From positions 83,845 to 147,844 of the forward strand of contig JAQUTK010000001.1 of assembly GCA_028709785.1 (NCBI GenBank): a DNA stretch of 64,000 bases. Reading direction: 5' to 3'. Within the stretch, counting starts at the first letter, position 1. Every line of letters begins with the position of its first letter. Shown piece by piece: positions 1 through 64,000 of the stretch. The DNA is from Bacteroidales bacterium. Lineage in GTDB: Bacteria > Bacteroidota > Bacteroidia > Bacteroidales > JAQUTK01. The position numbers and the translations under genes are program-made. The notes under the pieces were generated by a model. The model did not search any database. It was given only the letters and a program-made list of their open reading frames with translations, and was not told where the DNA came from.

Positions 1-2
1 CC

Positions 3-929
3 TCAAAGTTAGGCTTTAGCGGAGGAATATTGCCTTACTCTGCATCCGGTTATAATTTCCGTTCATCAGAAACTATCAAGCAGCCGAATGGTTTGAGTAC
101 CGGAATTACTGCTCAACAGGATTATTCCGGTTCAGGAGGCATTTCGCAACTATATGCCGGACTCGGATATTCTATAAAGAAAGATTTATCGGTAGGATTA
201 AATATCAAATATCTTTTTGGATCTGTATCTAATTCGCGTTTAGTCTCATTCCCTGAGAGTTCTTCTATCTATTTCATTAATTACGAAAACAAGATTCAGG
301 TGAATGATTTGAAGTTTGATCTGGGTATGCAATATACCTATCGTCTCAATCAAAGAGAGAACCTGACCTTTGGAGCTGTTTTTAGTCCGGGAAAGAGCAT
401 GCATTCCAGTACCGAATTAAATAAGAGCTATGGCACCGGTTCCACGACCGATACCACTCTCACACTTACTAATAACGGTTCATTTGATTTTCCGAACACC
501 TTAGGGGTTGGACTTTCATATAACAAAGATAACAGAATTAGACTTGCGGCAGATTTTGAATACCAAATGTGGGGGGAAGCACGTTATTACAGTAAGAAAG
601 ATACCCTGAATAACAGAGCGCGTTTGTCATTGGGTGCGGAATACGTTCCCTCATTGATTAGTCGTAATTTATTGAAGTCTATACATTACAGAGCCGGTTT
701 CTCCTGTGAGCAGTCTTATATTAAGGTGAATGGAAATTCTGTTAATGCTTATCGTGCGACAGTCGGTATCGGGATTCCCTACCGCTCTTCAGGATCAATG
801 ATAAATCTGGGATTTGAGTACTCATTAGTACCTTCAACAAGTGTTACCCGGGTTCAGGAAAGAGGTTATAAAGTGACATTGGGTATCTTGTTTAGTGAAC
901 TCTGGTTTAAGAAGAGAGTCTTTAAGTAA
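3..929 (+). CDS. Outer-membrane beta-barrel protein, 5' truncated
   Basis: The reading frame is open from base 3, so the first residues and any signal peptide lie outside the window; the TTG at 30 in the ORF track is an artefact of the cut. The visible 308 residues alternate hydrophobic and polar positions, are rich in Tyr, Gly and Ser, and contain strand-like segments such as YAGLGYSIKKDLSVGLNIKYL, typical of outer-membrane barrels of the OmpP1/FadL-like group. The position directly before the TPR-lptC-CNNM-foldase run matches a gene order I know from Bacteroidales, where this gene follows type III pantothenate kinase. The transported substrate cannot be inferred. Family level is fairly sure, function is not. 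Confidence 0.7.
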   Translation, partial: SKLGFSGGILPYSASGYNFRSSETIKQPNGLSTGITAQQDYSGSGGISQLYAGLGYSIKKDLSVGLNIKYLFGSVSNSRLVSFPESSSIYFINYENKIQVNDLKFDLGMQYTYRLNQRENLTFGAVFSPGKSMHSSTELNKSYGTGSTTDTTLTLTNNGSFDFPNTLGVGLSYNKDNRIRLAADFEYQMWGEARYYSKKDTLNNRARLSLGAEYVPSLISRNLLKSIHYRAGFSCEQSYIKVNGNSVNAYRATVGIGIPYRSSGSMINLGFEYSLVPSTSVTRVQERGYKVTLGILFSELWFKKRVFK

Positions 930-952
930 AAACAATATAAAGTATAAATAAA

Positions 953-2404
953 ATGAGAGTAAAGTTGTTTGCGGCCGGATTGCTTCTAAGTGTAGCAAAT
1001 GGATATGCGCAGAAGGGAGTTGAAGACGGATCCAGATTTGGTCATGGTGAAGACAGTATCCGTTGTGTGGTAAGTTTAAATCAGTTGTCCGGAGATATCA
1101 AATCAGAGAACTATCCGGACGCTGAAAAGAATTTTAATATTGTCTATAGTGAATGTCCGGGATGTTCCGAGAATTTGTATGTACGATATGCACCCAGAAT
1201 TTTTTCGTGGAAAATGAAGAATGAAAAAGATTCTGTGAAGAGAGGGGAAATCCTGAAACAATGGGTTGCTGTGTTTGACAAACAGATTAAGTACTTTGGA
1301 GAGAATGGAAAAAATCCAACAGGATGGATTATCGGAGAGAAAGCTAGAATCTATTTCGGATTTTCTAACCGGACAGATATAAAAGTTGCGAAACAGGCTT
1401 ATGATTGGTTTAAACAATCAATGGAACTTCAGAAAGAGAGAACCGACATTGCTGTTTTAGTTGGACTCATGCAAGCTTCAGATTTTATCCTTAAGAAAGA
1501 AGCTACTCACAAAGAACAGTTTATGAAGGATTTTATGGCGGTAAATTCCATTATCGATGAAATAGAAAAAATGGAGGGTAAGAGAGAAGCCGGACCTGGC
1601 GGACCTGGCGCTCCTGACGGAGTAAGGCCTGATCAGGGAAAAGATAAACCTGAAGGAATGAATCCAAACAGAAGAAACAGCAAACTAGAGGGTTTGACAG
1701 ATGCTAAAGGACTTATTAATCAACTTTTTGCAACAAGCAGTGCGGCTAGTTGTGAGACTCTTGCAGAAATTTATGGCCCTCAAGTAGAGGCCAATAAAAC
1801 CAATGGAGAGTTTCTAAGCCAGGTAATTCGTTTATTGAAGAGATGTAAATGCACTGAAAGCGAACTCTATCTGCAAGTTTCTACTTATATGTTCAAAATT
1901 AAACCTACTGCTGAGTCTGCACAAGGAATGGCTCAACAAGCCTTGAAAAATAAGGACTTTGAAAGTGCAATATCCTACTTCAAGCAAGCGATGTCAATGG
2001 AAGCAAACAATGAGGACAAAGCGGAAGATGCTCATTCTATCGCGCTTCTTTATGCTCAAAATAAACAATACTCTCAGTCGCGTGATTTTGCTCGTCAGGC
2101 AATCGGATTTGCCCGTAACTATGGCAAATCTTACATCTTAATCGGACAGCTCTATGCGATGTCTGCTAAGGGTATTTATCCGGATGATCCCGTGATGCAG
2201 CGCACTGTATATTATGCCGCTTTTGACAAAATGGTGGAAGCTAAACAGGCCGATCCAGGTTGTGCTGCAGAAGCTGACAAATGGATGTCTGAATATCGTC
2301 AACAGTTCCCGAGTAAAGATGATGTCTTTATGCATCCTGAACTTGAATCAGGTAAGGCTATTACAGTTGGAGGTTGGATTCAGGAACGGACAACTGTTCG
2401 CTAA
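953..2404 (+). CDS. Secreted tetratricopeptide-repeat protein
   Basis: A 483-residue protein with an N-terminal signal peptide (LFAAGLLLSVANGYAQ). Residues about 60-200 and 310-430 are helical repeats of TPR type, for instance the block AQQALKNKDFESAISYFKQA, usually a scaffold for protein-protein contacts in the periplasm. Between them, about residues 205-245, is a Gly/Pro/Asp-rich linker (GPGGPGAPDG). A CxxC pair (CPGC) occurs near residue 65. The gene starts 23 bp after the barrel gene and ends 8 bp before lptC, so it is probably co-transcribed with both. A role in envelope assembly follows from context only. Confidence 0.8.
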   Translation: MRVKLFAAGLLLSVANGYAQKGVEDGSRFGHGEDSIRCVVSLNQLSGDIKSENYPDAEKNFNIVYSECPGCSENLYVRYAPRIFSWKMKNEKDSVKRGEILKQWVAVFDKQIKYFGENGKNPTGWIIGEKARIYFGFSNRTDIKVAKQAYDWFKQSMELQKERTDIAVLVGLMQASDFILKKEATHKEQFMKDFMAVNSIIDEIEKMEGKREAGPGGPGAPDGVRPDQGKDKPEGMNPNRRNSKLEGLTDAKGLINQLFATSSAASCETLAEIYGPQVEANKTNGEFLSQVIRLLKRCKCTESELYLQVSTYMFKIKPTAESAQGMAQQALKNKDFESAISYFKQAMSMEANNEDKAEDAHSIALLYAQNKQYSQSRDFARQAIGFARNYGKSYILIGQLYAMSAKGIYPDDPVMQRTVYYAAFDKMVEAKQADPGCAAEADKWMSEYRQQFPSKDDVFMHPELESGKAITVGGWIQERTTVR

Positions 2405-2412
2405 AAATCTGA

Positions 2413-3042
2413 ATGGATAAAGATACCGGTAATACAATAATAAAGAGCATAACAGCGGCTTTCCTTGCCGTTGTTGTGCTTCTTTCATTTGCGTCCTGTA
2501 GGGAAGAGAAGAAAGAGTTTATCCCTTCTTTCACGAACAAAGACAGTGTCCCGGTTATGGATACTCGCGGAATGTCAATGCTGATCTCTGATTCCGGGAT
2601 AACCCGTTACCGCCTTAAAGCTCAGGTGTGGCAAGTCTATGATAGACAAAAGGATCCCTACTGGTTTTTCCCCAATGGCGTTTATGTGGAGCAGTTTGAT
2701 TCATTATTAAATGTTGAAGCCAGTATAGAAGGTGATACTTGCTGGTATTATACCGATGCCAAGTTGTGGGAGCTTCGTGGTCATGTGAAGGTGATGAACC
2801 GGAAAGGTGAAAAGTTTACCGGGGAAGAGCTGTTCTGGAATGAAAAAGCCCATTTTGTTTATTCCAACAAACTGATGATGGTTGAAAGTGATAGTTCTTA
2901 TGTATATGGCTACGGGTTTGAATCTGATCAGAGTATGACCGATTATCATATCAAAAATCCGCATAAGGGTGAACTTTACTATGTAGCCGATTCTATATCA
3001 GAAGTACAGAACGATTCTATTTCCGCGAATACAAAGCAATGA
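2413..3042 (+). CDS. lptC: LptC-type LPS-export periplasmic protein
   Basis: LptC links the inner-membrane LptBFG transporter to the periplasmic LptA bridge that carries lipopolysaccharide to the outer membrane. This 209-residue protein has an N-terminal hydrophobic segment ending in a lipobox-like FASC, so it may be a lipoprotein rather than a bitopic protein. The rest fits the LptC/OstA-like beta-jellyroll: ITRYRLKAQVWQVYD, then repeated strands (ELRGHVKVMNRKGEKFTGEELFWN). The stop codon overlaps the start of the CNNM gene (ATGA), indicating translational coupling. Family assignment is confident; the acylation state is inferred. Confidence 0.85.
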   Translation: MDKDTGNTIIKSITAAFLAVVVLLSFASCREEKKEFIPSFTNKDSVPVMDTRGMSMLISDSGITRYRLKAQVWQVYDRQKDPYWFFPNGVYVEQFDSLLNVEASIEGDTCWYYTDAKLWELRGHVKVMNRKGEKFTGEELFWNEKAHFVYSNKLMMVESDSSYVYGYGFESDQSMTDYHIKNPHKGELYYVADSISEVQNDSISANTKQ

Positions 3043-4298
3043 ATATAACGATCGTACTCATAGTCATCTCGCTCCTGTTTTCAGCTCTTTTTTCCGGAAT
3101 AGAGATTGCTTTTGTTTCTTCCAACAAGCTCCGTTTTGAGTTGGATAAACAGCAAAAGAATCTTACCAGTTATCTGCTGAGCTTTTTTTATAAGAATCCG
3201 AATCAGTTTATTTCCACCATGCTGGTTGGTAATAATATCGCATTGGTTATCTATGGTATTCAGATGGCCATTCTGCTTGAACCTCCTTTGAGAAATCTGA
3301 TACCAAGTGATACAGTGATTGTAACGGTACAAACAATCATTTCCACCCTTATCATACTTGTTACAGCTGAGTTTCTTCCGAAAACCCTTTTCCGGATTAA
3401 TCCCAACTTCTCATTGAAGTTTTTCTCTTTTCCGATTCTTGTCATGTATGTCATTCTCTATCCATTTTCGATCCTCACTTCACTTGCCTCAAAAATGTTT
3501 TTGCGATTGATGGGAGTTCGTCTGGTCAATCATACAGCAGACCGGACTATCAATAAGGTTGATCTGGATTATTTCATCCAGTCCACAATCGATCAGTCTG
3601 AACAGAAAGAGTTAGATACTGAAGTCAAGATGTTTCAAAATGTGCTAGACTTTTCCAATGTCAAACTTCGCGATTGCATGGTTCCCCGTACTGAATTGAT
3701 TTCTGTTGAGTACAATACTTCGTTGAGTGAATTGATGCATGAGTTTGTAGAGACCGGAATGTCAAAGATACTTGTCTATAAAGACAACATAGATAACATA
3801 GTTGGTTATATTCACTCTTCTGAGATGTTTTCAAAGCCCAAGAGCTGGATACAACACATCATGCCGGTGCCTATTGTTCCGGAAACGATGGCAGCCAACA
3901 AACTGATGAAGCTGATGATGAATGAAAAGAAGAGTATGGCGGTTGTTGTGGATGAGTTTGGAGGAGTAAGCGGCGTTGTTACGCTTGAAGATTTGGTCGA
4001 AGAGATACTTGGAGATATTAATGACGAGCATGACACCAAGAATTTTGTCGCAAAGAAAGTCGGCACGAATGAATATGTCCTGTCCGGAAGAATTGAGATT
4101 GACTTCCTCAATGAAAAATTTGGGTTGGATATACCGGAAGGGGATGATTATTTAACAATTGCTGGTTATATTCTGCATCATTATCAGAAAATACCAAAGA
4201 TCAATGAATCTGTGGAAATCAATAAGTTTACATTCAAAGTAATCAAGGCAACGAATACAAAAATCGAATTAGTGAGACTGAAAGTGACCGGAAAGTAA
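3039..4298 (+). CDS. CNNM/CorC-HlyC family transmembrane CBS protein
   Basis: A 419-residue membrane protein of the CNNM (DUF21) family, often misnamed hemolysin; members bind or export divalent cations such as magnesium. Residues 1-170 form the CNNM transmembrane domain, with helices at about 3-22, 60-80, 90-115 and 130-155. Two CBS domains follow (about 200-320; MVPRTELISVEY and VVDEFGGVSGVVTLEDLVEEILG), then a C-terminal CorC_HlyC domain (about 335-415). It starts inside the lptC stop codon. Possible link to outer-membrane cation homeostasis is inference from the operon. Length is normal for the family. Confidence 0.88.
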   Translation: MNITIVLIVISLLFSALFSGIEIAFVSSNKLRFELDKQQKNLTSYLLSFFYKNPNQFISTMLVGNNIALVIYGIQMAILLEPPLRNLIPSDTVIVTVQTIISTLIILVTAEFLPKTLFRINPNFSLKFFSFPILVMYVILYPFSILTSLASKMFLRLMGVRLVNHTADRTINKVDLDYFIQSTIDQSEQKELDTEVKMFQNVLDFSNVKLRDCMVPRTELISVEYNTSLSELMHEFVETGMSKILVYKDNIDNIVGYIHSSEMFSKPKSWIQHIMPVPIVPETMAANKLMKLMMNEKKSMAVVVDEFGGVSGVVTLEDLVEEILGDINDEHDTKNFVAKKVGTNEYVLSGRIEIDFLNEKFGLDIPEGDDYLTIAGYILHHYQKIPKINESVEINKFTFKVIKATNTKIELVRLKVTGK

Positions 4299-4399
4299 TT
4301 ATTTTATAAAAAATACTTTTCAATCTCTTCCTTTTTTGTAACTTCGCCCCTTGATTTTTGCTTTTATTTGAAATAATATAATATAGACTATACTTTAAG

Positions 4400-6535
4400 A
4401 TGGCAACATTAGAAAAAATGAGAAGTAAAGCCGGACTGCTTGTCGGTGTGGTAGGTTTGGCGCTGTTTGCATTTGTTATCGGCGATTTTTTAAATTCGGG
4501 ATCGGGATTCTGGAGAGAGTCTCAGGAGGTAATCGGAAAAGTGGACGGTGAAAAGTTTACGGTGTACGAATATGAACAAAAAGTACAGGAGATGACAGAT
4601 GTCTATAAGATTCAGTACGGTGACGGAAATATTAACGATGAGATCAACAGTCAGATACGCAAGAGCGTGTGGGATGAAATGGTTAACGAACGATTGTTTG
4701 CTGCGCAAACAGAAAAGATCGGTATGACCGTGACTCCTGAAGAGCTGTTTGATATGGTGAACGGAGAGGATGTATATCCTTTGATCCAACAAATGCCTAT
4801 GTTTCGTAATCCGCAGACCGGTCAGTTTGACAAAGATGCTCTTCTGAACTTTCTGCAGACAATACAAGCGACAGATTTATCCCAATATGGCGCTGAAGGT
4901 GCTCAACAAATCGCTCAATACAAAAAGTACTGGCTTTTCTATGAGAAACTGATAAAGAAAGCCCGTTTGTCTGAGAAATACGGAGCACTCTTCGGAAAAG
5001 CTCTGAGCGCTAATGAACTGGAGGGAGAATCTTCTCTGAAAGACCGTTCATTGAGTGTGGATTTTGTATATGCTGTTCAGCCTTATGCATCCATACCTGA
5101 TTCAACAATCAAGATCAATGATTCAGATGTAGAAAAGCTGTATAAATCACGTTTGCAGCGTTATAAAACTCTTCCCTATCGTACAGTTAAGTTTATGGCT
5201 GTAGATATTCGTCCAAGTGAAAGCGATTACAAAGAGGTAGAAGATAAAATCAATAAGGCAAAACCTGAGTTTGAAACGGCAAGTGATGTTGCTGCTGTGG
5301 TTGCAGAAAATTCAGATGTTCCCTATGTGGATGCTTTTGTTCCATACACACAGCTTGATGCTAAGACGCTGGCTTTTGTTCAAAGTGCAACTCCGGGTTC
5401 TGTCGAAGGTCCTACATTTGCTGACGATACCTATACCATGATGCGTTTAATGGGAACTACCACTGCGCCGGACTCATTGAAACTGCGTCATATTTATCTT
5501 CAGAGAGCTGATGAAGCAAAAACAAATGCATTGGCTGATAGTTTGATGGATGTATTAAAGAAGGGTGGTAATTTTGATTCACTTTGCACACAGTTCTCTT
5601 TGGCAAGCACAAAAGAGCAGGGCGGTGAAATCGGTTGGATGACAGAAACAGCTGCTGTTTCAGCTTTGGGCAAAGAGACAACAAATGCCATTTTGTCCGC
5701 AGGTTTGAATGAATACATCAAATCTCCATCTGCTAATGGCGTTTCTATCTTTCAGGTAACTGAAAAAACAGCACCTGTACAGAAAGCAAAAGTGGCTACT
5801 ATTGCGATGAAGGTTTCTCCTAGCTCACGTACGTACAGCAAGCTTTACAACGAAATTAACCAGATGATTGCTTCTTCCAAAAACAATCTTGATACATTGG
5901 AGTCAAAAGCAGCGAAGAGTGGCTATTACTTCCAGATTGATAATATGGTTACCACTGAGACAGATCTGATTGCCAATTTGAAAGACTCCAGAAAGATTGT
6001 TCGCTGGGCTTTTGAAAATGAAGTCGGTGCTATTTCTGATATTTATGATTGTGGAACCCGTTTTGCTGTAGCTTCTGTCACAGAAGTGAATGATAAGGGA
6101 TATATGCCACTAACCAATGTCGCTTCTTCTTTAAAAATGGAACTGTTAGCAGACAAGAAAGCTGAAAAGATGATTGCTGACCTTTCTTCCAAGAAGTTTG
6201 CAACCATCGCTGAGGCAGCTTCTGTAATGTCTTCTAAAGTAGATACCGCTAAGTTTGTAACCTTTGCAACCCGTCAGATCACAGGCCTTGGTGCTGAAGC
6301 TGCTTTGATTGGTGCTGCACCTGTAAGTAAAGAGAATACAATTACCGGACCGATTAAAGGTAGAAACGGTGTCTATATGATCAACGTGTTCAAAAAGGTT
6401 GAGAATCCAATCGGTGATATTGATATGGAAAAGAAAGGTCTTAACATGTCTCTGCAAAGTCGTATCGGTTATCAGTTGGTTCCGGTGCTGAAGGAGAAGA
6501 AAGAGGTTGAAGACTTCCGTATCCGCTTCTTCTAA
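4400..6535 (+). CDS. PpiD/SurA-type periplasmic peptidyl-prolyl isomerase
   Basis: A 711-residue membrane-anchored foldase. One transmembrane helix (about residues 12-30, LLVGVVGLALFAFVIGDFL) leaves the rest in the periplasm. A SurA_N-like chaperone region covers about 38-180, and one recognisable parvulin domain lies at about 355-450 (LRHIYLQ, FSLASTKEQGGEIGWM). The C-terminal part is a further chaperone-like region. It probably helps outer-membrane proteins fold, in line with the LptC and barrel genes upstream. The preceding 100 bp holds a -7-like TAACTTCG at 4339, so the gene may also have its own promoter. Bacteroidetes annotations call it either SurA or PpiD; the single N-terminal helix favours PpiD. 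Confidence 0.85.
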   Translation: MATLEKMRSKAGLLVGVVGLALFAFVIGDFLNSGSGFWRESQEVIGKVDGEKFTVYEYEQKVQEMTDVYKIQYGDGNINDEINSQIRKSVWDEMVNERLFAAQTEKIGMTVTPEELFDMVNGEDVYPLIQQMPMFRNPQTGQFDKDALLNFLQTIQATDLSQYGAEGAQQIAQYKKYWLFYEKLIKKARLSEKYGALFGKALSANELEGESSLKDRSLSVDFVYAVQPYASIPDSTIKINDSDVEKLYKSRLQRYKTLPYRTVKFMAVDIRPSESDYKEVEDKINKAKPEFETASDVAAVVAENSDVPYVDAFVPYTQLDAKTLAFVQSATPGSVEGPTFADDTYTMMRLMGTTTAPDSLKLRHIYLQRADEAKTNALADSLMDVLKKGGNFDSLCTQFSLASTKEQGGEIGWMTETAAVSALGKETTNAILSAGLNEYIKSPSANGVSIFQVTEKTAPVQKAKVATIAMKVSPSSRTYSKLYNEINQMIASSKNNLDTLESKAAKSGYYFQIDNMVTTETDLIANLKDSRKIVRWAFENEVGAISDIYDCGTRFAVASVTEVNDKGYMPLTNVASSLKMELLADKKAEKMIADLSSKKFATIAEAASVMSSKVDTAKFVTFATRQITGLGAEAALIGAAPVSKENTITGPIKGRNGVYMINVFKKVENPIGDIDMEKKGLNMSLQSRIGYQLVPVLKEKKEVEDFRIRFF

Positions 6536-6536
6536 G

Positions 6537-6605
6537 TAACAACCAGATATAAATAGAAAGGGCCATCCGCATTGGATGGCCCTTTCTATTTATATCTGGT
6601 TGTTA
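6537..6605. terminator. Bidirectional terminator, 32-bp perfect hairpin
   Basis: Bases 6537-6568 pair without mismatch with 6574-6605, leaving a 5-nt loop (GCATT). The core is AGAAAGGGCCATCC, with A/T-rich flanks that give a U-rich tract on either strand. The hairpin begins just after the stop codon of the foldase gene and contains the TAA stop codon of the minus-strand phosphoesterase gene, so it ends both converging operons. Confidence 0.9.
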
Positions 6606-7670
6606 TTCGAGAGTGATTGTATAATTGTCATACGACTCGTTGCGCCATGCATATTGTTGCGTTGTAGGAGATACAGCAAACAGGGGTGAGAAGGTACGCA
6701 CTTTCAGGGTTTTCCCATCGGGCATGAACTCCAGTATTCTCAACCATCCTTCTCCACCATTACCATGCCATCCGCCACCCGCAGTTTGGGCGTTAAACAT
6801 CATTTGAGCAACCGTTTTGCCGGCTACGTTTTTATCTTCCCGATAGGATACATTCTTTTCATATCCCGCTATGGCAGCAGAGTGGCCGCACAATACCATC
6901 CTCATATTCTCACACGGGAAGATCGCCTTTTCCCATATCGCCTTTCCATAATTTGCCGGAGTTACCTTATAGCCTTCTTTTTCGATAACAGATCCGTCAC
7001 ACTCCATGTATGAATGAGTCAGGAAGATCGCTTTGTGATTCTTGTATTCAGGTTTGCTGCAAAGCTCTTTTGCCCAGGAAAGAACCTCGTCTCTGGGAGC
7101 AAATTCCGCACAGATGATCAGCAGTTTTCCCCAACTCTCAGACGTAACCTCATAGGCTGCATTTTCCAGTGTCGGGACTCCGAAGGCATTGTTGCACACA
7201 CTTACCAGCGAAGTACGCCAGCAACTGTTCCGATCGGAAGGAAAATAGTCCGGGAACCGGCTCTGTCTGTTTTCCGCACTTTCATATCCATAGTCATGAT
7301 TTCCGGTCGCGATCATATAAGGAACCTTCTGATCCAACCGCTCAAAAGCATGTGAAATGTTTTTCCACATCTCTGTACTTGTCTGATTACCATTGACACC
7401 ATGAGGTATCAACCTGTTGTTTTGTTCCACGAGATCGCCGGTGCAGAGTACCGCTTTGATGTTAAGAGGATTCACATTGTGAGCTACCCATCCCAACATC
7501 AGGTCAAAGATGCCCTGGTTATAATCAAACTTGTTGTAAGTTTGCGGGTCGGGTAAGAGGATCATTGAAAAAGAATGTGGATCAGATAGTTTTACTTTCT
7601 CTTGCGCCGAGGCAAAAGACAAAAACATATATCCTAAACAAAAGGAAATGAACAAAAATCTTTTTTTCAT
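6603..7670 (-). CDS. Secreted calcineurin-like metallophosphoesterase (copy 1)
   Basis: A 355-residue exported phosphoesterase with a signal peptide ending near FLSFASAQ. The metal-binding motifs of the calcineurin-like family are in order: LLPDPQTY, CTGDLVEQN, ATGNHDYGY, LTHSY and LCGHSA. The hydrolysed ester is unknown. It is a close paralogue of the next gene upstream on the same strand (start to stop colinear, same length), and the similarity continues into the upstream DNA, so a tandem duplication is clear. Its stop codon lies in the shared terminator hairpin. A lone phosphatase pair beside a secreted glycosidase suggests nutrient scavenging, which is inference. Confidence 0.88.
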   Translation of the reverse strand: MKKRFLFISFCLGYMFLSFASAQEKVKLSDPHSFSMILLPDPQTYNKFDYNQGIFDLMLGWVAHNVNPLNIKAVLCTGDLVEQNNRLIPHGVNGNQTSTEMWKNISHAFERLDQKVPYMIATGNHDYGYESAENRQSRFPDYFPSDRNSCWRTSLVSVCNNAFGVPTLENAAYEVTSESWGKLLIICAEFAPRDEVLSWAKELCSKPEYKNHKAIFLTHSYMECDGSVIEKEGYKVTPANYGKAIWEKAIFPCENMRMVLCGHSAAIAGYEKNVSYREDKNVAGKTVAQMMFNAQTAGGGWHGNGGEGWLRILEFMPDGKTLKVRTFSPLFAVSPTTQQYAWRNESYDNYTITLE

Positions 7671-7695
7671 GGTTTGATTAATTAAGTTTGAAGTT

Positions 7696-7726
7696 GCAAG
7701 TTAGCGAATAAGGATGATATTCGAAA
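7696..7726 (-). promoter_or_regulatory. Promoter of metallophosphoesterase copy 1
   Basis: Read on the minus strand: TTTC, 19 nt, TAACTTGC, close to the Bacteroidetes consensus TTTG-N19-TAnnTTTG. The same block, with the same spacing and only a few base changes, sits upstream of copy 2 (8905-8935), so the duplicate carried its own promoter. Confidence 0.55.
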
Positions 7727-7805
7727 ACATCTATAAGGATGAAAAAATCTTTATATCGGTCTGATCAATAAGTGGAAAAGAATTCTGAGTTGCCGCTTTT
7801 GAGTT

Positions 7806-8879
7806 TTAATCAAGAGTAATAAAGAAGTCGTCAAACTTCTCTTTGCGCCATGCGAATTTCATCGTTGTGGGTGAACATGCAAACAAGGGAGAGAAGGTAC
7901 GCACATGTATGGTTTTTCCGTCGGGCAGAAATTCGAGGATCCGTAGCCAACCATCGCCTCCGTTTCCGTTCCATCCGCCTCCATTAGCTTGTGCATTGAA
8001 AAACATCTGAGCTACTATCTTTCCAGAGGCATTTTTATCTTCCCTGAAAGCGGTGTTCGCTTTGAAATCATCAGGAGCGGCATAGTGTCCGCAGAGAACC
8101 AATCTTACGTTTTCAGAAGGATAAATTACTTTTTCCCAGATTGCTCTTCCGAAATTCCAGAAAGCTTTGTCCTCTCCCTCATGCTCAACGATTGCGCCGT
8201 CTCCTGCCATGTAGGAGTGAGTCAGAAGGATTACTTTATGATCCTTGTATTTTTCACATAGATCTTTGGCCCATTTAAGTACTTCATCTCTTGGAGCATA
8301 TTCTGCACTGATGACCAGTAGCTTTCCCCACATATCTGTTTTAATTTCATAAGCTGCATTTTCCAGTGTCTCAAATCCGAAAGCATTCTTGCAAACACTA
8401 ACCAGAGACTTTTTCCAACAACTATTTCTCTCCGGATAAAAATAATTTTGAAATTGAGTATTCCTGTTCTCATTACCTTCATATCCATAATCATGATTGC
8501 CTGTGCAAATGATGTAAGGCACTTTGTTGTCGAGTCGTTCAAAGCAACGGGAAACGCTTTCCCACATCTGCCTGCTTGTCTGATTGCCGTTGTTACCTAA
8601 AGGAGGAACACGAGGAACGAGTATTCCGTTTTGTTCTACAAGATCGCCGGTGCAAAGTACGGTTTTGATAGAAAGAGGATCAATACTATTGCAAATCCAC
8701 CCTAGCATCATGTCGAAGATACCCTGATTGTAATCATATTTGATATAGCTTTGTGGATCGGGTAGAAGAATCATTGAAAAAGAGTTCGGATCAGATAGTT
8801 TTACTTTTTCCTGACCGGAAACAAAAGAAGAAAGCATACACCCCAAACAGAGGGAAATGTACAAAATTTGTTTTTTCAT
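7806..8879 (-). CDS. Secreted calcineurin-like metallophosphoesterase (copy 2)
   Basis: A 357-residue paralogue of the downstream gene with the same signal peptide plan (MLSSFVSGQ) and the same metal motifs: LLPDPQSY, CTGDLVEQN, CTGNHDYGY, LTHSYM, LCGHYA. Differences are spread along the protein, with a small insertion after LVEQN (PRVPPLGNNGNQ versus a shorter loop in copy 1), near the active site, so substrate choice may differ. The gap to copy 1 is 135 bp with its own promoter; the pair need not be one transcript. Substrate unknown. Confidence 0.88.
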   Translation of the reverse strand: MKKQILYISLCLGCMLSSFVSGQEKVKLSDPNSFSMILLPDPQSYIKYDYNQGIFDMMLGWICNSIDPLSIKTVLCTGDLVEQNGILVPRVPPLGNNGNQTSRQMWESVSRCFERLDNKVPYIICTGNHDYGYEGNENRNTQFQNYFYPERNSCWKKSLVSVCKNAFGFETLENAAYEIKTDMWGKLLVISAEYAPRDEVLKWAKDLCEKYKDHKVILLTHSYMAGDGAIVEHEGEDKAFWNFGRAIWEKVIYPSENVRLVLCGHYAAPDDFKANTAFREDKNASGKIVAQMFFNAQANGGGWNGNGGDGWLRILEFLPDGKTIHVRTFSPLFACSPTTMKFAWRKEKFDDFFITLD

Positions 8880-8904
8880 GATTTAATTGTTTACGATTGA
8901 AGCT

Positions 8905-8935
8905 GCAAGTTAGTGAATAAGGACGATACTTGAAA
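8905..8935 (-). promoter_or_regulatory. Promoter of metallophosphoesterase copy 2
   Basis: On the minus strand: TTTC, 19 nt, TAACTTGC, identical in plan to the promoter of copy 1. The conserved block runs from about 8900 to 8942 on the plus-strand numbering. Confidence 0.55.
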
Positions 8936-8942
8936 ACTTCTC

Positions 8943-8965
8943 AATCAATTCGTTATGAATTGATT
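8943..8965. promoter_or_regulatory. Palindrome between divergent genes, possible operator
   Basis: A perfect inverted repeat AATCAATTC-GTTAT-GAATTGATT lies between the divergently transcribed phosphoesterase and GH31 genes, just behind the promoter of the former and about 50 bp before the -7 box of the latter. It could be a regulator binding site; nothing in the window names the regulator. Confidence 0.35.
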
Positions 8966-9016
8966 TGCATTTAAATTCTTTAACCACAAAAAAACGTCCT
9001 CTTTTGGTGATAGTTG

Positions 9017-9024
9017 TATATTTG
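9017..9024 (+). promoter_or_regulatory. -7 element of the GH31 gene promoter
   Basis: TATATTTG matches the Bacteroidetes -7 consensus TAnnTTTG; no good TTTG lies at the usual -33 distance. It would give an untranslated leader of about 115 nt before the ATG at 9149. Confidence 0.5.
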
Positions 9025-9148
9025 CAAAAATTATGTGAAAACGAAAGTAGAATCAGCCTTTTTTAAAGTTTCCGGCGATCTGCTCTTCTTCTTTTTGATG
9101 TAAAAGAGTACCATAATACAACAGGAAATACCTAATAATAAGATAAGA

Positions 9149-12100
9149 ATGAAAAAACAACTGCTGGCATTATGTGCCATTTTAGCTCTCGCTGATGCTT
9201 CTGCGCAGACAAAACAACAAAAAGCTTTCTGGAGTGAAGACTTTTCCTCGGGCAAACTGCCTCAGGGATGGGTGCTTGCCGACTCCAGCAAGACCGAAAA
9301 GTGCGCGTGGCTTGTCACCGATCAACCTTACCCGGGTTCTTTCCAGTTTAATCAGCAACAACCACCTATCGCTTCCATCAGCCGTGGCTTTCACCTGCAA
9401 TTTCAGCCGGGTGTGATCACCGGCGAAGAGGTGACAAAGTGGAATCAGAAGAAGGAATACCCGAGTGCCCTTGTACAGACATCGGCCATCAACTGTGAAG
9501 GCAAAAGTCAGGTGATCCTGAAGTTTGAACACAATTTCCGTTGGAACAGCTGGTTTATGGGAAAAGGTGCCGGACTCTATGTGGGTGTCAGCAATGATAA
9601 CAAGACATGGACTCAGTTTAACGTCATCTCTTCCATTCCCGCGGAAACCAGTATGCACACTCCCATTAAAGAGGAGATTAATATCACCGATGTAGCCGCC
9701 AATCAGAAAACAGTCTATATCCGTTTCTTTTGGAAGAACATCTTCTCCTGGTTTTGGATGGTTGATGATATTCAGCTTTGCGAACCCTTGCAGAAAGATG
9801 TTACTATCACGGCTCTTACCTCTCACAAACCGGAGAATAACAAATTCACCAAGAATGACACCCTTCGTGTCAAGGTGAAAAATGTGGGGTCAGAAACTAT
9901 CAACACTGATTTTAAGATCATCGCAACACTTGATGGAAAACAGAAACTGGAGGCTACCGTAGAAGCTTCAAAATCTCCGTTGGCATTCAATAAAGAGAAG
10001 ATTGTAGCTTTCCCTTCGATAGCACTCGACGGACTTGGTTCGCACAAGATTAATTTTGTGACACAGTTGGCCGGTGATCAACGGATCACTAACGATACCC
10101 TGGCAGTCAAACTCTATGCTTCTGAGATGAAGCTCGGAAATGTGACAGGATACAAGAAGATTAACGGTCACGAATTTGAATTGACTAGCAACTACTCTAA
10201 GGTCAAACTGATCTTCTATCGTGATGATATCTTCCGCGTATGGCTTGCGCCCGATGGCGAATTTACCAATCCGGCAGCAGATGAGATTGTGGTCGATTAT
10301 GGCGTGAAAAACCCGAAAGTGTCGACCGGTAACACCGCTACCTATTACAAGTTTGAAACAAAAAACTGTGTGGTACGTGTTTACAAGAATCCGATGCGCT
10401 TTGCTCTCTATGAGAAAGACAACAAAACAGTCGTTTTTGAAGAAGCCGAACCGCTTACTTTCGGTACCAAGAGTTATCAGACATTGAAACGCAGTTCGGA
10501 TGAGTTTGTCTATGGTGGTGGTATGCAACAGGGCCGTTTCTCCCATGCCGGCAAAGATCTGGATATCTCAGTGACAGGATGGGACGAGGGACAAGCCTCC
10601 AATCCGGCACCTTTCTATATGTCATCCAAAGGATATGGTGCTTTCCGCAACACCTTTGCACCCGGCAAATACGCTTTCAGCGGCAAGGAACAGGTGACCG
10701 AGCCGGTGAGTGGTTTTAAGGTGCAGGGCTTCACGAGCCGTCTGACCCACGATGAAAATCGTTTCGACGCATTTTATTTCTATGGCCCTTCTTTGAAAAA
10801 TATCCTTGACGACTATACCGATATTACCGGCAAACCTTTTATGCCGGCCATGTGGATGCTTACCATGGGTGACGCAGACTGCTACAACAAACCGGAACAA
10901 CGGGTAGGATGGGCACAGACAACTCCGGATGTCATCACTCAGATTGCAGACAAATATGTAGAAAATGACATGCCTCGTGGCTGGATCCTCCCCAACGACG
11001 GCTATGGTTGCAGCTATCAGAAACTTGATTCAGTGGTAAAAGAGCTGGGCAAACGTGGATTTCATACCGGACTCTGGACGGAAAATGGAGTGGATAAGAT
11101 TGCTTATGAAGTAGGCACCTGTGGCACCCGTCTCTGTAAACTGGATGTTGCCTGGGTAGGCGAAGGTTATCAGTTTGCACTCAACGGATGCAAGTCGGCT
11201 TTTGAAGGGATCGAAAATAACACCAATGAACGCGGCTTTGTGTGGTCGGTTTGCGGTTGGGCTGGCACCCAACGCTATTCTACCGTGTGGAGTGGCGACC
11301 AAAGTAGTAACTGGGAGTATATCCGTTATCATATTCCGACCATCATTGGTGCCGGACTCTCTGCTCAGAATGCCGCGACCAGTGATATCGATGGTATCTT
11401 TGGCGGTTCGGCACGTACCTACACACGCGACCTGCAATGGAAATGTTTTACCCCAATCATGATGACGATGAGTGGATGGGCCGATGTGGACAGACAACCC
11501 TGGAACTACGGTCATCCGTATACCGAGATCAACCGTGACTTCCTGCGTCTGAAGATGCGTCTTAATCCATATACATACACTTATTGCCATGAAGCCAATG
11601 AGACAGGTGTTCCCATGGCACGTGCCATGGTGCTGGAGTTTCCGCAAGATACCACTACCTGGAGTTCTTCCACCCAGTATCAGTTTATGAGTGGTGAGTG
11701 GATGCTTGTTGCTCCAGTTTACAAAGCAGGAAACTGGCGTACCAATATCTACTTCCCGAAAGGAAAATGGTATGATTTCTGGAATGGAAAGGCATACGAA
11801 GGAGGAAAATGGTTGGACAAATATGAAGCCAAACTGGATATCTGTCCGGTGTTCATCAAAGCCGGTGCCATTATCCCGATGTATCCCGATATGAACTATG
11901 TAGGAGAAAAACCGACTGACGTGCTGACCCTTCAATTGTGGCCTGAAGGCGTAACCTCCTTTGATCTCTATGAAGACGACGGACTGACCCGTGACTATAA
12001 GAAAGGTGAATCAGCAACTACACGGATCACTGTAAAAGCTGCAGAAAGCGGAATCGGCGAGACACTTGTCACCATTGCTGCGGCCAAAGGTGATTTCAAA

Positions 12101-12328
12101 GGCAGATATGCCGAGCGCGCTTACGTATGTGACATTCAGGCGAAAAGTGCACCCAAAACTGTCAAGGCCAATGAGCAGTCGTTGCAGTCTTACACCTCCA
12201 AGGCAGACTTTGAGAAAGCATCGGAAGGTTACTTCTTTGATGCTGCCGACCGGGGCGGTCGCCTTCATGTGAAGACAGCCAAACTGTCGACCAACAAAGA
12301 CGCTACCATCAGCTATATCATTCAATAA
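9149..12328 (+). CDS. Secreted multi-domain GH31 glycoside hydrolase
   Basis: A 1059-residue secreted enzyme. A signal peptide (LLALCAILALADASAQ) is followed by a jelly-roll domain at about 25-215 (WSEDFSSGKLPQGW to WFWMVDDIQLCEP, MAM/choice-of-anchor-like), a CARDB-like Ig domain at about 218-325, the GH31 N-terminal sandwich (about 330-560), the TIM barrel (about 560-890) and C-terminal sandwiches. The expected nucleophile region is KLDVAWVG (Asp near 667) and the acid region is WSGDQSSNWE (Asp near 716). The nucleophile context differs from the WIDMNE type of ordinary alpha-glucosidases; I recall DVAWVG in GH31 enzymes acting on alpha-GalNAc, but this is not certain. No SusCD pair is adjacent. 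Substrate therefore open. Confidence 0.85.
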   Translation: MKKQLLALCAILALADASAQTKQQKAFWSEDFSSGKLPQGWVLADSSKTEKCAWLVTDQPYPGSFQFNQQQPPIASISRGFHLQFQPGVITGEEVTKWNQKKEYPSALVQTSAINCEGKSQVILKFEHNFRWNSWFMGKGAGLYVGVSNDNKTWTQFNVISSIPAETSMHTPIKEEINITDVAANQKTVYIRFFWKNIFSWFWMVDDIQLCEPLQKDVTITALTSHKPENNKFTKNDTLRVKVKNVGSETINTDFKIIATLDGKQKLEATVEASKSPLAFNKEKIVAFPSIALDGLGSHKINFVTQLAGDQRITNDTLAVKLYASEMKLGNVTGYKKINGHEFELTSNYSKVKLIFYRDDIFRVWLAPDGEFTNPAADEIVVDYGVKNPKVSTGNTATYYKFETKNCVVRVYKNPMRFALYEKDNKTVVFEEAEPLTFGTKSYQTLKRSSDEFVYGGGMQQGRFSHAGKDLDISVTGWDEGQASNPAPFYMSSKGYGAFRNTFAPGKYAFSGKEQVTEPVSGFKVQGFTSRLTHDENRFDAFYFYGPSLKNILDDYTDITGKPFMPAMWMLTMGDADCYNKPEQRVGWAQTTPDVITQIADKYVENDMPRGWILPNDGYGCSYQKLDSVVKELGKRGFHTGLWTENGVDKIAYEVGTCGTRLCKLDVAWVGEGYQFALNGCKSAFEGIENNTNERGFVWSVCGWAGTQRYSTVWSGDQSSNWEYIRYHIPTIIGAGLSAQNAATSDIDGIFGGSARTYTRDLQWKCFTPIMMTMSGWADVDRQPWNYGHPYTEINRDFLRLKMRLNPYTYTYCHEANETGVPMARAMVLEFPQDTTTWSSSTQYQFMSGEWMLVAPVYKAGNWRTNIYFPKGKWYDFWNGKAYEGGKWLDKYEAKLDICPVFIKAGAIIPMYPDMNYVGEKPTDVLTLQLWPEGVTSFDLYEDDGLTRDYKKGESATTRITVKAAESGIGETLVTIAAAKGDFKGRYAERAYVCDIQAKSAPKTVKANEQSLQSYTSKADFEKASEGYFFDAADRGGRLHVKTAKLSTNKDATISYIIQ

Positions 12329-12350
12329 TAGCCGGAAGAGAGAAAGATAG

Positions 12351-12383
12351 GTAGAGGGTGTGTCTGAATGACGCACCCTCTAC
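12351..12383 (+). terminator. Terminator of the GH31 gene
   Basis: GTAGAGGGTG pairs with CACCCTCTAC; the stem continues inward as TGTC/GACG with one G-U pair around a TGAAT loop. A T-rich stretch (TTGTTTGTTC) follows. It starts 22 bp after the stop codon. Confidence 0.8.
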
Positions 12384-12554
12384 TTGTTTGTTCCCCCGAT
12401 GTTCTTTTTAATATATTCCACCCATCCTGAAGAGTGAAAATAGTAAACTTACTCTTTCCTCAGAGCAGCCTTACAGTGCACATAGTCTTTAGGATGCAGG
12501 AACATAAATCAACCAGACCTGATGATAAACAGAAGCAACAAGGATGATTTAGTC

Positions 12555-12625
12555 ATTCTGTGTCACGGAACAGTTATTCTGTGACACGGAATAGCTGTTC
12601 CGTGACACAGAATAACTATTCCGTG
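12555..12625. repeat. Nested quasi-palindromic repeat cluster
   Basis: Four related units of about 21 bp: ATTCTGTGTCACGGAACAGTT, its variant ATTCTGTGACACGGAATAGCT, an inverted copy TTCCGTGACACAGAATAACT, and a partial ATTCCGTG. Each unit is itself nearly palindromic around GTGTCAC/GTGACAC. As a whole, 12564-12591 pairs with 12598-12625 with two mismatches around a 6-nt loop. It lies between the GH31 terminator and the promoter of the next gene, in a non-coding gap of 466 bp. Could be a REP-like element or a cluster of regulator sites. Confidence 0.75.
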
Positions 12626-12710
12626 CTTCAATACGAAGAATCTGTCTGCATGTATCAACTTTTGCATACCTTTCTCTGATAAAAGAGATCTGTTTCAAAA
12701 GCGTTTGATC

Positions 12711-12743
12711 TTTATGAGTGGAAAGAAATAATATGTACCTTTG
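12711..12743 (+). promoter_or_regulatory. Promoter of the DUF3843-like gene
   Basis: TTTA, 21 nt, TACCTTTG fits the Bacteroidetes consensus. It overlaps the TTG at 12741 given as the ORF-track start, so the true start must lie downstream. Confidence 0.6.
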
Positions 12744-12794
12744 TCTTCTCAAAATCATTCCTCTGCATGGAGGAAACTACTAACAAAGAAGGAA

Positions 12795-14315
12795 ATGAAA
12801 CAAGCAGGCAACAGGACCATCTATCTGAAAGACTGGATGAATGTGCATCCCGAAATCAAACAGAGCAACTCCGATCTTTACTATATTCAATTATCAAACC
12901 GTATTCTGAATGCAATCGAAGTGATTCTGCCTTCGGAACTCTTCGTTCTGGAAGAAGCCAAGGAGATCAGTGTACATGTCGCTGCCTGGTTTGAAGATAT
13001 CATTTCCGGACTCCATATCTGGGACTCTTTTACCCATACCTGTCAGGCACTTTACGGCAAGCGTCTTCCTTTTCCGACGATTGATGAGGCTGATTATTTT
13101 GAAGGCGAGGTAAACCAGGCCGATCTCGAGTTTCTGATCTGGCACCTGCTGCAACGTTTTCACGGCAATGAGAATGATATCATGATCAATCCCCAAGATC
13201 CGGGAATTAGGTTCATGGCTCAGGGAATAACCAAACTGCTGGAAGAGGAATATGAGACTGCCCCCGAAAGCACAACGATGCAGGAGTATCTCGATCCCAG
13301 GAAGTACGACGATTATTATACATTCACGCGCAATGCCGAATGGCTCTATTTCTTCTCCTACCTCCACGGCCCTTCCAACGAGGAACGCCTGAATGGTCTC
13401 TACGAAGAGATGAAAGAGATACAAGATCAGTACACGAAAGAAGAACTCGCCCGTATCTTTTACGATGCGCGCAATCAGATGCTTTTCTCTTCGCACGGCG
13501 GACCACTGGCATGTACTGTCAGCGAGTGGATGGCGGCCATGTATGAAGAGACTCCCTGGGTGAAGGAACTGCTCGATGGGGTAGCCGTACGTGAGCGCGC
13601 ATGGTATTTTGTGGAGGAAAAGACTCCGATACATCTTACGCTGGTAGCTAAAGAGGGAGGGGAGACGATCAAAGCCCTCTGCAAGAGTGTCTCCATGGAG
13701 ACCTTGAAAAGCATTCTTCCCGGAAAGTCCAATATCTCGGTTGCCTGTGTCAGATATCATGACGAGTGGTGGTTTAACGGCAGCATCCTTTTGGACAACA
13801 AAAAAGAAAATCCTTCCGAGATCAAACCGGCTGCAGAAGAAACTCCTGCAATGGAACACAAAGACTATGTGGCATTCATGAAAGCGACCAATAACTACGA
13901 CCTTGCCTACATTGAGTCGTATGAAACACTGAAATCCTTTCTTGTGGATTCGCTGGGATGGGCAGACAATGAAGATGAGACGCTGCCGACGCTCAAGGAT
14001 AATGAGAACTTTGTCTTGTATGCCAACAAGGACAAAGGATTGCTCATTGCTCCGGATATATGCAGCCTGGTAAAAGATCCTGCTAACCCTTACTATAATG
14101 CGGAAGAGGCGGCAGAAGAAGCAACAATGCTTTACTTTATTCCCGGACTCTGTCCGATAGACCTGCTGCAAAGACTGGAAAGAGACAACCTGATCCCTGA
14201 TACAGGCTTTCAGCCATTGGACGATACCTCCAAAGAAGAGGCAAAAGTCTTGTTTCAGGAAAACAAAGATTTTTTTGCGCGCTATTTCCTTACCGACTAT
14301 TATTTCGGAGAGTAA
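12795..14315 (+). CDS. DUF3843-like conserved protein
   Basis: A 506-residue soluble protein with no signal peptide or transmembrane segment. It begins MKQAGNRTIYLKDWMNVHPE and resembles what I know as the Bacteroidetes family DUF3843, whose function is unknown. It is rich in Glu, Asp and aromatic residues throughout and shows no catalytic motif I recognise. The ATG at 12795 is chosen because the upstream TTG start would sit inside the -7 box and because a purine-rich AAGAAGGAA precedes this ATG. It stands alone: terminator and repeat on one side, a convergent gene 47 bp away on the other. Confidence 0.6.
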   Translation: MKQAGNRTIYLKDWMNVHPEIKQSNSDLYYIQLSNRILNAIEVILPSELFVLEEAKEISVHVAAWFEDIISGLHIWDSFTHTCQALYGKRLPFPTIDEADYFEGEVNQADLEFLIWHLLQRFHGNENDIMINPQDPGIRFMAQGITKLLEEEYETAPESTTMQEYLDPRKYDDYYTFTRNAEWLYFFSYLHGPSNEERLNGLYEEMKEIQDQYTKEELARIFYDARNQMLFSSHGGPLACTVSEWMAAMYEETPWVKELLDGVAVRERAWYFVEEKTPIHLTLVAKEGGETIKALCKSVSMETLKSILPGKSNISVACVRYHDEWWFNGSILLDNKKENPSEIKPAAEETPAMEHKDYVAFMKATNNYDLAYIESYETLKSFLVDSLGWADNEDETLPTLKDNENFVLYANKDKGLLIAPDICSLVKDPANPYYNAEEAAEEATMLYFIPGLCPIDLLQRLERDNLIPDTGFQPLDDTSKEEAKVLFQENKDFFARYFLTDYYFGE

Positions 14316-14362
14316 GAGAAGAAACGTTCAGCAACATATACCACCAGAATCAAAAGCAGATA

Positions 14363-15268
14363 TTACTTCCTCACAGGAGCAACATGCTGCTTTTCTGATA
14401 TTGTACGCGCTGCAAAATAGCCGATAGCGCCATTTGAAAGATTGGTTGTTACATTGCTCAATGGACCGCCAAAGAACGGATTCTCACCGGCAATCTCTTT
14501 CTGACATTGTAGTAAGAAATTGTAATACCCTTTACTGATACTACAGAGCTGAATCCGGATCGTATCTCCCGGTTTTATAAATGTCATGTGTTGGGCATCT
14601 TCCTCTGTAAAGCGATCTTTCTCCTTCCTGTCAGGGAAATAGCCGATCGAAGCACCGTTTATATATTGCTCTTCAATGCCCATATCATCAAAGACGATAT
14701 ATCTGCTGATCTTGTTATATACGGAGTCATTGACCTGATATCTGATAAAGTAGTAACTCTTGTCCGGTACGTCCATGGCATACATGTTGATGGAAAAGAA
14801 CTTATAACCCATCATCTCGGGCGTTGTTATCGTGATGGAGTCCAAATCAATCTTTTGCTCCATTTTTGCCTCCGCGCTATATGTTTCGCCCACGCCATCA
14901 CCATCAAAGTCGGTCTTTACAGTAAGTGTGTATCTCTTGCCCGGTGTGCCACTCATCAGCACCGATGTCCGGTACAGTCCGGGCACTGTATCCACCTCCG
15001 TAAGCGTATATTCCGTACCATCTTCCGAGGTGATGCTGACCAGAGCATCCGAGATTCTGGGGTTGGGTTGGTTGTCGAAATAGCCCGTCGAACTGCTTAT
15101 CTCTATTTCCTGATATGAAGGCAGATCCGTCAGCACCCCGTATATGACGATGACCGGTTTGGCATTATCGGTATCCAGTTCGATCGTCTCTGTGCATCCG
15201 CACATACAAACAGCCAGAAAAGAAGCTGCTGTTTTTACCAGAAATCTTTGTAAGTTATGTTGTAACAT
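14363..15268 (-). CDS. DUF4249 lipoprotein partner of TonB-dependent receptor
   Basis: A 301-residue protein with an N-terminal hydrophobic stretch and lipobox (LAVCMCGC), so probably outer-membrane anchored. The core matches DUF4249: an Ig-like N-terminal half (KPVIVIYGVLTDLPSYQEIEI) with an acidic DTDFDGDGVGE-like turn, then mixed sheets. DUF4249 proteins are typically encoded directly after a TonB-dependent receptor, as here (5 bp gap), and are thought to act with it much as SusD does with SusC, although the ligand is unknown. It is the last gene of the minus-strand unit. Confidence 0.85.
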   Translation of the reverse strand: MLQHNLQRFLVKTAASFLAVCMCGCTETIELDTDNAKPVIVIYGVLTDLPSYQEIEISSSTGYFDNQPNPRISDALVSITSEDGTEYTLTEVDTVPGLYRTSVLMSGTPGKRYTLTVKTDFDGDGVGETYSAEAKMEQKIDLDSITITTPEMMGYKFFSINMYAMDVPDKSYYFIRYQVNDSVYNKISRYIVFDDMGIEEQYINGASIGYFPDRKEKDRFTEEDAQHMTFIKPGDTIRIQLCSISKGYYNFLLQCQKEIAGENPFFGGPLSNVTTNLSNGAIGYFAARTISEKQHVAPVRK

Positions 15269-15273
15269 CGTCG

Positions 15274-17694
15274 TTAAAATTTAAAGTTGTACGTAATGGA
15301 AGGAACCATACCAAACAGGTAGGTCATGTTCGCCTCCGGTATCCCGGTAGGGGTGTCCTGATCGTAGGTAATGATCCAGGGATTCTTTTGTCCGTATGCA
15401 TTATAGACTGAGAAATTCCATTCTCCTGTCCAAAACCTTTTTGTATCATGCTTCGGCACATAGTTGACCGACAGATCCAACCGGTGATAGTCCGTTCGCC
15501 GGTATTCATTTCTTCCCGAATAAACCGGAAAGTATTCACCTCCGATTTCAAAGCGGCCGGTCGGGTAGGAGGTTGGATTTCCCGTCGAATAGACCCACGC
15601 GGCAGAGAAATTCCATTTCTTCGAAAGCGCATACGAAACTGATACATTGATACTATGTGTCTTATCAAACGGTGAGAGATAAGTCTTTCCATTGTTAATC
15701 TCGGGTATGGTACGCTCAGAGCGAGACAATGTATAATTGATAAATCCGGTCAATGCACCTGTATTCTTTCTCACCATCAGCTCCACGCCATACGCCTTGC
15801 CATTGCCCACCCGTATCTCTCCATCCAGTTTCTTGTTTAACATGAGTTGTGCGTGATCGGCAAAATCAATCAGATGACTCATTTTTTTGTAATAAACCTC
15901 CACCGACGCTTCGATTGCATTCTTGTTGAAATTTTGAAAATACCCTGCGGAAACCATATCCATTGCCTGTGGTTTGATATTCGGGTTAGCAGGAAACCAT
16001 AAGTCAAGCGGACTTCCTGACGAAGAGTTATTGGCCAGCTGGATAAACTGTGTATTCCTTGTGTAATTTGCCTTGACCGATGATTGATCGGTCAGCTTAT
16101 AGACCACTCCCACGCGGGGCTCCAGCGCATGATAGGTGTTGTATATTTTACCCGCACCATACCGTGTTGAATCAATGGCCTCGTAGTTCTTATTATAGGT
16201 ATAGACAGTTGCACTTCCCATATTTTGGAAAAAACCCCACCGAAGACCATATCTCACGGTCAGTTTGTCGTTCACTTCCTGTTCGGCAGAGAGGTACAGA
16301 CTGTGCTCCAATGTGTTATTAGCCGGCACTCTGAAATCATCATAATCCGGTTGAGTAATCAGTCCGGGATTAAACCGGTGTAACGTAGAGGTAGCCCCGT
16401 ACGAAAGCACCAGATTGGAGTTAACGGAACGGGTAAAGTCCCATCTTACTGTCAGATCTGTGATATTTGACACCCATTTCGCCTTTGCATTCTCCATATC
16501 AGATTGCAGGAGGAAATGGTAATCTGTCAGATGCAGACTGAGATTCGAATAGAGATTCTCATGATAGACATGTTTCCAATTGAGAGATCCCACTTTGTTG
16601 CCATAGCTGAATCTGGCTATTGACGAACCAAAGTTGTCATTGCCCATATACAGATTCATGGAGAGCTTATCAAAGGCCGAAAAGCGATGTGTCATTTTTG
16701 CATTCAGATCGTAAAAGTAGATAGACGATTCGCGCATCGACTTGTCGGAAGAGAGTTTGAGAAACAGATCCGCATAACTGCGCCTTCCGCTGAGCACCCA
16801 CGAAGTCTTATCTCCCAGCGATCCTTCCAGCATCAGCCGACTCGATATCAATCCCAGTCCGCCACTCCCTCTCAGTTTGCCCGTATAATCATCTTTCAGT
16901 TGCACGTCCAGTAAAGAAGACAACCTTCCGCCATACATCATCGGGAGATCCCCTTTGTATAATTGCACTTTGTCCACGATGTCATTATTGAATACAGAAA
17001 AGAAGCCAAACATATGCCCGGCATTGTAAACAGTCGATTGATCCAACAGGATCAGGTTTTGGTCTGCCGAACCTCCGCGTACACTGAAACCGGAGCTTCC
17101 TTCCGAAGTGGGTTGTACTCCCGGCAATAACTGAATCGCTTTGATTACGTCCACTTCCCCCATCAATGCCGGCATCTTCTTTATTTCACCGATGCTGAGT
17201 TTGTCCACACCCATGATAGTCCGCGTTACAGTTTCATCTTTTTTCTCTTTAAAGACCACACTCTCTTCTACCACGACCTCTTTCATCAGGAGGGTATCCA
17301 TATCAAGGTTGAAGTCACGCTTCATGGCCGCACTTATCATTACACGGGTTGTGATGGTCTTATAACCGATATATGAGACGACAAAAGTGTATGTTCCCTT
17401 CGGTAAAGAAAGCGAATAAGCGCCATTCTCATCCGTGGAAGTTCCTTTCTTTAGCTCTTTCACATTTACGCTGACAGATAAAAGAGGTTCTTTTGTTTTC
17501 AAGTCTCTGATTGTTCCGGAAACTTTATACTTATTTTCGGGATTCACAGGGTTATCTGCAGCACTCGGTGTTGCGTACGGATTACTCTTCGCCATTGCGA
17601 TAGACGAACAGACAAAAAGAAGCATACAGATTCTTGTTGATGTGCGAAACAGTAGAGAATGGAAGCCTTTCTGAAAGAAATGATCCAGTTTCAT
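15274..17694 (-). CDS. TonB-dependent outer-membrane receptor
   Basis: An 806-residue receptor. After the signal peptide (about 1-35) there is a CarboxypepD_reg-like domain (about 57-135, VSGTIRDLKTKEPLLSVSVNV), then the plug (about 160-260, including GEVDVIKAIQLLPGVQ and GFSVRGGSADQNLILLD), and a 22-strand-type barrel ending in the terminal aromatic motif (SITYNFKF). It imports a ligand with energy from TonB-ExbBD. There is no STN domain, so no anti-sigma signalling is expected. The pairing with DUF4249 rather than SusD separates it from glycan-import systems. Ligand not predictable from the sequence. Confidence 0.9.
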   Translation of the reverse strand: MKLDHFFQKGFHSLLFRTSTRICMLLFVCSSIAMAKSNPYATPSAADNPVNPENKYKVSGTIRDLKTKEPLLSVSVNVKELKKGTSTDENGAYSLSLPKGTYTFVVSYIGYKTITTRVMISAAMKRDFNLDMDTLLMKEVVVEESVVFKEKKDETVTRTIMGVDKLSIGEIKKMPALMGEVDVIKAIQLLPGVQPTSEGSSGFSVRGGSADQNLILLDQSTVYNAGHMFGFFSVFNNDIVDKVQLYKGDLPMMYGGRLSSLLDVQLKDDYTGKLRGSGGLGLISSRLMLEGSLGDKTSWVLSGRRSYADLFLKLSSDKSMRESSIYFYDLNAKMTHRFSAFDKLSMNLYMGNDNFGSSIARFSYGNKVGSLNWKHVYHENLYSNLSLHLTDYHFLLQSDMENAKAKWVSNITDLTVRWDFTRSVNSNLVLSYGATSTLHRFNPGLITQPDYDDFRVPANNTLEHSLYLSAEQEVNDKLTVRYGLRWGFFQNMGSATVYTYNKNYEAIDSTRYGAGKIYNTYHALEPRVGVVYKLTDQSSVKANYTRNTQFIQLANNSSSGSPLDLWFPANPNIKPQAMDMVSAGYFQNFNKNAIEASVEVYYKKMSHLIDFADHAQLMLNKKLDGEIRVGNGKAYGVELMVRKNTGALTGFINYTLSRSERTIPEINNGKTYLSPFDKTHSINVSVSYALSKKWNFSAAWVYSTGNPTSYPTGRFEIGGEYFPVYSGRNEYRRTDYHRLDLSVNYVPKHDTKRFWTGEWNFSVYNAYGQKNPWIITYDQDTPTGIPEANMTYLFGMVPSITYNFKF

Positions 17695-17740
17695 AAATGA
17701 ATATATGTTAGTATTTGAATTCCCCTTATAAAGTCTGCAA

Positions 17741-17758
17741 GCAAATCAATCGATTTGC
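17741..17758. repeat. Small hairpin in the TPR-TonB receptor gap
   Basis: GCAAATC-AATC-GATTTGC is a perfect 7-bp inverted repeat in the 75-bp gap between the TPR gene and the receptor gene. It may be an attenuator or an operator; it lacks the T-run of a terminator on the minus strand. Confidence 0.35.
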
Positions 17759-17769
17759 CCCGTTATCAC

Positions 17770-18582
17770 CTATTTTTGCTGTTTCTTGATTCGTTTGACC
17801 ATCAAGTCAAACTCAAGTTTGCATTTAGCCGCTTCCTTCAGTTCACCGGTCTCCTCATACAAAGCCCCCAGACGGGCCAGAGTTGTCAGATAGAGATGTT
17901 CCGGATTTCCATCCTCCACACCGATGAACTCCAACAGTTCTTTCAGCGTACGGATAGAGCGTTGCGGATCGCCATTGTTATAATAAAAGATAGATAGCTG
18001 GTAGATATACTCCGGCAGAAAGATATTCTTACTGCCTGTCCACCGTTGCAGGATCTCAAAATGTTTTTGCGTATAGAGTTGGAGTTCGTCGAGTCGTTTC
18101 ATCGCCTTCTCCTTATTATAATAGGTCGCATAGACTCTGGCAAGCGTATAATGCAAATCCCTTTCCATCACAAGCGAGCTTCCCGGGTACGCATGAAAAC
18201 GGAAGAGATTCTCTTCCAACAGGCGGATCACTTCCGGATAGTTGTCCGATTGAATCAGCTTGATACCTTTGCGTATCACAGAATCCGTTTTTTGCTTGGC
18301 GTCCTTATAATAAACCAGTGCCTCTTCTATCAGTATGTTGTTGGTCGTATCCAGCTTTGCAGCCCGGTAGCTATACAACCGGAGAGTGTCCGTTAATAGT
18401 GAATCAGTAGCAAGATAACTGATCAGCACATGCAAACACTCTTCCTTTCCATCTTTCGGAAGCATCGTGTCTGTCCGGGCCGTTTGCGCAAGCGAGTCCG
18501 GTGTAACCGTTGCTCTTGCGCTACCAGCGGGCAGTACGAAGATTTCGATACAAATAAGGAGTATCAGCCAGATCCTAGTCAT
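17770..18582 (-). CDS. Secreted TPR-like helical-repeat protein
   Basis: A 270-residue exported protein with a signal peptide (LLICIEIFVLPAGSARA). Residues about 110-260 form helix-turn-helix repeats of TPR type (LHYTLARVYATYYNKEKAMKRLDEL, YQLSIFYYNNGDPQRSIRTLKELL, LARLGALYEETGELKEAAKCKLE). It is the first gene of the minus-strand unit with the TonB-dependent receptor and the DUF4249 lipoprotein, which suggests a periplasmic accessory role. On the minus strand a -7 box TACTTTTG lies at 18605-18612, about 25 bp before the start codon. Confidence 0.75.
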   Translation of the reverse strand: MTRIWLILLICIEIFVLPAGSARATVTPDSLAQTARTDTMLPKDGKEECLHVLISYLATDSLLTDTLRLYSYRAAKLDTTNNILIEEALVYYKDAKQKTDSVIRKGIKLIQSDNYPEVIRLLEENLFRFHAYPGSSLVMERDLHYTLARVYATYYNKEKAMKRLDELQLYTQKHFEILQRWTGSKNIFLPEYIYQLSIFYYNNGDPQRSIRTLKELLEFIGVEDGNPEHLYLTTLARLGALYEETGELKEAAKCKLEFDLMVKRIKKQQK

Positions 18583-18854
18583 CTATATAATATGTATAAT
18601 ATAACAAAAGTAGATAAAATCATTTGATTGTATCGATACTTTGGCAGAAATAATCTCTATTCTGTTCGCTTCAAACAGAAACCGGACAGTTGTGCGATAA
18701 TTCAGAAAATTGCATGAAAAAAGTCTCGTTTTTCTATGTTTTTCTTTAGTCTGAATGAAAATGTCCACTAATGTCCTTCTTTGAAATTGTCTAAACGGTT
18801 GATATATTAGTAATTAACAAAGTCAATGAACGTGAAGATGTCCACCATGATTTT

Positions 18855-18885
18855 ATTGTCATATTGAAAGTTTGCTTTACCTTTG
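18855..18885 (+). promoter_or_regulatory. Orphan promoter in the 600-bp intergenic region
   Basis: ATTG, 19 nt, TACCTTTG, a good Bacteroidetes promoter some 300 bp before the next annotated gene. Transcription from here would run through the hairpin at 19038-19069. Otherwise the gap 18583-19187 shows only A/T-rich DNA and two TGTCCAC-like direct repeats near 18769 and 18840. Confidence 0.5.
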
Positions 18886-19008
18886 CCCCAGTCAAAATGC
18901 TTAATCAGATTAAGTATTTGTTCGTATTTAAAGGTTTCGAAGAGAGAAATGAATCATTAATGTACAAAATTAAAACCATTGGAAAACACATCTCTTAAAT
19001 TGACTACC

Positions 19009-19107
19009 ATGAAGGCCCACTCTTTGAAACACTTTGCATGCCAGAGATACAGAAATGTATCTCTGGCATTGTTGCTAAAAGAGATGAACGAAAAGACTAG
19101 GATATAA
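19009..19107 (+). other. Possible 32-codon ORF with internal hairpin
   Basis: An ATG at 19009 opens a 32-codon frame (MKAHSLKHFACQRY...) ending in TAA at 19107. It lies downstream of the orphan promoter and contains a perfect 13-bp hairpin: 19038-19050 pairs with 19057-19069 (ATGCCAGAGATAC, loop AGAAAT). No ribosome-binding evidence decides whether it is translated. It could be a short peptide, the end of a small RNA, or a remnant of a longer gene. I do not recognise the peptide. Confidence 0.3.
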
Positions 19108-19187
19108 CTATACTGATAACTACTCCATTCTGTAAATAATACGGAATAGGCGTTTAGGTCAATTGTTTTTAAATATAAAGTGATAAA

Positions 19188-20126
19188 ATGAAAAAGGGAA
19201 CGGGTTTGTTAGTTGGTGTTTGTATTGTGTGTTTATGCAGTTGCAGTCCCAGGATTATGGTGGATGTGGTGAAGTCATATCCGAAAACAGTATCAGATTC
19301 AGTCCGTGTTTTCGAACTTGGAGAGGTCGTTCCGAATGACGCAGAAGTTATCGGACGTGTTGCGGTTGTTGACAATGGAATGTCAACCAACTGTCAATAT
19401 AATCAGGTGCTGAAATTAGCAAAAGATAAAACAGCCGAAGCAGGAGGTAATGGATTGATGCTGACCTGGCATAAAACACCCTCTTTAATTAGTAGCACCT
19501 GTCATCAGATAGAAGGGAAGATGCTTTATCTTACAGATATGGTTATTGACACCACAGCACGAAATCCGGTGATGGAAGCTGAAGCCAAACAGCAAGAAAT
19601 TATTGCCAAAGAGCGTAAACGATATATTGTACCCGCCAATACGCTCTATCTGCAAGGAGGATATGGCTTGATTATGAGTAAACTTTATTTGGCCGATGGG
19701 ACAAAGGTAAGTCCGTTAGGTGGGTTGGAATGGAGAGTTGAGGTTAATCACACATATAAAAGTGGATTTGGCGTCAGTGCCATTTATGCCGGATATCATC
19801 GTAAGATTAGCTCCTCGCAAGATTATGCTGATTATTATCTGCACTATGTGGCTCCGGCTCTGACATATTCTTTACGTGTAGACCACTTCATTGGTCACGT
19901 GGGTTTTGGTATGGGTCTAGGTTATTATGACGATGCTTCTAGTCAATGCGCAAGTTTTGCTTCAAATTTTGATTTTCGTTTTGAATATATGCTCTCTGAG
20001 AAAGTTGGGCTTAATCTTGCAATGAGTGATATGCTTATGACAATGCCAAAGAGGTATCAGGTTAAAGATTTTAAGCCGGGAATTGAGAGACTATCCTTTA
20101 CAACAGGAGTTCAGCTCTATTTTTAA
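19188..20126 (+). CDS. Lipoprotein with C-terminal barrel-like domain
   Basis: A 312-residue protein with a signal peptide and lipobox (VCLCSCS). Residues about 30-120 form a small alpha/beta domain with an ACT/RcsF-like look (VFELGEVVPNDAEVIGRVAVVDNG, then LAKDKTAEAGGNGLML), followed by a charged linker. From about 145 to the end the chain alternates like a small outer-membrane barrel (TLYLQGGYGLIMSKLYL, GFGVSAIYAGYH, terminal VQLYF). I do not recognise the family. It starts the accessory run, with the first propeller lipoprotein 19 bp downstream, so the two probably share a transcript. Confidence 0.6.
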   Translation: MKKGTGLLVGVCIVCLCSCSPRIMVDVVKSYPKTVSDSVRVFELGEVVPNDAEVIGRVAVVDNGMSTNCQYNQVLKLAKDKTAEAGGNGLMLTWHKTPSLISSTCHQIEGKMLYLTDMVIDTTARNPVMEAEAKQQEIIAKERKRYIVPANTLYLQGGYGLIMSKLYLADGTKVSPLGGLEWRVEVNHTYKSGFGVSAIYAGYHRKISSSQDYADYYLHYVAPALTYSLRVDHFIGHVGFGMGLGYYDDASSQCASFASNFDFRFEYMLSEKVGLNLAMSDMLMTMPKRYQVKDFKPGIERLSFTTGVQLYF

Positions 20127-20145
20127 CAGGAAATATATGTCGCTT

Positions 20146-21339
20146 ATGAGATACAATAACAACGTAGCACTTCTGCTTGCCGCAACTTTGACCTTGTTCT
20201 CATGCAAGAACAAGAGCTCGGAAGGACAATCTTCTTCCGAACTGAAAGTCTTTAACCTGAGTGTTCCGGAAGATGATCTTCCCACACTGAATCTATCCCA
20301 GCTGGCTGATAGTGTAAGTTATGTAGCGATGGAAACGAACGATGATTGTTTGGCTTCTTTTGCGGTTCCCTGTGAAGGACGCATCTACTCTTTTTCGATA
20401 GCCATAGAAAAAAAAGAAGTTGCTTGCTTTGATATCAATTCCGGTAGGTTCTTGCACAAAATAGGAAGAATGGGTGGATCTGAAGAAGAATATGCTCAAT
20501 TGGGCTCTTTATGGGAAGATCCCATAAATAACCATTTTTACATAAATGCGGGTTCTAAAATAATAAAGTGTTATGATGAAAATGGGAAGTATATTAAAAC
20601 CATTGAGCATAATTATGAGCAAGCGAATAAATTATGGGTATACAACGGTCTACTCTATTTATATTCGGAGATTTATAGTAAAGACACAACGCAATGGGCA
20701 CTCATTGATGTGGAGAGTGAGAAGGTACTATTTGAGACGAAGCATCCTTTTCATGAAACTTTTTCTCTTGGACATAAGGTCGGCCTATCCCTTTTTGAGT
20801 ATCCAAGTAGTGGTTCGAGAGGTGACAAATACTACTATTATCAGCCATCAAGAGATACCGTTTTTTGTCTCCAGGGTAAAATGGTCAGTGCAGTCTGCCG
20901 GATAGATATTGACGGCATCCACGAAAAGAACGGTCAGATTAATCAAGCGGTGTTTTCGAAAGAGGGGCATTATGTGAGTGTTGCCTCATTTGAGATATTT
21001 GATAGCAAGCTTTTGGCTGTATGCAACTATTCAGATGGAGAGAATGAGAGGTGTTTTTATGCGTTGCTCAATCTAAAGGATGGCACCATCTCATACTATG
21101 ATGCACGGATAGTTAATGATCTGGACGGCGGACCGGATATTTTATCTTTGAAGAGTTTTTATGAAAGCCTCTCTGTAGAAGACCTCAAGAATGATGAAGA
21201 GATATACAACAGCTATTTCACCCCGGGGGTAAAAGCGAAATTGAAAGACCAGGAAGGTAAGTTTCAACGGATATTGGAGCCGCTCGAGGGGGATGCCAAT
21301 CCGATAATAAGGATTGTGCATTGGAAGAAGGATGTGTAG
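20146..21339 (+). CDS. 6-bladed beta-propeller lipoprotein (copy A)
   Basis: A 397-residue lipoprotein (lipobox LTLFSC) of the Bacteroidetes 6-bladed propeller family (NHL-like repeats, for instance GRFLHKIGRMGGSEEEY and KCYDENGKYIKTI). The start at 20146 (MRYNNN) is chosen because the paralogue at 22636 begins the same way; the ORF-track start lies inside the previous gene. The C-terminal 220 residues are almost identical to copy B, the last 90 fully so, while residues about 65-150 differ strongly. Function of the family is unknown; surface or periplasmic binding is likely. A TlpA-like gene separates the two copies. Confidence 0.75.
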   Translation: MRYNNNVALLLAATLTLFSCKNKSSEGQSSSELKVFNLSVPEDDLPTLNLSQLADSVSYVAMETNDDCLASFAVPCEGRIYSFSIAIEKKEVACFDINSGRFLHKIGRMGGSEEEYAQLGSLWEDPINNHFYINAGSKIIKCYDENGKYIKTIEHNYEQANKLWVYNGLLYLYSEIYSKDTTQWALIDVESEKVLFETKHPFHETFSLGHKVGLSLFEYPSSGSRGDKYYYYQPSRDTVFCLQGKMVSAVCRIDIDGIHEKNGQINQAVFSKEGHYVSVASFEIFDSKLLAVCNYSDGENERCFYALLNLKDGTISYYDARIVNDLDGGPDILSLKSFYESLSVEDLKNDEEIYNSYFTPGVKAKLKDQEGKFQRILEPLEGDANPIIRIVHWKKDV

Positions 21340-21396
21340 ATAGTTTTGTTGTTCGGACTGATCTATTTGACAATAACGAGGAATATACTATGTAAA

Positions 21397-22557
21397 ATGA
21401 AAATAAAATTTGTGTTTTTTCTAATGATGATTGGAGCTTTTAACCCCCTCTTGTCATATGCTCAGAACAAATATTTGAATGTTCAGCTTGATGGAGTCAA
21501 ATACGACTCGCTGTTTATATTTTATAGCAAGAAAGGCATGAGTGACAGATTGAAAATTGCAGGTGAAAAAAAAGACAATGTCTTTCGCTTTACTATTCCT
21601 GATTCAGTTCATAGCTCACTTCCATACTTTATGTTGACTCCAAGATCATTTAATAATGAGAACTATACAAATTGTATTACTAATTTTCTGTACATCAATA
21701 GTACAGATACAAGCGTGGTTGCGATGTTTAACTTTGAAAATGATGAGCAAATACTTCATGCAAAATATCTTGACTCGATTGTTCATGAGAAAGAACTATT
21801 TTCCATAAGAATAAACAGCAAAGACTCTTTTGTATACGGAAGAACAGAAATAGAACGATTTGTTCTTGTGGATCCTATCAGCCCGGATACGAAAATCAGG
21901 CTAAGTGAACCATCTTATTGTTCTTTCTGGAAAAAGAAAGATTTATCGACATATAATGAGTTGTTGGAATATTATTCATCATTGTCTTTGAAAAATCCTA
22001 ACTCAAGGTATTTGATTACAAATGTTTCATCCGGATTGAATAAATTTAAAACGCGTGCAGATGTCATGCGTGTATTTAATAATTTCTCAGAGAGTAACAA
22101 AGAATCAATATGGGGGCAGAAGATTAAGAAATATCTTGCGATAACCCACTTTGAGAATATTCTATTACCAAACGGAATGACTCGAAAAATGGAACCGATT
22201 ATTCAAGATTCTTCCAAATTTAATCTCATAGCATTCTCAGCTTCCTGGTGCGGACCTTGTCACAGACAAATACCACTACTGAAAGAAGTGTATAAAGACT
22301 TGAAGGGTAAGCTGGATATCACCTATATATCTCTTGATGAAAAAGAAACGATAAATAACTGGAAAGAACTAATGAAAAAAGAACAGATTCCTTGGAGAAG
22401 CTTGCTGGCAGCAAATGATCTAAAAGCAATTACTGATAGGTATTTTGTTAAGGATATCCCTCATCTGACTCTTGTTCATCCGAATGGTGAGATGGAAGTA
22501 ATGGACTTAAGCGTAGATAAAGAAAGGTTATATTCAATCGTCAGAAAAAATCAGTGA
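21397..22557 (+). CDS. TlpA-like thioredoxin-fold lipoprotein or secreted protein
   Basis: A 386-residue exported protein (signal peptide FFLMMIGAFNPLLSYAQ). The C-terminal 140 residues are a thioredoxin/TlpA domain with the redox pair WCGPC near residue 283, the cis-Pro motif as KDIPHLTLV, and a typical resolving geometry. The N-terminal 240 residues are a DUF4369-like all-beta and helical extension common in Bacteroidetes TlpA proteins. It probably reduces or isomerises disulfides of envelope proteins. The ATG at 21397 is preferred because the signal peptide starts there; the ORF-track start adds 17 residues. It sits between two near-identical propeller genes. Confidence 0.8.
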   Translation: MKIKFVFFLMMIGAFNPLLSYAQNKYLNVQLDGVKYDSLFIFYSKKGMSDRLKIAGEKKDNVFRFTIPDSVHSSLPYFMLTPRSFNNENYTNCITNFLYINSTDTSVVAMFNFENDEQILHAKYLDSIVHEKELFSIRINSKDSFVYGRTEIERFVLVDPISPDTKIRLSEPSYCSFWKKKDLSTYNELLEYYSSLSLKNPNSRYLITNVSSGLNKFKTRADVMRVFNNFSESNKESIWGQKIKKYLAITHFENILLPNGMTRKMEPIIQDSSKFNLIAFSASWCGPCHRQIPLLKEVYKDLKGKLDITYISLDEKETINNWKELMKKEQIPWRSLLAANDLKAITDRYFVKDIPHLTLVHPNGEMEVMDLSVDKERLYSIVRKNQ

Positions 22558-22635
22558 TACGTACTTCTCAATGTGTATCAGAATCTCTTTGCACAAGAGT
22601 ATCTTTTTATATGTTTCCGCAAATACAATAATAGA

Positions 22636-23826
22636 ATGAGATACAATAACAACGCGACACTTCTGCTTGCCGCAACTTTAACCTTGCTCTCATGTAAGAA
22701 TAAGAGCTCGGAAGGACAATCTTCTTCCGAACTGAAAGTCTTTAACCTGAGTGTTCCGGAGAGTGATCTTCCCAAACTGAATCTATCCCAGCTGGCTGAT
22801 AGTGTAAGTTATGTAGCTATGGAAACGAACGATGATTGTTTGGCAACTTTAGCGGTTCCCGGTGAAGGACGCATCTACTCTTTTTCGTTAGCCAAAGAAA
22901 ATAAAGAAGTTGCTTGCTTGGATTTGAATACCGGTCGATTCTTGCACAAAATAGGAAGAATGGGTGGATCTGAAGAAGAATTTTCTGAACTAAGACAATC
23001 AAATGAAGATCCGGTTGACCACCATTTTTATGTAGGTCTGGGCTGTAAAATTAAGTGTTATGATGAGAATGGAAAGTATGTTAAAACCATTAAGCATGAT
23101 TATGAACAGGCGGGTCGCTTTTGGGTATACAACGGTCTGCTCTATTTATATTCGGAGATTTATAGTAAAGACACAACGCAATGGGCACTCATTGATGTGG
23201 AGAGTGAGAAGGTGTTGTTTGAGAAGAAGCATCCTTTTCATGAAACTTTTTCTCTTGGACATAAAGTTGGCCTGTCCCTTTTTGAGAATCCAAGTAGTGG
23301 TTCGATAGGTGACAAATACTACTATTATCAGCCATCAAGAGATACCGTTTTCTGTCTCCAAGGTAAAACGGTCAGTGCGGTCTGCCGGATAGATATTGAC
23401 GGCATCCACGACAAGAACGGTCAGATTAATCAATCTGTATTTTCGAAAGAGGGGCATTATGTAAGTGTTGCCTCATTTGAGATATTTGATAGCAAGCTTT
23501 TGGCTGTATGCAACTATTCAGATGGAGAGAATGAGAGGTGTTATTATGCGTTGCTCAATCTGAAGGATGGCACCATCTCTTACTATGATGCACGTATTGT
23601 TAATGATCTGGACGGCGGACCGGATATTTTATCTTTGAAGAGTTTTTATGAAAGCCTCTCTGTTGAAGACCTCAAGAATGATGAAGAGATATACAACAGC
23701 TATTTCACCCCGGGGGTAAAAGCGAAGTTGAAAGATCAGGAAGGTAAATTTCAACGCATATTGGAGCCGCTCGAGGGGGATGCTAATCCGATAATAAGGA
23801 TTGTGCATTGGAAAAAGGATGTGTAG
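22636..23826 (+). CDS. 6-bladed beta-propeller lipoprotein (copy B)
   Basis: A 396-residue paralogue of copy A with lipobox LTLLSC. The first 60 residues and the last 225 are nearly identical to copy A, down to the nucleotide level and about 20 bp past the stop codon (both read TGTAGATAG). Residues about 65-150 are divergent, including one residue deletion (CKIKCYD versus SKIIKCYD). It begins at 22636, the ATG matching MRYNNN in copy A. The pattern fits duplication with later exchange or local diversification. Role unknown. Confidence 0.75.
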   Translation: MRYNNNATLLLAATLTLLSCKNKSSEGQSSSELKVFNLSVPESDLPKLNLSQLADSVSYVAMETNDDCLATLAVPGEGRIYSFSLAKENKEVACLDLNTGRFLHKIGRMGGSEEEFSELRQSNEDPVDHHFYVGLGCKIKCYDENGKYVKTIKHDYEQAGRFWVYNGLLYLYSEIYSKDTTQWALIDVESEKVLFEKKHPFHETFSLGHKVGLSLFENPSSGSIGDKYYYYQPSRDTVFCLQGKTVSAVCRIDIDGIHDKNGQINQSVFSKEGHYVSVASFEIFDSKLLAVCNYSDGENERCYYALLNLKDGTISYYDARIVNDLDGGPDILSLKSFYESLSVEDLKNDEEIYNSYFTPGVKAKLKDQEGKFQRILEPLEGDANPIIRIVHWKKDV

Positions 23827-23852
23827 ATAGCTTTAATTGTTCGGACTATTAT

Positions 23853-23922
23853 ATCTTGATAATGTTTGCAAATATGAACAAATCAAATTATATTTGCGCA
23901 TAATAATAAACATTATCAAGAT
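23853..23922 (+). promoter_or_regulatory. hipBA promoter with nested operator palindromes
   Basis: A perfect promoter, TTTG (23865), 20 nt, TATATTTG (23889-23896), lies inside two inverted repeats. The outer pair ATCTTGATAATGTTT (23853-23867) and AAACATTATCAAGAT (23908-23922) is perfect and reaches the start codon of the antitoxin gene. The inner pair GCAAATAT (23868) and ATATTTGC (23890-23897) covers the -7 box. This is the layout of an antitoxin-autorepressed promoter. Confidence 0.85.
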
Positions 23923-24223
23923 GAAGAGAGCACTTTTGCCAAGCCAGCAAAGGACTTTGAGTGCCTTTGGGGAAAATATTAAGTTTGCGCGACTTCGACG
24001 CGACTTGTCTTCCGAACAGGTTGCCGAGCGTGCCGGTATATCCCGCAATACACTGATCAAAATAGAAAAAGGAGATGAGGGTGTTGCGATTGGCTTTTAT
24101 TTTCGGGTGATTGCCGTACTCGGATTAGATAAGGACTTACTGCTTGTGGCCAAGGATGATGAACTGGGAAGAAGGTTGCAGGATGCTAAGTTGGTGGTAA
24201 AGGAACGGGCCTCAAAGAAATAA
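23921..24223 (+). CDS. hipB: HipB-type XRE antitoxin
   Basis: A 100-residue DNA-binding protein with a Cro/C1-type helix-turn-helix at about residues 15-75 (IKFARLRRDLSSEQVAERAGISRNTLIKIEKG). It is placed 3 bp before a HipA kinase gene, the usual order for a HipBA module, so it should neutralise HipA and repress the operon by binding the palindromes around its own promoter. The start at 23921 (MKRALLP) is taken because the ORF-track start lies upstream of the promoter. The C-terminal KDDELGRRLQDAK is characteristic of this HipB branch. Confidence 0.88.
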   Translation: MKRALLPSQQRTLSAFGENIKFARLRRDLSSEQVAERAGISRNTLIKIEKGDEGVAIGFYFRVIAVLGLDKDLLLVAKDDELGRRLQDAKLVVKERASKK

Positions 24224-24226
24224 AAG

Positions 24227-25486
24227 ATGGCACAAAACAGGGATTTATTTGTTTATATTGATCTGGAGGATTCAGATTCTCCTCTCTTGATGGGAATGCT
24301 TCACTGCGAAATGCTACGTGGCAAAGAGGTCTTCTCATTTGAGAATGATCCCGGATGGCTGAGAGACAGACGTGCCCGGATCGTGGATCCGGATCTGGCT
24401 TTGTTTGTTGGTAAGCAATATCTCCCTGCAAATAAAACTAATTTTGGTCTATTTCTAGATTCAGCTCCTGACCGTTGGGGAAGAACCTTGATGAGGAGAC
24501 GTGAAGTGATTATGGCTCGTAGCGAGGGAAGAGCTGTGCGGACACTGACCGAAGTGGATTATCTGCTGGGTGTTTATGATGGCAATAGGATGGGGGCTTT
24601 GCGTTTTAAGCTGTCGCCGGAACAAGACTTTATGGATAACAACAAAGCGATGGCTACTCCACCGTGGACTTTTATCCGTGATCTGGAATTTGCCAGTCTG
24701 CAACTAGAAAAGGATGAATTGATGAATGAAGCGGATAATGTACGCTGGTTGAATATGCTTATGGCCCCGGGTTCTTCACTGGGTGGTGCCAGACCCAAAG
24801 CAAATGTGCTTGATCAGAATGGTGCTCTTTGGATTGCAAAGTTTCCAAGCGGACAGGATACGAAAGATGTCGGTGCATGGGAGTTGGTGACTGCTAAACT
24901 GGCGCAGGAATGTGGTGTTAGAATGGCAGATTGCAAAGCAGATCGGTTTAGTGGCAGGCAACATACGTTTCTTACCAAACGGTTTGACCGGAGCGAAAAG
25001 GGTAAACGCATCCATTTTGCTTCAGCAATGACTCTGCTTGGTTATACCGATGGAGCTGATTATGTAGAAGGGGTTAGTTATCTGGAACTTGCCGAATGGA
25101 TCACGAGGAACTGTGACAACGTATCGGCTAACCTGGAACAGTTATGGCGAAGGATCGTATTTAATATTGCCGTTTCAAATTGTGATGATCATTTGCGGAA
25201 TCATGGGTTTTTGCTAACTCCAAAAGGTTGGACGCTCTCTCCGGCTTATGATATCAATCCTGATGAAATGGGTACCGGGCTAAAACTAAATATTTCGGAA
25301 GATGATAATTCGCTGGATTTTGAACTGGCTGTAAGTGTGGCGGAATATTTTGGCTTAAATGGAAAGCAGGCTGAAGAGATATTGAATGAAGTGAAAAAAT
25401 CTGTTTCCAACTGGCAAAAGATGGCTGATAAATATGGTATCTCAAGGTCTGAGCAGGAGCTGGTCAGAAATGCTTTCAGATATTAA
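24227..25486 (+). CDS. hipA: HipA-family serine/threonine kinase toxin
   Basis: A 419-residue kinase-fold toxin. Residues 1-110 match the HipA N1 domain (LFVGKQYLPANKTNFGLFLDSAPDRWG), and the rest the HipA C domain. Seen motifs are the phosphate-binding GSSLGGARPKA (about 181-190), the catalytic loop SNCDDHLRNHGF (about 316-327) and the metal-binding YDINP (about 341-345). All are intact, so the toxin is expected to be active. E. coli HipA phosphorylates GltX and causes growth arrest; the target here is unknown, and HipT/other branches use different tRNA synthetases. It follows hipB by 3 bp and ends before a strong terminator. Confidence 0.9.
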   Translation: MAQNRDLFVYIDLEDSDSPLLMGMLHCEMLRGKEVFSFENDPGWLRDRRARIVDPDLALFVGKQYLPANKTNFGLFLDSAPDRWGRTLMRRREVIMARSEGRAVRTLTEVDYLLGVYDGNRMGALRFKLSPEQDFMDNNKAMATPPWTFIRDLEFASLQLEKDELMNEADNVRWLNMLMAPGSSLGGARPKANVLDQNGALWIAKFPSGQDTKDVGAWELVTAKLAQECGVRMADCKADRFSGRQHTFLTKRFDRSEKGKRIHFASAMTLLGYTDGADYVEGVSYLELAEWITRNCDNVSANLEQLWRRIVFNIAVSNCDDHLRNHGFLLTPKGWTLSPAYDINPDEMGTGLKLNISEDDNSLDFELAVSVAEYFGLNGKQAEEILNEVKKSVSNWQKMADKYGISRSEQELVRNAFRY

Positions 25487-25496
25487 TTCCAATGGA

Positions 25497-25524
25497 CAAC
25501 ACTTTTTGCAGGGAAAAAGTGTTG
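25497..25524 (+). terminator. Terminator of hipBA
   Basis: CAACACTTTTT and AAAAAGTGTTG pair perfectly over 11 bp around a GCAGGG loop, 10 bp after the hipA stop codon. The T-run is inside the stem rather than after it. Confidence 0.6.
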
Positions 25525-25647
25525 CTTGATTACACTTTCTTCAACTTTATATAAATATAAAGCGATCGACAAACGGTCCTTTGGAGAGATAGTTGGATAT
25601 ATTGAAACTCTTTTTTTATGAAATGGGAAACAAGTCGGAAAAAATAG

Positions 25648-25655
25648 TATTTTTG
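25648..25655 (+). promoter_or_regulatory. -7 element of the fused oxidoreductase gene
   Basis: TATTTTTG fits TAnnTTTG, 25 bp before the ATG at 25681. No clear TTTG is at the -33 distance. The rest of the 194-bp gap holds the hipBA terminator and A/T-rich DNA. Confidence 0.5.
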
Positions 25656-25680
25656 CTTCACTTTATTTTAATACCCTTTT

Positions 25681-28600
25681 ATGAAAAGAATTACTTCCCA
25701 TCCTGTATTACCGGTTTCCGAGGGGGAACCGACGACATTCCTTTTTAATGGAGTTCAAGTTTCAGCCATCAAAGGCTTTACAATAGCTGCTGCCTTACAT
25801 CAGGCTGGTTTTCCGGTGCATAGTCATAGTGTGAGGGGGCGAAGCCGTTCGCTCAACTGTGGTATCGGTAAATGTGGTGCGTGCGAAATGATGGTGGATG
25901 GAGAGACAAAACGGATCTGCATCACGAAAGTGGATGGTGTGCGGGAGGTGATTGAAGCGAAGGAACAAAACTTTATACCCGAACAACGGGTGGATACATG
26001 CGACGAACCGATTACGGTGTATCGTACCGATGTGGCGATTGTGGGAGCGGGGCCTGCCGGACTGGCCTGCCGGGAGACGCTGAAAGAACTGGGTATCCAT
26101 TCGATTGTGGTGGATAGCAATGATCATATCGGCGGACAGTTTCTGATGCAGACACATGCGTTCTTTTTCTTTGAGAAAGAGAAACGGTTTGGTGGAATGA
26201 GAGGGTTTGATATTGCCCGCACCTTGGCGGGAGATAGCCGGGATGGTATCTTTTTGAACTCTACTGTTTGGGATATCCTGGACGACGGACGGATTGCCGT
26301 GAAGGATCTGAAGAATAAACGTAACTTTTATATCGAACCGCAGGCATTGGTGGTCGCCACCGGTGCTGTGCCTTTTATGCCTGCTTTCGAGAATGATGAT
26401 GTGCCGGGTGTCTATACCGCAGCAGTGGTACAGAAGATGATGAACACGGAATTTACTTTGTTGGGTAAGAATGTGCTGACGGTGGGGGCGGGAAATATCG
26501 GTTATCTTACTTCGTATCAGTTGATGCAGGCCGGCGCCAACGTGAAGGCGATCATTGAGGCGATGCCACGTGAAGGAGGCTTTCCGGTACAGGCAAACCG
26601 TGTGCGACGTCTGGGTATTCCGGTCATGACATCGCACATGTTGCTCCGTGCGATCCCGAATGAGGATTATTCGGGAATAACGGGGGCTGTGATTGCGGAG
26701 TGCGCCAACTTTAAAGCGATTCCGGGTACAGAGAGGGTTTTGGAAGGAATCGATGCGATTAATATTTGTACCGGACTGCTTCCTGATAACCAGTTACTAT
26801 CGAAAGGTGATTTGTACTTTGGCAGGAAGTGTGTGGGTGTTGGTGATGCGGTGCGTATCGGTGAAGGGACAACAGCGGTGCTGCGTGGCAAACAGGCGGC
26901 ATATGAGTTGGCTCAGGAATTGGGTGTGCGTTATGATTATCAGACCTTCTTGAATGTGTCGAAGGAGTATGTTGAGTCGCAGCAACATCCGGTACGGATC
27001 AAGGAGAAGCCTTCGCAACCGGAGAGTGAAAGGGCTTTCAGCAAACCGTTTGTAATGCTGGATTGTCTCTACGGTTTTGCCTGCAATCCGTGTGCATTTT
27101 CATGTAAGTATGGAGCTATCACGAAGAGTTCGGCTGCTACCACTCCTGAGATCGATTATTCGAAATGTATCGGTTGCATGGATTGTGTGTCGCAATGTCC
27201 CGGACTGGCAATATTTGGTTATGATCTGAAAAGACAGTTACTGACTTTGCCTGTGGAGTTTGAAGTGAAAGAAGGTTGCGAGGTGTGGCTGGTGGATGAT
27301 ACCGGATTACGAATTGATCAGGGTGTGGTGGAAAAGATTCTTAAAAAGCAAACCAAAACGAATCTGGCGCGCATCAAAGTGGCTCATCTGGAAGGAGAAG
27401 ATCTGACCCAGGTTACCGGTTTTATTCCAAAAGAGGCTTATCCTGAAAAGATCTCTCTGAAACCTTATGTGGAGAGTGAAGCTGAGGGTTTTGTCTGTCA
27501 TTGCGAGGATGTAAGCATGAATGACTTGCTGAAAATGATTGGCGACCGGAAATTTATTTCGATTGATGAGGTCAAACATGTGACCCGACTGGGCATGGGA
27601 CCTTGCCGCGGCAAGCGATGTATCTCCCGGTTGCGGATGAAACTGCGGGAGAAAGGCATCGAATTGGTGGGTGATGCTACACCGCGGGCTCCGATGTCTA
27701 CTCGTATGTTGATGAAAGATATCTATCCGAAACAAGGCAAACTGGAGTGCTATACGGTGGATGCGCCGAAAGAGGTGAGAGAGACGGAGGTGTTGATCGC
27801 CGGTGGCGGTATCGCCGGTAGTGCTCTTTACCGTTATTTTGCGGAGGCGGGTAAGAAAGTGGTTCTGGTGAATGTGGACAGAGGGGCTTCCTGGCGTGCG
27901 ATCGGGGGCGGACGACCAGCTTTTTCGGTACCTGAACTGTCGGAGATTGCTGTTCATAATCAGGAGATTTTCAAGGAGATTCAGCAGAAATACAATATTC
28001 ATTACAGGGAAACAAGGTATATCACTTTTGCACATGATGAGGATACTTATCGTTCGTTGGAGAACTCTTGCACCTGGTCGAATGCGTATCTGATCGATAA
28101 GAAAGATTTTGTAAAAGAGGTCTCTCCGTACTTTAATCCGAATCAAAAGACCTATTTTGCAGCGCAGGTATCGCAGCATTGTTGGCAGGCTTCACCGGGA
28201 AGGGTGGTCGATTATATCCGCTGGAAAGGAAATGAGAAGGGTGGTGTCCTAATGGAAGATACACGGGTGGTCGAAGTACATAAGGAGGGCGAGAAGTATC
28301 ATGTGCTACTGATGACTCATGATCAGAAGTATGTGGAGTATAGCTGTGATCACTTTGTAAATGCGTTGGGCTATAATGCGGAGCATTTTGCGCGGATGCT
28401 GGGAGTGTACACCGGACTCTATGCGGTGAAACATCAGGCGCTGATCACGCAACGGTTGCCTCGTCTGGGCAAGGAGGGGGATATACTCGATATGTTGATT
28501 GACAGACGAAAACGGAATGATTTCTCTGCAGTCTATGGACAGCAGTTTGCCGACACGGGACAGATTATCGCGTGCGCGTCGCCGGCAGTGGATGCGAAGG

Positions 28601-28917
28601 ACTCGATTCATCGTTTTGATGATCTGAAGTTTAACACGCGGGCTTTTATGGAGATTGTCTCAGAAGTGTTTAATGAATGGATCCCTGCCATGGCTTCTGT
28701 GCCGCTGCAATCGACTTGGGCCGGCTATTATGTGGAGCCTCGTTATATCATCGATCCGGCAAACGGATTGTTTGTGGGTATGCAGGGACATGGTTTTATG
28801 CTGTCGCAATATCTTGCCAAGTTGTATGTGGATAAGGTGATGGGCAGGATCGTGCCGGAGTTCATGGAACGACTCACTCTTGAAGGAGAGGGTATCAGTG
28901 AAAAGGCTTTCAAGTGA
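25681..28917 (+). CDS. Fused HcnABC-like FAD/Fe-S amine or amino-acid dehydrogenase
   Basis: A 1078-residue cytoplasmic protein that joins modules usually found as separate subunits. In order: a [2Fe-2S] Fer2_4 domain (about 10-105, CGIGKCGAC); an FAD/NAD pyridine-nucleotide oxidoreductase (about 118-440, GAGPAGLAC and GAGNIGYL); a ferredoxin insert with two Cys clusters (CNPCAFSC about 469-476, CIGCMDCVSQCPG about 495-507); a BFD-like [2Fe-2S] domain (CHCED about 607, GPCRGKRC about 640-647); and a DAO-type FAD domain (about 700-1060, IAGGGIAGSALY). The plan equals HcnA+HcnB+HcnC or dye-linked proline/opine dehydrogenases, plus the 4Fe-4S insert. Oxidation of an amino acid or amine with electrons sent to ferredoxin or quinone is inferred; substrate unknown. 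Confidence 0.82.
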   Translation: MKRITSHPVLPVSEGEPTTFLFNGVQVSAIKGFTIAAALHQAGFPVHSHSVRGRSRSLNCGIGKCGACEMMVDGETKRICITKVDGVREVIEAKEQNFIPEQRVDTCDEPITVYRTDVAIVGAGPAGLACRETLKELGIHSIVVDSNDHIGGQFLMQTHAFFFFEKEKRFGGMRGFDIARTLAGDSRDGIFLNSTVWDILDDGRIAVKDLKNKRNFYIEPQALVVATGAVPFMPAFENDDVPGVYTAAVVQKMMNTEFTLLGKNVLTVGAGNIGYLTSYQLMQAGANVKAIIEAMPREGGFPVQANRVRRLGIPVMTSHMLLRAIPNEDYSGITGAVIAECANFKAIPGTERVLEGIDAINICTGLLPDNQLLSKGDLYFGRKCVGVGDAVRIGEGTTAVLRGKQAAYELAQELGVRYDYQTFLNVSKEYVESQQHPVRIKEKPSQPESERAFSKPFVMLDCLYGFACNPCAFSCKYGAITKSSAATTPEIDYSKCIGCMDCVSQCPGLAIFGYDLKRQLLTLPVEFEVKEGCEVWLVDDTGLRIDQGVVEKILKKQTKTNLARIKVAHLEGEDLTQVTGFIPKEAYPEKISLKPYVESEAEGFVCHCEDVSMNDLLKMIGDRKFISIDEVKHVTRLGMGPCRGKRCISRLRMKLREKGIELVGDATPRAPMSTRMLMKDIYPKQGKLECYTVDAPKEVRETEVLIAGGGIAGSALYRYFAEAGKKVVLVNVDRGASWRAIGGGRPAFSVPELSEIAVHNQEIFKEIQQKYNIHYRETRYITFAHDEDTYRSLENSCTWSNAYLIDKKDFVKEVSPYFNPNQKTYFAAQVSQHCWQASPGRVVDYIRWKGNEKGGVLMEDTRVVEVHKEGEKYHVLLMTHDQKYVEYSCDHFVNALGYNAEHFARMLGVYTGLYAVKHQALITQRLPRLGKEGDILDMLIDRRKRNDFSAVYGQQFADTGQIIACASPAVDAKDSIHRFDDLKFNTRAFMEIVSEVFNEWIPAMASVPLQSTWAGYYVEPRYIIDPANGLFVGMQGHGFMLSQYLAKLYVDKVMGRIVPEFMERLTLEGEGISEKAFK

Positions 28918-28921
28918 TTGC

Positions 28922-28952
28922 TTTGTTTTCTGATTAAAAAAGCGTACCTTTG
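28922..28952 (+). promoter_or_regulatory. Promoter of the ABC-F gene
   Basis: TTTG (28922-28925), 19 nt, TACCTTTG (28945-28952): a perfect Bacteroidetes consensus promoter placed 23 bp before the ATG. Confidence 0.85.
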
Positions 28953-28965
28953 CACGCTCAAATAA

Positions 28966-30597
<1,632 letters not shown>

Positions 30598-30609
30598 AAG
30601 AAGTAATTA

Positions 30610-32634
30610 CTACCTGTTGTTGGTTTGTGTGCGTTCCTTGAGCGTTCTTTCCAGCAGAAACATTTCGTCACGCAGCTTGGCTGCCTCCTGAAATTCAAGT
30701 TTGCTGGCGGCAGCTTCCATCGCTTTACGGGTTTTATCGATTTGTTTCTTCAAGGAAGGAAGATCTTTATAGATGGCCATCGCTTCGGCGGCGGCCATCA
30801 TTTTTTCTTCTTTTTCCACTGCCATGAGTATCGGATCGTATTCCGGAGTAATTGGAGCCGGCTTGGGCTTTTTAATTGCCTGGGGGGTGATGTTGTTTTC
30901 TTTATTGTATTTGATCTGTTTCTCACGTCTCCGCTCGGTCTCGTCTATCGTCTTTCGCATGCTTTCTGTAATCTTGTCCGCGTACATGATCACTCTTCCA
31001 TGGAGATTACGCGCCGCGCGCCCTGCCGTTTGAGTAAGGGAGCGGTGGGAGCGCAGAAAACCTTCTTTATCTGCATCAAGTATGGCAACCAGCGACACTT
31101 CAGGGAAATCGAGTCCTTCACGGAGCAGGTTGACACCAATCAATACATCAAAGAGACCTTGCCGTAGTTGGTCCATGATTTCAATCCGGGCCAGGGTCTC
31201 CACATCGGAATGAATATAACGGCAACGGACACCCAACCTCTCGAGATAGGAATTTAATTCTTCTGCCATTCGTTTGGTAAGCGTAGTCACTAACACCCGT
31301 TCGTCTTTTTCTACCCGTATCGCGATCTCTTCCATGAGGTCGTCAATCTGGTTGAGACTTGGACGTACGTCTATCGGAGGATCCAACAGTCCGGTGGGGC
31401 GCACGACCTGTTCAACGACGACACCTTCACAGCGGTTTAACTCATAGTCTGCCGGGGTGGCACTGACATAAATAGTCTGTTTGTTAAACCCTTCAAACTC
31501 CTCAAACTTCAGCGGACGGTTATCAAATGCCGCAGGGAGTCTGAACCCATATTCGATGAGTGTTGATTTGCGGGAATGGTCGCCGCCATACATGGCCCGT
31601 ATCTGCGGGATGGTAACGTGACTCTCATCGATAACGACCAGAAAGTCTTTTGGGAAGAAGTCCAACAAGCAGAACGGACGAGTGCCCGGATCACGACCGT
31701 CAAAGTATCGGGAATAGTTTTCGATACCCGAACAGTGTCCGATCTCACGGATCATCTCCAGATCGTAGGTGGTCCGTTCTTCGATACGTTTTGCTTCGAG
31801 AGGTTTGCCTATTTCCTTGAAATACTCAATCTGATGTCCCAGATCAAGCTCAATCTCCTGAATGGCACGGTTAATGCGTTCCTGTGTTGTTACAAAAAGG
31901 TTGGCCGGGTAGATGTTAAACTCGTCAAAGGTCTCTTCGCGGGTAGTGGTAAGCGGATCGATGCGCTCGATGCTTTCTATCTCGTCGCCCCAGAAGATAA
32001 CGCGTATGATATAGTCGGCATAGGCAAGAAAAATATCTACTGTATCGCCCTTTACACGGAAGTTTCCGCGGTTAAGCTCCGTTTCGTTCCTGGAATAAAG
32101 GCTGGCAACCAATAGCCTGAGAAAGTGCTGACGGGTGATCTTTTGTCCTTTTTGGATGGAAATGACACTGTTGTGAAAATCTTCAGGATTGCCGATACCA
32201 TAGAGACAAGAGACCGAGGATACAACTATCACGTCGCGCCGACCGGAAAGAAGCGACGAAGTGGTGGCTAACCTTAACTTTTCAATTTCGTCATTGATGG
32301 AGAGGTCTTTCTCAATGTAAGTGCCTGTTGTGGGAATATATGCTTCCGGTTGGAAATAATCATAGTAAGAAACGAAGTATTCTACCGCATTATCAGGAAA
32401 GAAACTTTTAAACTCACTATATAGCTGTGCTGCAAGTGTTTTATTGTGACTAAGTACCAATGTCGGTCGATTTACGCGTTCAATAACATTGGCAACAGTA
32501 AAGGTTTTGCCTGATCCGGTAACACCCAGTAACGTCTGAAAAGGAACGTCAGATTCCAGCCCTTTTACCAATTGATTGATGGCTTCGGGCTGATCGCCGG
32601 TGGGCTGGTAGGGTGAGACTATTTTGAAATCCAT
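30610..32634 (-). CDS. uvrB: Excinuclease ABC subunit B
   Basis: UvrB is the damage-verifying helicase of nucleotide excision repair, loaded by UvrA and cut with UvrC. This 674-residue copy has Walker A GVTGSGKTFT (about 39-48), the beta-hairpin YYDYFQPEAYIP (about 90-102), DESH (Walker B), the helicase motif QTAGRAARN and a C-terminal UVR domain (about 632-667). Length is normal for the family. On the minus strand a -7-like TACTTTTA lies at 32653-32660. The 5' end overlaps the ORF-track start of the divergent paaK gene, which is one reason to place the paaK start later. Confidence 0.97.
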   Translation of the reverse strand: MDFKIVSPYQPTGDQPEAINQLVKGLESDVPFQTLLGVTGSGKTFTVANVIERVNRPTLVLSHNKTLAAQLYSEFKSFFPDNAVEYFVSYYDYFQPEAYIPTTGTYIEKDLSINDEIEKLRLATTSSLLSGRRDVIVVSSVSCLYGIGNPEDFHNSVISIQKGQKITRQHFLRLLVASLYSRNETELNRGNFRVKGDTVDIFLAYADYIIRVIFWGDEIESIERIDPLTTTREETFDEFNIYPANLFVTTQERINRAIQEIELDLGHQIEYFKEIGKPLEAKRIEERTTYDLEMIREIGHCSGIENYSRYFDGRDPGTRPFCLLDFFPKDFLVVIDESHVTIPQIRAMYGGDHSRKSTLIEYGFRLPAAFDNRPLKFEEFEGFNKQTIYVSATPADYELNRCEGVVVEQVVRPTGLLDPPIDVRPSLNQIDDLMEEIAIRVEKDERVLVTTLTKRMAEELNSYLERLGVRCRYIHSDVETLARIEIMDQLRQGLFDVLIGVNLLREGLDFPEVSLVAILDADKEGFLRSHRSLTQTAGRAARNLHGRVIMYADKITESMRKTIDETERRREKQIKYNKENNITPQAIKKPKPAPITPEYDPILMAVEKEEKMMAAAEAMAIYKDLPSLKKQIDKTRKAMEAAASKLEFQEAAKLRDEMFLLERTLKERTQTNNR

Positions 32635-32734
32635 TGGGAAGAGAAATTTTGGTAAAAGTACGATATATAATGGAAATAATGACTACTTTTATGGCTTTAA
32701 ACAGAAGCGAAACATAAAAAGATCACAAGAACGT

Positions 32735-34033
32735 ATGATGTGGAATGAGACAATGGAGGCCTTGAGTGCTGATGAAATGCACAAACTGCAAAGTATCAGA
32801 CTCAAGAGGGTAGTGGAGCATGTCTATGCCAATACCCCTTTTTACAGAAAAAAGATGATGGAGATGGGAATTACTCCGGATGATATCAATGATATAGAAG
32901 ATATTGTCAAACTCCCTTTTACAACCAAAGATGACTTGCGTAATAACTATCCCTTCGGACTCATGGCAGTTCCGATGTCGGAAATTGTTCGTATTCATGC
33001 TTCTTCGGGTACGACCGGGCGTCCGACAGTAGTGGGCTATACTCGCCGTGATATCACGGCCTGGTCAGAATGTCTGGCACGCTGCTTTACTGCTTACGGT
33101 GCGACAAAACATGATTTATTCCAGGTATCATATGGCTATGGCTTGTTTACCGGCGGATTGGGAGCCCATTATGGAGCTGAGCATATTGGTGCTTCAGTCA
33201 TCCCGATGTCAAGTGGCAATACACAAAAACAGGTACAGATAATGCATGACTTTGGTTCGACGGCTTTGTGCTGTACACCTTCCTATGCACTCTTTATTGC
33301 TGATTTCATCAAAGATTCAGGTGTGCCAAGAGAAGAATTCAAACTTAAATATGGTATCTTTGGAGCTGAACCCTGGACGGAAAACATGCGTCGTGAGTTG
33401 GAACAGAAACTTGAAATTAAAGCCTATGACATCTATGGTTTAAGCGAGATTGCCGGTCCTGGTGTGGGATTTGAATGCCAATGCCAGAATGGTACACACT
33501 TGAATGAAGATCACTTTTATCCGGAAACAATCGATCCGGTCACCTTTGAACCGGTGAAAGATAAAGAAGGCGAACTGGTATTTACTCATCTTACCAAAGA
33601 AGGTATGCCTTTACTTCGTTATCGCACAAAAGATCTTACCCGTCTTCATTATGGAACATGTGAGTGCGGACGAACATTGGTTAAGATGGATCGTATCCTC
33701 GGACGTTCTGATGATATGTTGATTATCCGTGGAGTAAATGTATTCCCATCACAGATAGAAAGTGTGATCCTGGAAATGCCTGAGTTTGAACCTCATTATG
33801 AGATATATGTGGATCGAATCAATAATCTGGATATCATGGAGCTTAAAGTTGAAGCTCGTCCGGATGCCTATTCAGACAATATGAACGACATTTTTGCGTT
33901 GAATAAGAAACTTTCTTCCCGGTTGAACAGTGTTTTGGGTATTGCCGTAAAGGTAAAGATCGTTGAACCCCGCTCACTGGAGAGAAGTACTGGAAAAGCA
34001 AAGCGTGTATTCGACAACAGAAAACTTAAATAA
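32735..34033 (+). CDS. paaK: Phenylacetate-CoA ligase
   Basis: A 432-residue adenylate-forming enzyme that makes aryl-acetyl-CoA from aryl acetate, ATP and CoA. Seen are the AMP-binding loop ASSGTTGRPTVVGYT (about 88-102), the YGLSEI motif (about 238), the RYRTKDL region and the C-terminal hinge GRSDDMLIIRGVNVFPSQ. The start MMWNETME matches the usual family start; the ORF-track start (32624) precedes a -7 box TACTTTTA at 32684. In Bacteroidales this enzyme and the ACT protein that follows usually go with indolepyruvate oxidoreductase for aromatic amino-acid metabolism; here that oxidoreductase is absent from the neighbourhood. Confidence 0.92.
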   Translation: MMWNETMEALSADEMHKLQSIRLKRVVEHVYANTPFYRKKMMEMGITPDDINDIEDIVKLPFTTKDDLRNNYPFGLMAVPMSEIVRIHASSGTTGRPTVVGYTRRDITAWSECLARCFTAYGATKHDLFQVSYGYGLFTGGLGAHYGAEHIGASVIPMSSGNTQKQVQIMHDFGSTALCCTPSYALFIADFIKDSGVPREEFKLKYGIFGAEPWTENMRRELEQKLEIKAYDIYGLSEIAGPGVGFECQCQNGTHLNEDHFYPETIDPVTFEPVKDKEGELVFTHLTKEGMPLLRYRTKDLTRLHYGTCECGRTLVKMDRILGRSDDMLIIRGVNVFPSQIESVILEMPEFEPHYEIYVDRINNLDIMELKVEARPDAYSDNMNDIFALNKKLSSRLNSVLGIAVKVKIVEPRSLERSTGKAKRVFDNRKLK

Positions 34034-34055
34034 TTACATTCAAATAGCAGCTGCA

Positions 34056-34481
34056 ATGATAGCACAACAGATTTCTGTCTTCCTGGAGAATAAGTCCGGA
34101 AGACTTACAGAGGTTACTTCTCTCTTGGGAGAAGCCGGGATTAACCTGACAGCTTTCAGTATTGCTGAAAACTCTGAGTTTGGCATTCTTCGTATGATTG
34201 TATCCGATCCCGAAAAGGCATATAAGATTTTAAAGGACGCACATTTTGCCGCTAAACTGACGGATGTACTCTGTCTGAGTTGCCCAAATACACCGGGCGC
34301 TTTGGCTAAAGCCTTGAAACTACTTTCGGATGAAGGTGTTTTCTTTGAATACATGTATGCGTTTGCCAATGGCGAAACAGCGAATGTAATCATCCGGCCG
34401 GATAATATTGAGCGTTGCATTACCATACTGCAGGAAGCAAAACTCCAATTGCTTGCTGCCAGTGATCTATATCGTCTGTAA
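34056..34481 (+). CDS. Tandem ACT-domain regulatory protein
   Basis: A 141-residue protein with two ACT domains in tandem (about 3-68 and 72-138; SVFLENKSGRLTEVTSLLGEAGINLTAFS and CPNTPGALAKALKLLSDEG). ACT domains bind amino acids. The position right after paaK suggests a sensor for aromatic amino acids or their acids. The ATG at 34056 starts directly with the first ACT strand; the ORF-track start lies inside paaK. A terminator follows 13 bp after the stop. Confidence 0.88.
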   Translation: MIAQQISVFLENKSGRLTEVTSLLGEAGINLTAFSIAENSEFGILRMIVSDPEKAYKILKDAHFAAKLTDVLCLSCPNTPGALAKALKLLSDEGVFFEYMYAFANGETANVIIRPDNIERCITILQEAKLQLLAASDLYRL

Positions 34482-34493
34482 ATAGAAGACAGG

Positions 34494-34525
34494 AAGGAAG
34501 ATAAAGAACGATCTTTGTCTTCCTT
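34494..34525 (+). terminator. Terminator of the paaK-ACT unit
   Basis: AAGGAAGATAAAGA pairs with TCTTTGTCTTCCTT (one G-U) around an ACGA loop, followed by CCGGCTCTTTTTTA. Confidence 0.8.
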
Positions 34526-34592
34526 TCCGGCTCTTTTTTACCCTCTTCCGGTTAAAAACAATGAATTGCTTTCTCAATTCAAAGCGATTGTC

Positions 34593-34600
34593 TAACTTTG
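34593..34600 (+). promoter_or_regulatory. -7 element of the bamD-rpoZ promoter
   Basis: TAACTTTG fits TAnnTTTG, with TTTC 19 nt upstream (34570-34573). It lies downstream of the ORF-track start at 34561, so bamD must begin at the ATG at 34618. Confidence 0.7.
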
Positions 34601-34617
34601 CACATTATTTGCGAACA

Positions 34618-35439
34618 ATGAAAGGGAAATATTTCTATATCCTTGTTTTTCTGTTGGTTTTTACCTCTTGCGGAGAGTATAATAAGCTTCTCAAGAGCAA
34701 TGATTATAATCTGAAATATGATTATGCTCATAAGTATTATCAATCAGGAAAATATACGAGAGCGATCACTCTGTTTGAAGAATTGGCTCCTGTGTTTAAA
34801 GGAAAAGAAAAAGGAGAAGAATCGCTCTATATGTTAGCGAAGTCGTATGAAAAAAGGAAAGACTTTGTGATGGCTTCTCATTATTACACCAATTATTATA
34901 CGGCTTATCCGAAAGGAAAATATAGTGAGGATGCTCGTTATAACGCAGCTTATGCTTATTATAAAGATGTGCCGGATCCACGTTTGGATCAGTCGTCGAC
35001 CTATCAGGCACTTGAAGAGTTGCAGACTTTTCTCGAGTATTACCCAAGGAGCGAAAAAGCCGATCAGGCCAGAGAGTTACTTTTTGAATTACAGGAACAT
35101 CTCGCTGAAAAAGCATTGAACAATGTAAAGCTCTACTATAATATGGGCAATTATCTTGGGAATAATTACTTGTCTGCTATTGTTACAGCGAAAAATGCTT
35201 TGCAAGAGTATCCATATTCAAAATACAAGGAAAACTTTTCTTATTATATTCTGAAGGCAAAGTTTGCAATGGCTGAACAGAGCGTAGAGGATAAGAAAGA
35301 GGATCGTTTTCGCGATGTGATAGATGAGTATTACGCATATATCAATGACTATCCGGAATCAGTCAATCTGAACGAAGCGAAGTCGATGTTTGAGAAATCT
35401 TCGAAGAAAATTACTAAAGATACAAAAAAAGAACAATAA
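34618..35439 (+). CDS. bamD: Outer-membrane assembly lipoprotein BamD
   Basis: BamD is the essential lipoprotein partner of BamA in inserting outer-membrane barrels. This 273-residue protein has a signal peptide and lipobox (LVFTSCG) followed by five TPR-like repeats, with YYQSGKYTRAITLFEELAPVFKG, YMLAKSYEKRKDFVMASHYY and FLEYYPRSEKADQARELL. It starts at 34618 because the upstream ATG overlaps the promoter. The rpoZ gene begins immediately at its stop codon, which is the standard Bacteroidales arrangement. Confidence 0.95.
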   Translation: MKGKYFYILVFLLVFTSCGEYNKLLKSNDYNLKYDYAHKYYQSGKYTRAITLFEELAPVFKGKEKGEESLYMLAKSYEKRKDFVMASHYYTNYYTAYPKGKYSEDARYNAAYAYYKDVPDPRLDQSSTYQALEELQTFLEYYPRSEKADQARELLFELQEHLAEKALNNVKLYYNMGNYLGNNYLSAIVTAKNALQEYPYSKYKENFSYYILKAKFAMAEQSVEDKKEDRFRDVIDEYYAYINDYPESVNLNEAKSMFEKSSKKITKDTKKEQ

Positions 35440-35772
35440 ATGGACTACAAAAAAACAAATGCTCCGAGTAATACAATTACCAGAGACGTGGTAACTCTTT
35501 CTGAACCTGTTGGAAACAGATATGAGATGGTGGAAATTATTGGTAAACGCGCAAATCAGATTGCAGTTGAGATGAAGACTGATCTTCAGAAGAAATTGCA
35601 GGAGTTTGCATCTTATAATGACAATCTGGAGGAAGTATTTGAGAATAGAGAACAGATCGAAATCTCCCGCTATTACGAGAAATTGCCGAAACCTGATTTG
35701 ATTGCGATACAGGAATATATTGAAGATAAGGTTTATTATCGCAATCCGGCGAAGGAGAAAGAGAAACTTTAA
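35440..35772 (+). CDS. rpoZ: RNA polymerase omega subunit (Rpb6-like)
   Basis: A 110-residue subunit that stabilises the beta-prime chain of RNA polymerase. The core is IIGKRANQIAVEMK (about 34-47) with the Bacteroidetes extension EEVFENREQIEISRYYEKLPKPDLIA. It is longer and more divergent than the proteobacterial omega, as is usual in this phylum. The ATG follows the bamD stop codon without gap, so the two are coupled. Confidence 0.92.
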   Translation: MDYKKTNAPSNTITRDVVTLSEPVGNRYEMVEIIGKRANQIAVEMKTDLQKKLQEFASYNDNLEEVFENREQIEISRYYEKLPKPDLIAIQEYIEDKVYYRNPAKEKEKL

Positions 35773-35784
35773 GCAGAACCTATC

Positions 35785-36243
35785 ATGATTCAAAGAATTC
35801 AGTCTGTCTATTTGCTTCTGGTTATCTGTTTTTCCATTCTGACAGCTATATTCCCTTTGGCCGAGTTTATTGGTAAGGCCGATATGGCGGTTTATGAAAT
35901 GACAGCATTAGGGGTATATAATCTCAAGTCTGAAATGGTAATGAATACTGGCGGCTTATTGGTCGTACTTCTTGGGGTAACTCTGTTGGCTATCGTTGAA
36001 CTGTTTCTCTTTAAAAAGAGAGTTCTGCAGATGCGTCTTGGAGTATTCTCGATGTTGCTTTTGGGTGGCTTTTATCTGTTGTCCGGCTTTCTGGCTTTCT
36101 TGTTTATGGATGAACTCAAAGCAGATTTTCATATAAAGTTTGTTGCGGGATTGCCATTAGTTTGCGTGATTCTGGAGTATCTTGCTCTTAGAGCAATCGG
36201 TAGAGATGAGGCCTTAATCCGTTCCTTGAATCGTTTGAGATAA
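35785..36243 (+). CDS. DUF4293 four-helix membrane protein
   Basis: A 152-residue integral membrane protein with about four transmembrane helices (about 6-28, 52-74, 84-108, 115-135). It matches the Bacteroidetes family DUF4293, always next to rpoZ and bamD in the genomes I know. No polar residues suggest catalysis. It begins 12 bp after rpoZ and ends at a strong bidirectional terminator. Function unknown. Confidence 0.85.
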   Translation: MIQRIQSVYLLLVICFSILTAIFPLAEFIGKADMAVYEMTALGVYNLKSEMVMNTGGLLVVLLGVTLLAIVELFLFKKRVLQMRLGVFSMLLLGGFYLLSGFLAFLFMDELKADFHIKFVAGLPLVCVILEYLALRAIGRDEALIRSLNRLR

Positions 36244-36262
36244 CGATTCACTTTTTTCTTTT

Positions 36263-36304
36263 AACAAGCAGGGCTTTCAGAGTAATCTGAAAGCCCTGTT
36301 TGTT
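36263..36304. terminator. Bidirectional terminator between DUF4293 and DUF4301 genes
   Basis: AACAAGCAGGGCTTTCAGA pairs with TCTGAAAGCCCTGTTTGTT over 19 bp with one G-U pair and a GTAA loop. T-rich tails exist on both strands. It separates two converging genes. Confidence 0.9.
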
Positions 36305-36322
36305 ATTTGGTCAGAGAGGGTT

Positions 36323-37843
36323 TTACTGATGTTGTTCACGTAACAAATCGTTGACCGTTTTCACGGGATTGAATGTTTCGATGGGAACTTCCACAAAGAC
36401 AGTGTTCCAATCAGACATGGCTCCGTTCCAAAGTCCCGGAAGCTCCAGTGCTTTGAGCTCTTTGCCATTTTTTGATTTGTGGGAGATGAATCCGGTGTTC
36501 TTATCCACATAGGCCGACAAATCAAATTTCTTTCCCTGATAATCTTTGAGCGAACAAACAAGGTCAACCGGATTAAAGTGAGTTCCATTCACAAACATTT
36601 CTTTCTTGGAAGGATCGCTGAGATCGATCTGCGAACTTTCCAAGATCTGCAGAGAGATGGTGCCGTCGGTGTTAATAGTAAGAAACGGACCTCCTCCGGG
36701 TTCTCCTGTGTTCTTAACCATACCACACACACGGATCGGTCGATTCAGTTTCTCTTTCAGATAGAGTGCGAGAATCGAATCTTCCAGAACTTTCAGATCC
36801 GGGTTACGCGTATACAGTTTGCGTTGGAGGAATTGAGCAATTTCAATCATCTGTTCGCGGGTTTGCTTACCGCTGTCCAACAAGCGGATATAGTCAAATA
36901 TCTGCTCTTGTAATTCGACCAGTTTGCCGGCAATGACCTTTTTATATTTTACTGTGGCCTCCTTGAAGTTGTCGGGAACCACATTGTCAATGTTCTTGAT
37001 AAATACAATATCTGCGTTCAGATCCTTCAGGTTTTCAATCAGTGCCCCATGACCACCCGGACGGAAGACCAGTGTCCCATTTTCATCGCGGAAAGGATTG
37101 TTGTCCATATCTGCTGCGATAGTGTCAGTGCTCGGTTTTTGTTCGGAGAAGGTTATATCGTAACTCACGCCAAACATCTTTTCGTACTCTTCTTTTTTCA
37201 AAGCAGCCAGTTTTTCGAACTCAGCACGGTGTTCTGAAGAAACGGTGAAATGAATATGAATCGTGTCACCTCCTCTGGCATACAAGGCTCCTTCCACCAA
37301 ATGTTCTTCCATTGGCGTACGAGGTCCGGAAGGATAATTATGGAATTTCAATATTCCCTTCGGAAGACTTCCGTAATTCAAACCTTCGGGAGAAAGAAGA
37401 AGGTGAACGATTATCTTGTATTGTCTTGCTTCGATTAGGGTGGGTATGTCTTTTAAAACATTGGAAATACAGCAGTTGTTCAGTTCGGTGAAAAAAGCAA
37501 AGTTGCGTATTCCTGCAAAGAATGTTTTCTCAAAAGAAGTTTGAGGAGTGTCATAAGGAGCCTCCAAAAATTCAAATAAGTTTTTGAACATACGACTGGC
37601 AGCTCCGGAAGCGGGAACAAATTTTTGTATGGTTTTTCCCTTCAGCAGATACTGATCCCAGATTTGCAAACTCTCTTTCTCTTCATTCTCATTTAGTCTC
37701 AGAATTCCTTTTTCTACAGATGCCGCTCCTGCTAATTCCAGAAAACGGAAACCTTTTTTGAAACACTCCAGTTGAGCATTGATTTGCTGCTCTGTCATCC
37801 CTTTATGAGCTAAAAGGGTGCGGTCTTCTTGTGTGTAGATCAT
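36323..37843 (-). CDS. DUF4301 family protein
   Basis: A 506-residue soluble protein of the Bacteroidetes family DUF4301. It contains a nucleotidyltransferase-like start (FVPASGAASRMFKNLFEF, about 72-90, similar to sugar-nucleotide transferase loops) and the segment RPGGHGALIENLKDLNADIVFIKNIDNVV (about 255-284), which resembles a UDP-sugar pyrophosphorylase fold. A sugar-phosphate nucleotidyltransferase activity is therefore plausible but unproven. On the minus strand TACTTTTG lies at 37887-37894 as a -7 box. Alone in its transcript. Confidence 0.8.
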   Translation of the reverse strand: MIYTQEDRTLLAHKGMTEQQINAQLECFKKGFRFLELAGAASVEKGILRLNENEEKESLQIWDQYLLKGKTIQKFVPASGAASRMFKNLFEFLEAPYDTPQTSFEKTFFAGIRNFAFFTELNNCCISNVLKDIPTLIEARQYKIIVHLLLSPEGLNYGSLPKGILKFHNYPSGPRTPMEEHLVEGALYARGGDTIHIHFTVSSEHRAEFEKLAALKKEEYEKMFGVSYDITFSEQKPSTDTIAADMDNNPFRDENGTLVFRPGGHGALIENLKDLNADIVFIKNIDNVVPDNFKEATVKYKKVIAGKLVELQEQIFDYIRLLDSGKQTREQMIEIAQFLQRKLYTRNPDLKVLEDSILALYLKEKLNRPIRVCGMVKNTGEPGGGPFLTINTDGTISLQILESSQIDLSDPSKKEMFVNGTHFNPVDLVCSLKDYQGKKFDLSAYVDKNTGFISHKSKNGKELKALELPGLWNGAMSDWNTVFVEVPIETFNPVKTVNDLLREQHQ

Positions 37844-37960
37844 ATTTTATAGATTGTGATAGTGCCAATAATACGTTTTGAATGGTCAAAAGTACAAATA
37901 GTAATCTGATTTTGGAGGAGTGAACAAATAAAAAAGCTACTTTTACACGTTATTTATATC

Positions 37961-37966
37961 AGGAGG
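37961..37966 (+). promoter_or_regulatory. Strong Shine-Dalgarno before relA
   Basis: AGGAGG ends 8 bp before the ATG at 37975. Most genes in this window lack a Shine-Dalgarno sequence, as is typical for Bacteroidota, so this one stands out. A -7-like TACTTTTA lies at 37938-37945. Confidence 0.6.
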
Positions 37967-37974
37967 TAACAGAC

Positions 37975-40191
37975 ATGGAAAAAGGAACAGTGTTTACAAC
38001 AGAGGAGAGAAGTCAGCTACTGTCCAATTATAGAATAATCAGAAAGAACCTCGGAAATACGCTATCTTCCACTGATGTACGTCTGGTAAAAGAGGCTATT
38101 CGAAAGGCACAGGAAATAGGCTGCTACCAACGGAACGAATTGGGTACCCATCCGGTGGTACAACATCTTGCAACGGCAAGGATCGTAACAGAAGAGGTTG
38201 GTCTGAAGCGATCTTCTGTGCTTAGTCTCTTACTTCAGGAGACGGTAGGACATATATACCCGATCGATTATATTTCTCACCATTTTGGAGAGGATGTTGC
38301 TGTCATTGTTAAGGGACTGGTGAAGACTCGCGAACTCTATCAGAAGGGAGCCGCTGTCGAGACAGAAAACTTTCGCAAACTACTCATGTCTTTTGCTGAA
38401 GATGTACGGGTCATTCTGATTATGATTGCCGATCGTGTCAATATGATGCGCGAACTGAATCAGCATCCTGACAGTGAGTTTCGCAGAAGGGTGGCAAGCG
38501 AAGCCTCCTATCTGTATGCACCGCTGGCTCACCGTCTCGGTCTTTATGTGCTAAAGTCTGAGCTGGAAGATATCTCTCTGAAGTACCTGAACCGAAAGAT
38601 TTATGATGAGATTGCCCGAAAGCTGAATGAGACGAAGCGTTCGCGTGAAGCATATATTGCCGCATTTATAGATCCGGTCAAGAAACGACTGGAAGAAAAC
38701 GGATTGGTATTTACCATCAAAGGGCGGACTAAATCAATACACTCTATCTGGAATAAGATTCGCAAACAGAACGTAACGCTTGAGGGAATATACGACCTGT
38801 TTGCTATCCGTGTCATACTGACCTCTGCGGCGGAAAAAGAAAAAGCAGACTGCTGGAAGGTGTATTCTATTGTTACCGATATGTTTACACCCGACCCCAA
38901 ACGAATGAGAGACTGGCTGTCCGTACCTAAAAACAATGGATACGAGTCACTTCATACCACTGTGATGGGTCCGCAAGGAAAATGGGTAGAGATTCAGATC
39001 CGGACAACACGGATGGATGAGGTGGCAGAAAAAGGACTTGCCGCTCACTGGAAGTACAAAGGAATCAAAGATGAGTCTGCCATGGACTCATGGTTGAATA
39101 ACGTGCGTGATTTGCTGCAGAACTCGGAAGCCAAACCTGCCGACCTGATGGATGAGTTTAAGCTCGATCTGTATGATGAGGAGGTTTTTGTCTTCACGCC
39201 CAAAGGTGAATTGATGAAGTTGCCGAAAGGTGCGACAGTATTGGATTTTGCCTTTAATATTCACTCCGCATTAGGTTGTAAATGTGTAGGAGCAAAGATT
39301 AACGGAAAGAATGTGCCGATTAAGCATCGTCTTCAAAACGGTGATCTGATTGAAGTGCTTACAGCGCCTTCTCAAAAGCCCAAACAGGACTGGATTAATT
39401 TTGTGGTGTCCAGCAAGGCGCGAACCAAGATCAAACAATCGCTCAAAGAGGCCGAAAGCAAAGAGGCTGAATATGGTAAAGAGATCCTGCAAAGGCGTTT
39501 CAAAAACCGAAAGATTGAATATGATGATGCAGTTCAGACCCGTTTGATCAAGAAGATTGGATACAAGACGGCCACTGAGTATTATGCGGATATTGCTTCC
39601 GAAAAGCTGGATGTCAATCAGGCGATCATGCTCTATGAGGAGATGATCAAGAAGGAGACAGAAGTCGATCTGGATGCTCGAAAAGCCGAGAACTTTGTTG
39701 TTACCGCTCCCACAGAAGAGAAGACCCACAAAAAAGAGGATGTATTGGTCATCGATGAGACGTTGAAGGATATCGATTTTTCTCTTGCCAGGTGTTGTTC
39801 GCCAATCTATGGAGATGAGGTTTTTGGCTTTGTTTCTTCCCATGGAGGTATAAAGATACATCGGGTCGATTGTACCAATGCGACGGATATGATGACTCGT
39901 TTTGGCTATCGCATTGTAAAAGCACGATGGGCGGGCAAGTCCACTTCTCAATATCCGATAGGTATTCGGGTGGTTGGTCACGATGATATAGGTATTGTCA
40001 CGAATATCACCTCGATCATCTCAAAAGAAGAAAATGTGTCTGTCCGATCCATCAGCATCAACTCTCATGCCGGATTGTTTGAGGGAACGATAACGGTGTT
40101 AATCGGCGATACATCCAAACTTGACTCGCTGATCAAGAAAATCAAGACTGTCAAAGGTGTCAAACAAGTGAATCGGATTGACCGTAACTAA
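37975..40191 (+). CDS. relA: RelA-type (p)ppGpp synthetase with degenerate hydrolase motif
   Basis: A 738-residue RelA/SpoT homologue that should make the alarmone (p)ppGpp. The N-terminal hydrolase-like domain (about 45-190) has lost the key HD pair: LLLQETVGH stands where LLHDVVED is normal (about 86-93). The synthetase domain (about 235-360) keeps GRTKSIHSIW, YDLFAIRV, NNGYESLHTTV and EIQIRT. A TGS domain (about 400-460), a zinc-finger-like segment with CCSP and a C-terminal ACT domain follow. So it is probably a synthetase without hydrolase, which fits two-homologue Bacteroidales genomes with a separate bifunctional enzyme. Stands alone, with AGGAGG before the start. Confidence 0.9.
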   Translation: MEKGTVFTTEERSQLLSNYRIIRKNLGNTLSSTDVRLVKEAIRKAQEIGCYQRNELGTHPVVQHLATARIVTEEVGLKRSSVLSLLLQETVGHIYPIDYISHHFGEDVAVIVKGLVKTRELYQKGAAVETENFRKLLMSFAEDVRVILIMIADRVNMMRELNQHPDSEFRRRVASEASYLYAPLAHRLGLYVLKSELEDISLKYLNRKIYDEIARKLNETKRSREAYIAAFIDPVKKRLEENGLVFTIKGRTKSIHSIWNKIRKQNVTLEGIYDLFAIRVILTSAAEKEKADCWKVYSIVTDMFTPDPKRMRDWLSVPKNNGYESLHTTVMGPQGKWVEIQIRTTRMDEVAEKGLAAHWKYKGIKDESAMDSWLNNVRDLLQNSEAKPADLMDEFKLDLYDEEVFVFTPKGELMKLPKGATVLDFAFNIHSALGCKCVGAKINGKNVPIKHRLQNGDLIEVLTAPSQKPKQDWINFVVSSKARTKIKQSLKEAESKEAEYGKEILQRRFKNRKIEYDDAVQTRLIKKIGYKTATEYYADIASEKLDVNQAIMLYEEMIKKETEVDLDARKAENFVVTAPTEEKTHKKEDVLVIDETLKDIDFSLARCCSPIYGDEVFGFVSSHGGIKIHRVDCTNATDMMTRFGYRIVKARWAGKSTSQYPIGIRVVGHDDIGIVTNITSIISKEENVSVRSISINSHAGLFEGTITVLIGDTSKLDSLIKKIKTVKGVKQVNRIDRN

Positions 40192-40273
40192 AAAGCGAAT
40201 GTGATTTCTCGTTTCAGACCAACGTATGAAGGAAAATATTACTCCGGAGGTAGTGGGGAAGGGATAGTTTGCT

Positions 40274-40281
40274 TACTTTTG
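40274..40281 (+). promoter_or_regulatory. -7 element of the DMT-exporter gene
   Basis: TACTTTTG fits TAnnTTTG, 17 bp before the ATG at 40299. It overlaps the ORF-track start at 40269, which is therefore rejected. Confidence 0.65.
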
Positions 40282-40298
40282 CAGCAAGAAACGACACA

Positions 40299-41228
40299 AT
40301 GAACAAATCGCTAATTTCAACATACGGATATCATCTGCTTGCTATTGTCACAGCAGTCATTTGGGGAACTACTTTTGTATCCACTAAGATACTTATCAAT
40401 AACGGATTGCGCCCGGAAGAGATCATGCTCTATCGCTTTCTTATCGCGTACATGGGTATTGTCCTGATGGTGCCCCGACCTTTTTTTGCCCGAAATGTAC
40501 GAGATGAACTCCTGTTTGTTCTTGCCGGAATAACGGGCGGTTCCTTTTACTTTCTGGCAGAAAATACCGCCTTGCGCTACACATTGGCTTCCAATGTATC
40601 CATACTGATCAGCATCACTCCTTTGATGACGGCTGTGCTCTCTCATTATCTCTTCAGGAAAGAGCAGAAAACAGCCGGCGAACCCTTGACGCGACGTTTG
40701 TTGTACGGTTCCCTGATGGCTATTGGAGGCGTCTTTCTGGTTGTACTCAATGGCCGTTTTCTCTTGAAGGTGAATCCGCTTGGTGATGCACTTACATTAT
40801 TGGCAGCTCTTCTTTGGGCCTTCTATAGTATGGTGCTCCGAAAGTTTGGCAATCATTATTCGGCACTTTTTATTACCCGCAAAGTCTTCTTCTACGGCAT
40901 CATCACCATTCTTCCTTTCTTTGCTTTTTCTCCGATTCGAATAGACTGGAACCTCTTGACGCAACCCGTTGTTGCTGCCAATCTGCTCTTTTTATCACTG
41001 ATCGCTTCGCTCGCCTGTTATTTGGTTTGGAATATAGTGGTCAGACAACTAGGAGTTGTCTCAGCTACAAATTACATTTATCTGAACCCTGTATCTACCC
41101 TCATCACCTCTTCCATTGTGTTGAATGAACATATCACTTCAGTTGCAATCCTGGGATCGGCGCTTGTACTTTATGGTGTCTATTTCGCAAAAAGAGGATT
41201 CAGCTTTTCGAAGAAAACAAAGATCTGA
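40299..41228 (+). CDS. EamA/DMT-family exporter
   Basis: A 309-residue inner-membrane protein with ten predicted helices in two EamA halves (about 10-140 and 160-300). Typical motifs are VIWGTTFVSTKILI near the start and YLNPVSTLITSSIVLNEHITSVAILGSALVLYGVY near the end. DMT exporters move amino acids, nucleotides or other small metabolites; the substrate cannot be read from the sequence. The start at 40299 (MNKSL) follows a -7 box by 17 bp. It is a single-gene transcript between relA and ffh. Confidence 0.88.
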   Translation: MNKSLISTYGYHLLAIVTAVIWGTTFVSTKILINNGLRPEEIMLYRFLIAYMGIVLMVPRPFFARNVRDELLFVLAGITGGSFYFLAENTALRYTLASNVSILISITPLMTAVLSHYLFRKEQKTAGEPLTRRLLYGSLMAIGGVFLVVLNGRFLLKVNPLGDALTLLAALLWAFYSMVLRKFGNHYSALFITRKVFFYGIITILPFFAFSPIRIDWNLLTQPVVAANLLFLSLIASLACYLVWNIVVRQLGVVSATNYIYLNPVSTLITSSIVLNEHITSVAILGSALVLYGVYFAKRGFSFSKKTKI

Positions 41229-41312
41229 TTAGATTCCTCTTATCTCTTCCTCCTTTCCCGTTGTATAATGAGAATTTCCAGTTATCATAGAGGTAATATG
41301 GGAGCTTTTTTG

Positions 41313-41320
41313 TACTTTTG
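41313..41320 (+). promoter_or_regulatory. -7 element of the ffh promoter
   Basis: TACTTTTG fits the -7 consensus, 37 bp before the ffh ATG. Confidence 0.65.
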
Positions 41321-41357
41321 CCGACTCAGAAAAATAATCTAATTACAATATACCCGT

Positions 41358-42686
41358 ATGTTTGAGAGTCTAAGTGAAAGATTAGAACGGTCTTTTAAGA
41401 TCCTGAAAGGTGAAGGAAAAATCACCGAGATCAATGTCGCAGAGACATTGAAAGATGTTCGCAAGGCATTGTTAGAGGCGGATGTTAATTATAAAACAGC
41501 CAAACTCTTTACCGAGACAGTGAAAGAGAAGGCAATGGGACAGGATGTGCTGAATTCTCTGAAACCAAGTCAGTTGATGGTTAAGATTGTGCATGACGAA
41601 CTGACCGAGCTGATGGGAGGCTCTGCTGCTGAAATCAAACTGACATCCAATCCGACAGTTGTTCTGATGTCTGGTCTTCAAGGCTCCGGTAAGACGACTT
41701 TCTCCGGAAAGCTCGCTAACATGCTGAAGTCAAAAAAAGGAAAGAACCCCTTACTGGCTGCATGTGACGTCTATAGGCCGGCTGCTATCGAACAGTTGAA
41801 AGTACTCGGCGCTCAGATAAATGTTCCTGTTTATTCTGATCTGACAAGTAAAGATCCTGTGCGCATAGCATTAGATGCCGTACAGCATGCGAAGAATAAT
41901 CATTATGATCTTGTAATCATCGATACCGCCGGTCGTCTGGCCGTTGATGAGTTGATGATGAATGAGATTGCCAATATAAAGAAAGCAATCAATCCGGATG
42001 AAATTATCTTTGTGGTAGATGCCATGACCGGACAGGATGCTGTAAATACGGCAAAAGAATTCAATGATCGTCTCGATTTTGATGGTGTTGTATTGACCAA
42101 GCTTGATGGTGATACCCGTGGTGGTGCTGCATTGTCTATTCGCTCAGTGGTTAATAAGCCGATCAAGTATGTGGGAACCGGCGAGAAGATGGAAGCGATA
42201 GACGTGTTCCATCCGCAACGTATGGCCGATCGTATATTGGGAATGGGTGATATCGTATCTTTGGTGGAGCGTGCTCAGGAGCAATATGACGAAGAGGAGG
42301 CAAAGAGACTACAGAAAAAGATAGCCAAGAATCAATTTGATTTCAATGACTTCATGTCTCAGATCCAACAGATCAAGAAGATGGGTAACCTGAAAGATCT
42401 TGCTTCCATGATACCGGGAGTTGGTAAAGCCTTACAGAATGTCGATATTGATGATAATGCCTTCAAAGATATCGAAGCCATTATCCATTCAATGACTCCG
42501 AAAGAACGGTCTCATCCGGAAATTCTGAATGGAAGCCGTCGTCAGCGTATTGCCAAAGGAAGCGGAACTTCTATTCAGGGGGTAAACAAGCTGATTAAAC
42601 AATTTGATGAGACGCGCAAGATGATGCACATTGTATCACAATCTAAAAGTCCGGCTCGTTTGATGAGTGGAATGAAAAAACGTTGA
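41358..42686 (+). CDS. ffh: Signal recognition particle GTPase
   Basis: Ffh binds 4.5S RNA and nascent signal sequences and docks with FtsY to target proteins to the Sec translocon. The 442-residue protein has an N domain (1-90), a G domain with P-loop GLQGSGKTTF (about 107-116), DVYRPAAIEQL, DTAGRL and TKLDGDTRGGAAL, and a methionine-rich M domain (about 300-435; SMIPGVGKAL, SRRQRIAKGSG for RNA binding). Length and motif order are normal. Likely co-transcribed with folD, 34 bp downstream. Confidence 0.97.
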   Translation: MFESLSERLERSFKILKGEGKITEINVAETLKDVRKALLEADVNYKTAKLFTETVKEKAMGQDVLNSLKPSQLMVKIVHDELTELMGGSAAEIKLTSNPTVVLMSGLQGSGKTTFSGKLANMLKSKKGKNPLLAACDVYRPAAIEQLKVLGAQINVPVYSDLTSKDPVRIALDAVQHAKNNHYDLVIIDTAGRLAVDELMMNEIANIKKAINPDEIIFVVDAMTGQDAVNTAKEFNDRLDFDGVVLTKLDGDTRGGAALSIRSVVNKPIKYVGTGEKMEAIDVFHPQRMADRILGMGDIVSLVERAQEQYDEEEAKRLQKKIAKNQFDFNDFMSQIQQIKKMGNLKDLASMIPGVGKALQNVDIDDNAFKDIEAIIHSMTPKERSHPEILNGSRRQRIAKGSGTSIQGVNKLIKQFDETRKMMHIVSQSKSPARLMSGMKKR

Positions 42687-42720
42687 GTCACCTTATTGAT
42701 AAGAAATAACAGGATAGAAT

Positions 42721-43602
42721 ATGCAATTAATAGATGGAAAAGCCGTTTCTTCCCAGATAAAGCAAGAGATTGCCGCAGAAGTAGAACAAATTGTAAAAAA
42801 TGGAGGTAAAGTTCCTCATCTTGCAGCGATTTTGGTCGGTCATGATGGGGGTAGCGAGACCTATGTAGCCAATAAGGTGAAGTCTTGTGCGGAGTGTGGA
42901 TTTAAATCCTCTCTGATTCGTTTTGAAGCAGATGTGACAGAAGAGACCTTACTCGCCAAAGTACGTGAATTGAATGATGATGCCGATGTGGATGGCTTCA
43001 TCGTACAATTGCCTTTGCCGAAGCATATCTCTGAGCAGAAAGTGATTGAGACGATCGACTATCGCAAAGATGTGGATGGCTTTCATCCGATCAACGTAGG
43101 TCGTATGTCTATCGGACTGCCTTGCTATGTTTCTGCTACGCCCAATGGGATCCTGGAACTCTTGAAACGATATAACATCGAAACTTCCGGTAAGCATTGT
43201 GTAGTGCTCGGTAGAAGTAATATTGTAGGCAAACCGATGGCATCCCTGATGATGCAGAAAGCCTATCCGGGCGATGCAACCGTAACGGTTTGCCACAGCC
43301 GTTCCAAAAACATCCAGGAAGAGTGTCTTCGCGCTGATATCATTATCGCCGCTTTGGGACAACCCGAATTTCTGAAAGCTGAGATGGTGAAGGAGGGAGC
43401 TGTTGTTATTGACGTGGGAACGACTCGTGTGCCTTCTACCGTGACTAAGTCCGGTTTCAAACTGACCGGAGATGTGAAGTTTGATGAGGTGGCTCCTAAA
43501 TGCTCGTTCATTACTCCGGTACCCGGTGGTGTCGGACCCATGACCATTGTTTCACTGATGCGCAATACGTTGTTGGCTGGAAAGAAAGCGATATACAAAT
43601 AA
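42721..43602 (+). CDS. folD: Methylenetetrahydrofolate dehydrogenase/cyclohydrolase
   Basis: FolD interconverts methylene-, methenyl- and formyl-tetrahydrofolate in one-carbon metabolism. The 293-residue protein has the catalytic YVANKVKSC motif (about 43-51), the conserved [12 protein letters not shown] (about 119), the NADP-binding GRSNIVGKP (about 162-170) and the C-terminal [11 protein letters not shown] (about 264). All key residues are present. Following capA begins 21 bp later, so ffh, folD and capA may form one transcript. Confidence 0.97.
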
Positions 43603-43623
43603 CTAAATAAAGAAAGCGCTACC

Positions 43624-44724
43624 ATGCGTGTACAGCTTCTTTCAGGTATACTTTTTTTGTGCTGTTCTTGCGTTTCCAATTCGCAGGAGCAGCACGCTGT
43701 TTTCAATCACTCGGCCGACAGTTTGCGGACAGACAGTATCACTCTCCTGCTTGCAGGCGATTTGATGCAACACATGGAACAGATCAATGCTGCGCAAAAA
43801 GGAAATACGTACGACTATTCCGAATGCTTTCGTGAAGTTCGCGATGAGATAAGCAGTGCAGATATTGCCATTGGTAATCTGGAAGTGACGCTGGCCGGTC
43901 AACCTTATGCCGGTTATCCCTCATTTTCTGCTCCGGATGAATACTTGTATAGTATTCAACAAGCCGGTTTCGATGTACTTGCCACGGCCAATAACCATTG
44001 TTTGGATCGTGGAAACCGGGGGGTGATCCGGACAAACCGCCTCCTTGATTCACTTCACATTCCCAGAACAGGAGCCTATTCTGACTCTGTGGAGCGCCGT
44101 TCCCTCTATCCTTTACTTCTGGAGAAGAAAGGTTTTCGTATCGCATTCTTAAACTATACGGAATCAACCAATAACATTTCTCCCAAGTACCCCACTATGG
44201 TCAACTATATGGATAAGAAGCTTGTGAAAGCTGACATAGAGAAAGCAAAGAGTCTTTCACCCGATATGATCATCGCTTTCATGCATTGGGGAGTAGAATA
44301 TGAATCACAGCCCGGAAAGAAACAGAAAGAGTGGGCAAACTGGCTTCTTAGTCAGGGAGTCACCCACGTCATCGGTTCGCATCCCCATGTAGTTCAACCG
44401 ATGGAGGTGCGGGTGGATTCTACGACGCAGTCGCAGCACCTGGTCGTTTATTCCCTGGGAAACTTTATATCCAACATGTCACAGAGAGGCACAGATGGCG
44501 GACTCATGCTTCACCTTACCTTCGTAAAAGACTCAACTGTCAGACTGGTCAAAAATTCGTATCAGATTGTGTGGACGTTGCGCCCCCGGTTTGGAAGTAA
44601 AAATTTCATGGTGATACCGGCAGCTAAATATTCCCGCGATTTATTATCCCCGGAAGCCCGATATCGCATGAATCAATTTGTATCTGACGCACACCAATTG
44701 ATGAAAAATAGTTTTGAGGAGTAA
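43624..44724 (+). CDS. CapA-family metallophosphatase-like lipoprotein
   Basis: A 366-residue exported protein with lipobox-like LFLCCSC. The PGA_cap domain has the metallophosphatase-like motifs AGDLMQH, GNLEVTLAG, ATANNHCLDRG, FMHWGVEYE and IGSHPHVVQ. In Bacillus, CapA takes part in poly-gamma-glutamate capsule anchoring, but Bacteroidetes homologues occur without capB/capC, as here, so the role is open; an envelope phosphoesterase is a reasonable guess. It ends 116 bp before tRNA-His. Confidence 0.85.
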   Translation: MRVQLLSGILFLCCSCVSNSQEQHAVFNHSADSLRTDSITLLLAGDLMQHMEQINAAQKGNTYDYSECFREVRDEISSADIAIGNLEVTLAGQPYAGYPSFSAPDEYLYSIQQAGFDVLATANNHCLDRGNRGVIRTNRLLDSLHIPRTGAYSDSVERRSLYPLLLEKKGFRIAFLNYTESTNNISPKYPTMVNYMDKKLVKADIEKAKSLSPDMIIAFMHWGVEYESQPGKKQKEWANWLLSQGVTHVIGSHPHVVQPMEVRVDSTTQSQHLVVYSLGNFISNMSQRGTDGGLMLHLTFVKDSTVRLVKNSYQIVWTLRPRFGSKNFMVIPAAKYSRDLLSPEARYRMNQFVSDAHQLMKNSFEE

Positions 44725-44793
44725 AAGAGGTGTCATTTCAGGGAATAGAGAAGGGATATTCGTGGTTTCTTGTGATTTTTGTGGAGGTATTTA

Positions 44794-44824
44794 TTTGCAA
44801 AAACAAAGATTCTGCTTATCTTTG
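44794..44824 (+). promoter_or_regulatory. Promoter of tRNA-His
   Basis: TTTG (44794-44797), 19 nt, TATCTTTG (44817-44824), a perfect consensus promoter 17 bp upstream of the tRNA. Confidence 0.85.
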
Positions 44825-44840
44825 CACCGCAAAACAAAAT

Positions 44841-44915
44841 GGTGGCTGTAGTTCAGTCGGTTAGAGCGTCGGATTGTGGTTCCGAAGGTCGTGGGTTCGA
44901 ACCCCATCAGCCACC
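44841..44915 (+). tRNA. tRNA-His (GTG)
   Basis: Folds as a cloverleaf: acceptor GTGGCTG with CAGCCAC, plus the extra G-1 (44841) opposite C73 that is diagnostic of tRNA-His; D arm GTTC/GAGC; anticodon stem TCGGA/TCCGA with anticodon GTG at 44876-44878; T arm GTGGG TTCGAAC CCCAT. A 3' CCA is not clearly encoded. A consensus promoter lies before it and a terminator after it, so it is transcribed alone. Confidence 0.97.
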
Positions 44916-44927
44916 CACTCAAAAATA

Positions 44928-44958
44928 AAGGTCAGCCTTACAGGTTGGCCTTTTTTGT
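44928..44958 (+). terminator. Terminator of tRNA-His
   Basis: AAGGTCAGCC pairs with GGTTGGCCTT (two G-U pairs), loop TTACA, followed by TTTTGTTTT. Confidence 0.85.
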
Positions 44959-45059
44959 TTTATAACTTTGGAGTCGTTGTAGGCCGGGGCTACCGGTGTT
45001 CAGGTAGACTTTTGCACTACATGCCTATCGGATGGAAAAAACAACCTGAAGAGTTTTTA

Positions 45060-45121
45060 TTTTCATATGGATGCGTTCTTCGTTTCACAGCTGTGAAACG
45101 AAGAACGCATCCATATGAAAA
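45060..45121. repeat. 62-bp perfect palindrome
   Basis: Bases 45060-45090 are the exact reverse complement of 45091-45121, with no spacer; the centre is TTTCACAGCTGTGAAA. Flanks continue as imperfect inverted repeats (CCTGA at 45045 against TCAGG at 45132). It lies in a gap of about 350 bp between the tRNA-His terminator and the DUF4199 promoter, with no gene in the gap. It could extrude as a cruciform or fold as a long RNA hairpin. Confidence 0.95.
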
Positions 45122-45224
45122 CAGAAGAACATCAGGATGCTTTTCTCTATCCTTTATGAACTGAGAGGAAACCGAGTAGAGCCCTTTTTGTTTCTTCCTG
45201 CGAAAAGAATTCCGAATAATGATG

Positions 45225-45232
45225 TATCTTTG
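45225..45232 (+). promoter_or_regulatory. -7 element of the DUF4199 operon
   Basis: TATCTTTG fits TAnnTTTG, 32 bp before the ATG at 45264; no clear -33 TTTG. It probably drives the plus-strand run starting with DUF4199. Confidence 0.6.
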
Positions 45233-45263
45233 CATCTTAAACGCATGAATAATTGTGGAACGG

Positions 45264-45845
45264 ATGAAAAATACCCCGGAAAGTTTATATTCAGTTGCAT
45301 CGAAGCTGGCAATCCCTTTGGCTGCTTACTTCATTGGCTTATTTTTTTTGATGAATCTTGTCTATGAGAAGAGTCAATACTCTCTGATACTCTTTGTCCT
45401 GATTCTTATGGTACCCCTGCTGATTTACAAGTATGCGAAAAAGTATCGGGACATGTTTGCAGGTGGTGTGCTGAGTTACATGAACGCATGGCGTTTCTGT
45501 GCAACTCTTTTTATCTTTGCCAGCCTGTTGTTTTCTTTTTTCATCTATATTTATACCACTTTTCTGAATACAGAGTATGCCTCCTGGATGATGCAGACTT
45601 CCATTCAATATTTGGAACAAATTATCAAACAGGCGCCTAAAGAGAGTGAAGTCGCTTTTGCAAAAGAGTGGCTGGAGAAGACGAAAGAGCTCTCTTTGCC
45701 CACACCTATTGAAATGGCTGTGCAGACATTCTGGATGGTACTGAACGGCGGTTTTATTACAGCTTTAGTGGTTAGCTTCTTCGTAAAGAAAAAGCCACCT
45801 TTCATCGGAGATCAACATAATAATGATACAATAACTGAAGAATAA
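45264..45845 (+). CDS. DUF4199 membrane protein
   Basis: A 193-residue membrane protein with about four transmembrane helices (two near 15-60, one near 70-95, one near 150-175) and a soluble loop between the third and fourth (QYLEQIIKQAPKESEVAFAKEWLEKTK). It matches DUF4199, a Bacteroidetes family that usually precedes a DPM1-like glycosyltransferase, as here (23 bp). A helper role in lipid-linked sugar transfer is possible. ATG at 45264 is preferred to the GTG at 45255. Confidence 0.82.
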   Translation: MKNTPESLYSVASKLAIPLAAYFIGLFFLMNLVYEKSQYSLILFVLILMVPLLIYKYAKKYRDMFAGGVLSYMNAWRFCATLFIFASLLFSFFIYIYTTFLNTEYASWMMQTSIQYLEQIIKQAPKESEVAFAKEWLEKTKELSLPTPIEMAVQTFWMVLNGGFITALVVSFFVKKKPPFIGDQHNNDTITEE

Positions 45846-45868
45846 CTAAACATTGAAATTAAAACATC

Positions 45869-46816
45869 ATGGATATATCTGTTGTAGTTCCCTTGTATAA
45901 TGAAGAAGAGTCACTCCCTGAACTCTTTGCCTGGATTAAACGGGTTATGGAAGCCAACCATTTTACATATGAAGTGATTTTCGTGAATGATGGTAGTACC
46001 GATTCTTCCTGGCGTGTGATCAAAGAGTTGCAGAAAGAGTCTGATTGCGTAAAAGGAATCAAATTTAAACGTAATTATGGGAAGTCTCCGGCCTTGTTTT
46101 GTGGTTTTCGCAAAGCGGAAGGTGAGGTTGTTATTACAATGGATGCGGATATGCAGGATAGTCCGGATGAGATTCCGGCATTGTATCAAATGATTGTGAA
46201 GGATAAATATGATTTGGTATCGGGATGGAAGAAGAAAAGATACGATCCACTTTCCAAAACGATTCCGACAAAACTGTTTAACTATACGGCACGCTGTGTT
46301 TCCGGTATTCATTTACATGACTTTAACTGCGGATTGAAGGCTTATCGCAAAGAAGTGATCAAGAGTATTGAAGTATATGGCGATATGCATCGTTACATTC
46401 CTTTTTTGGCAAAGAACGCCGGTTTCAAGAAGATAGGGGAGAAAGTAGTTGAACATCGCGCACGGCAGTATGGTACGACGAAGTTTGGTCTTAACCGGTT
46501 TGTTAATGGCTATCTGGACTTAATGACGTTGTGGTTTCTTTCCCGTTTTGGCGTCAAACCGATGCATTTCTTCGGGTTATTGGGCAGTCTGATGTTTATC
46601 CTCGGATTCATTGCTGTGGTGGTCGTCGGATCTGTGAAGCTTTATAATATGTACAACGGCTTGCCTTACGGACTGGTTACCGAGTCTCCCTATTTCTATC
46701 TCTCGCTGGTGCTTATGATTCTTGGAACTCAGCTATTTCTGGCAGGATTTGTCGGCGAACTGATAGCCCGCAATGCTCCTGAAAGGAATAATTATAATAT
46801 AGAAGAAGAACTCTGA
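45869..46816 (+). CDS. GT2 DPM1/GtrB-like polyprenyl-phosphate glycosyltransferase
   Basis: A 315-residue family 2 glycosyltransferase. Residues 1-220 form the GT-A domain (DISVVVPLYNEEESLPELF; the metal site MDADMQDSP at about 89-97; the NCGLKAYRKE region). Two C-terminal transmembrane helices (about 231-258 and 272-298) anchor it, as in GtrB or ArnC. Such enzymes move a sugar from a nucleotide to undecaprenyl phosphate on the cytoplasmic face, for later use in the envelope. The sugar is unknown. One base separates its stop codon from the next start. Confidence 0.92.
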   Translation: MDISVVVPLYNEEESLPELFAWIKRVMEANHFTYEVIFVNDGSTDSSWRVIKELQKESDCVKGIKFKRNYGKSPALFCGFRKAEGEVVITMDADMQDSPDEIPALYQMIVKDKYDLVSGWKKKRYDPLSKTIPTKLFNYTARCVSGIHLHDFNCGLKAYRKEVIKSIEVYGDMHRYIPFLAKNAGFKKIGEKVVEHRARQYGTTKFGLNRFVNGYLDLMTLWFLSRFGVKPMHFFGLLGSLMFILGFIAVVVVGSVKLYNMYNGLPYGLVTESPYFYLSLVLMILGTQLFLAGFVGELIARNAPERNNYNIEEEL

Positions 46817-46817
46817 T

Positions 46818-47333
46818 ATGGAACTAAAGGCTTGTCTTGAGAATCGGTTTTCCATGCGTGCTTTCCAGCAAACGGCGGTGGAAAAGGAGAAACTCATCCA
46901 GCTGCTTGATGCTGCCCGGATGGCTCCTTCAGCCTGCAATCTGCAACCTTGGTACTTCGTGGTTCTTACTGATCCTCAACGATGCGCGGCACTTTGTGAG
47001 TGCTACAAAAGAGAATGGATCCAGTCTGCCCCGGCTATTATTGTGGCTTGCGGTGATCATAGCGTTTCATGGAAGCGAAGAGCAGATAATAAAGACCATT
47101 GTGACATAGACCTTGCGATTGCCATCGAACATATCTGTCTGAGGGCAACCGATCTGGGTTTAGGTACCTGCTGGGTCTGCAATTTTGATGTTGCTATGTG
47201 TAAAGAGTTTCTGAACTTGCCTGAGTCTGTCGAGCCTGTTGCTTTGATTCCGGTGGGCTATCCGACACAAACCGAACCGGCGATTAAGAATCGAAAATCA
47301 TTAGAAGAGATAATCAGATGGGACACTTTTTGA
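46818..47333 (+). CDS. Nitroreductase family FMN oxidoreductase
   Basis: A 171-residue NAD(P)H-dependent FMN enzyme of the nitroreductase family. Typical are the N-terminal RFSMRAFQ (FMN phosphate binding), ARMAPSACNLQPWYFVVL and the C-terminal ATDLGLGTCWVCNFD and PVALIPVGYP. Physiological substrate unknown; such enzymes reduce quinones, flavins or nitro compounds. It overlaps the next gene by 16 bp, so the two are coupled. Confidence 0.9.
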   Translation: MELKACLENRFSMRAFQQTAVEKEKLIQLLDAARMAPSACNLQPWYFVVLTDPQRCAALCECYKREWIQSAPAIIVACGDHSVSWKRRADNKDHCDIDLAIAIEHICLRATDLGLGTCWVCNFDVAMCKEFLNLPESVEPVALIPVGYPTQTEPAIKNRKSLEEIIRWDTF

Positions 47334-47803
47334 AAAAGATTTATTGGAACAGCGGATCGATTTTGCTGTTGCTGCTCATGACTCTCTCGCTGGTTTCTTG
47401 TTCGGAGGAGGGATGTCAGGAGAGTCGTATTGTCAAAGTCAATGCCCGTTTTTTTGATATGGCTTCCAATGAACCAAGGGCGGTGACGCTTACTTTGAAA
47501 GGAGTAGACAACGATTCTCTGCTTCTTAAAAGTGCTTCCAAAGTTTCCAGATTTGAGTTTTTCCTGAAACAGGACACTACATTTACTGCATACGTTCTCG
47601 CTTTTCCGGCAGATGATGTGGATAACGATACCTTATTCATCATACATAAAAATAAAGACAAGGTTATTTCGATGGATTGTGGCTGTGCCACCTTTTCGAC
47701 GATTGATTCCGTGATTTACTCTAAACATACAATCGATTCTTTGGTTCTCATAAATAAAGCTATTGGTACAAGTGATGAAGAGAATATCCGCATTTTTCTT
47801 TAG
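47318..47803 (+). CDS. DUF6452 lipoprotein
   Basis: A 161-residue lipoprotein (TLSLVSCSEEGC) that matches the Bacteroidetes family DUF6452. It has a beta-sandwich pattern (ESRIVKVNARFFDMAS, DTTFTAYVLAFPADD) and a late CGCATF motif (about residue 130) followed by IDSV. Located between nitroreductase and DUF6048 with overlaps on both sides (16 and 29 bp), the usual pairing of DUF6452 and DUF6048. Function unknown. Confidence 0.78.
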   Translation: MGHFLKKIYWNSGSILLLLLMTLSLVSCSEEGCQESRIVKVNARFFDMASNEPRAVTLTLKGVDNDSLLLKSASKVSRFEFFLKQDTTFTAYVLAFPADDVDNDTLFIIHKNKDKVISMDCGCATFSTIDSVIYSKHTIDSLVLINKAIGTSDEENIRIFL

Positions 47804-48455
47804 TCTGCTGGTCGGATGTCTCTTTGCTTTCTCTGCGCAAGCTGCACAAAAAACGAAAGAGAAAGCAAAAGTACAATTGCCCGATACTATCCCGTTGTAC
47901 AATGGGTTTAGCGTCGGACTGGATGTATTGTCTCCTTTTAATACCCTCTTTGGGAACGGGTTTACCGGTTCGGAGATATCATTGGATGTGGATCTGAAGC
48001 ATCGCTACTTTCCGGTCGTTGAACTGGGAGGAGGACATTACGAGAGCGAACGAGACGGTCTGTTGTTTCGTATGAATGGTGGCTTTGGACGTATAGGAGT
48101 CAACCGTAACCTCTTTGCTAACAATCAGGCCAGGTTTTTTGGTTATCTGGGTGCCCGATATGGTTTTGCTACTGAGAAATACGACTACCTGGGAATGAAA
48201 ACTACAGATGGTTATTGGAATACATCACAAATCTCCAATCTGATGAATCAATCGGCGCAGACTCATTGGGCTGAATTCCTGATCGGTGTGCGGGTACAGC
48301 TATTCAAACAGGTAAGTGCAGGCTGGATTTTCCGTTATCATTTCCGTCTTGCACAAACAAACAGCGATGCAGGAGAACCCTATTTTGTGCCGGGATACGG
48401 CAAAAACAAACCAAATGGCGTCCTGATGAACTATTCTCTCTATTATACATTCTAA
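47775..48455 (+). CDS. DUF6048 outer-membrane barrel-like protein
   Basis: A 226-residue exported protein with a signal peptide (FSLLVGCLFAFSAQA) and a beta-barrel pattern from residue 45 to the end (NGFSVGLDVLSPFNTLFGNGF, GFGRIGVNRNLFAN, terminal YSLYYTF). It matches the Bacteroidetes family DUF6048. The start MKRISAFF at 47775 is taken; the ORF-track TTG adds four unlikely residues. It overlaps DUF6452 by 29 bp. Likely works with that lipoprotein in the outer membrane; the ligand is unknown. Confidence 0.78.
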   Translation: MKRISAFFFSLLVGCLFAFSAQAAQKTKEKAKVQLPDTIPLYNGFSVGLDVLSPFNTLFGNGFTGSEISLDVDLKHRYFPVVELGGGHYESERDGLLFRMNGGFGRIGVNRNLFANNQARFFGYLGARYGFATEKYDYLGMKTTDGYWNTSQISNLMNQSAQTHWAEFLIGVRVQLFKQVSAGWIFRYHFRLAQTNSDAGEPYFVPGYGKNKPNGVLMNYSLYYTF

Positions 48456-48465
48456 AAGCAGGAAC

Positions 48466-49026
48466 ATGGATATTTTATCGGTGATATTGATTGCTATTGG
48501 TCTGGCGATGGACTGTCTGGCCATATCTATCACCTCGGGAATTATTCTCAAACGCTTTCGCTTTAGTGAGGCTTTCCGGATTGCCCTATTGATGGGACTC
48601 TTTCAGGCGTTGATGCCGGTAGCCGGATGGTGGCTTGGGTATGGATTCAAAGAACTTATTGTTGATTTTGACCATTGGGTTGCTTTCGGCGTTTTGCTCC
48701 TTTTAGGTGCAAAAATGGTGTATGATGGCTTTTTCCCTGAAAAGGAAGCCTGTTTTGATCCGTTAAACTGGATTGTATTGCTGGGACTTGCAGTAGCCAC
48801 AAGTATTGACGCGATGGCCGTAGGACTCTCTTTCGCTTTTCTCCCTATGGATGTTACCCTTCCTTTTATTGTTATCGGTGTCATTACATTTCTTATTTCA
48901 TTCTCAGGAGTTTATGCCGGGTGTAAGTTGGGGCATAAGATTCCCTTCCCGTCTGAAATTGTAGGTGGTGTTATCCTGACTTTGATAGGAGCAAAAATAT
49001 TGATCGAACATACTTTATTGACATAA
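48466..49026 (+). CDS. mntP: MntP-type manganese efflux pump
   Basis: A 186-residue inner-membrane protein with six helices in two repeated halves. The conserved acidic motifs AMDCLAIS (about 15-22) and SIDAMAVG (about 110-117), one in each half, are the proposed manganese-coordinating sites. MntP exports Mn(II) to prevent toxicity. In E. coli it is controlled by a manganese riboswitch; no yybP-ykoY element is visible in the 10 bp before this gene, so control would come from the operon promoter. Confidence 0.92.
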   Translation: MDILSVILIAIGLAMDCLAISITSGIILKRFRFSEAFRIALLMGLFQALMPVAGWWLGYGFKELIVDFDHWVAFGVLLLLGAKMVYDGFFPEKEACFDPLNWIVLLGLAVATSIDAMAVGLSFAFLPMDVTLPFIVIGVITFLISFSGVYAGCKLGHKIPFPSEIVGGVILTLIGAKILIEHTLLT

Positions 49027-49027
49027 A

Positions 49028-50056
49028 ATGAGAGCACTAATCACTTACTCAATGGCGCTGCTGTTGGCATTTATAGTTGTTTCCTGCTCGGAAACGAAAA
49101 ACGAGGGCGATATGGTCTATCAGAAAGATAGTGGAACCATGTTTCATACTATTTATTCCATGACCTATTCTTCGCCGGTCAATCTTCAGGAGGAAATTGA
49201 GACTGAGCTGAAGAAGTTTGATGGTTCTCTTTCGATGTTTAATGATACATCGACGATTTCACGGATCAACAAAAATGATACGACGGTACAGGTTGATCCT
49301 TTGTTTACGAAGTTATTTCAGAAAGCCATGGAAATATCTCAACTGACAGATGGAGCCTTTGATATAACGGTAGCTCCCTTTGTGAATATTTGGGGCTTTG
49401 GCTTTAAGAATAGCGACAAGGTGACTCCGGCCATGATTGACAGCATGAAAGCATTTGTCGGATATAAAAAAGTACACATGAAGGATGGAAAAGTGATCAA
49501 AGAGGATCCCCGCACTACCTTTGATGCCAGTGCTATTGCAAAAGGTTTGTCAAGCGATATTGTAGCCGAATATCTGAACCGGAAAGGGGTGGATAATTAT
49601 ATGATTGAGATCGGTGGAGAGGTTGTGACCAAAGGAAAGAATCCGAAAGGCGAACTCTGGCATATCGGAATCAGTAAGCCTGTCGAGGATTCTGTGATTA
49701 ATAACGAAATTATAGCTGTTCTTGCTCTGGATAATGTGGGATTGGCTACATCCGGCAATTACCGGAATTTCTATATCAAGGATGGGAAGAAGTATGCACA
49801 TACAATTGATCCTTCCACCGGCTATCCGGTACAACATTCCTTATTGAGTGCTTCGGTCATAGCAAAGGATTGCATGACTGCTGATGCTTTTGCGACTTCT
49901 TTTATGGTGATGGGACTGGAGAAAAGTATGGAATATGTAAATACGCACCGGGATATTGAAGCCTATTTTATCTATTCGGATAGTACCGGAAAATACCAGA
50001 TTGCCATGTCTCCCGGAATGAATAAGTATCTGTACAAGGAGATGAACGGGAACTGA
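49028..50056 (+). CDS. apbE: FAD:protein FMN transferase (ApbE lipoprotein)
   Basis: A 342-residue lipoprotein (FIVVSCSE) of the ApbE family, which attaches FMN covalently to threonine of NqrB/NqrC and RnfD/RnfG in the periplasm. Motifs seen are DASAIAKGLSSDIV (about 160-173), IGGEVVTKGKNPKGE and AHTIDPSTGYPV (about 259-270) and the metal-binding DAFATSFMVMG. All expected residues are present. It begins one base after the mntP stop and ends in a hexamer repeat that contains its own stop codon. Confidence 0.95.
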   Translation: MRALITYSMALLLAFIVVSCSETKNEGDMVYQKDSGTMFHTIYSMTYSSPVNLQEEIETELKKFDGSLSMFNDTSTISRINKNDTTVQVDPLFTKLFQKAMEISQLTDGAFDITVAPFVNIWGFGFKNSDKVTPAMIDSMKAFVGYKKVHMKDGKVIKEDPRTTFDASAIAKGLSSDIVAEYLNRKGVDNYMIEIGGEVVTKGKNPKGELWHIGISKPVEDSVINNEIIAVLALDNVGLATSGNYRNFYIKDGKKYAHTIDPSTGYPVQHSLLSASVIAKDCMTADAFATSFMVMGLEKSMEYVNTHRDIEAYFIYSDSTGKYQIAMSPGMNKYLYKEMNGN

Positions 50057-50088
50057 TCCTGATCCTGATTCTGATCCTGATCCTGATT
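50053..50088 (+). repeat. CTGATY hexanucleotide repeat, six units
   Basis: Six consecutive hexamers (CTGATC, CTGATC, CTGATT, CTGATC, CTGATC, CTGATT) start in the last codon of apbE and run to 30 bp before the sulfatase ATG. Each unit contains TGA, so the apbE frame is closed whatever the copy number. A copy-number change would alter spacing before the sulfatase gene. Confidence 0.9.
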
Positions 50089-50117
50089 TGATGCTAATAC
50101 TACTAAATACTTTAATA

Positions 50118-51671
50118 ATGAAAAGAACGATTCAATTAATCCCTGTACTGGGATCTCTTTCGGTGACTGCTGTGCAGGCTGGAAGTGATGTAAAGGAGAG
50201 TGGGGAAAAACCGCTCAATATCATTTATATTATGACGGATGATCATGCGCAGCAAACCATCAGTTGCTATGATAAACGTTACAACCGGACTCCAAATCTT
50301 GATCGTCTGGCTTCTGAGGGTGTACGGTTTACAAACAGCTTTGTGTGTAATTCTATCTCCGGACCAAGCCGGGCCGTTCTGATGACGGGTAAACATAGTC
50401 ACAAAAACGGAATGAAAGACAATAGCTGTTCGTTTGATAATGATCAGCAGACTTTCCCAAAATTGCTTCAGAAAGCAGGTTACCAAACAGCAATGATTGG
50501 TAAATGGCATCTTAATGGCACTCCTCAGGGTTTTGATTACTGGGAAATTCTGCCCGGACAGGGAGAGTACTACAATCCGGATTTTATTACAAAGGATGGA
50601 ACGAAACGTAATCCGGGATATGTGACGAACGTCATAACAGACAAGGGAATCCATTTTCTGGAAAACCGCGATAAAAATAAACCTTTTTGCCTTTTGTTAC
50701 ATCACAAGGCGGTGCACCGTATCTGGATGAGTGATCTGAAGGATCTGGATGCCTATGAAGGGAAGAAGTTCAAGATGCCGAAAAACTTCTGGGATGAGTA
50801 TAACGGACGGGAAGCTGCCGGCAAACAGGAAATGAGTATCGATAAAAATATGGATCTCGTTTATGACCTGAAGATGAAAGGATCGGGAGCAAAGACATGG
50901 TATGGTGAGAGCTTTGTCAAAGGAGCTTATGGACGTATGGACGAGGAGCAGAAGAGGATATGGGATGCACATTATGATCCGATCATTAAGAAGTTTGTCG
51001 AGGACAAACTGGAAGGCAAGCAGCTTGTTGAGTGGAAATATCAACGTTATATGACTGATTACCTGAAATGTGTGAAGTCTTTGGATGATAATATCGGACG
51101 GGTTTATGATTACCTGAAGAAGAATGACTTGTTGAGTAATACGCTGATCGTATATACATCCGACCAGGGATTTTATATGGGAGAGCATGGTTGGTTTGAC
51201 AAACGTTTCATGTATGAAGAGTCCATGCGTACACCTCTGATTATGCGTTTGCCTGAACGGATGAAGAAACGTGGCACTGTTAAAGAGATGGTACAAAATA
51301 TTGATTACGCGCCTACTTTCCTCGATCTGGCAGGAGTGGAGATCCCTTCAGATATCCAGGGAATGTCATTGCTTCCGTTGTTGGAAAATAAGAAAACAGA
51401 TCATTGGCGTAATGCTCTCTACTATCATTATTATGAATATCCGGGGGAACATGCCGTACGTCGTCATTATGGAATACGCACGGAACGCTATAAGTTAATT
51501 CGTTTCTATGGTGCGGATGTGAATACATGGGAGCTCTATGATTTGAAGAAGGATCCGATGGAGATGAACAACCTATATGGAAATGAACAATATAAAGACA
51601 GAGTGGTAACGCTGAAAGCTGAACTGGAGGCTTTGCAAAAACAGTATGATATAAAAGAGTCTGATTATTGA
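50118..51671 (+). CDS. Secreted sulfatase, serine-type
   Basis: A 517-residue exported family S1 sulfatase with a signal peptide to about VTAVQAG. The modification motif is SGPSR (in NSISGPSRAVLMTGK), so formylglycine comes from Ser and needs an anaerobic maturase (anSME), which is not in the window. Metal sites are MTDDHAQQ and DQGFYMGEHGWFDK. Overall similarity is to subfamily S1_11-like enzymes that remove 6-O-sulfate from N-acetylglucosamine (heparan or mucin); that assignment is inference. Start at 50118 (MKRTIQL) gives a correct signal peptide. Confidence 0.9.
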   Translation: MKRTIQLIPVLGSLSVTAVQAGSDVKESGEKPLNIIYIMTDDHAQQTISCYDKRYNRTPNLDRLASEGVRFTNSFVCNSISGPSRAVLMTGKHSHKNGMKDNSCSFDNDQQTFPKLLQKAGYQTAMIGKWHLNGTPQGFDYWEILPGQGEYYNPDFITKDGTKRNPGYVTNVITDKGIHFLENRDKNKPFCLLLHHKAVHRIWMSDLKDLDAYEGKKFKMPKNFWDEYNGREAAGKQEMSIDKNMDLVYDLKMKGSGAKTWYGESFVKGAYGRMDEEQKRIWDAHYDPIIKKFVEDKLEGKQLVEWKYQRYMTDYLKCVKSLDDNIGRVYDYLKKNDLLSNTLIVYTSDQGFYMGEHGWFDKRFMYEESMRTPLIMRLPERMKKRGTVKEMVQNIDYAPTFLDLAGVEIPSDIQGMSLLPLLENKKTDHWRNALYYHYYEYPGEHAVRRHYGIRTERYKLIRFYGADVNTWELYDLKKDPMEMNNLYGNEQYKDRVVTLKAELEALQKQYDIKESDY

Positions 51672-51695
51672 CAGACCGTTTTTTAGGAATAAACA

Positions 51696-51728
51696 AAAAA
51701 GGCAGCTCTCGCGTGAGGCTGCCTTTTT
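51696..51728. terminator. Bidirectional terminator, sulfatase and folB
   Basis: AAAAAGGCAGC pairs with GCTGCCTTTTT; the stem continues with CTC/GAG around GCGT after a bulged T. It lies between convergent genes and has T- and A-runs on both sides. Confidence 0.9.
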
Positions 51729-51752
51729 GATTATAGAGCAACAGCATAAGGA

Positions 51753-52115
51753 TCAGGAACGGGAAGCCGACAGGGTGATGCCAATCATCTCCACTTGTCC
51801 ACCGATCGGAGGGTTTACTTTGCTTACTTTCACTTCTACGTGAGTGGCTTGCTCAAACTGTGTCAAAATGGATCTTATGATTCGGCCACCGACATATTCA
51901 AGCAACAAAGATGGAATCTCCATCTCTTCTTTTACAAGTTCGAAGACGTTGGCGTAATTGATCGTATCATTTAAATCATCACTGAGTGAAGCCTTTGAAA
52001 GATCGCATTCAATCGTTACATCAACGAGAAATGTGTTTCCCACTTCTCTCTCTTGTGCGGAGACTCCATGGAAGGAGTAGAACTCCATTCCTTTCAGAAA
52101 AATATTACTGTTCAT
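51753..52115 (-). CDS. folB: Dihydroneopterin aldolase
   Basis: FolB converts 7,8-dihydroneopterin to 6-hydroxymethyl-dihydropterin in folate synthesis. The 120-residue protein has the family pattern: FYSFHGVSAQEREVGN (about 9-24), DTINYANVFELVKEEM and the C-terminal VKVSKVNPPIGGQV. The start at 52115 (MNSNIFLKG), preceded by GAGGATT, is preferred to the ORF-track start, and gives an 11-bp overlap with the end of malQ, so the two are coupled on the minus strand. Confidence 0.93.
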   Translation of the reverse strand: MNSNIFLKGMEFYSFHGVSAQEREVGNTFLVDVTIECDLSKASLSDDLNDTINYANVFELVKEEMEIPSLLLEYVGGRIIRSILTQFEQATHVEVKVSKVNPPIGGQVEMIGITLSASRS

Positions 52116-54414
52116 AATCCTCTGTTCTATTACTTGATTCAATCAACCTTTTTATCTTCGAATTGATATTCCTTTTTCTTTTCAGCGATTCAAGTGTCAG
52201 GTGCATTCTGTAACACCAATTGTTTTTTGGATTTGCCGGCACGTTAATACGTTCTGCTTCGAAGTCCTTTCTACGGATATTCGCATCCATGGAAAGCCAG
52301 TCTTGTAAAGGAAAGATCGCAATCATGGAGGGAGACTGAAGATGCAATTCCAGAATCTTTTCTGATAATTCGGGTGTCAGATCATCGGGAGCCTCTCCTT
52401 CCAGTCGTAATACATTGTTGTAGTAACGTTGTGTCGATTCGCTGTTTTCCTGCCACCATCCGCGAATACCTGACATGTCGTGCGTGGACGTGGAACATAC
52501 AGACCGGTAAGGGTAGCTGTTTGTATCTCCAAACTCCATGCCATACTGTTTAGGCATTCGTTGAATCTCCAGACTGAGCAGTTGAAGCTTTTCCATCACT
52601 TCCGGAACACAGGAAGGAATCATTCCCAGATCTTCCCCGCAGCCAAGCATATCAGTTGCTGAAAGTAGGGGTGGGAGTCTTTTCAAGGCTTCCCTCTTCC
52701 AAAACTCAGTGTGTCGGAAATAGTAAAAGTCATCATGGATGCGCTTCATGCACTCTTGCTCTTTTTCTGATAACTGACGATAGCTGTAACAGTCCATACA
52801 GGCTATTCGCGGGTGGTACTTCGATTTTTCACGCGGATCTTCTATAAAGAGGACTTCGTTGATTAGATCAAATAAGCCTTTCCGGATGAAGTTGCTTTTT
52901 TTGTCATTCTGCCATCCGGTCTGATTAGCTATCCGAAGTTGTGAATTAAACTCTTTCTTAAAGCGATAGATGCCATTGGCATTTCTCTCAAGAAAACAGA
53001 TTTTTACCTCTTCTGTATATTCGCCAAATAGCTTCTGAATCAGTTCGTCTGTGATATAGGGCGCAGTCAGTCGCTCTTTGTTAAAATGAATTCCGGCTTC
53101 TTCAATCTCTTCAATACTCAGAGGTAATGCCGGACTGAAATGTCCGAGCATGCCCTGAATAGATTCTTCAGGAATCTCCCAGATACGGAAAAATCCAAGG
53201 ATATGATCGATGCGGAATGCATCAAAGTACAGGGCCATGTTCTGAAACCTTTTCTTCCACCAACGATATCCGTCTTTTGCTATCGCTTCCCAGTTATAGG
53301 TCGGGAAACCCCAGTTTTGTCCGGTTTCAGAGAATGGATCCGGAGGCGCACCGGTCTGCCCGTTCATATGAAAATATTCGGGTTCAACCCATGCTTCCAC
53401 ACTGTTGTGGCTAATGCCGATAGGGATATCACCTTTTAATAAGATTCCTTTCTTGTCTGCATACTGATGTACTTCTTGTAGCTGAAGATGGAGATGATAC
53501 TGCAGGTAGATGTATATTTGAATGTGAGCCATCGTTTCCTCGTCGGAAAGTAACTTCTGGGCAACAGTGTAATCGGCATATACTCCCCATTCTTTGAAAT
53601 CAGAGCTCTTAAACCGATCACGGAAGTAACAAAACAAAGCATACGGATAGAGCCATTCTTTGTTTTCATCCATAAACCATTGACATCCGCAACTATTCAG
53701 AATCGCATCTCCCTCCTGATCAAACAGAATACGGAAGTATTCCCATTTGAAGGAGTCCACTTGTTCGTAATGAACTTTCTCCTCTGTGTTTAACTGTTGA
53801 AGAAGACGCTCAAAACGATTGTTCTGTTCTTTGTCTTTCACTCTCCCCATCTTCTGTACGTTTAGATAGAGCGGATGAAGTGCGTAAATGGAGATAGCAT
53901 TGTATGGATAGGAATCAGACTTGGTATGGGTCATAGTTGTGTCATTAACAGGCAATACCTGAATGATTTGCTGTCCGGTTTGTGCTGCCCAATCGACCAG
54001 TAGTTTCAAATCATCAAACTCACCAATGCCAAAACTCTTTTCAGAGCGCAGGGAGAATACCGGAATGGCTACACCTGATGTATGCCAGTAAGGTTTCTTG
54101 TCTCTAAAGATTTTGCAGGAGTTTTCGTTTTGCCATTCATCCTGACAGAAGAGGTCTCCTATAGTGTATTCGATGGAATGAGGGTAGCCGTATTCGCGGA
54201 TATCCATCATGTTCTTTTCGCTTATCAGATAAGTATAAAAGATAGGTTGATCGGTGTAAGCTATATCAAGAGAAAGCTCCCAATAACCACCCTCTGTATA
54301 TGACATGCAAACAGCCTTATCTCGTTGCCATTCACCGAGCTCGGGAGTTGAACCTGAAATAAGAACATTCTGCCCCCATTTAGTGTCATAGTGTATTTTA
54401 AAGTTTAGTCTCAT
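52105..54414 (-). CDS. malQ: 4-alpha-glucanotransferase with CBM20
   Basis: A 769-residue GH77 amylomaltase that transfers alpha-1,4-glucan chains in glycogen or maltodextrin metabolism. An N-terminal CBM20 starch-binding domain (about 2-95, NFKIHYDTKWGQNVLISGS) precedes the catalytic barrel: SPYSAISIY-like region (SYPYNAISIYALHP), the nucleophile loop FDAFRIDHILGFFRIW, the acid-region CGEDLGMIPS, and STHDMSG. Bacteroidetes enzymes often carry two CBM20 copies; only one is seen here. Start MRLNFK at 54414 is chosen because the first CBM20 strand begins there. A -7-like TAATATTG lies on the minus strand at 54445-54452. Confidence 0.92.
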   Translation of the reverse strand: MRLNFKIHYDTKWGQNVLISGSTPELGEWQRDKAVCMSYTEGGYWELSLDIAYTDQPIFYTYLISEKNMMDIREYGYPHSIEYTIGDLFCQDEWQNENSCKIFRDKKPYWHTSGVAIPVFSLRSEKSFGIGEFDDLKLLVDWAAQTGQQIIQVLPVNDTTMTHTKSDSYPYNAISIYALHPLYLNVQKMGRVKDKEQNNRFERLLQQLNTEEKVHYEQVDSFKWEYFRILFDQEGDAILNSCGCQWFMDENKEWLYPYALFCYFRDRFKSSDFKEWGVYADYTVAQKLLSDEETMAHIQIYIYLQYHLHLQLQEVHQYADKKGILLKGDIPIGISHNSVEAWVEPEYFHMNGQTGAPPDPFSETGQNWGFPTYNWEAIAKDGYRWWKKRFQNMALYFDAFRIDHILGFFRIWEIPEESIQGMLGHFSPALPLSIEEIEEAGIHFNKERLTAPYITDELIQKLFGEYTEEVKICFLERNANGIYRFKKEFNSQLRIANQTGWQNDKKSNFIRKGLFDLINEVLFIEDPREKSKYHPRIACMDCYSYRQLSEKEQECMKRIHDDFYYFRHTEFWKREALKRLPPLLSATDMLGCGEDLGMIPSCVPEVMEKLQLLSLEIQRMPKQYGMEFGDTNSYPYRSVCSTSTHDMSGIRGWWQENSESTQRYYNNVLRLEGEAPDDLTPELSEKILELHLQSPSMIAIFPLQDWLSMDANIRRKDFEAERINVPANPKNNWCYRMHLTLESLKRKRNINSKIKRLIESSNRTEDYEQ

Positions 54415-54476
54415 GTTCAATAAAAGGATATATTTTCGCTCTTGCAATATTAGTCATAATGTTTGAAATAGTAAAC

Positions 54477-54507
54477 AAAAGACTCGCTTTTGTGAAGCGA
54501 GTCTTTT
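54477..54507 (-). terminator. Terminator of nrdJ
   Basis: AAAAGACTCGCTT pairs with AAGCGAGTCTTTT over 13 bp, loop TTGTG, 28 bp after the nrdJ stop codon on the minus strand. Confidence 0.88.
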
Positions 54508-54534
54508 TAAAAGTAAATGAAAAAATCTATTACA

Positions 54535-57066
54535 TCATCCGCACTTAGAAGTACCACAGGACTTACAGGTAAGGCATCCTTCCTGGTAAACTAAAGTCTC
54601 TTGTCCGCAGTTTGGACATTTCTGTCCCGCTGCAACAGTGCCGTCAGGCATATATCTTTTCAACGCGCGTTCCACTCCGTTTTTCCATGTATTAATAGAC
54701 GCGTCGTTTAGTTCGAGCGCATTCACCAGTTTCATGACCTGATCAATCGGCATACCATAGCGCAACACTCCGGAAATCAGTTTGGCGTAGTTCCAGTATT
54801 CAGGATTGAATTTCCCGTTAAGACCCTCTATTGTTGTCTTATAGCCTCGCTTGTTACTGAATTGGAAATCATAATGTTTGGTGCCGTCATCATCATAATT
54901 CTTTATGATCTTTCCCTTATTGACATTCTTCGGTAGCATGATTCCATCTTCATCATCCTGGATACCGGTAAAGATCTCGTAAGGTTTGTCATCGTACAAT
55001 CCCACGAAGGCGATCCACTTCTCTTTATTGTTTTGGAAACGAACGACATCTGCCTCCAGTGCTTTGGGGCGAACAGTGACAATTTCGCGACTTACTTTTG
55101 GCTTTTCTTCCGACGGTTTTTCTATAGCTGTCAGGATACCTGATCGTGATCCATCCCGATATACCGTGCATCCTTTACAACCGGAACGCCAGGCCTCTTC
55201 ATAGAGCTGACCAACCAACTCTTCTGTTGCTGTTGCAGGAAGGTTTATGGTTACGCTGATGGAGTGATCGACCCATCTCTGAATACGTCCTTGCATCCGC
55301 ACTTTTGCCATCCAATCCACATCATTGGCTGTAGCCTTGTAATAAGGCGAACTTTGAACCAGTAAGTCTACCTCTTCTTGCGTGTATTTCTTTGTTGTGT
55401 CATATCCTTTGGCATTCATCCAGTCTACAAACTTATGGTGGAACACGACGTATTCTTCAAAGGCATCACCAACTTCATCAACAAAATCAATATGGGATTC
55501 TGAATCATTTGGATTGATCTTTCTTCTTCTTCGGTAAACCGGCAAAAAGACCGGTTCAATGCCGGAAGTTGTTTGCGACATGAGACTTGTGGTTCCTGTC
55601 GGAGCAATGGTTAGACAAGCGATGTTCCGACGACCATATTTCTTCATGTCATCATACAGACTCTTGTCTGCAACTCTCAAGCGATTGATAAATGGGTTGT
55701 TTTTCTCACGTTCAATATCGAATATTTCAAACGCTCCACGATCCTTAGCTAGATATACAGAGGATCTGTATGCTTCCAATGCAACTGTCTTTTGAACTGT
55801 TTCGGCAAAATCGGTAGCCTCTTCTGTTCCATAGCGCAGATTCAACGCAGCAATCATATCTCCTTCTGCTGTGATGCCCACACCTGTACGACGGCCTTTG
55901 ATTGTCTTATCTTTAATTTTCTCCCAAAGAACTCTTTCTGTGTGTTTCACCTCTTCGGATTCCGGATCATTGTCGATCTTACCGATGATTGCATCAATCT
56001 TTTCCATCTCAAGGTCAATGATGTCATCCATGATGCGTTGGGCTAAAGCAACATGTTTTTTGAAAAGATCAAAATCAAAGTAGGCATCTTCTTTGAAAGG
56101 ATTGACAACATATGAATACAAGTTGATTGCTAGCAAACGGCAACTGTCGTACGGACATAACGGAATCTCTCCGCACGGATTGGTGGAAACAGTACGATAA
56201 CCAAGGTCTGCGTAGCAGTCTGGCACAGATTCGCGAATGATCGTATCCCAAAACAAGATACCCGGTTCGGCTGATTTCCATGCATTATGGATAATTTTCT
56301 TCCATATTCTCTTCGCGTCGACTGATTTCTCAAATACAGGTTTTTCGCTGTAAATAGGATATTTCTGTGTGTATTTATCTCCACTGATTGCAGCCTCCAT
56401 AAAAGCATCATCCATCTTCACTGAAACATTGGCACCAGTGACTTTCCCTTCTGTCATCTTTGCGTCAATAAAAGATTCCGAGTCCGGGTGATTGATGGAA
56501 ACACTAAGCATTAAGGCACCCCGACGACCATCTTGTGCAACTTCGCGGGTAGAGTTGGAGTAGCGTTCCATAAAAGGAACCAATCCGGTGGAAGTCAGAG
56601 CAGAGTTCTTAACCGGAGAGCCATAGGGACGGATATGTGAAAGGTCGTGACCGACACCGCCACGGCGCTTCATCAATTGCACCTGTTCCTCATCAACTTT
56701 CATGATTGCTCCGTAAGAGTCTGCATCGCCATTCATTCCAATTACAAAACAGTTGGATAGTGATCCGATCTGATGATTGTTGCCAATACCAGTCATCGGA
56801 CTTCCTTGCGGAATAATGTATTTGAAATGATCGAATAGTTTATATAACTCCTCGCTACTGATAGGGTTGGGGTATTTTTGCTCGATTCTAGCCACTTCGT
56901 TTGCTATACGCCAATGCATGTCACTGGGATTCTTCTCGAAAATATTACCGAAAGAATCTTTTAATGCATACTTGTTGACCCATACCCGGGCAGCAAGTTC
57001 GTCTCCTGTAAAATACTCAAGAGATGATTTAAATGCTTCATCGTAGTCGTAACCTTTATTTTCCAC
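54535..57066 (-). CDS. nrdJ: Class II (B12-dependent) ribonucleotide reductase
   Basis: An 843-residue adenosylcobalamin-dependent enzyme that reduces ribonucleotides to deoxyribonucleotides. Motifs of the ten-stranded barrel are SLSNCFVIGMNGD (first redox Cys), GLVPFMERYSNSTREV, the NPCGEIPLCPYDSC region with the radical Cys (about 290), and IAPTGTTSLMSQTTSGIEP. The C-terminus has a zinc-ribbon: CPNCGQ, CLTCKSCG, CG. It does not need oxygen, which fits an anaerobe or microaerobe. The 5' leader from its promoter is only about 55 nt, too short for a cobalamin riboswitch. Confidence 0.95.
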   Translation of the reverse strand: MENKGYDYDEAFKSSLEYFTGDELAARVWVNKYALKDSFGNIFEKNPSDMHWRIANEVARIEQKYPNPISSEELYKLFDHFKYIIPQGSPMTGIGNNHQIGSLSNCFVIGMNGDADSYGAIMKVDEEQVQLMKRRGGVGHDLSHIRPYGSPVKNSALTSTGLVPFMERYSNSTREVAQDGRRGALMLSVSINHPDSESFIDAKMTEGKVTGANVSVKMDDAFMEAAISGDKYTQKYPIYSEKPVFEKSVDAKRIWKKIIHNAWKSAEPGILFWDTIIRESVPDCYADLGYRTVSTNPCGEIPLCPYDSCRLLAINLYSYVVNPFKEDAYFDFDLFKKHVALAQRIMDDIIDLEMEKIDAIIGKIDNDPESEEVKHTERVLWEKIKDKTIKGRRTGVGITAEGDMIAALNLRYGTEEATDFAETVQKTVALEAYRSSVYLAKDRGAFEIFDIEREKNNPFINRLRVADKSLYDDMKKYGRRNIACLTIAPTGTTSLMSQTTSGIEPVFLPVYRRRRKINPNDSESHIDFVDEVGDAFEEYVVFHHKFVDWMNAKGYDTTKKYTQEEVDLLVQSSPYYKATANDVDWMAKVRMQGRIQRWVDHSISVTINLPATATEELVGQLYEEAWRSGCKGCTVYRDGSRSGILTAIEKPSEEKPKVSREIVTVRPKALEADVVRFQNNKEKWIAFVGLYDDKPYEIFTGIQDDEDGIMLPKNVNKGKIIKNYDDDGTKHYDFQFSNKRGYKTTIEGLNGKFNPEYWNYAKLISGVLRYGMPIDQVMKLVNALELNDASINTWKNGVERALKRYMPDGTVAAGQKCPNCGQETLVYQEGCLTCKSCGTSKCG

Positions 57067-57130
57067 TGAAATTGAGATTGTTAGAGTGTGAATATTGTAA
57101 ACCTGTTTGATTTTCTATATTTATTAGTTG

Positions 57131-57162
57131 CAATATTAGTAATGAATATCTAATCGCCCAAA
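57131..57162 (-). promoter_or_regulatory. Promoter of nrdJ
   Basis: On the minus strand TTTG (57162-57159), 20 nt, TAATATTG (57138-57131). The 13-bp block TTGCAATATTAGT (plus strand 57128-57140) is also present upstream of malQ at 54442-54454. Confidence 0.65.
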
Positions 57163-57466
57163 TATATTAACATATAATTTTAAAGAAAAGCAGAAAGTTT
57201 TCCAAAATATTTTACATATATCAGATAATCAGATATATAGAAATTTTGAGTGGCTAGAAAGTTTTCCGGAAATATTTTTCCTTTATTTTTAGGGTGATAT
57301 ATAAAAGATGGCTAAGCTATTTTATGCCTTTTATCTTTATTCCCAAAAACCATTTTTTATGAGGTTCAATAGTTGATATTGTTCCCTTATTCCTGATATA
57401 TAAATACTGCTCTTTTATTTGTGTATTGGGCTGAATCATAAAATCATTCAAAAAACAAGCTTATCC
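57163..57466. other. A/T-rich intergenic region with a direct repeat
   Basis: About 300 bp without a gene between nrdJ and the divergent phosphatase. It holds the direct repeat AGAAAGTTTTCC at 57192-57203 and 57256-57267, each followed by an A/T-rich TATTTT stretch. No tRNA, riboswitch or NrdR box was recognised. Confidence 0.5.
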
Positions 57467-57486
57467 AACGATAATCGTTAACTTTG
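57467..57486 (+). promoter_or_regulatory. -7 element with overlapping palindrome
   Basis: TAACTTTG (57479-57486) fits the -7 consensus. The palindrome AACGAT-A-ATCGTT (57467-57479) abuts and overlaps its first base, so it may be an operator. The ATG at 57488 directly follows the -7 box and is therefore not the start of translation. Confidence 0.5.
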
Positions 57487-57523
57487 TATGAAAATTCTAT
57501 TACGCACGACAATAGAGAGTACT

Positions 57524-58279
57524 ATGTTTAATTTATTTCGAAAAAAAACAGATTCAAATGAGAGTGGCAAACTCCCTTTTCAGGTTGAGGTACATTGCCA
57601 TGTCTTACCCGGTATAGATGATGGTTCGAAAACGGTGGAGAGTTCTATCGAGATTGTCAGAAAGCTTCAGTCGATGGGTATTCGTAAGATTATAGCCACT
57701 CCGCATATAACCAACGAGACATTTCCTAATACAAGGGAGACCATCGAGGCTGCGTGTAATCTGCTCAAACCGGCACTTAAAAGAGAAGGGATAGATGTGG
57801 AGCTCGTTTATTCGGCGGAATATAGATTGGATGAGCTGTTTGACAAGATTCATGCGGAAAAAGCTTTGATACCCTTTCCAAAAAGTTGTGTCTTGATTGA
57901 GAATTCATTTATTCAACCTTACTGGGCGCTTGAGAAGCTTATCTTTGATATGCATACAGAACAGCTGAACCCGATCATCGCGCATATTGAACGGTATGCC
58001 TACTATTATGATGACAAGAAGAAAGTGGAAGCATACAAAAAGCAGGGATGCTTGTTTCAGGTCAATCTGCTCTCATTTACCGGATATTATGGTCTTTCAA
58101 CCCGTGACTTTGCCATGTGGCTTCTCTCGGAAGGTATGATCGATTTTATGGGAACAGACGTTCATAATATTCGTCAGCTTCAAATGCTTGAGACTTTCCT
58201 GAAAGGAAATACATATAGAAAGATCTCTGATCAACTGAAACGTTTTCCTCTTAAGAATGATCTTTTTCTGAGCGAATAA
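57524..58279 (+). CDS. CpsB/CapC-family PHP tyrosine phosphatase-like protein
   Basis: A 251-residue PHP-type metal-dependent phosphatase related to CpsB/CapC, which dephosphorylate the tyrosine kinase that controls capsule export. Motifs are VEVHCHVLPGIDDGSKTVE (about 21-39), IATPHITNETFPN, the ENSF region, PIIAHIERY and MGTDVHN. All metal ligands are present. No capsule locus is adjacent; the cognate kinase must be elsewhere. Translation starts at MFNLF (57524), because the upstream ATG touches the promoter. Confidence 0.88.
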   Translation: MFNLFRKKTDSNESGKLPFQVEVHCHVLPGIDDGSKTVESSIEIVRKLQSMGIRKIIATPHITNETFPNTRETIEAACNLLKPALKREGIDVELVYSAEYRLDELFDKIHAEKALIPFPKSCVLIENSFIQPYWALEKLIFDMHTEQLNPIIAHIERYAYYYDDKKKVEAYKKQGCLFQVNLLSFTGYYGLSTRDFAMWLLSEGMIDFMGTDVHNIRQLQMLETFLKGNTYRKISDQLKRFPLKNDLFLSE

Positions 58280-58312
58280 TCATTTCCAAAAGAGTTTTAC
58301 TCATTAAAGAAG

Positions 58313-58347
58313 AATGTCTGGCACTACTTTGAGAAGTGCCAGACATT
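58313..58347. terminator. Terminator between phosphatase and nadC genes
   Basis: AATGTCTGGCACT pairs with AGTGCCAGACATT over 13 bp, loop ACTTTGAGA, followed by TTTTGTTTC. It lies between converging genes; the plus-strand reading has the better T-run. Confidence 0.85.
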
Positions 58348-58379
58348 TTTTGTTTCTTTCTGTCAGGAAAAGTAGTTTT

Positions 58380-59219
58380 TTAGAATGCCTTCAAACTCAT
58401 ATCCAGACTTTTTACCGAGTGAGTAAGAGCGCCTACTGAAATGTAATCAACTCCACTAGCTGCATAGTCACGCAGTGTGTTGAACGTAATACCACCCGAA
58501 GATTCAGTTTCATAGATACCGGCAACACGTTTTACTGCCTCTTTGGTTTGTTCGGGTGTAAAGTTGTCAAACATAATGCGGTTGACGCCACCTTTTTTCA
58601 TGACGCGTTCCAACTCATCCATTGAACGAACTTCAATCTCAATCTTCAAATCTTTGCCTTTCTCTTTCAGGTATGCTTTTGCACGGTCAATCGCGTTTTC
58701 AATTCCTCCTGCAAAGTCAACATGGTTGTCCTTTAAAAGAATCATATCAAACAATCCGATACGATGATTGACTCCTCCGCCGATTTTGACTGCTTCTTTT
58801 TCCAGTACCCGCATGCCGGGAGTTGTTTTGCGGGTGTCAAGTACGCGTGTATGATATCCTTCCAGTTGTTTGACGTAGCGACCGGTAACAGTTGCAATTC
58901 CACTCATGCGTTGCATGATATTGAGTACAAGACGCTCTGTCTGTAACAGCGATTGAGTTTTTCCCTCTACGGTAAATGCAATATCACCGGGCTTTACATG
59001 ATCTCCGTCTTTCATTAATAAATTGACTTTCAGATTGGAGTCAAATCTATGAAATACCTTGACGGCAACATCCACACCAGCCAGTATACCTTCTTCTTTG
59101 ATAATGAGGCGTGAACGACCCATAGCATCGGCGGGGATACAAGATAACGTTGTATGGTCTCCATCACCGATATCTTCACCGAAAGCGATGGTGATCAGTT
59201 GGTCGAATAATTCATCCAT
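58380..59219 (-). CDS. nadC: Nicotinate-nucleotide pyrophosphorylase (carboxylating)
   Basis: NadC converts quinolinate and PRPP to nicotinate mononucleotide in NAD synthesis. The 279-residue protein has EDIGDGDHTT (about 14-23), LNIMQRMSGIAT, LDTRKTTPGMR (about 131-141), GGGVNHRIGLFDMILLKDNH and the C-terminal SSGGITFNTLRDYAASGVDYISVGALTHS. All are typical. Start MDELFDQL at 59219 fits the family. nadA and nadB are not in the window. Confidence 0.95.
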   Translation of the reverse strand: MDELFDQLITIAFGEDIGDGDHTTLSCIPADAMGRSRLIIKEEGILAGVDVAVKVFHRFDSNLKVNLLMKDGDHVKPGDIAFTVEGKTQSLLQTERLVLNIMQRMSGIATVTGRYVKQLEGYHTRVLDTRKTTPGMRVLEKEAVKIGGGVNHRIGLFDMILLKDNHVDFAGGIENAIDRAKAYLKEKGKDLKIEIEVRSMDELERVMKKGGVNRIMFDNFTPEQTKEAVKRVAGIYETESSGGITFNTLRDYAASGVDYISVGALTHSVKSLDMSLKAF

Positions 59220-59398
59220 TGATTTTTGTTTTTTATTGGTTGGATATATAATCAGCATGCAAAGTAACGAAAAAAATACGAATCCTCAAGGAGTGTAAGG
59301 AGCAAAACTTCATAAAGACAGAGGATGGCGTATTGTCTGTAATACAAAGTTGTTGGCACCAGGATCGTGTTTTATTTGGTGGTCTGTGTACTTCATCG

Positions 59399-59406
59399 TA
59401 TTTTTG
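59399..59406 (+). promoter_or_regulatory. -7 element of the rlmH promoter
   Basis: TATTTTTG fits the -7 consensus, 15 bp before the ATG at 59422, so the rlmH message has a very short leader. The 200-bp gap to nadC holds nothing else I recognise. Confidence 0.55.
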
Positions 59407-59421
59407 CAAAAATAATTGCAA

Positions 59422-59895
59422 ATGAAGATAGCGTTATTAATGGTGGGAAAGACAACCGAGTCTTATTATATACAGGCAATTGATGAATATGTTGGTCGGT
59501 TGAAACATTATATTCCTTTTGAGTTGGAAGTGATTCCTGAACTTAAAAACACCAAGAGTCTCCAGCCGAAGCAGCAAAAGGAGCGGGAAGGGGAATTAAT
59601 CAGAAAATCCTTGAAACCGGGCGATTATATCGTCTTACTGGATGAAAAAGGGAAAGAATATACCTCAGTGGGTTTTTCGGATTATATTGCTAAAAAGCAA
59701 CAGACAGTGGGCAAACGACTTGTCTTTGTGATTGGAGGACCCTATGGATTCTCAAATGAAATATATGAATTGAGCAATGAGAAAATATCGCTCTCAAAGA
59801 TGACGTTTTCACATCAGATGATCCGCATCTTATTTGTAGAACAATTATATAGAGCAATGACCATTCTTAATGGTGAACCTTATCATCACGAATAA
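59422..59895 (+). CDS. rlmH: 23S rRNA pseudouridine-1915 N3-methyltransferase
   Basis: RlmH methylates pseudouridine 1915 in helix 69 of 23S rRNA. The 157-residue SPOUT enzyme has the trefoil-knot motifs DYIVLLDEKGKEYTSVGFSDYI, FVIGGPYGFSNEIY and the C-terminal LSKMTFSHQMIRILFVEQLYRAMTILNGEPYHHE, which is nearly invariant in the family. The ATG at 59422 is taken over the TTG two codons earlier. It converges on the small acidic gene 3 bp away. Confidence 0.96.
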   Translation: MKIALLMVGKTTESYYIQAIDEYVGRLKHYIPFELEVIPELKNTKSLQPKQQKEREGELIRKSLKPGDYIVLLDEKGKEYTSVGFSDYIAKKQQTVGKRLVFVIGGPYGFSNEIYELSNEKISLSKMTFSHQMIRILFVEQLYRAMTILNGEPYHHE

Positions 59896-59898
59896 ATA

Positions 59899-60366
59899 TT
59901 ACTTGAAGTCGCGGGCGATTTGCTCCATGAAGTTATCCAGGTCTTTTTCCCAGTCTTTCATTAAATCATCACCGATGACCAATTGATCGCTGTCTATGGT
60001 AAACAACTCACAAATTGTATCAAACTGATTATCCACAAGAATGACAGAAAATGGTTCAAGAATGTTTATCTCTTTGAATAAACCATTACTGTCGCATCTC
60101 TTGACAGCTGCGGTTACAGCCTGTTCTGCTTCCAGATTAAAGGTTTCCTCATCCTTGTCCTCTTCTTCGTCATTTATCCATGCCTGTATTTTGGTGGCAT
60201 ATAAAAGGTGGTTTTCGTCATCATAAATAGACAATTCGGCTTTGTCCTGATTTGCCTGAATGAACAAGTCTGTCAATGCAGATTCAGGATACTCGCTTTT
60301 ATACTTATCTGCTGCCTTTCGTAAGGCGATTTCGATACTTGACTGCAATTGTCCTTTATTCTCCAT
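59899..60366 (-). CDS. Small acidic protein of unknown function
   Basis: A 155-residue soluble, acidic protein without signal peptide. It looks like one alpha/beta domain: an N-terminal helix (IEIALRKAADKYKSEYP), strands (KAELSIYDDENHLLYATKI), a very acidic loop NDEEEDKDEE (about 65-75), then EPFSVILVDNQFDTICELFTIDSDQLVIGDDLMKDWEKDLDNFMEQI. I recognise no family with certainty; similar proteins occur widely in Bacteroidales near valS. Part of the minus-strand unit valS - DUF6340 - this gene. Confidence 0.7.
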   Translation of the reverse strand: MENKGQLQSSIEIALRKAADKYKSEYPESALTDLFIQANQDKAELSIYDDENHLLYATKIQAWINDEEEDKDEETFNLEAEQAVTAAVKRCDSNGLFKEINILEPFSVILVDNQFDTICELFTIDSDQLVIGDDLMKDWEKDLDNFMEQIARDFK

Positions 60367-60471
60367 TTATTGAGTTCTCCTATATTAATTGCTGTAAAAG
60401 TATATATAATCTGATAAATTATCAAAGAAATAGAGCAAAAACTCATTGGTGTGAGCCGTTGGGATAGAATG

Positions 60472-61515
60472 CTATTTTTTCTCGGCGGGGATTGTTGCTC
60501 TTTTCTTTAGAATATTCAGATAGTTGCGATAGTTGATATATTCTTCTTTAGCATTCGGTATTGTTTCTGTTGCTTTCTCCTGCCATTTGACTGCTTCTTC
60601 GAACTTGTCATTTAATTCATAATACAAAGCAAGGTTGGCACATGCATATGCTTTGCTTTTTCCTCCTTTTGTGTTGGATATGTGCTCCCATAATGTGGCT
60701 GCTTCTTCCCATTTCTCCTTTTTAGCAAGAGAAAAGGCGCGTCTCATTTGAGAATTTCGGGTGGTGTAGATACAGCGCTCGCTCTTCTCCCAATGAGGGT
60801 AAATCAAGTGTGCCAGTTCGACACCTGCGAAATAGGCGGCTTCATGCATGGCATCTCTACCAATAGGTAGTTTGGATAGCAGGTCGTTGAGGTTTAGCTC
60901 TCCGAAGACAATAGGCTCCTGGGCATCCCAATATAGCGTGTCAGAGCTCTTAATAGATTGCGGAGATGCTGAATCGGAAGGGATATAAATACGGAATGTC
61001 GACAATCGTTGAGTGCTAAAAGTTCCGCGTGCTATTCTGAATCCTTGTGGCACATCCTCCTCTATGTTCAATAGTGATCCGACCAATAATTGATCAACAG
61101 ATATCAGAGCGTCAGACTGATTCTCTTTACAAATAGAATCAGTGAATGTGTGATCAAATGGAACTGCCGGTTGCAGCAATGTGTCGTTCCTAAATGCTTT
61201 CGGAAGGATATTTACAGAAGGGAAGCCACTCTCAAGCAATGCGTCGTGAAGACCGAAGCAGGCATAAAAGCCCAGGCTGTCCGCATTGATTGTGGCATCC
61301 GCTCTGTTTTCATTGAAAAAAACTAGCTTGTTTTGAAAATCAGGAGATTGCTTGTTTGAATTATTGGCAATCGTAATTGAAGAAACCGTGGACGGCAACG
61401 GTTTTGTTGCCGGTTCACGGACTTCAATAGTAAGCACTTTGACAGAGGAGCATCCTACAATAAGGAGGATGTTAGCCAGTGAAAACAATATTCTGACCAC
61501 TCTTTCTGTCTTCAT
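60472..61515 (-). CDS. DUF6340 lipoprotein with TPR tail
   Basis: A 347-residue lipoprotein (lipobox ILLIVGCSS) that matches DUF6340. The N-terminal part (about 25-230) is an alpha/beta domain (VREPATKPLPSTVSSITIANN). Residues about 250-335 are TPR-like (FSLAKKEKWEEAATLWEHI, YACANLALYYELNDKFEEAVKWQEKA). It begins 5 bp after the valS stop codon, so the two are co-transcribed. Function unknown, in the envelope. Confidence 0.78.
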   Translation of the reverse strand: MKTERVVRILFSLANILLIVGCSSVKVLTIEVREPATKPLPSTVSSITIANNSNKQSPDFQNKLVFFNENRADATINADSLGFYACFGLHDALLESGFPSVNILPKAFRNDTLLQPAVPFDHTFTDSICKENQSDALISVDQLLVGSLLNIEEDVPQGFRIARGTFSTQRLSTFRIYIPSDSASPQSIKSSDTLYWDAQEPIVFGELNLNDLLSKLPIGRDAMHEAAYFAGVELAHLIYPHWEKSERCIYTTRNSQMRRAFSLAKKEKWEEAATLWEHISNTKGGKSKAYACANLALYYELNDKFEEAVKWQEKATETIPNAKEEYINYRNYLNILKKRATIPAEKK

Positions 61516-61520
61516 TGTAT

Positions 61521-64000
61521 TTAATATTTCATGAGCGCAATACTTTCCCTTAAGGAGTTAATCTTACTCTCTGCATCAGCCAGTTTTTTGCGTTCCATCT
61601 CTATAACCTTTGCGGGTGCTTTGGCTACAAAACTTTCAATACTTAGCTTCTTCAGCACAGAATCGCGAAAACCAATCAGATAAGTAAGTTCTTCCTGTTG
61701 CTTCTTTAATTCTGCTTCCACATCAATATAGTTGTCAACAGGCACAGCATATTCTGTTGTTCCGACTAAGAATGAAGAGGCTCCGGGAGTTTTTTCCGCA
61801 CTTTCTGTGATTGCGGAAAGATTGGCAACTTTGGTGATGACAGAATCGTAATTCTTAGTATGTCCTTCACCCAGGATCTGAAGTTTCAGTTCCTCTTTAT
61901 TTGGAATATTCTTTTCCAAACGAATGGAACGGATGGCGGCGATAACTTCTTTCGTCACTTCGATATCACTGATGAGCCTTTCATTAGTTGCTCCTGCTTT
62001 GGGAAGTAAACCAACCATGATGCTTTCACCCTCTTTCCGTGATTCTAAAGCCTGCCACAGCTCTTCTGTGATAAACGGCATGAACGGATGCAGCATTCTC
62101 AACAAAGCATCGAAGAACGCAATTGTCTGCTGATAGGTTTTCGCATCGATAGGTTGTTGGTAACCCGGCTTGATAATCTCTAAGTACCAGGATGAGAATT
62201 CATCCCAAAAGAGTTTGTACACAGTCATCAATGCTTCCGAAATACGGTATTTATCAAACAGGTCATCCATTTCTGAGATGGTTTTGTTCAGCATGGACTC
62301 AAACCAGGAGATTGCAACCGCAGATGATTCAGGTTGATCAATTGTGTTATCGATCTCCCAACCCTTCACCAAACGGAAGGCATTCCATATTTTATTGTTA
62401 AAGTTACGACCTTGTTCGCAAAGCGTTTCATCAAAAAGGATATCGTTACCTGCCGGAGCGGAAAGCATCATACCCATTCGAACACCGTCTGCGCCAAATC
62501 TGGAGATCAGATCGAGTGGATCTGGAGAATTTCCCAAACTTTTAGACATCTTGCGACCGAGCTTATCCCGTACGATACCTGTGAAGTACACATTTTTGAA
62601 TGGCATTTCTTTCTTGAACTCATATCCGGCCATTATCATGCGGGCTACCCAAAAGAAAATGATATCCGGACCAGTAACCAGATCAGACGTCGGATAATAG
62701 TAATCAATTTCTTTATTCTCAGGTGAGTTGATCCCATTAAACAAAGAGATAGGCCACAACCAGGAAGAAAACCAGGTATCCAGACAATCTTCATCTTGTC
62801 GCAGATCAGAAATCTGAAGATTTACGTCGCCAGACTTTTCCCGGGCAAGAGGAAGTGCTTCTTCGGCTGTCATGGCAACTACATATCCCCCCTGAGGTAA
62901 GTAGTAGGCTGGAATGCGGTGCCCCCACCATAGCTGGCGACTGATACACCAGTCTTTGACATTTTCCATCCAGTGACGATAAGTGTTCTTGAACTTGGCA
63001 GGATAAAACTTTATATCATCATTCATAACCGCATCGAGTGCAGGTTTTGAAATCTCTTTCATGTTCAGAAACCATTGCATGGAAAGCTTTGGCTCAATGA
63101 CTACATTGGTTCGTTCAGAGTAACCGACTTTGTTTTCGTAAGCTTCCGTCTTTTCCATCAGTCCGGCAGCTTCAAGGTCGATTGCTATTTGCTTACGAAC
63201 TTCAAAACGATCTTTTCCGACATACATGCCGGCACGTGAAGAAATAGTACCGTTATCTTCAAAAATATCAATCGTCTCCAAGTTATATTTCTCTCCAAGC
63301 ATATAGTCGTTGATATCGTGAGCCGGTGTTACTTTCAGACAGCCGGTGCCGAACTCAATATCCACATATTCATCCATAATGATGGGAATAGCGCGATTGA
63401 CCAACGGAATAATTACCTTTTTCCCTTTCAACCAACTGTATCGAGGATCGTTCGGGTTAACACAAACAGCACTATCACCAAGAATAGTTTCCGGACGGGT
63501 AGTAGCAACAACTATATATTTGTCATCACCTTCAATTTTATAGCGCAGATAAAATAATTTGCTGTGTTCTTCCTTGTAAATAACCTCTTCGTCCGATAAT
63601 GCAGTAAGAGCTTGTGGGTCCCAGTTTACCATCCGGACACCTCTATATATAAGTCCTTTGTTGTATAGGTCGATAAAAACACGAAGCACACTCTCGCTAC
63701 GTTCTTCATCCATGGTAAATGCAGTACGATCCCAATCGCAGGAAGCTCCCAGTTTCTTTAACTGTTCCAGAATGATTCCGCCATGCTTTTCTTTCCATAT
63801 CCAGGCATGTTTAAGAAACTCTTCACGGCTGAGATCTGTTTTCTTTATTCCTTCAGCTGCAAGTTTTGCCACGACTTTAGCTTCGGTTGCAATAGATGCG
63901 TGATCAGTGCCCGGTACCCAGCATGCATTTTTACCCAGCATACGTGCCCGGCGTACTAAAATATCCTGAATAGTGTTGTTCAACATGTGCCCCATGTGCA
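61521..64000 (-). CDS. valS: Valyl-tRNA synthetase, 5' truncated
   Basis: ValRS charges tRNA-Val and edits mischarged threonine. The frame is open to the window edge, so the first part (before the HIGH motif) is missing; the ATG at 63995 is internal, in the motif HMGH. Visible are the CP1 editing domain (about [15 protein letters not shown]), the KMSKS loop ([13 protein letters not shown]), the anticodon-binding helices and the C-terminal coiled coil ([23 protein letters not shown]). The DUF6340 gene follows by 5 bp. Confidence 0.96.

Follow-up and report, generated by a model that had tools for sequence, protein, structure and literature searches.

The exact 62-bp palindrome at positions 45060-45121 of the 64,000-nucleotide stretch of Bacteroidales DNA analysed here (hereafter the window) is not unique: a search of the genome for its core and for the full palindrome showed that it belongs to a dispersed family of repeats. 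Some 40-50 copies of this family are spread between the genes of the window genome and of a sister species. The original prediction, made from the window sequence alone, had treated the palindrome as a lone and perhaps functional site, and this reading fails. We consider it probable that the palindrome is a copy of a lineage-restricted intergenic foldback repeat of a REP/MITE-like kind, that its arms have been equalised by template switching and that it was inserted recently and is nearly neutral.

Form and setting of the palindrome

The inverted repeat is exact, with arms of 31 bp, as had been claimed, and about 1e-14 such repeats would be expected by chance in 64 kb. Weaker pairing continues outwards (54-bp arms at 85%, spanning 45037-45144), in agreement with the decayed pairing described for the flanks, and the fold z-scores of the palindrome are -10 as DNA and -11 as RNA. 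The site is non-coding and was rightly placed between a tRNA terminator and a promoter: the tRNA-His gene and its terminator (44927-44953) lie upstream, and the promoter region of a gene pair encoding a DUF4199 protein and a family-2 glycosyltransferase lies downstream. The features of the site are the following:

44842-44916, plus strand: tRNA-His (upstream context), conserved in the sister species
44927-44953, plus strand: intrinsic terminator of tRNA-His (context), from the terminator scan, conserved in the sister species
45022-45035, no strand: outermost box TGCCTATCGGATGG, in the family TGCCTATCCGATGG; CCTATCC box, read from the sequence and the family boxes
45038-45051, no strand: outer box AAAACAACCTGAAG, its offset from the tip fixed in several copies, from BLAST matches and family boxes
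45060-45121, no strand: perfect palindrome (hairpin stem and loop), an exact inverted repeat
45064-45073, no strand: left arm word CATATGGATG, from the family words; vocabulary CATACGGACG, CATAAGGACG, CATCAGGACG
45081-45088, no strand: left half of the conserved tip, CGTTTCAC, from the family core
45089-45092, no strand: 4-nt loop AGCT, its length constant and its sequence free among family copies
45093-45100, no strand: right half of the conserved tip, GTGAAACG, from the family core
45108-45117, no strand: right arm word CATCCATATG, mirroring the left word, from the family words
45128-45139, no strand: right outer box AACATCAGGATG, partly matching the left box, from outward pairing and the family
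45264-45845, plus strand: DUF4199 membrane protein gene (downstream context)

No T-tract, as an intrinsic terminator would have, follows the palindrome, which ends in AAAACAG, and the terminator scan of the tRNA-His/DUF4199 spacer returned the terminator of the tRNA only and none at the palindrome. In Rfam the palindrome has no match above the gathering score, which only the tRNA passes, and a known RNA family was therefore rejected; weak microRNA matches were numerous, as they are for any perfect hairpin. The original prediction had also argued that long perfect palindromes are usually unstable in replication, an argument that is weak for a palindrome of this length (62 bp). In E. coli, gross instability is a property of palindromes from about 150 bp upwards.

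Copies and distribution of the family

A BLAST search of the genome to which the window belongs (3.55 Mb in 70 contigs) with positions 45030-45150 recovered about 20 further places, many of them matched in either orientation, as expected of a palindrome. The core CGTTTCAC-N4-GTGAAACG occurs about 48 times in this 3.55-Mb genome when up to two mismatches are allowed, compared with 0 for a reversed control, and its occurrences are distributed across many contigs without apparent clustering. At one mismatch or fewer, it is found 38 times in the window genome (G000) and 26 times in the one congener sampled, our sister species (G001, the MAG Bacteroidales bacterium STD2_256), but 0-1 times in each of 391 other genomes of the order, so that the family is limited to one genus among 393 genomes. 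Of 40 copies fetched, all but two are placed between called ORFs (38), the exceptions being one within a called ORF and one at a contig edge.

A phage or plasmid origin was rejected, as no match was obtained in phages, plasmids or IMG/VR, and so was the idea that the arm words are common words of the genome at large, as they are rare in unselected sequence. A search of an open-access paper collection returned no fitting named repeat family for Bacteroidales. The family is apparently undescribed, and is a lineage-specific, palindromic and intergenic variant on the known REP/ERIC/MITE-like kind.

Anatomy of the copies

The copies are built on one hairpin plan, consisting of a conserved 8-bp tip stem, a 4-nt loop, arms drawn from a small vocabulary of words and boxes outside them, with stems that reach 33 bp. 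The palindrome had been described as having no spacer, which is true of the window copy, but the centre of the family is a 4-nt loop in 42/42 copies inspected in the window genome; the loop AGCT is self-complementary, and the window copy therefore looks like a spacer-less palindrome. Loop sequence is otherwise free, self-complementary loops being commoner (10/42) than the expected 1 in 16. Beyond the tip are found arm words such as CATACGGACG, CATCAGGACG, CGTCCTTATG and GCATAGGCATCCG, together with a short linker, and further out the box CCTGAAG recurs at a fixed offset of 36 (29-30 on the other side) and the box CCTATCC/GGATAGG at offsets of 57 and 50, or 40 and 33. Copies mix different words and their arms are unequal in about half of them; judging from the word lists, it is as if half-elements were exchangeable. 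Some copies (L057, L060) have A-tract / stem / T-tract ends that resemble bidirectional terminators.

A chained relative was also observed at L068, L071, L074, L079, L081 and L083, with half-cores joined to CTGCAG or CTCGAG. The chained half-cores repeat about every 22 bp (L074) and adjoin palindromic repeats or lie inside them.

Matching arms and mirrored changes

Over the 20 bases outside the tip, the two arms of a copy are identical at a mean of 0.68 (median 0.80, ten copies exact), compared with 0.47 for arms of different copies, and G-T pairs are rare (9/420 pairs). At six orthologous sites compared between the window genome and the sister species, both arms have changed at 16 paired positions, in 15 cases to an identical base pair, whereas 20,000 shuffles gave a mean of 1.25 and a maximum of 7; this comparison takes in part of G001 and, with two species, the changes are unpolarised. 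Five mirrored changes fall within ten bases at L076/L200, a cluster that fits block copying better than step-by-step compensation.

The window contains a second long perfect hairpin at 6537-6605 (arms of 32 bp, loop of 5 nt), which directly follows a gene stop, is apparently single copy and is unrelated to the family. Its ortholog in the sister species has mirrored T-to-C / A-to-G changes at two positions, with unequal outer arms, and the occurrence of such changes in an unrelated hairpin indicates that the process is probably a general one, not confined to the family. Template switching perfects quasipalindromes in E. coli (PMC7202029), and a role for it in the creation and upkeep of hairpins has been put forward (PMC8794818). 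Much the same pattern would be expected from selection acting on a hairpin that is used on both strands. Arm copying is not always efficient, given that the two arms are unequal in about half of the copies.

The window site in the sister species

Both the counterpart of 44780-44958 (tRNA-His and its terminator) and that of 45193-45320 (promoter and gene start) in G001 show 94% identity to the window. Between these conserved flanks, the 234 bp of the window give way in G001 to about 710 bp of unrelated sequence that lacks the window element. A synteny break was rejected, since both the tRNA-His and the downstream flank are conserved. As the flanks are kept and the content of the spacer has been swapped, this spacer is a zone where repeats come and go, and the window copy has no conserved role there. 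The recent origin and the integration niche put forward in the original prediction are both supported by this comparison. The suggestion that survival of the palindrome indicates function finds no support for the window copy, which is absent from the orthologous spacer and sits in the gap that separates a terminator from a promoter. The two species differ in other copies as well, which are absent from the sister at L044 and L061 and mostly missing at L064; at the sites that are empty in the sister (the window site, L044 and L061), divergence of the flanks prevents a target duplication from being recognised.

The G001 spacer carries two other perfect palindromes, one of which is built on a CGTC-REP-like repeat. 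This separate dispersed repeat, CATTGCGGGCTTGACCCGCAATC, resembles CGTC-tagged REPs and is present in both species (L165 2936-3296; L064, L073, L074, L182), and its sister copy at L165 3250-3296, within the spacer orthologous to that of the window palindrome, is lengthened into a perfect hairpin of 47 bp. Elsewhere in the window, 21071-21347 and 23558-23835 both match the same end of the sister contig L131 at 93-94%, which suggests a segment duplicated about 2.5 kb apart.

How the copies may have spread, and other readings

Under the explanation that we favour, copies would spread and then persist where they are least harmful, that is between genes, and the tolerated places would often be near gene 3' ends or in gaps between a terminator and a promoter. 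During replication, the DNA would fold back at the tip and one arm would be templated on the other (quasipalindrome template switching), and the arms would stay complementary because one is copied from the other. The window copy then needs no function: most probably it is nearly neutral and was inserted recently, in a niche that is neutral with respect to transcription. No mobilising enzyme and no exact element ends were found for the family, nor was a long version of the element, every BLAST match of the outer half including the tip or the stem (transposases were examined in part). A REP driven by a RAYT transposase was rejected, because the RAYT domain (Y1_Tnp, PF01797) gave 0 matches in G000 (99.8% complete) and in G001, although an incomplete assembly could hide one; RAYTs are common in the order, being present in 16/21 genomes searched.

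The copies might instead have a function as RNA, be it as bidirectional terminators, as RNase III sites or as stabilisers of mRNA 3' ends, with selection on both strands keeping the arms complementary, and we regard this as unlikely. Nearly all copies are intergenic, L057 and L060 have the terminator-like ends mentioned above, and convergent spacers are over-represented, holding 15/38 copies compared with 19/193 control spacers (p 3e-5); the control, made of spacers over 100 bp in less selected sequence with simple ORF calls, is imperfect because an insertion lengthens its own spacer. The bias is however marginal when convergent spacers are set against divergent ones with equal expectation (15 to 6), and copies in tandem spacers are closer to the upstream stop in 12/17 cases, which is not significant (p 0.14). 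The RNA reading also fits poorly with the gain and loss of copies between the sister species and with the window copy itself, which ends in AAAA without a T-tract, stands after a complete terminator and before a promoter, and is missing from the orthologous spacer.

It is rather improbable, in our estimation, that the family is a self-dispersing hairpin with the half-arm as its unit of heredity. An enzyme would here act on the tip, hairpin replication would perfect any half-arm, copies would exchange arms with one another, and one module made up of tip and inner arm would recur in unrelated phyla (Bacteroidales and a clostridial lineage).

The core could also be the site of a dimeric chromosome-organising protein, similar to parS and dispersed by selection, since its half-site GTTTCAC/GTGAAAC is also that of parS (TGTTTCACGTGAAACA) and the two half-sites are always 4 nt apart. 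We judge this very improbable: a single exact parS of the normal form is present in each genome and lies outside the family (G000:C65:30736, L206; G001:C7:14805, L205), the repeats lie on many contigs without visible clustering, the 4-bp insert would alter the helical phase of the half-sites, and a binding site leaves the long mirrored arms unexplained. Duplication of parS was likewise rejected, as the genuine parS is separate. The family also departs from parS in its 4-nt centre and its ~48 cores, parS having few sites and no spacer. A chimeric fold-back made by the assembly, as short-read assemblies can produce inverted joins, is hardly credible given that the same tip stands at orthologous positions in an independent assembly, that the outer flanks of the window copy differ on its two sides and that it lies 129 kb into a 254-kb contig.

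Returning to the foldback repeat with copied arms, the main interest of the family resides in its mirrored, word-like arms. Two species, some 40 copies and orthologous sites provide a natural dataset in which selection on RNA structure can be told apart from arm copying by template switching, and this bears on how far compensatory changes indicate a functional RNA. The Bacteroidales thereby gain an apparently undescribed palindromic repeat family without a RAYT, with a possible look-alike in Clostridia.

Comparison with known systems

The family resembles the GTAG REP, REPIN and BIME elements in its dispersed extragenic palindromes and mosaic arrays of boxes. By contrast, a RAYT (PF01797) and a GTAG tag belong to those systems and neither was found for the family; no GTAG was seen to recur at the foot of the stems when the aligned copies were inspected.

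CGTC-tagged REPs are short palindromes, dispersed for the most part through the intergenic sequence downstream of genes, with loops of 4-5 nt; they occur in Bacteroidetes among other phyla and have no dedicated transposase (PMC3733652). They are similar to the family in their dispersed intergenic palindromes and short loops, and offer a precedent for palindromic repeats that lack a dedicated transposase (PMC3733652), but the family differs by its stems of up to 33 bp, its variable, word-like arms and its conserved tip. CGTC is present in some of the arm words of the family but is paired there, and no unpaired end tag was identified, the ends of the element being undefined; the CGTC-REP-like repeat CATTGCGGGCTTGACCCGCAATC coexists with the family as a separate repeat in both genomes.

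Bacterial MITEs are about 100-150 bp long, intergenic and strongly palindromic, and have tens of copies (review PMC10969869). The family, like them, is a short, dispersed, non-coding element with inverted repeats, and it resembles ERIC, Correia and the BrickBuilt elements of Porphyromonas in size, intergenic place, palindromy and tens of copies. Neither a related insertion sequence nor a target duplication was found for it and, unlike ERIC and MITEs, its copies share little beyond the tip, the arms varying between copies and being mirrored within each copy.

A similar palindromic repeat comes from the clostridial MAG CAMORF01 (G393; L091, L095, L097) and has the same tip, a 4-nt centre and a nearly identical inner arm, GGACG(C)GTTCTCCGTTTCAC. 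In the scan of named genomes, the inner arm of the long palindromes of this MAG, GGACGGTTCTCCGTTTCAC, matches that of the family except for one base. CAMORF01 has 52 half-sites, many of them in inverted pairs, and is among only 3/291 genomes of the clostridial class in which the half-site is found. Its repeat differs from the family in belonging to another phylum, in having another outer arm (CAGGGGACGG) and in the more variable spacing of the pairs, and on these resemblances of sequence it may possibly be a distant look-alike of the family.
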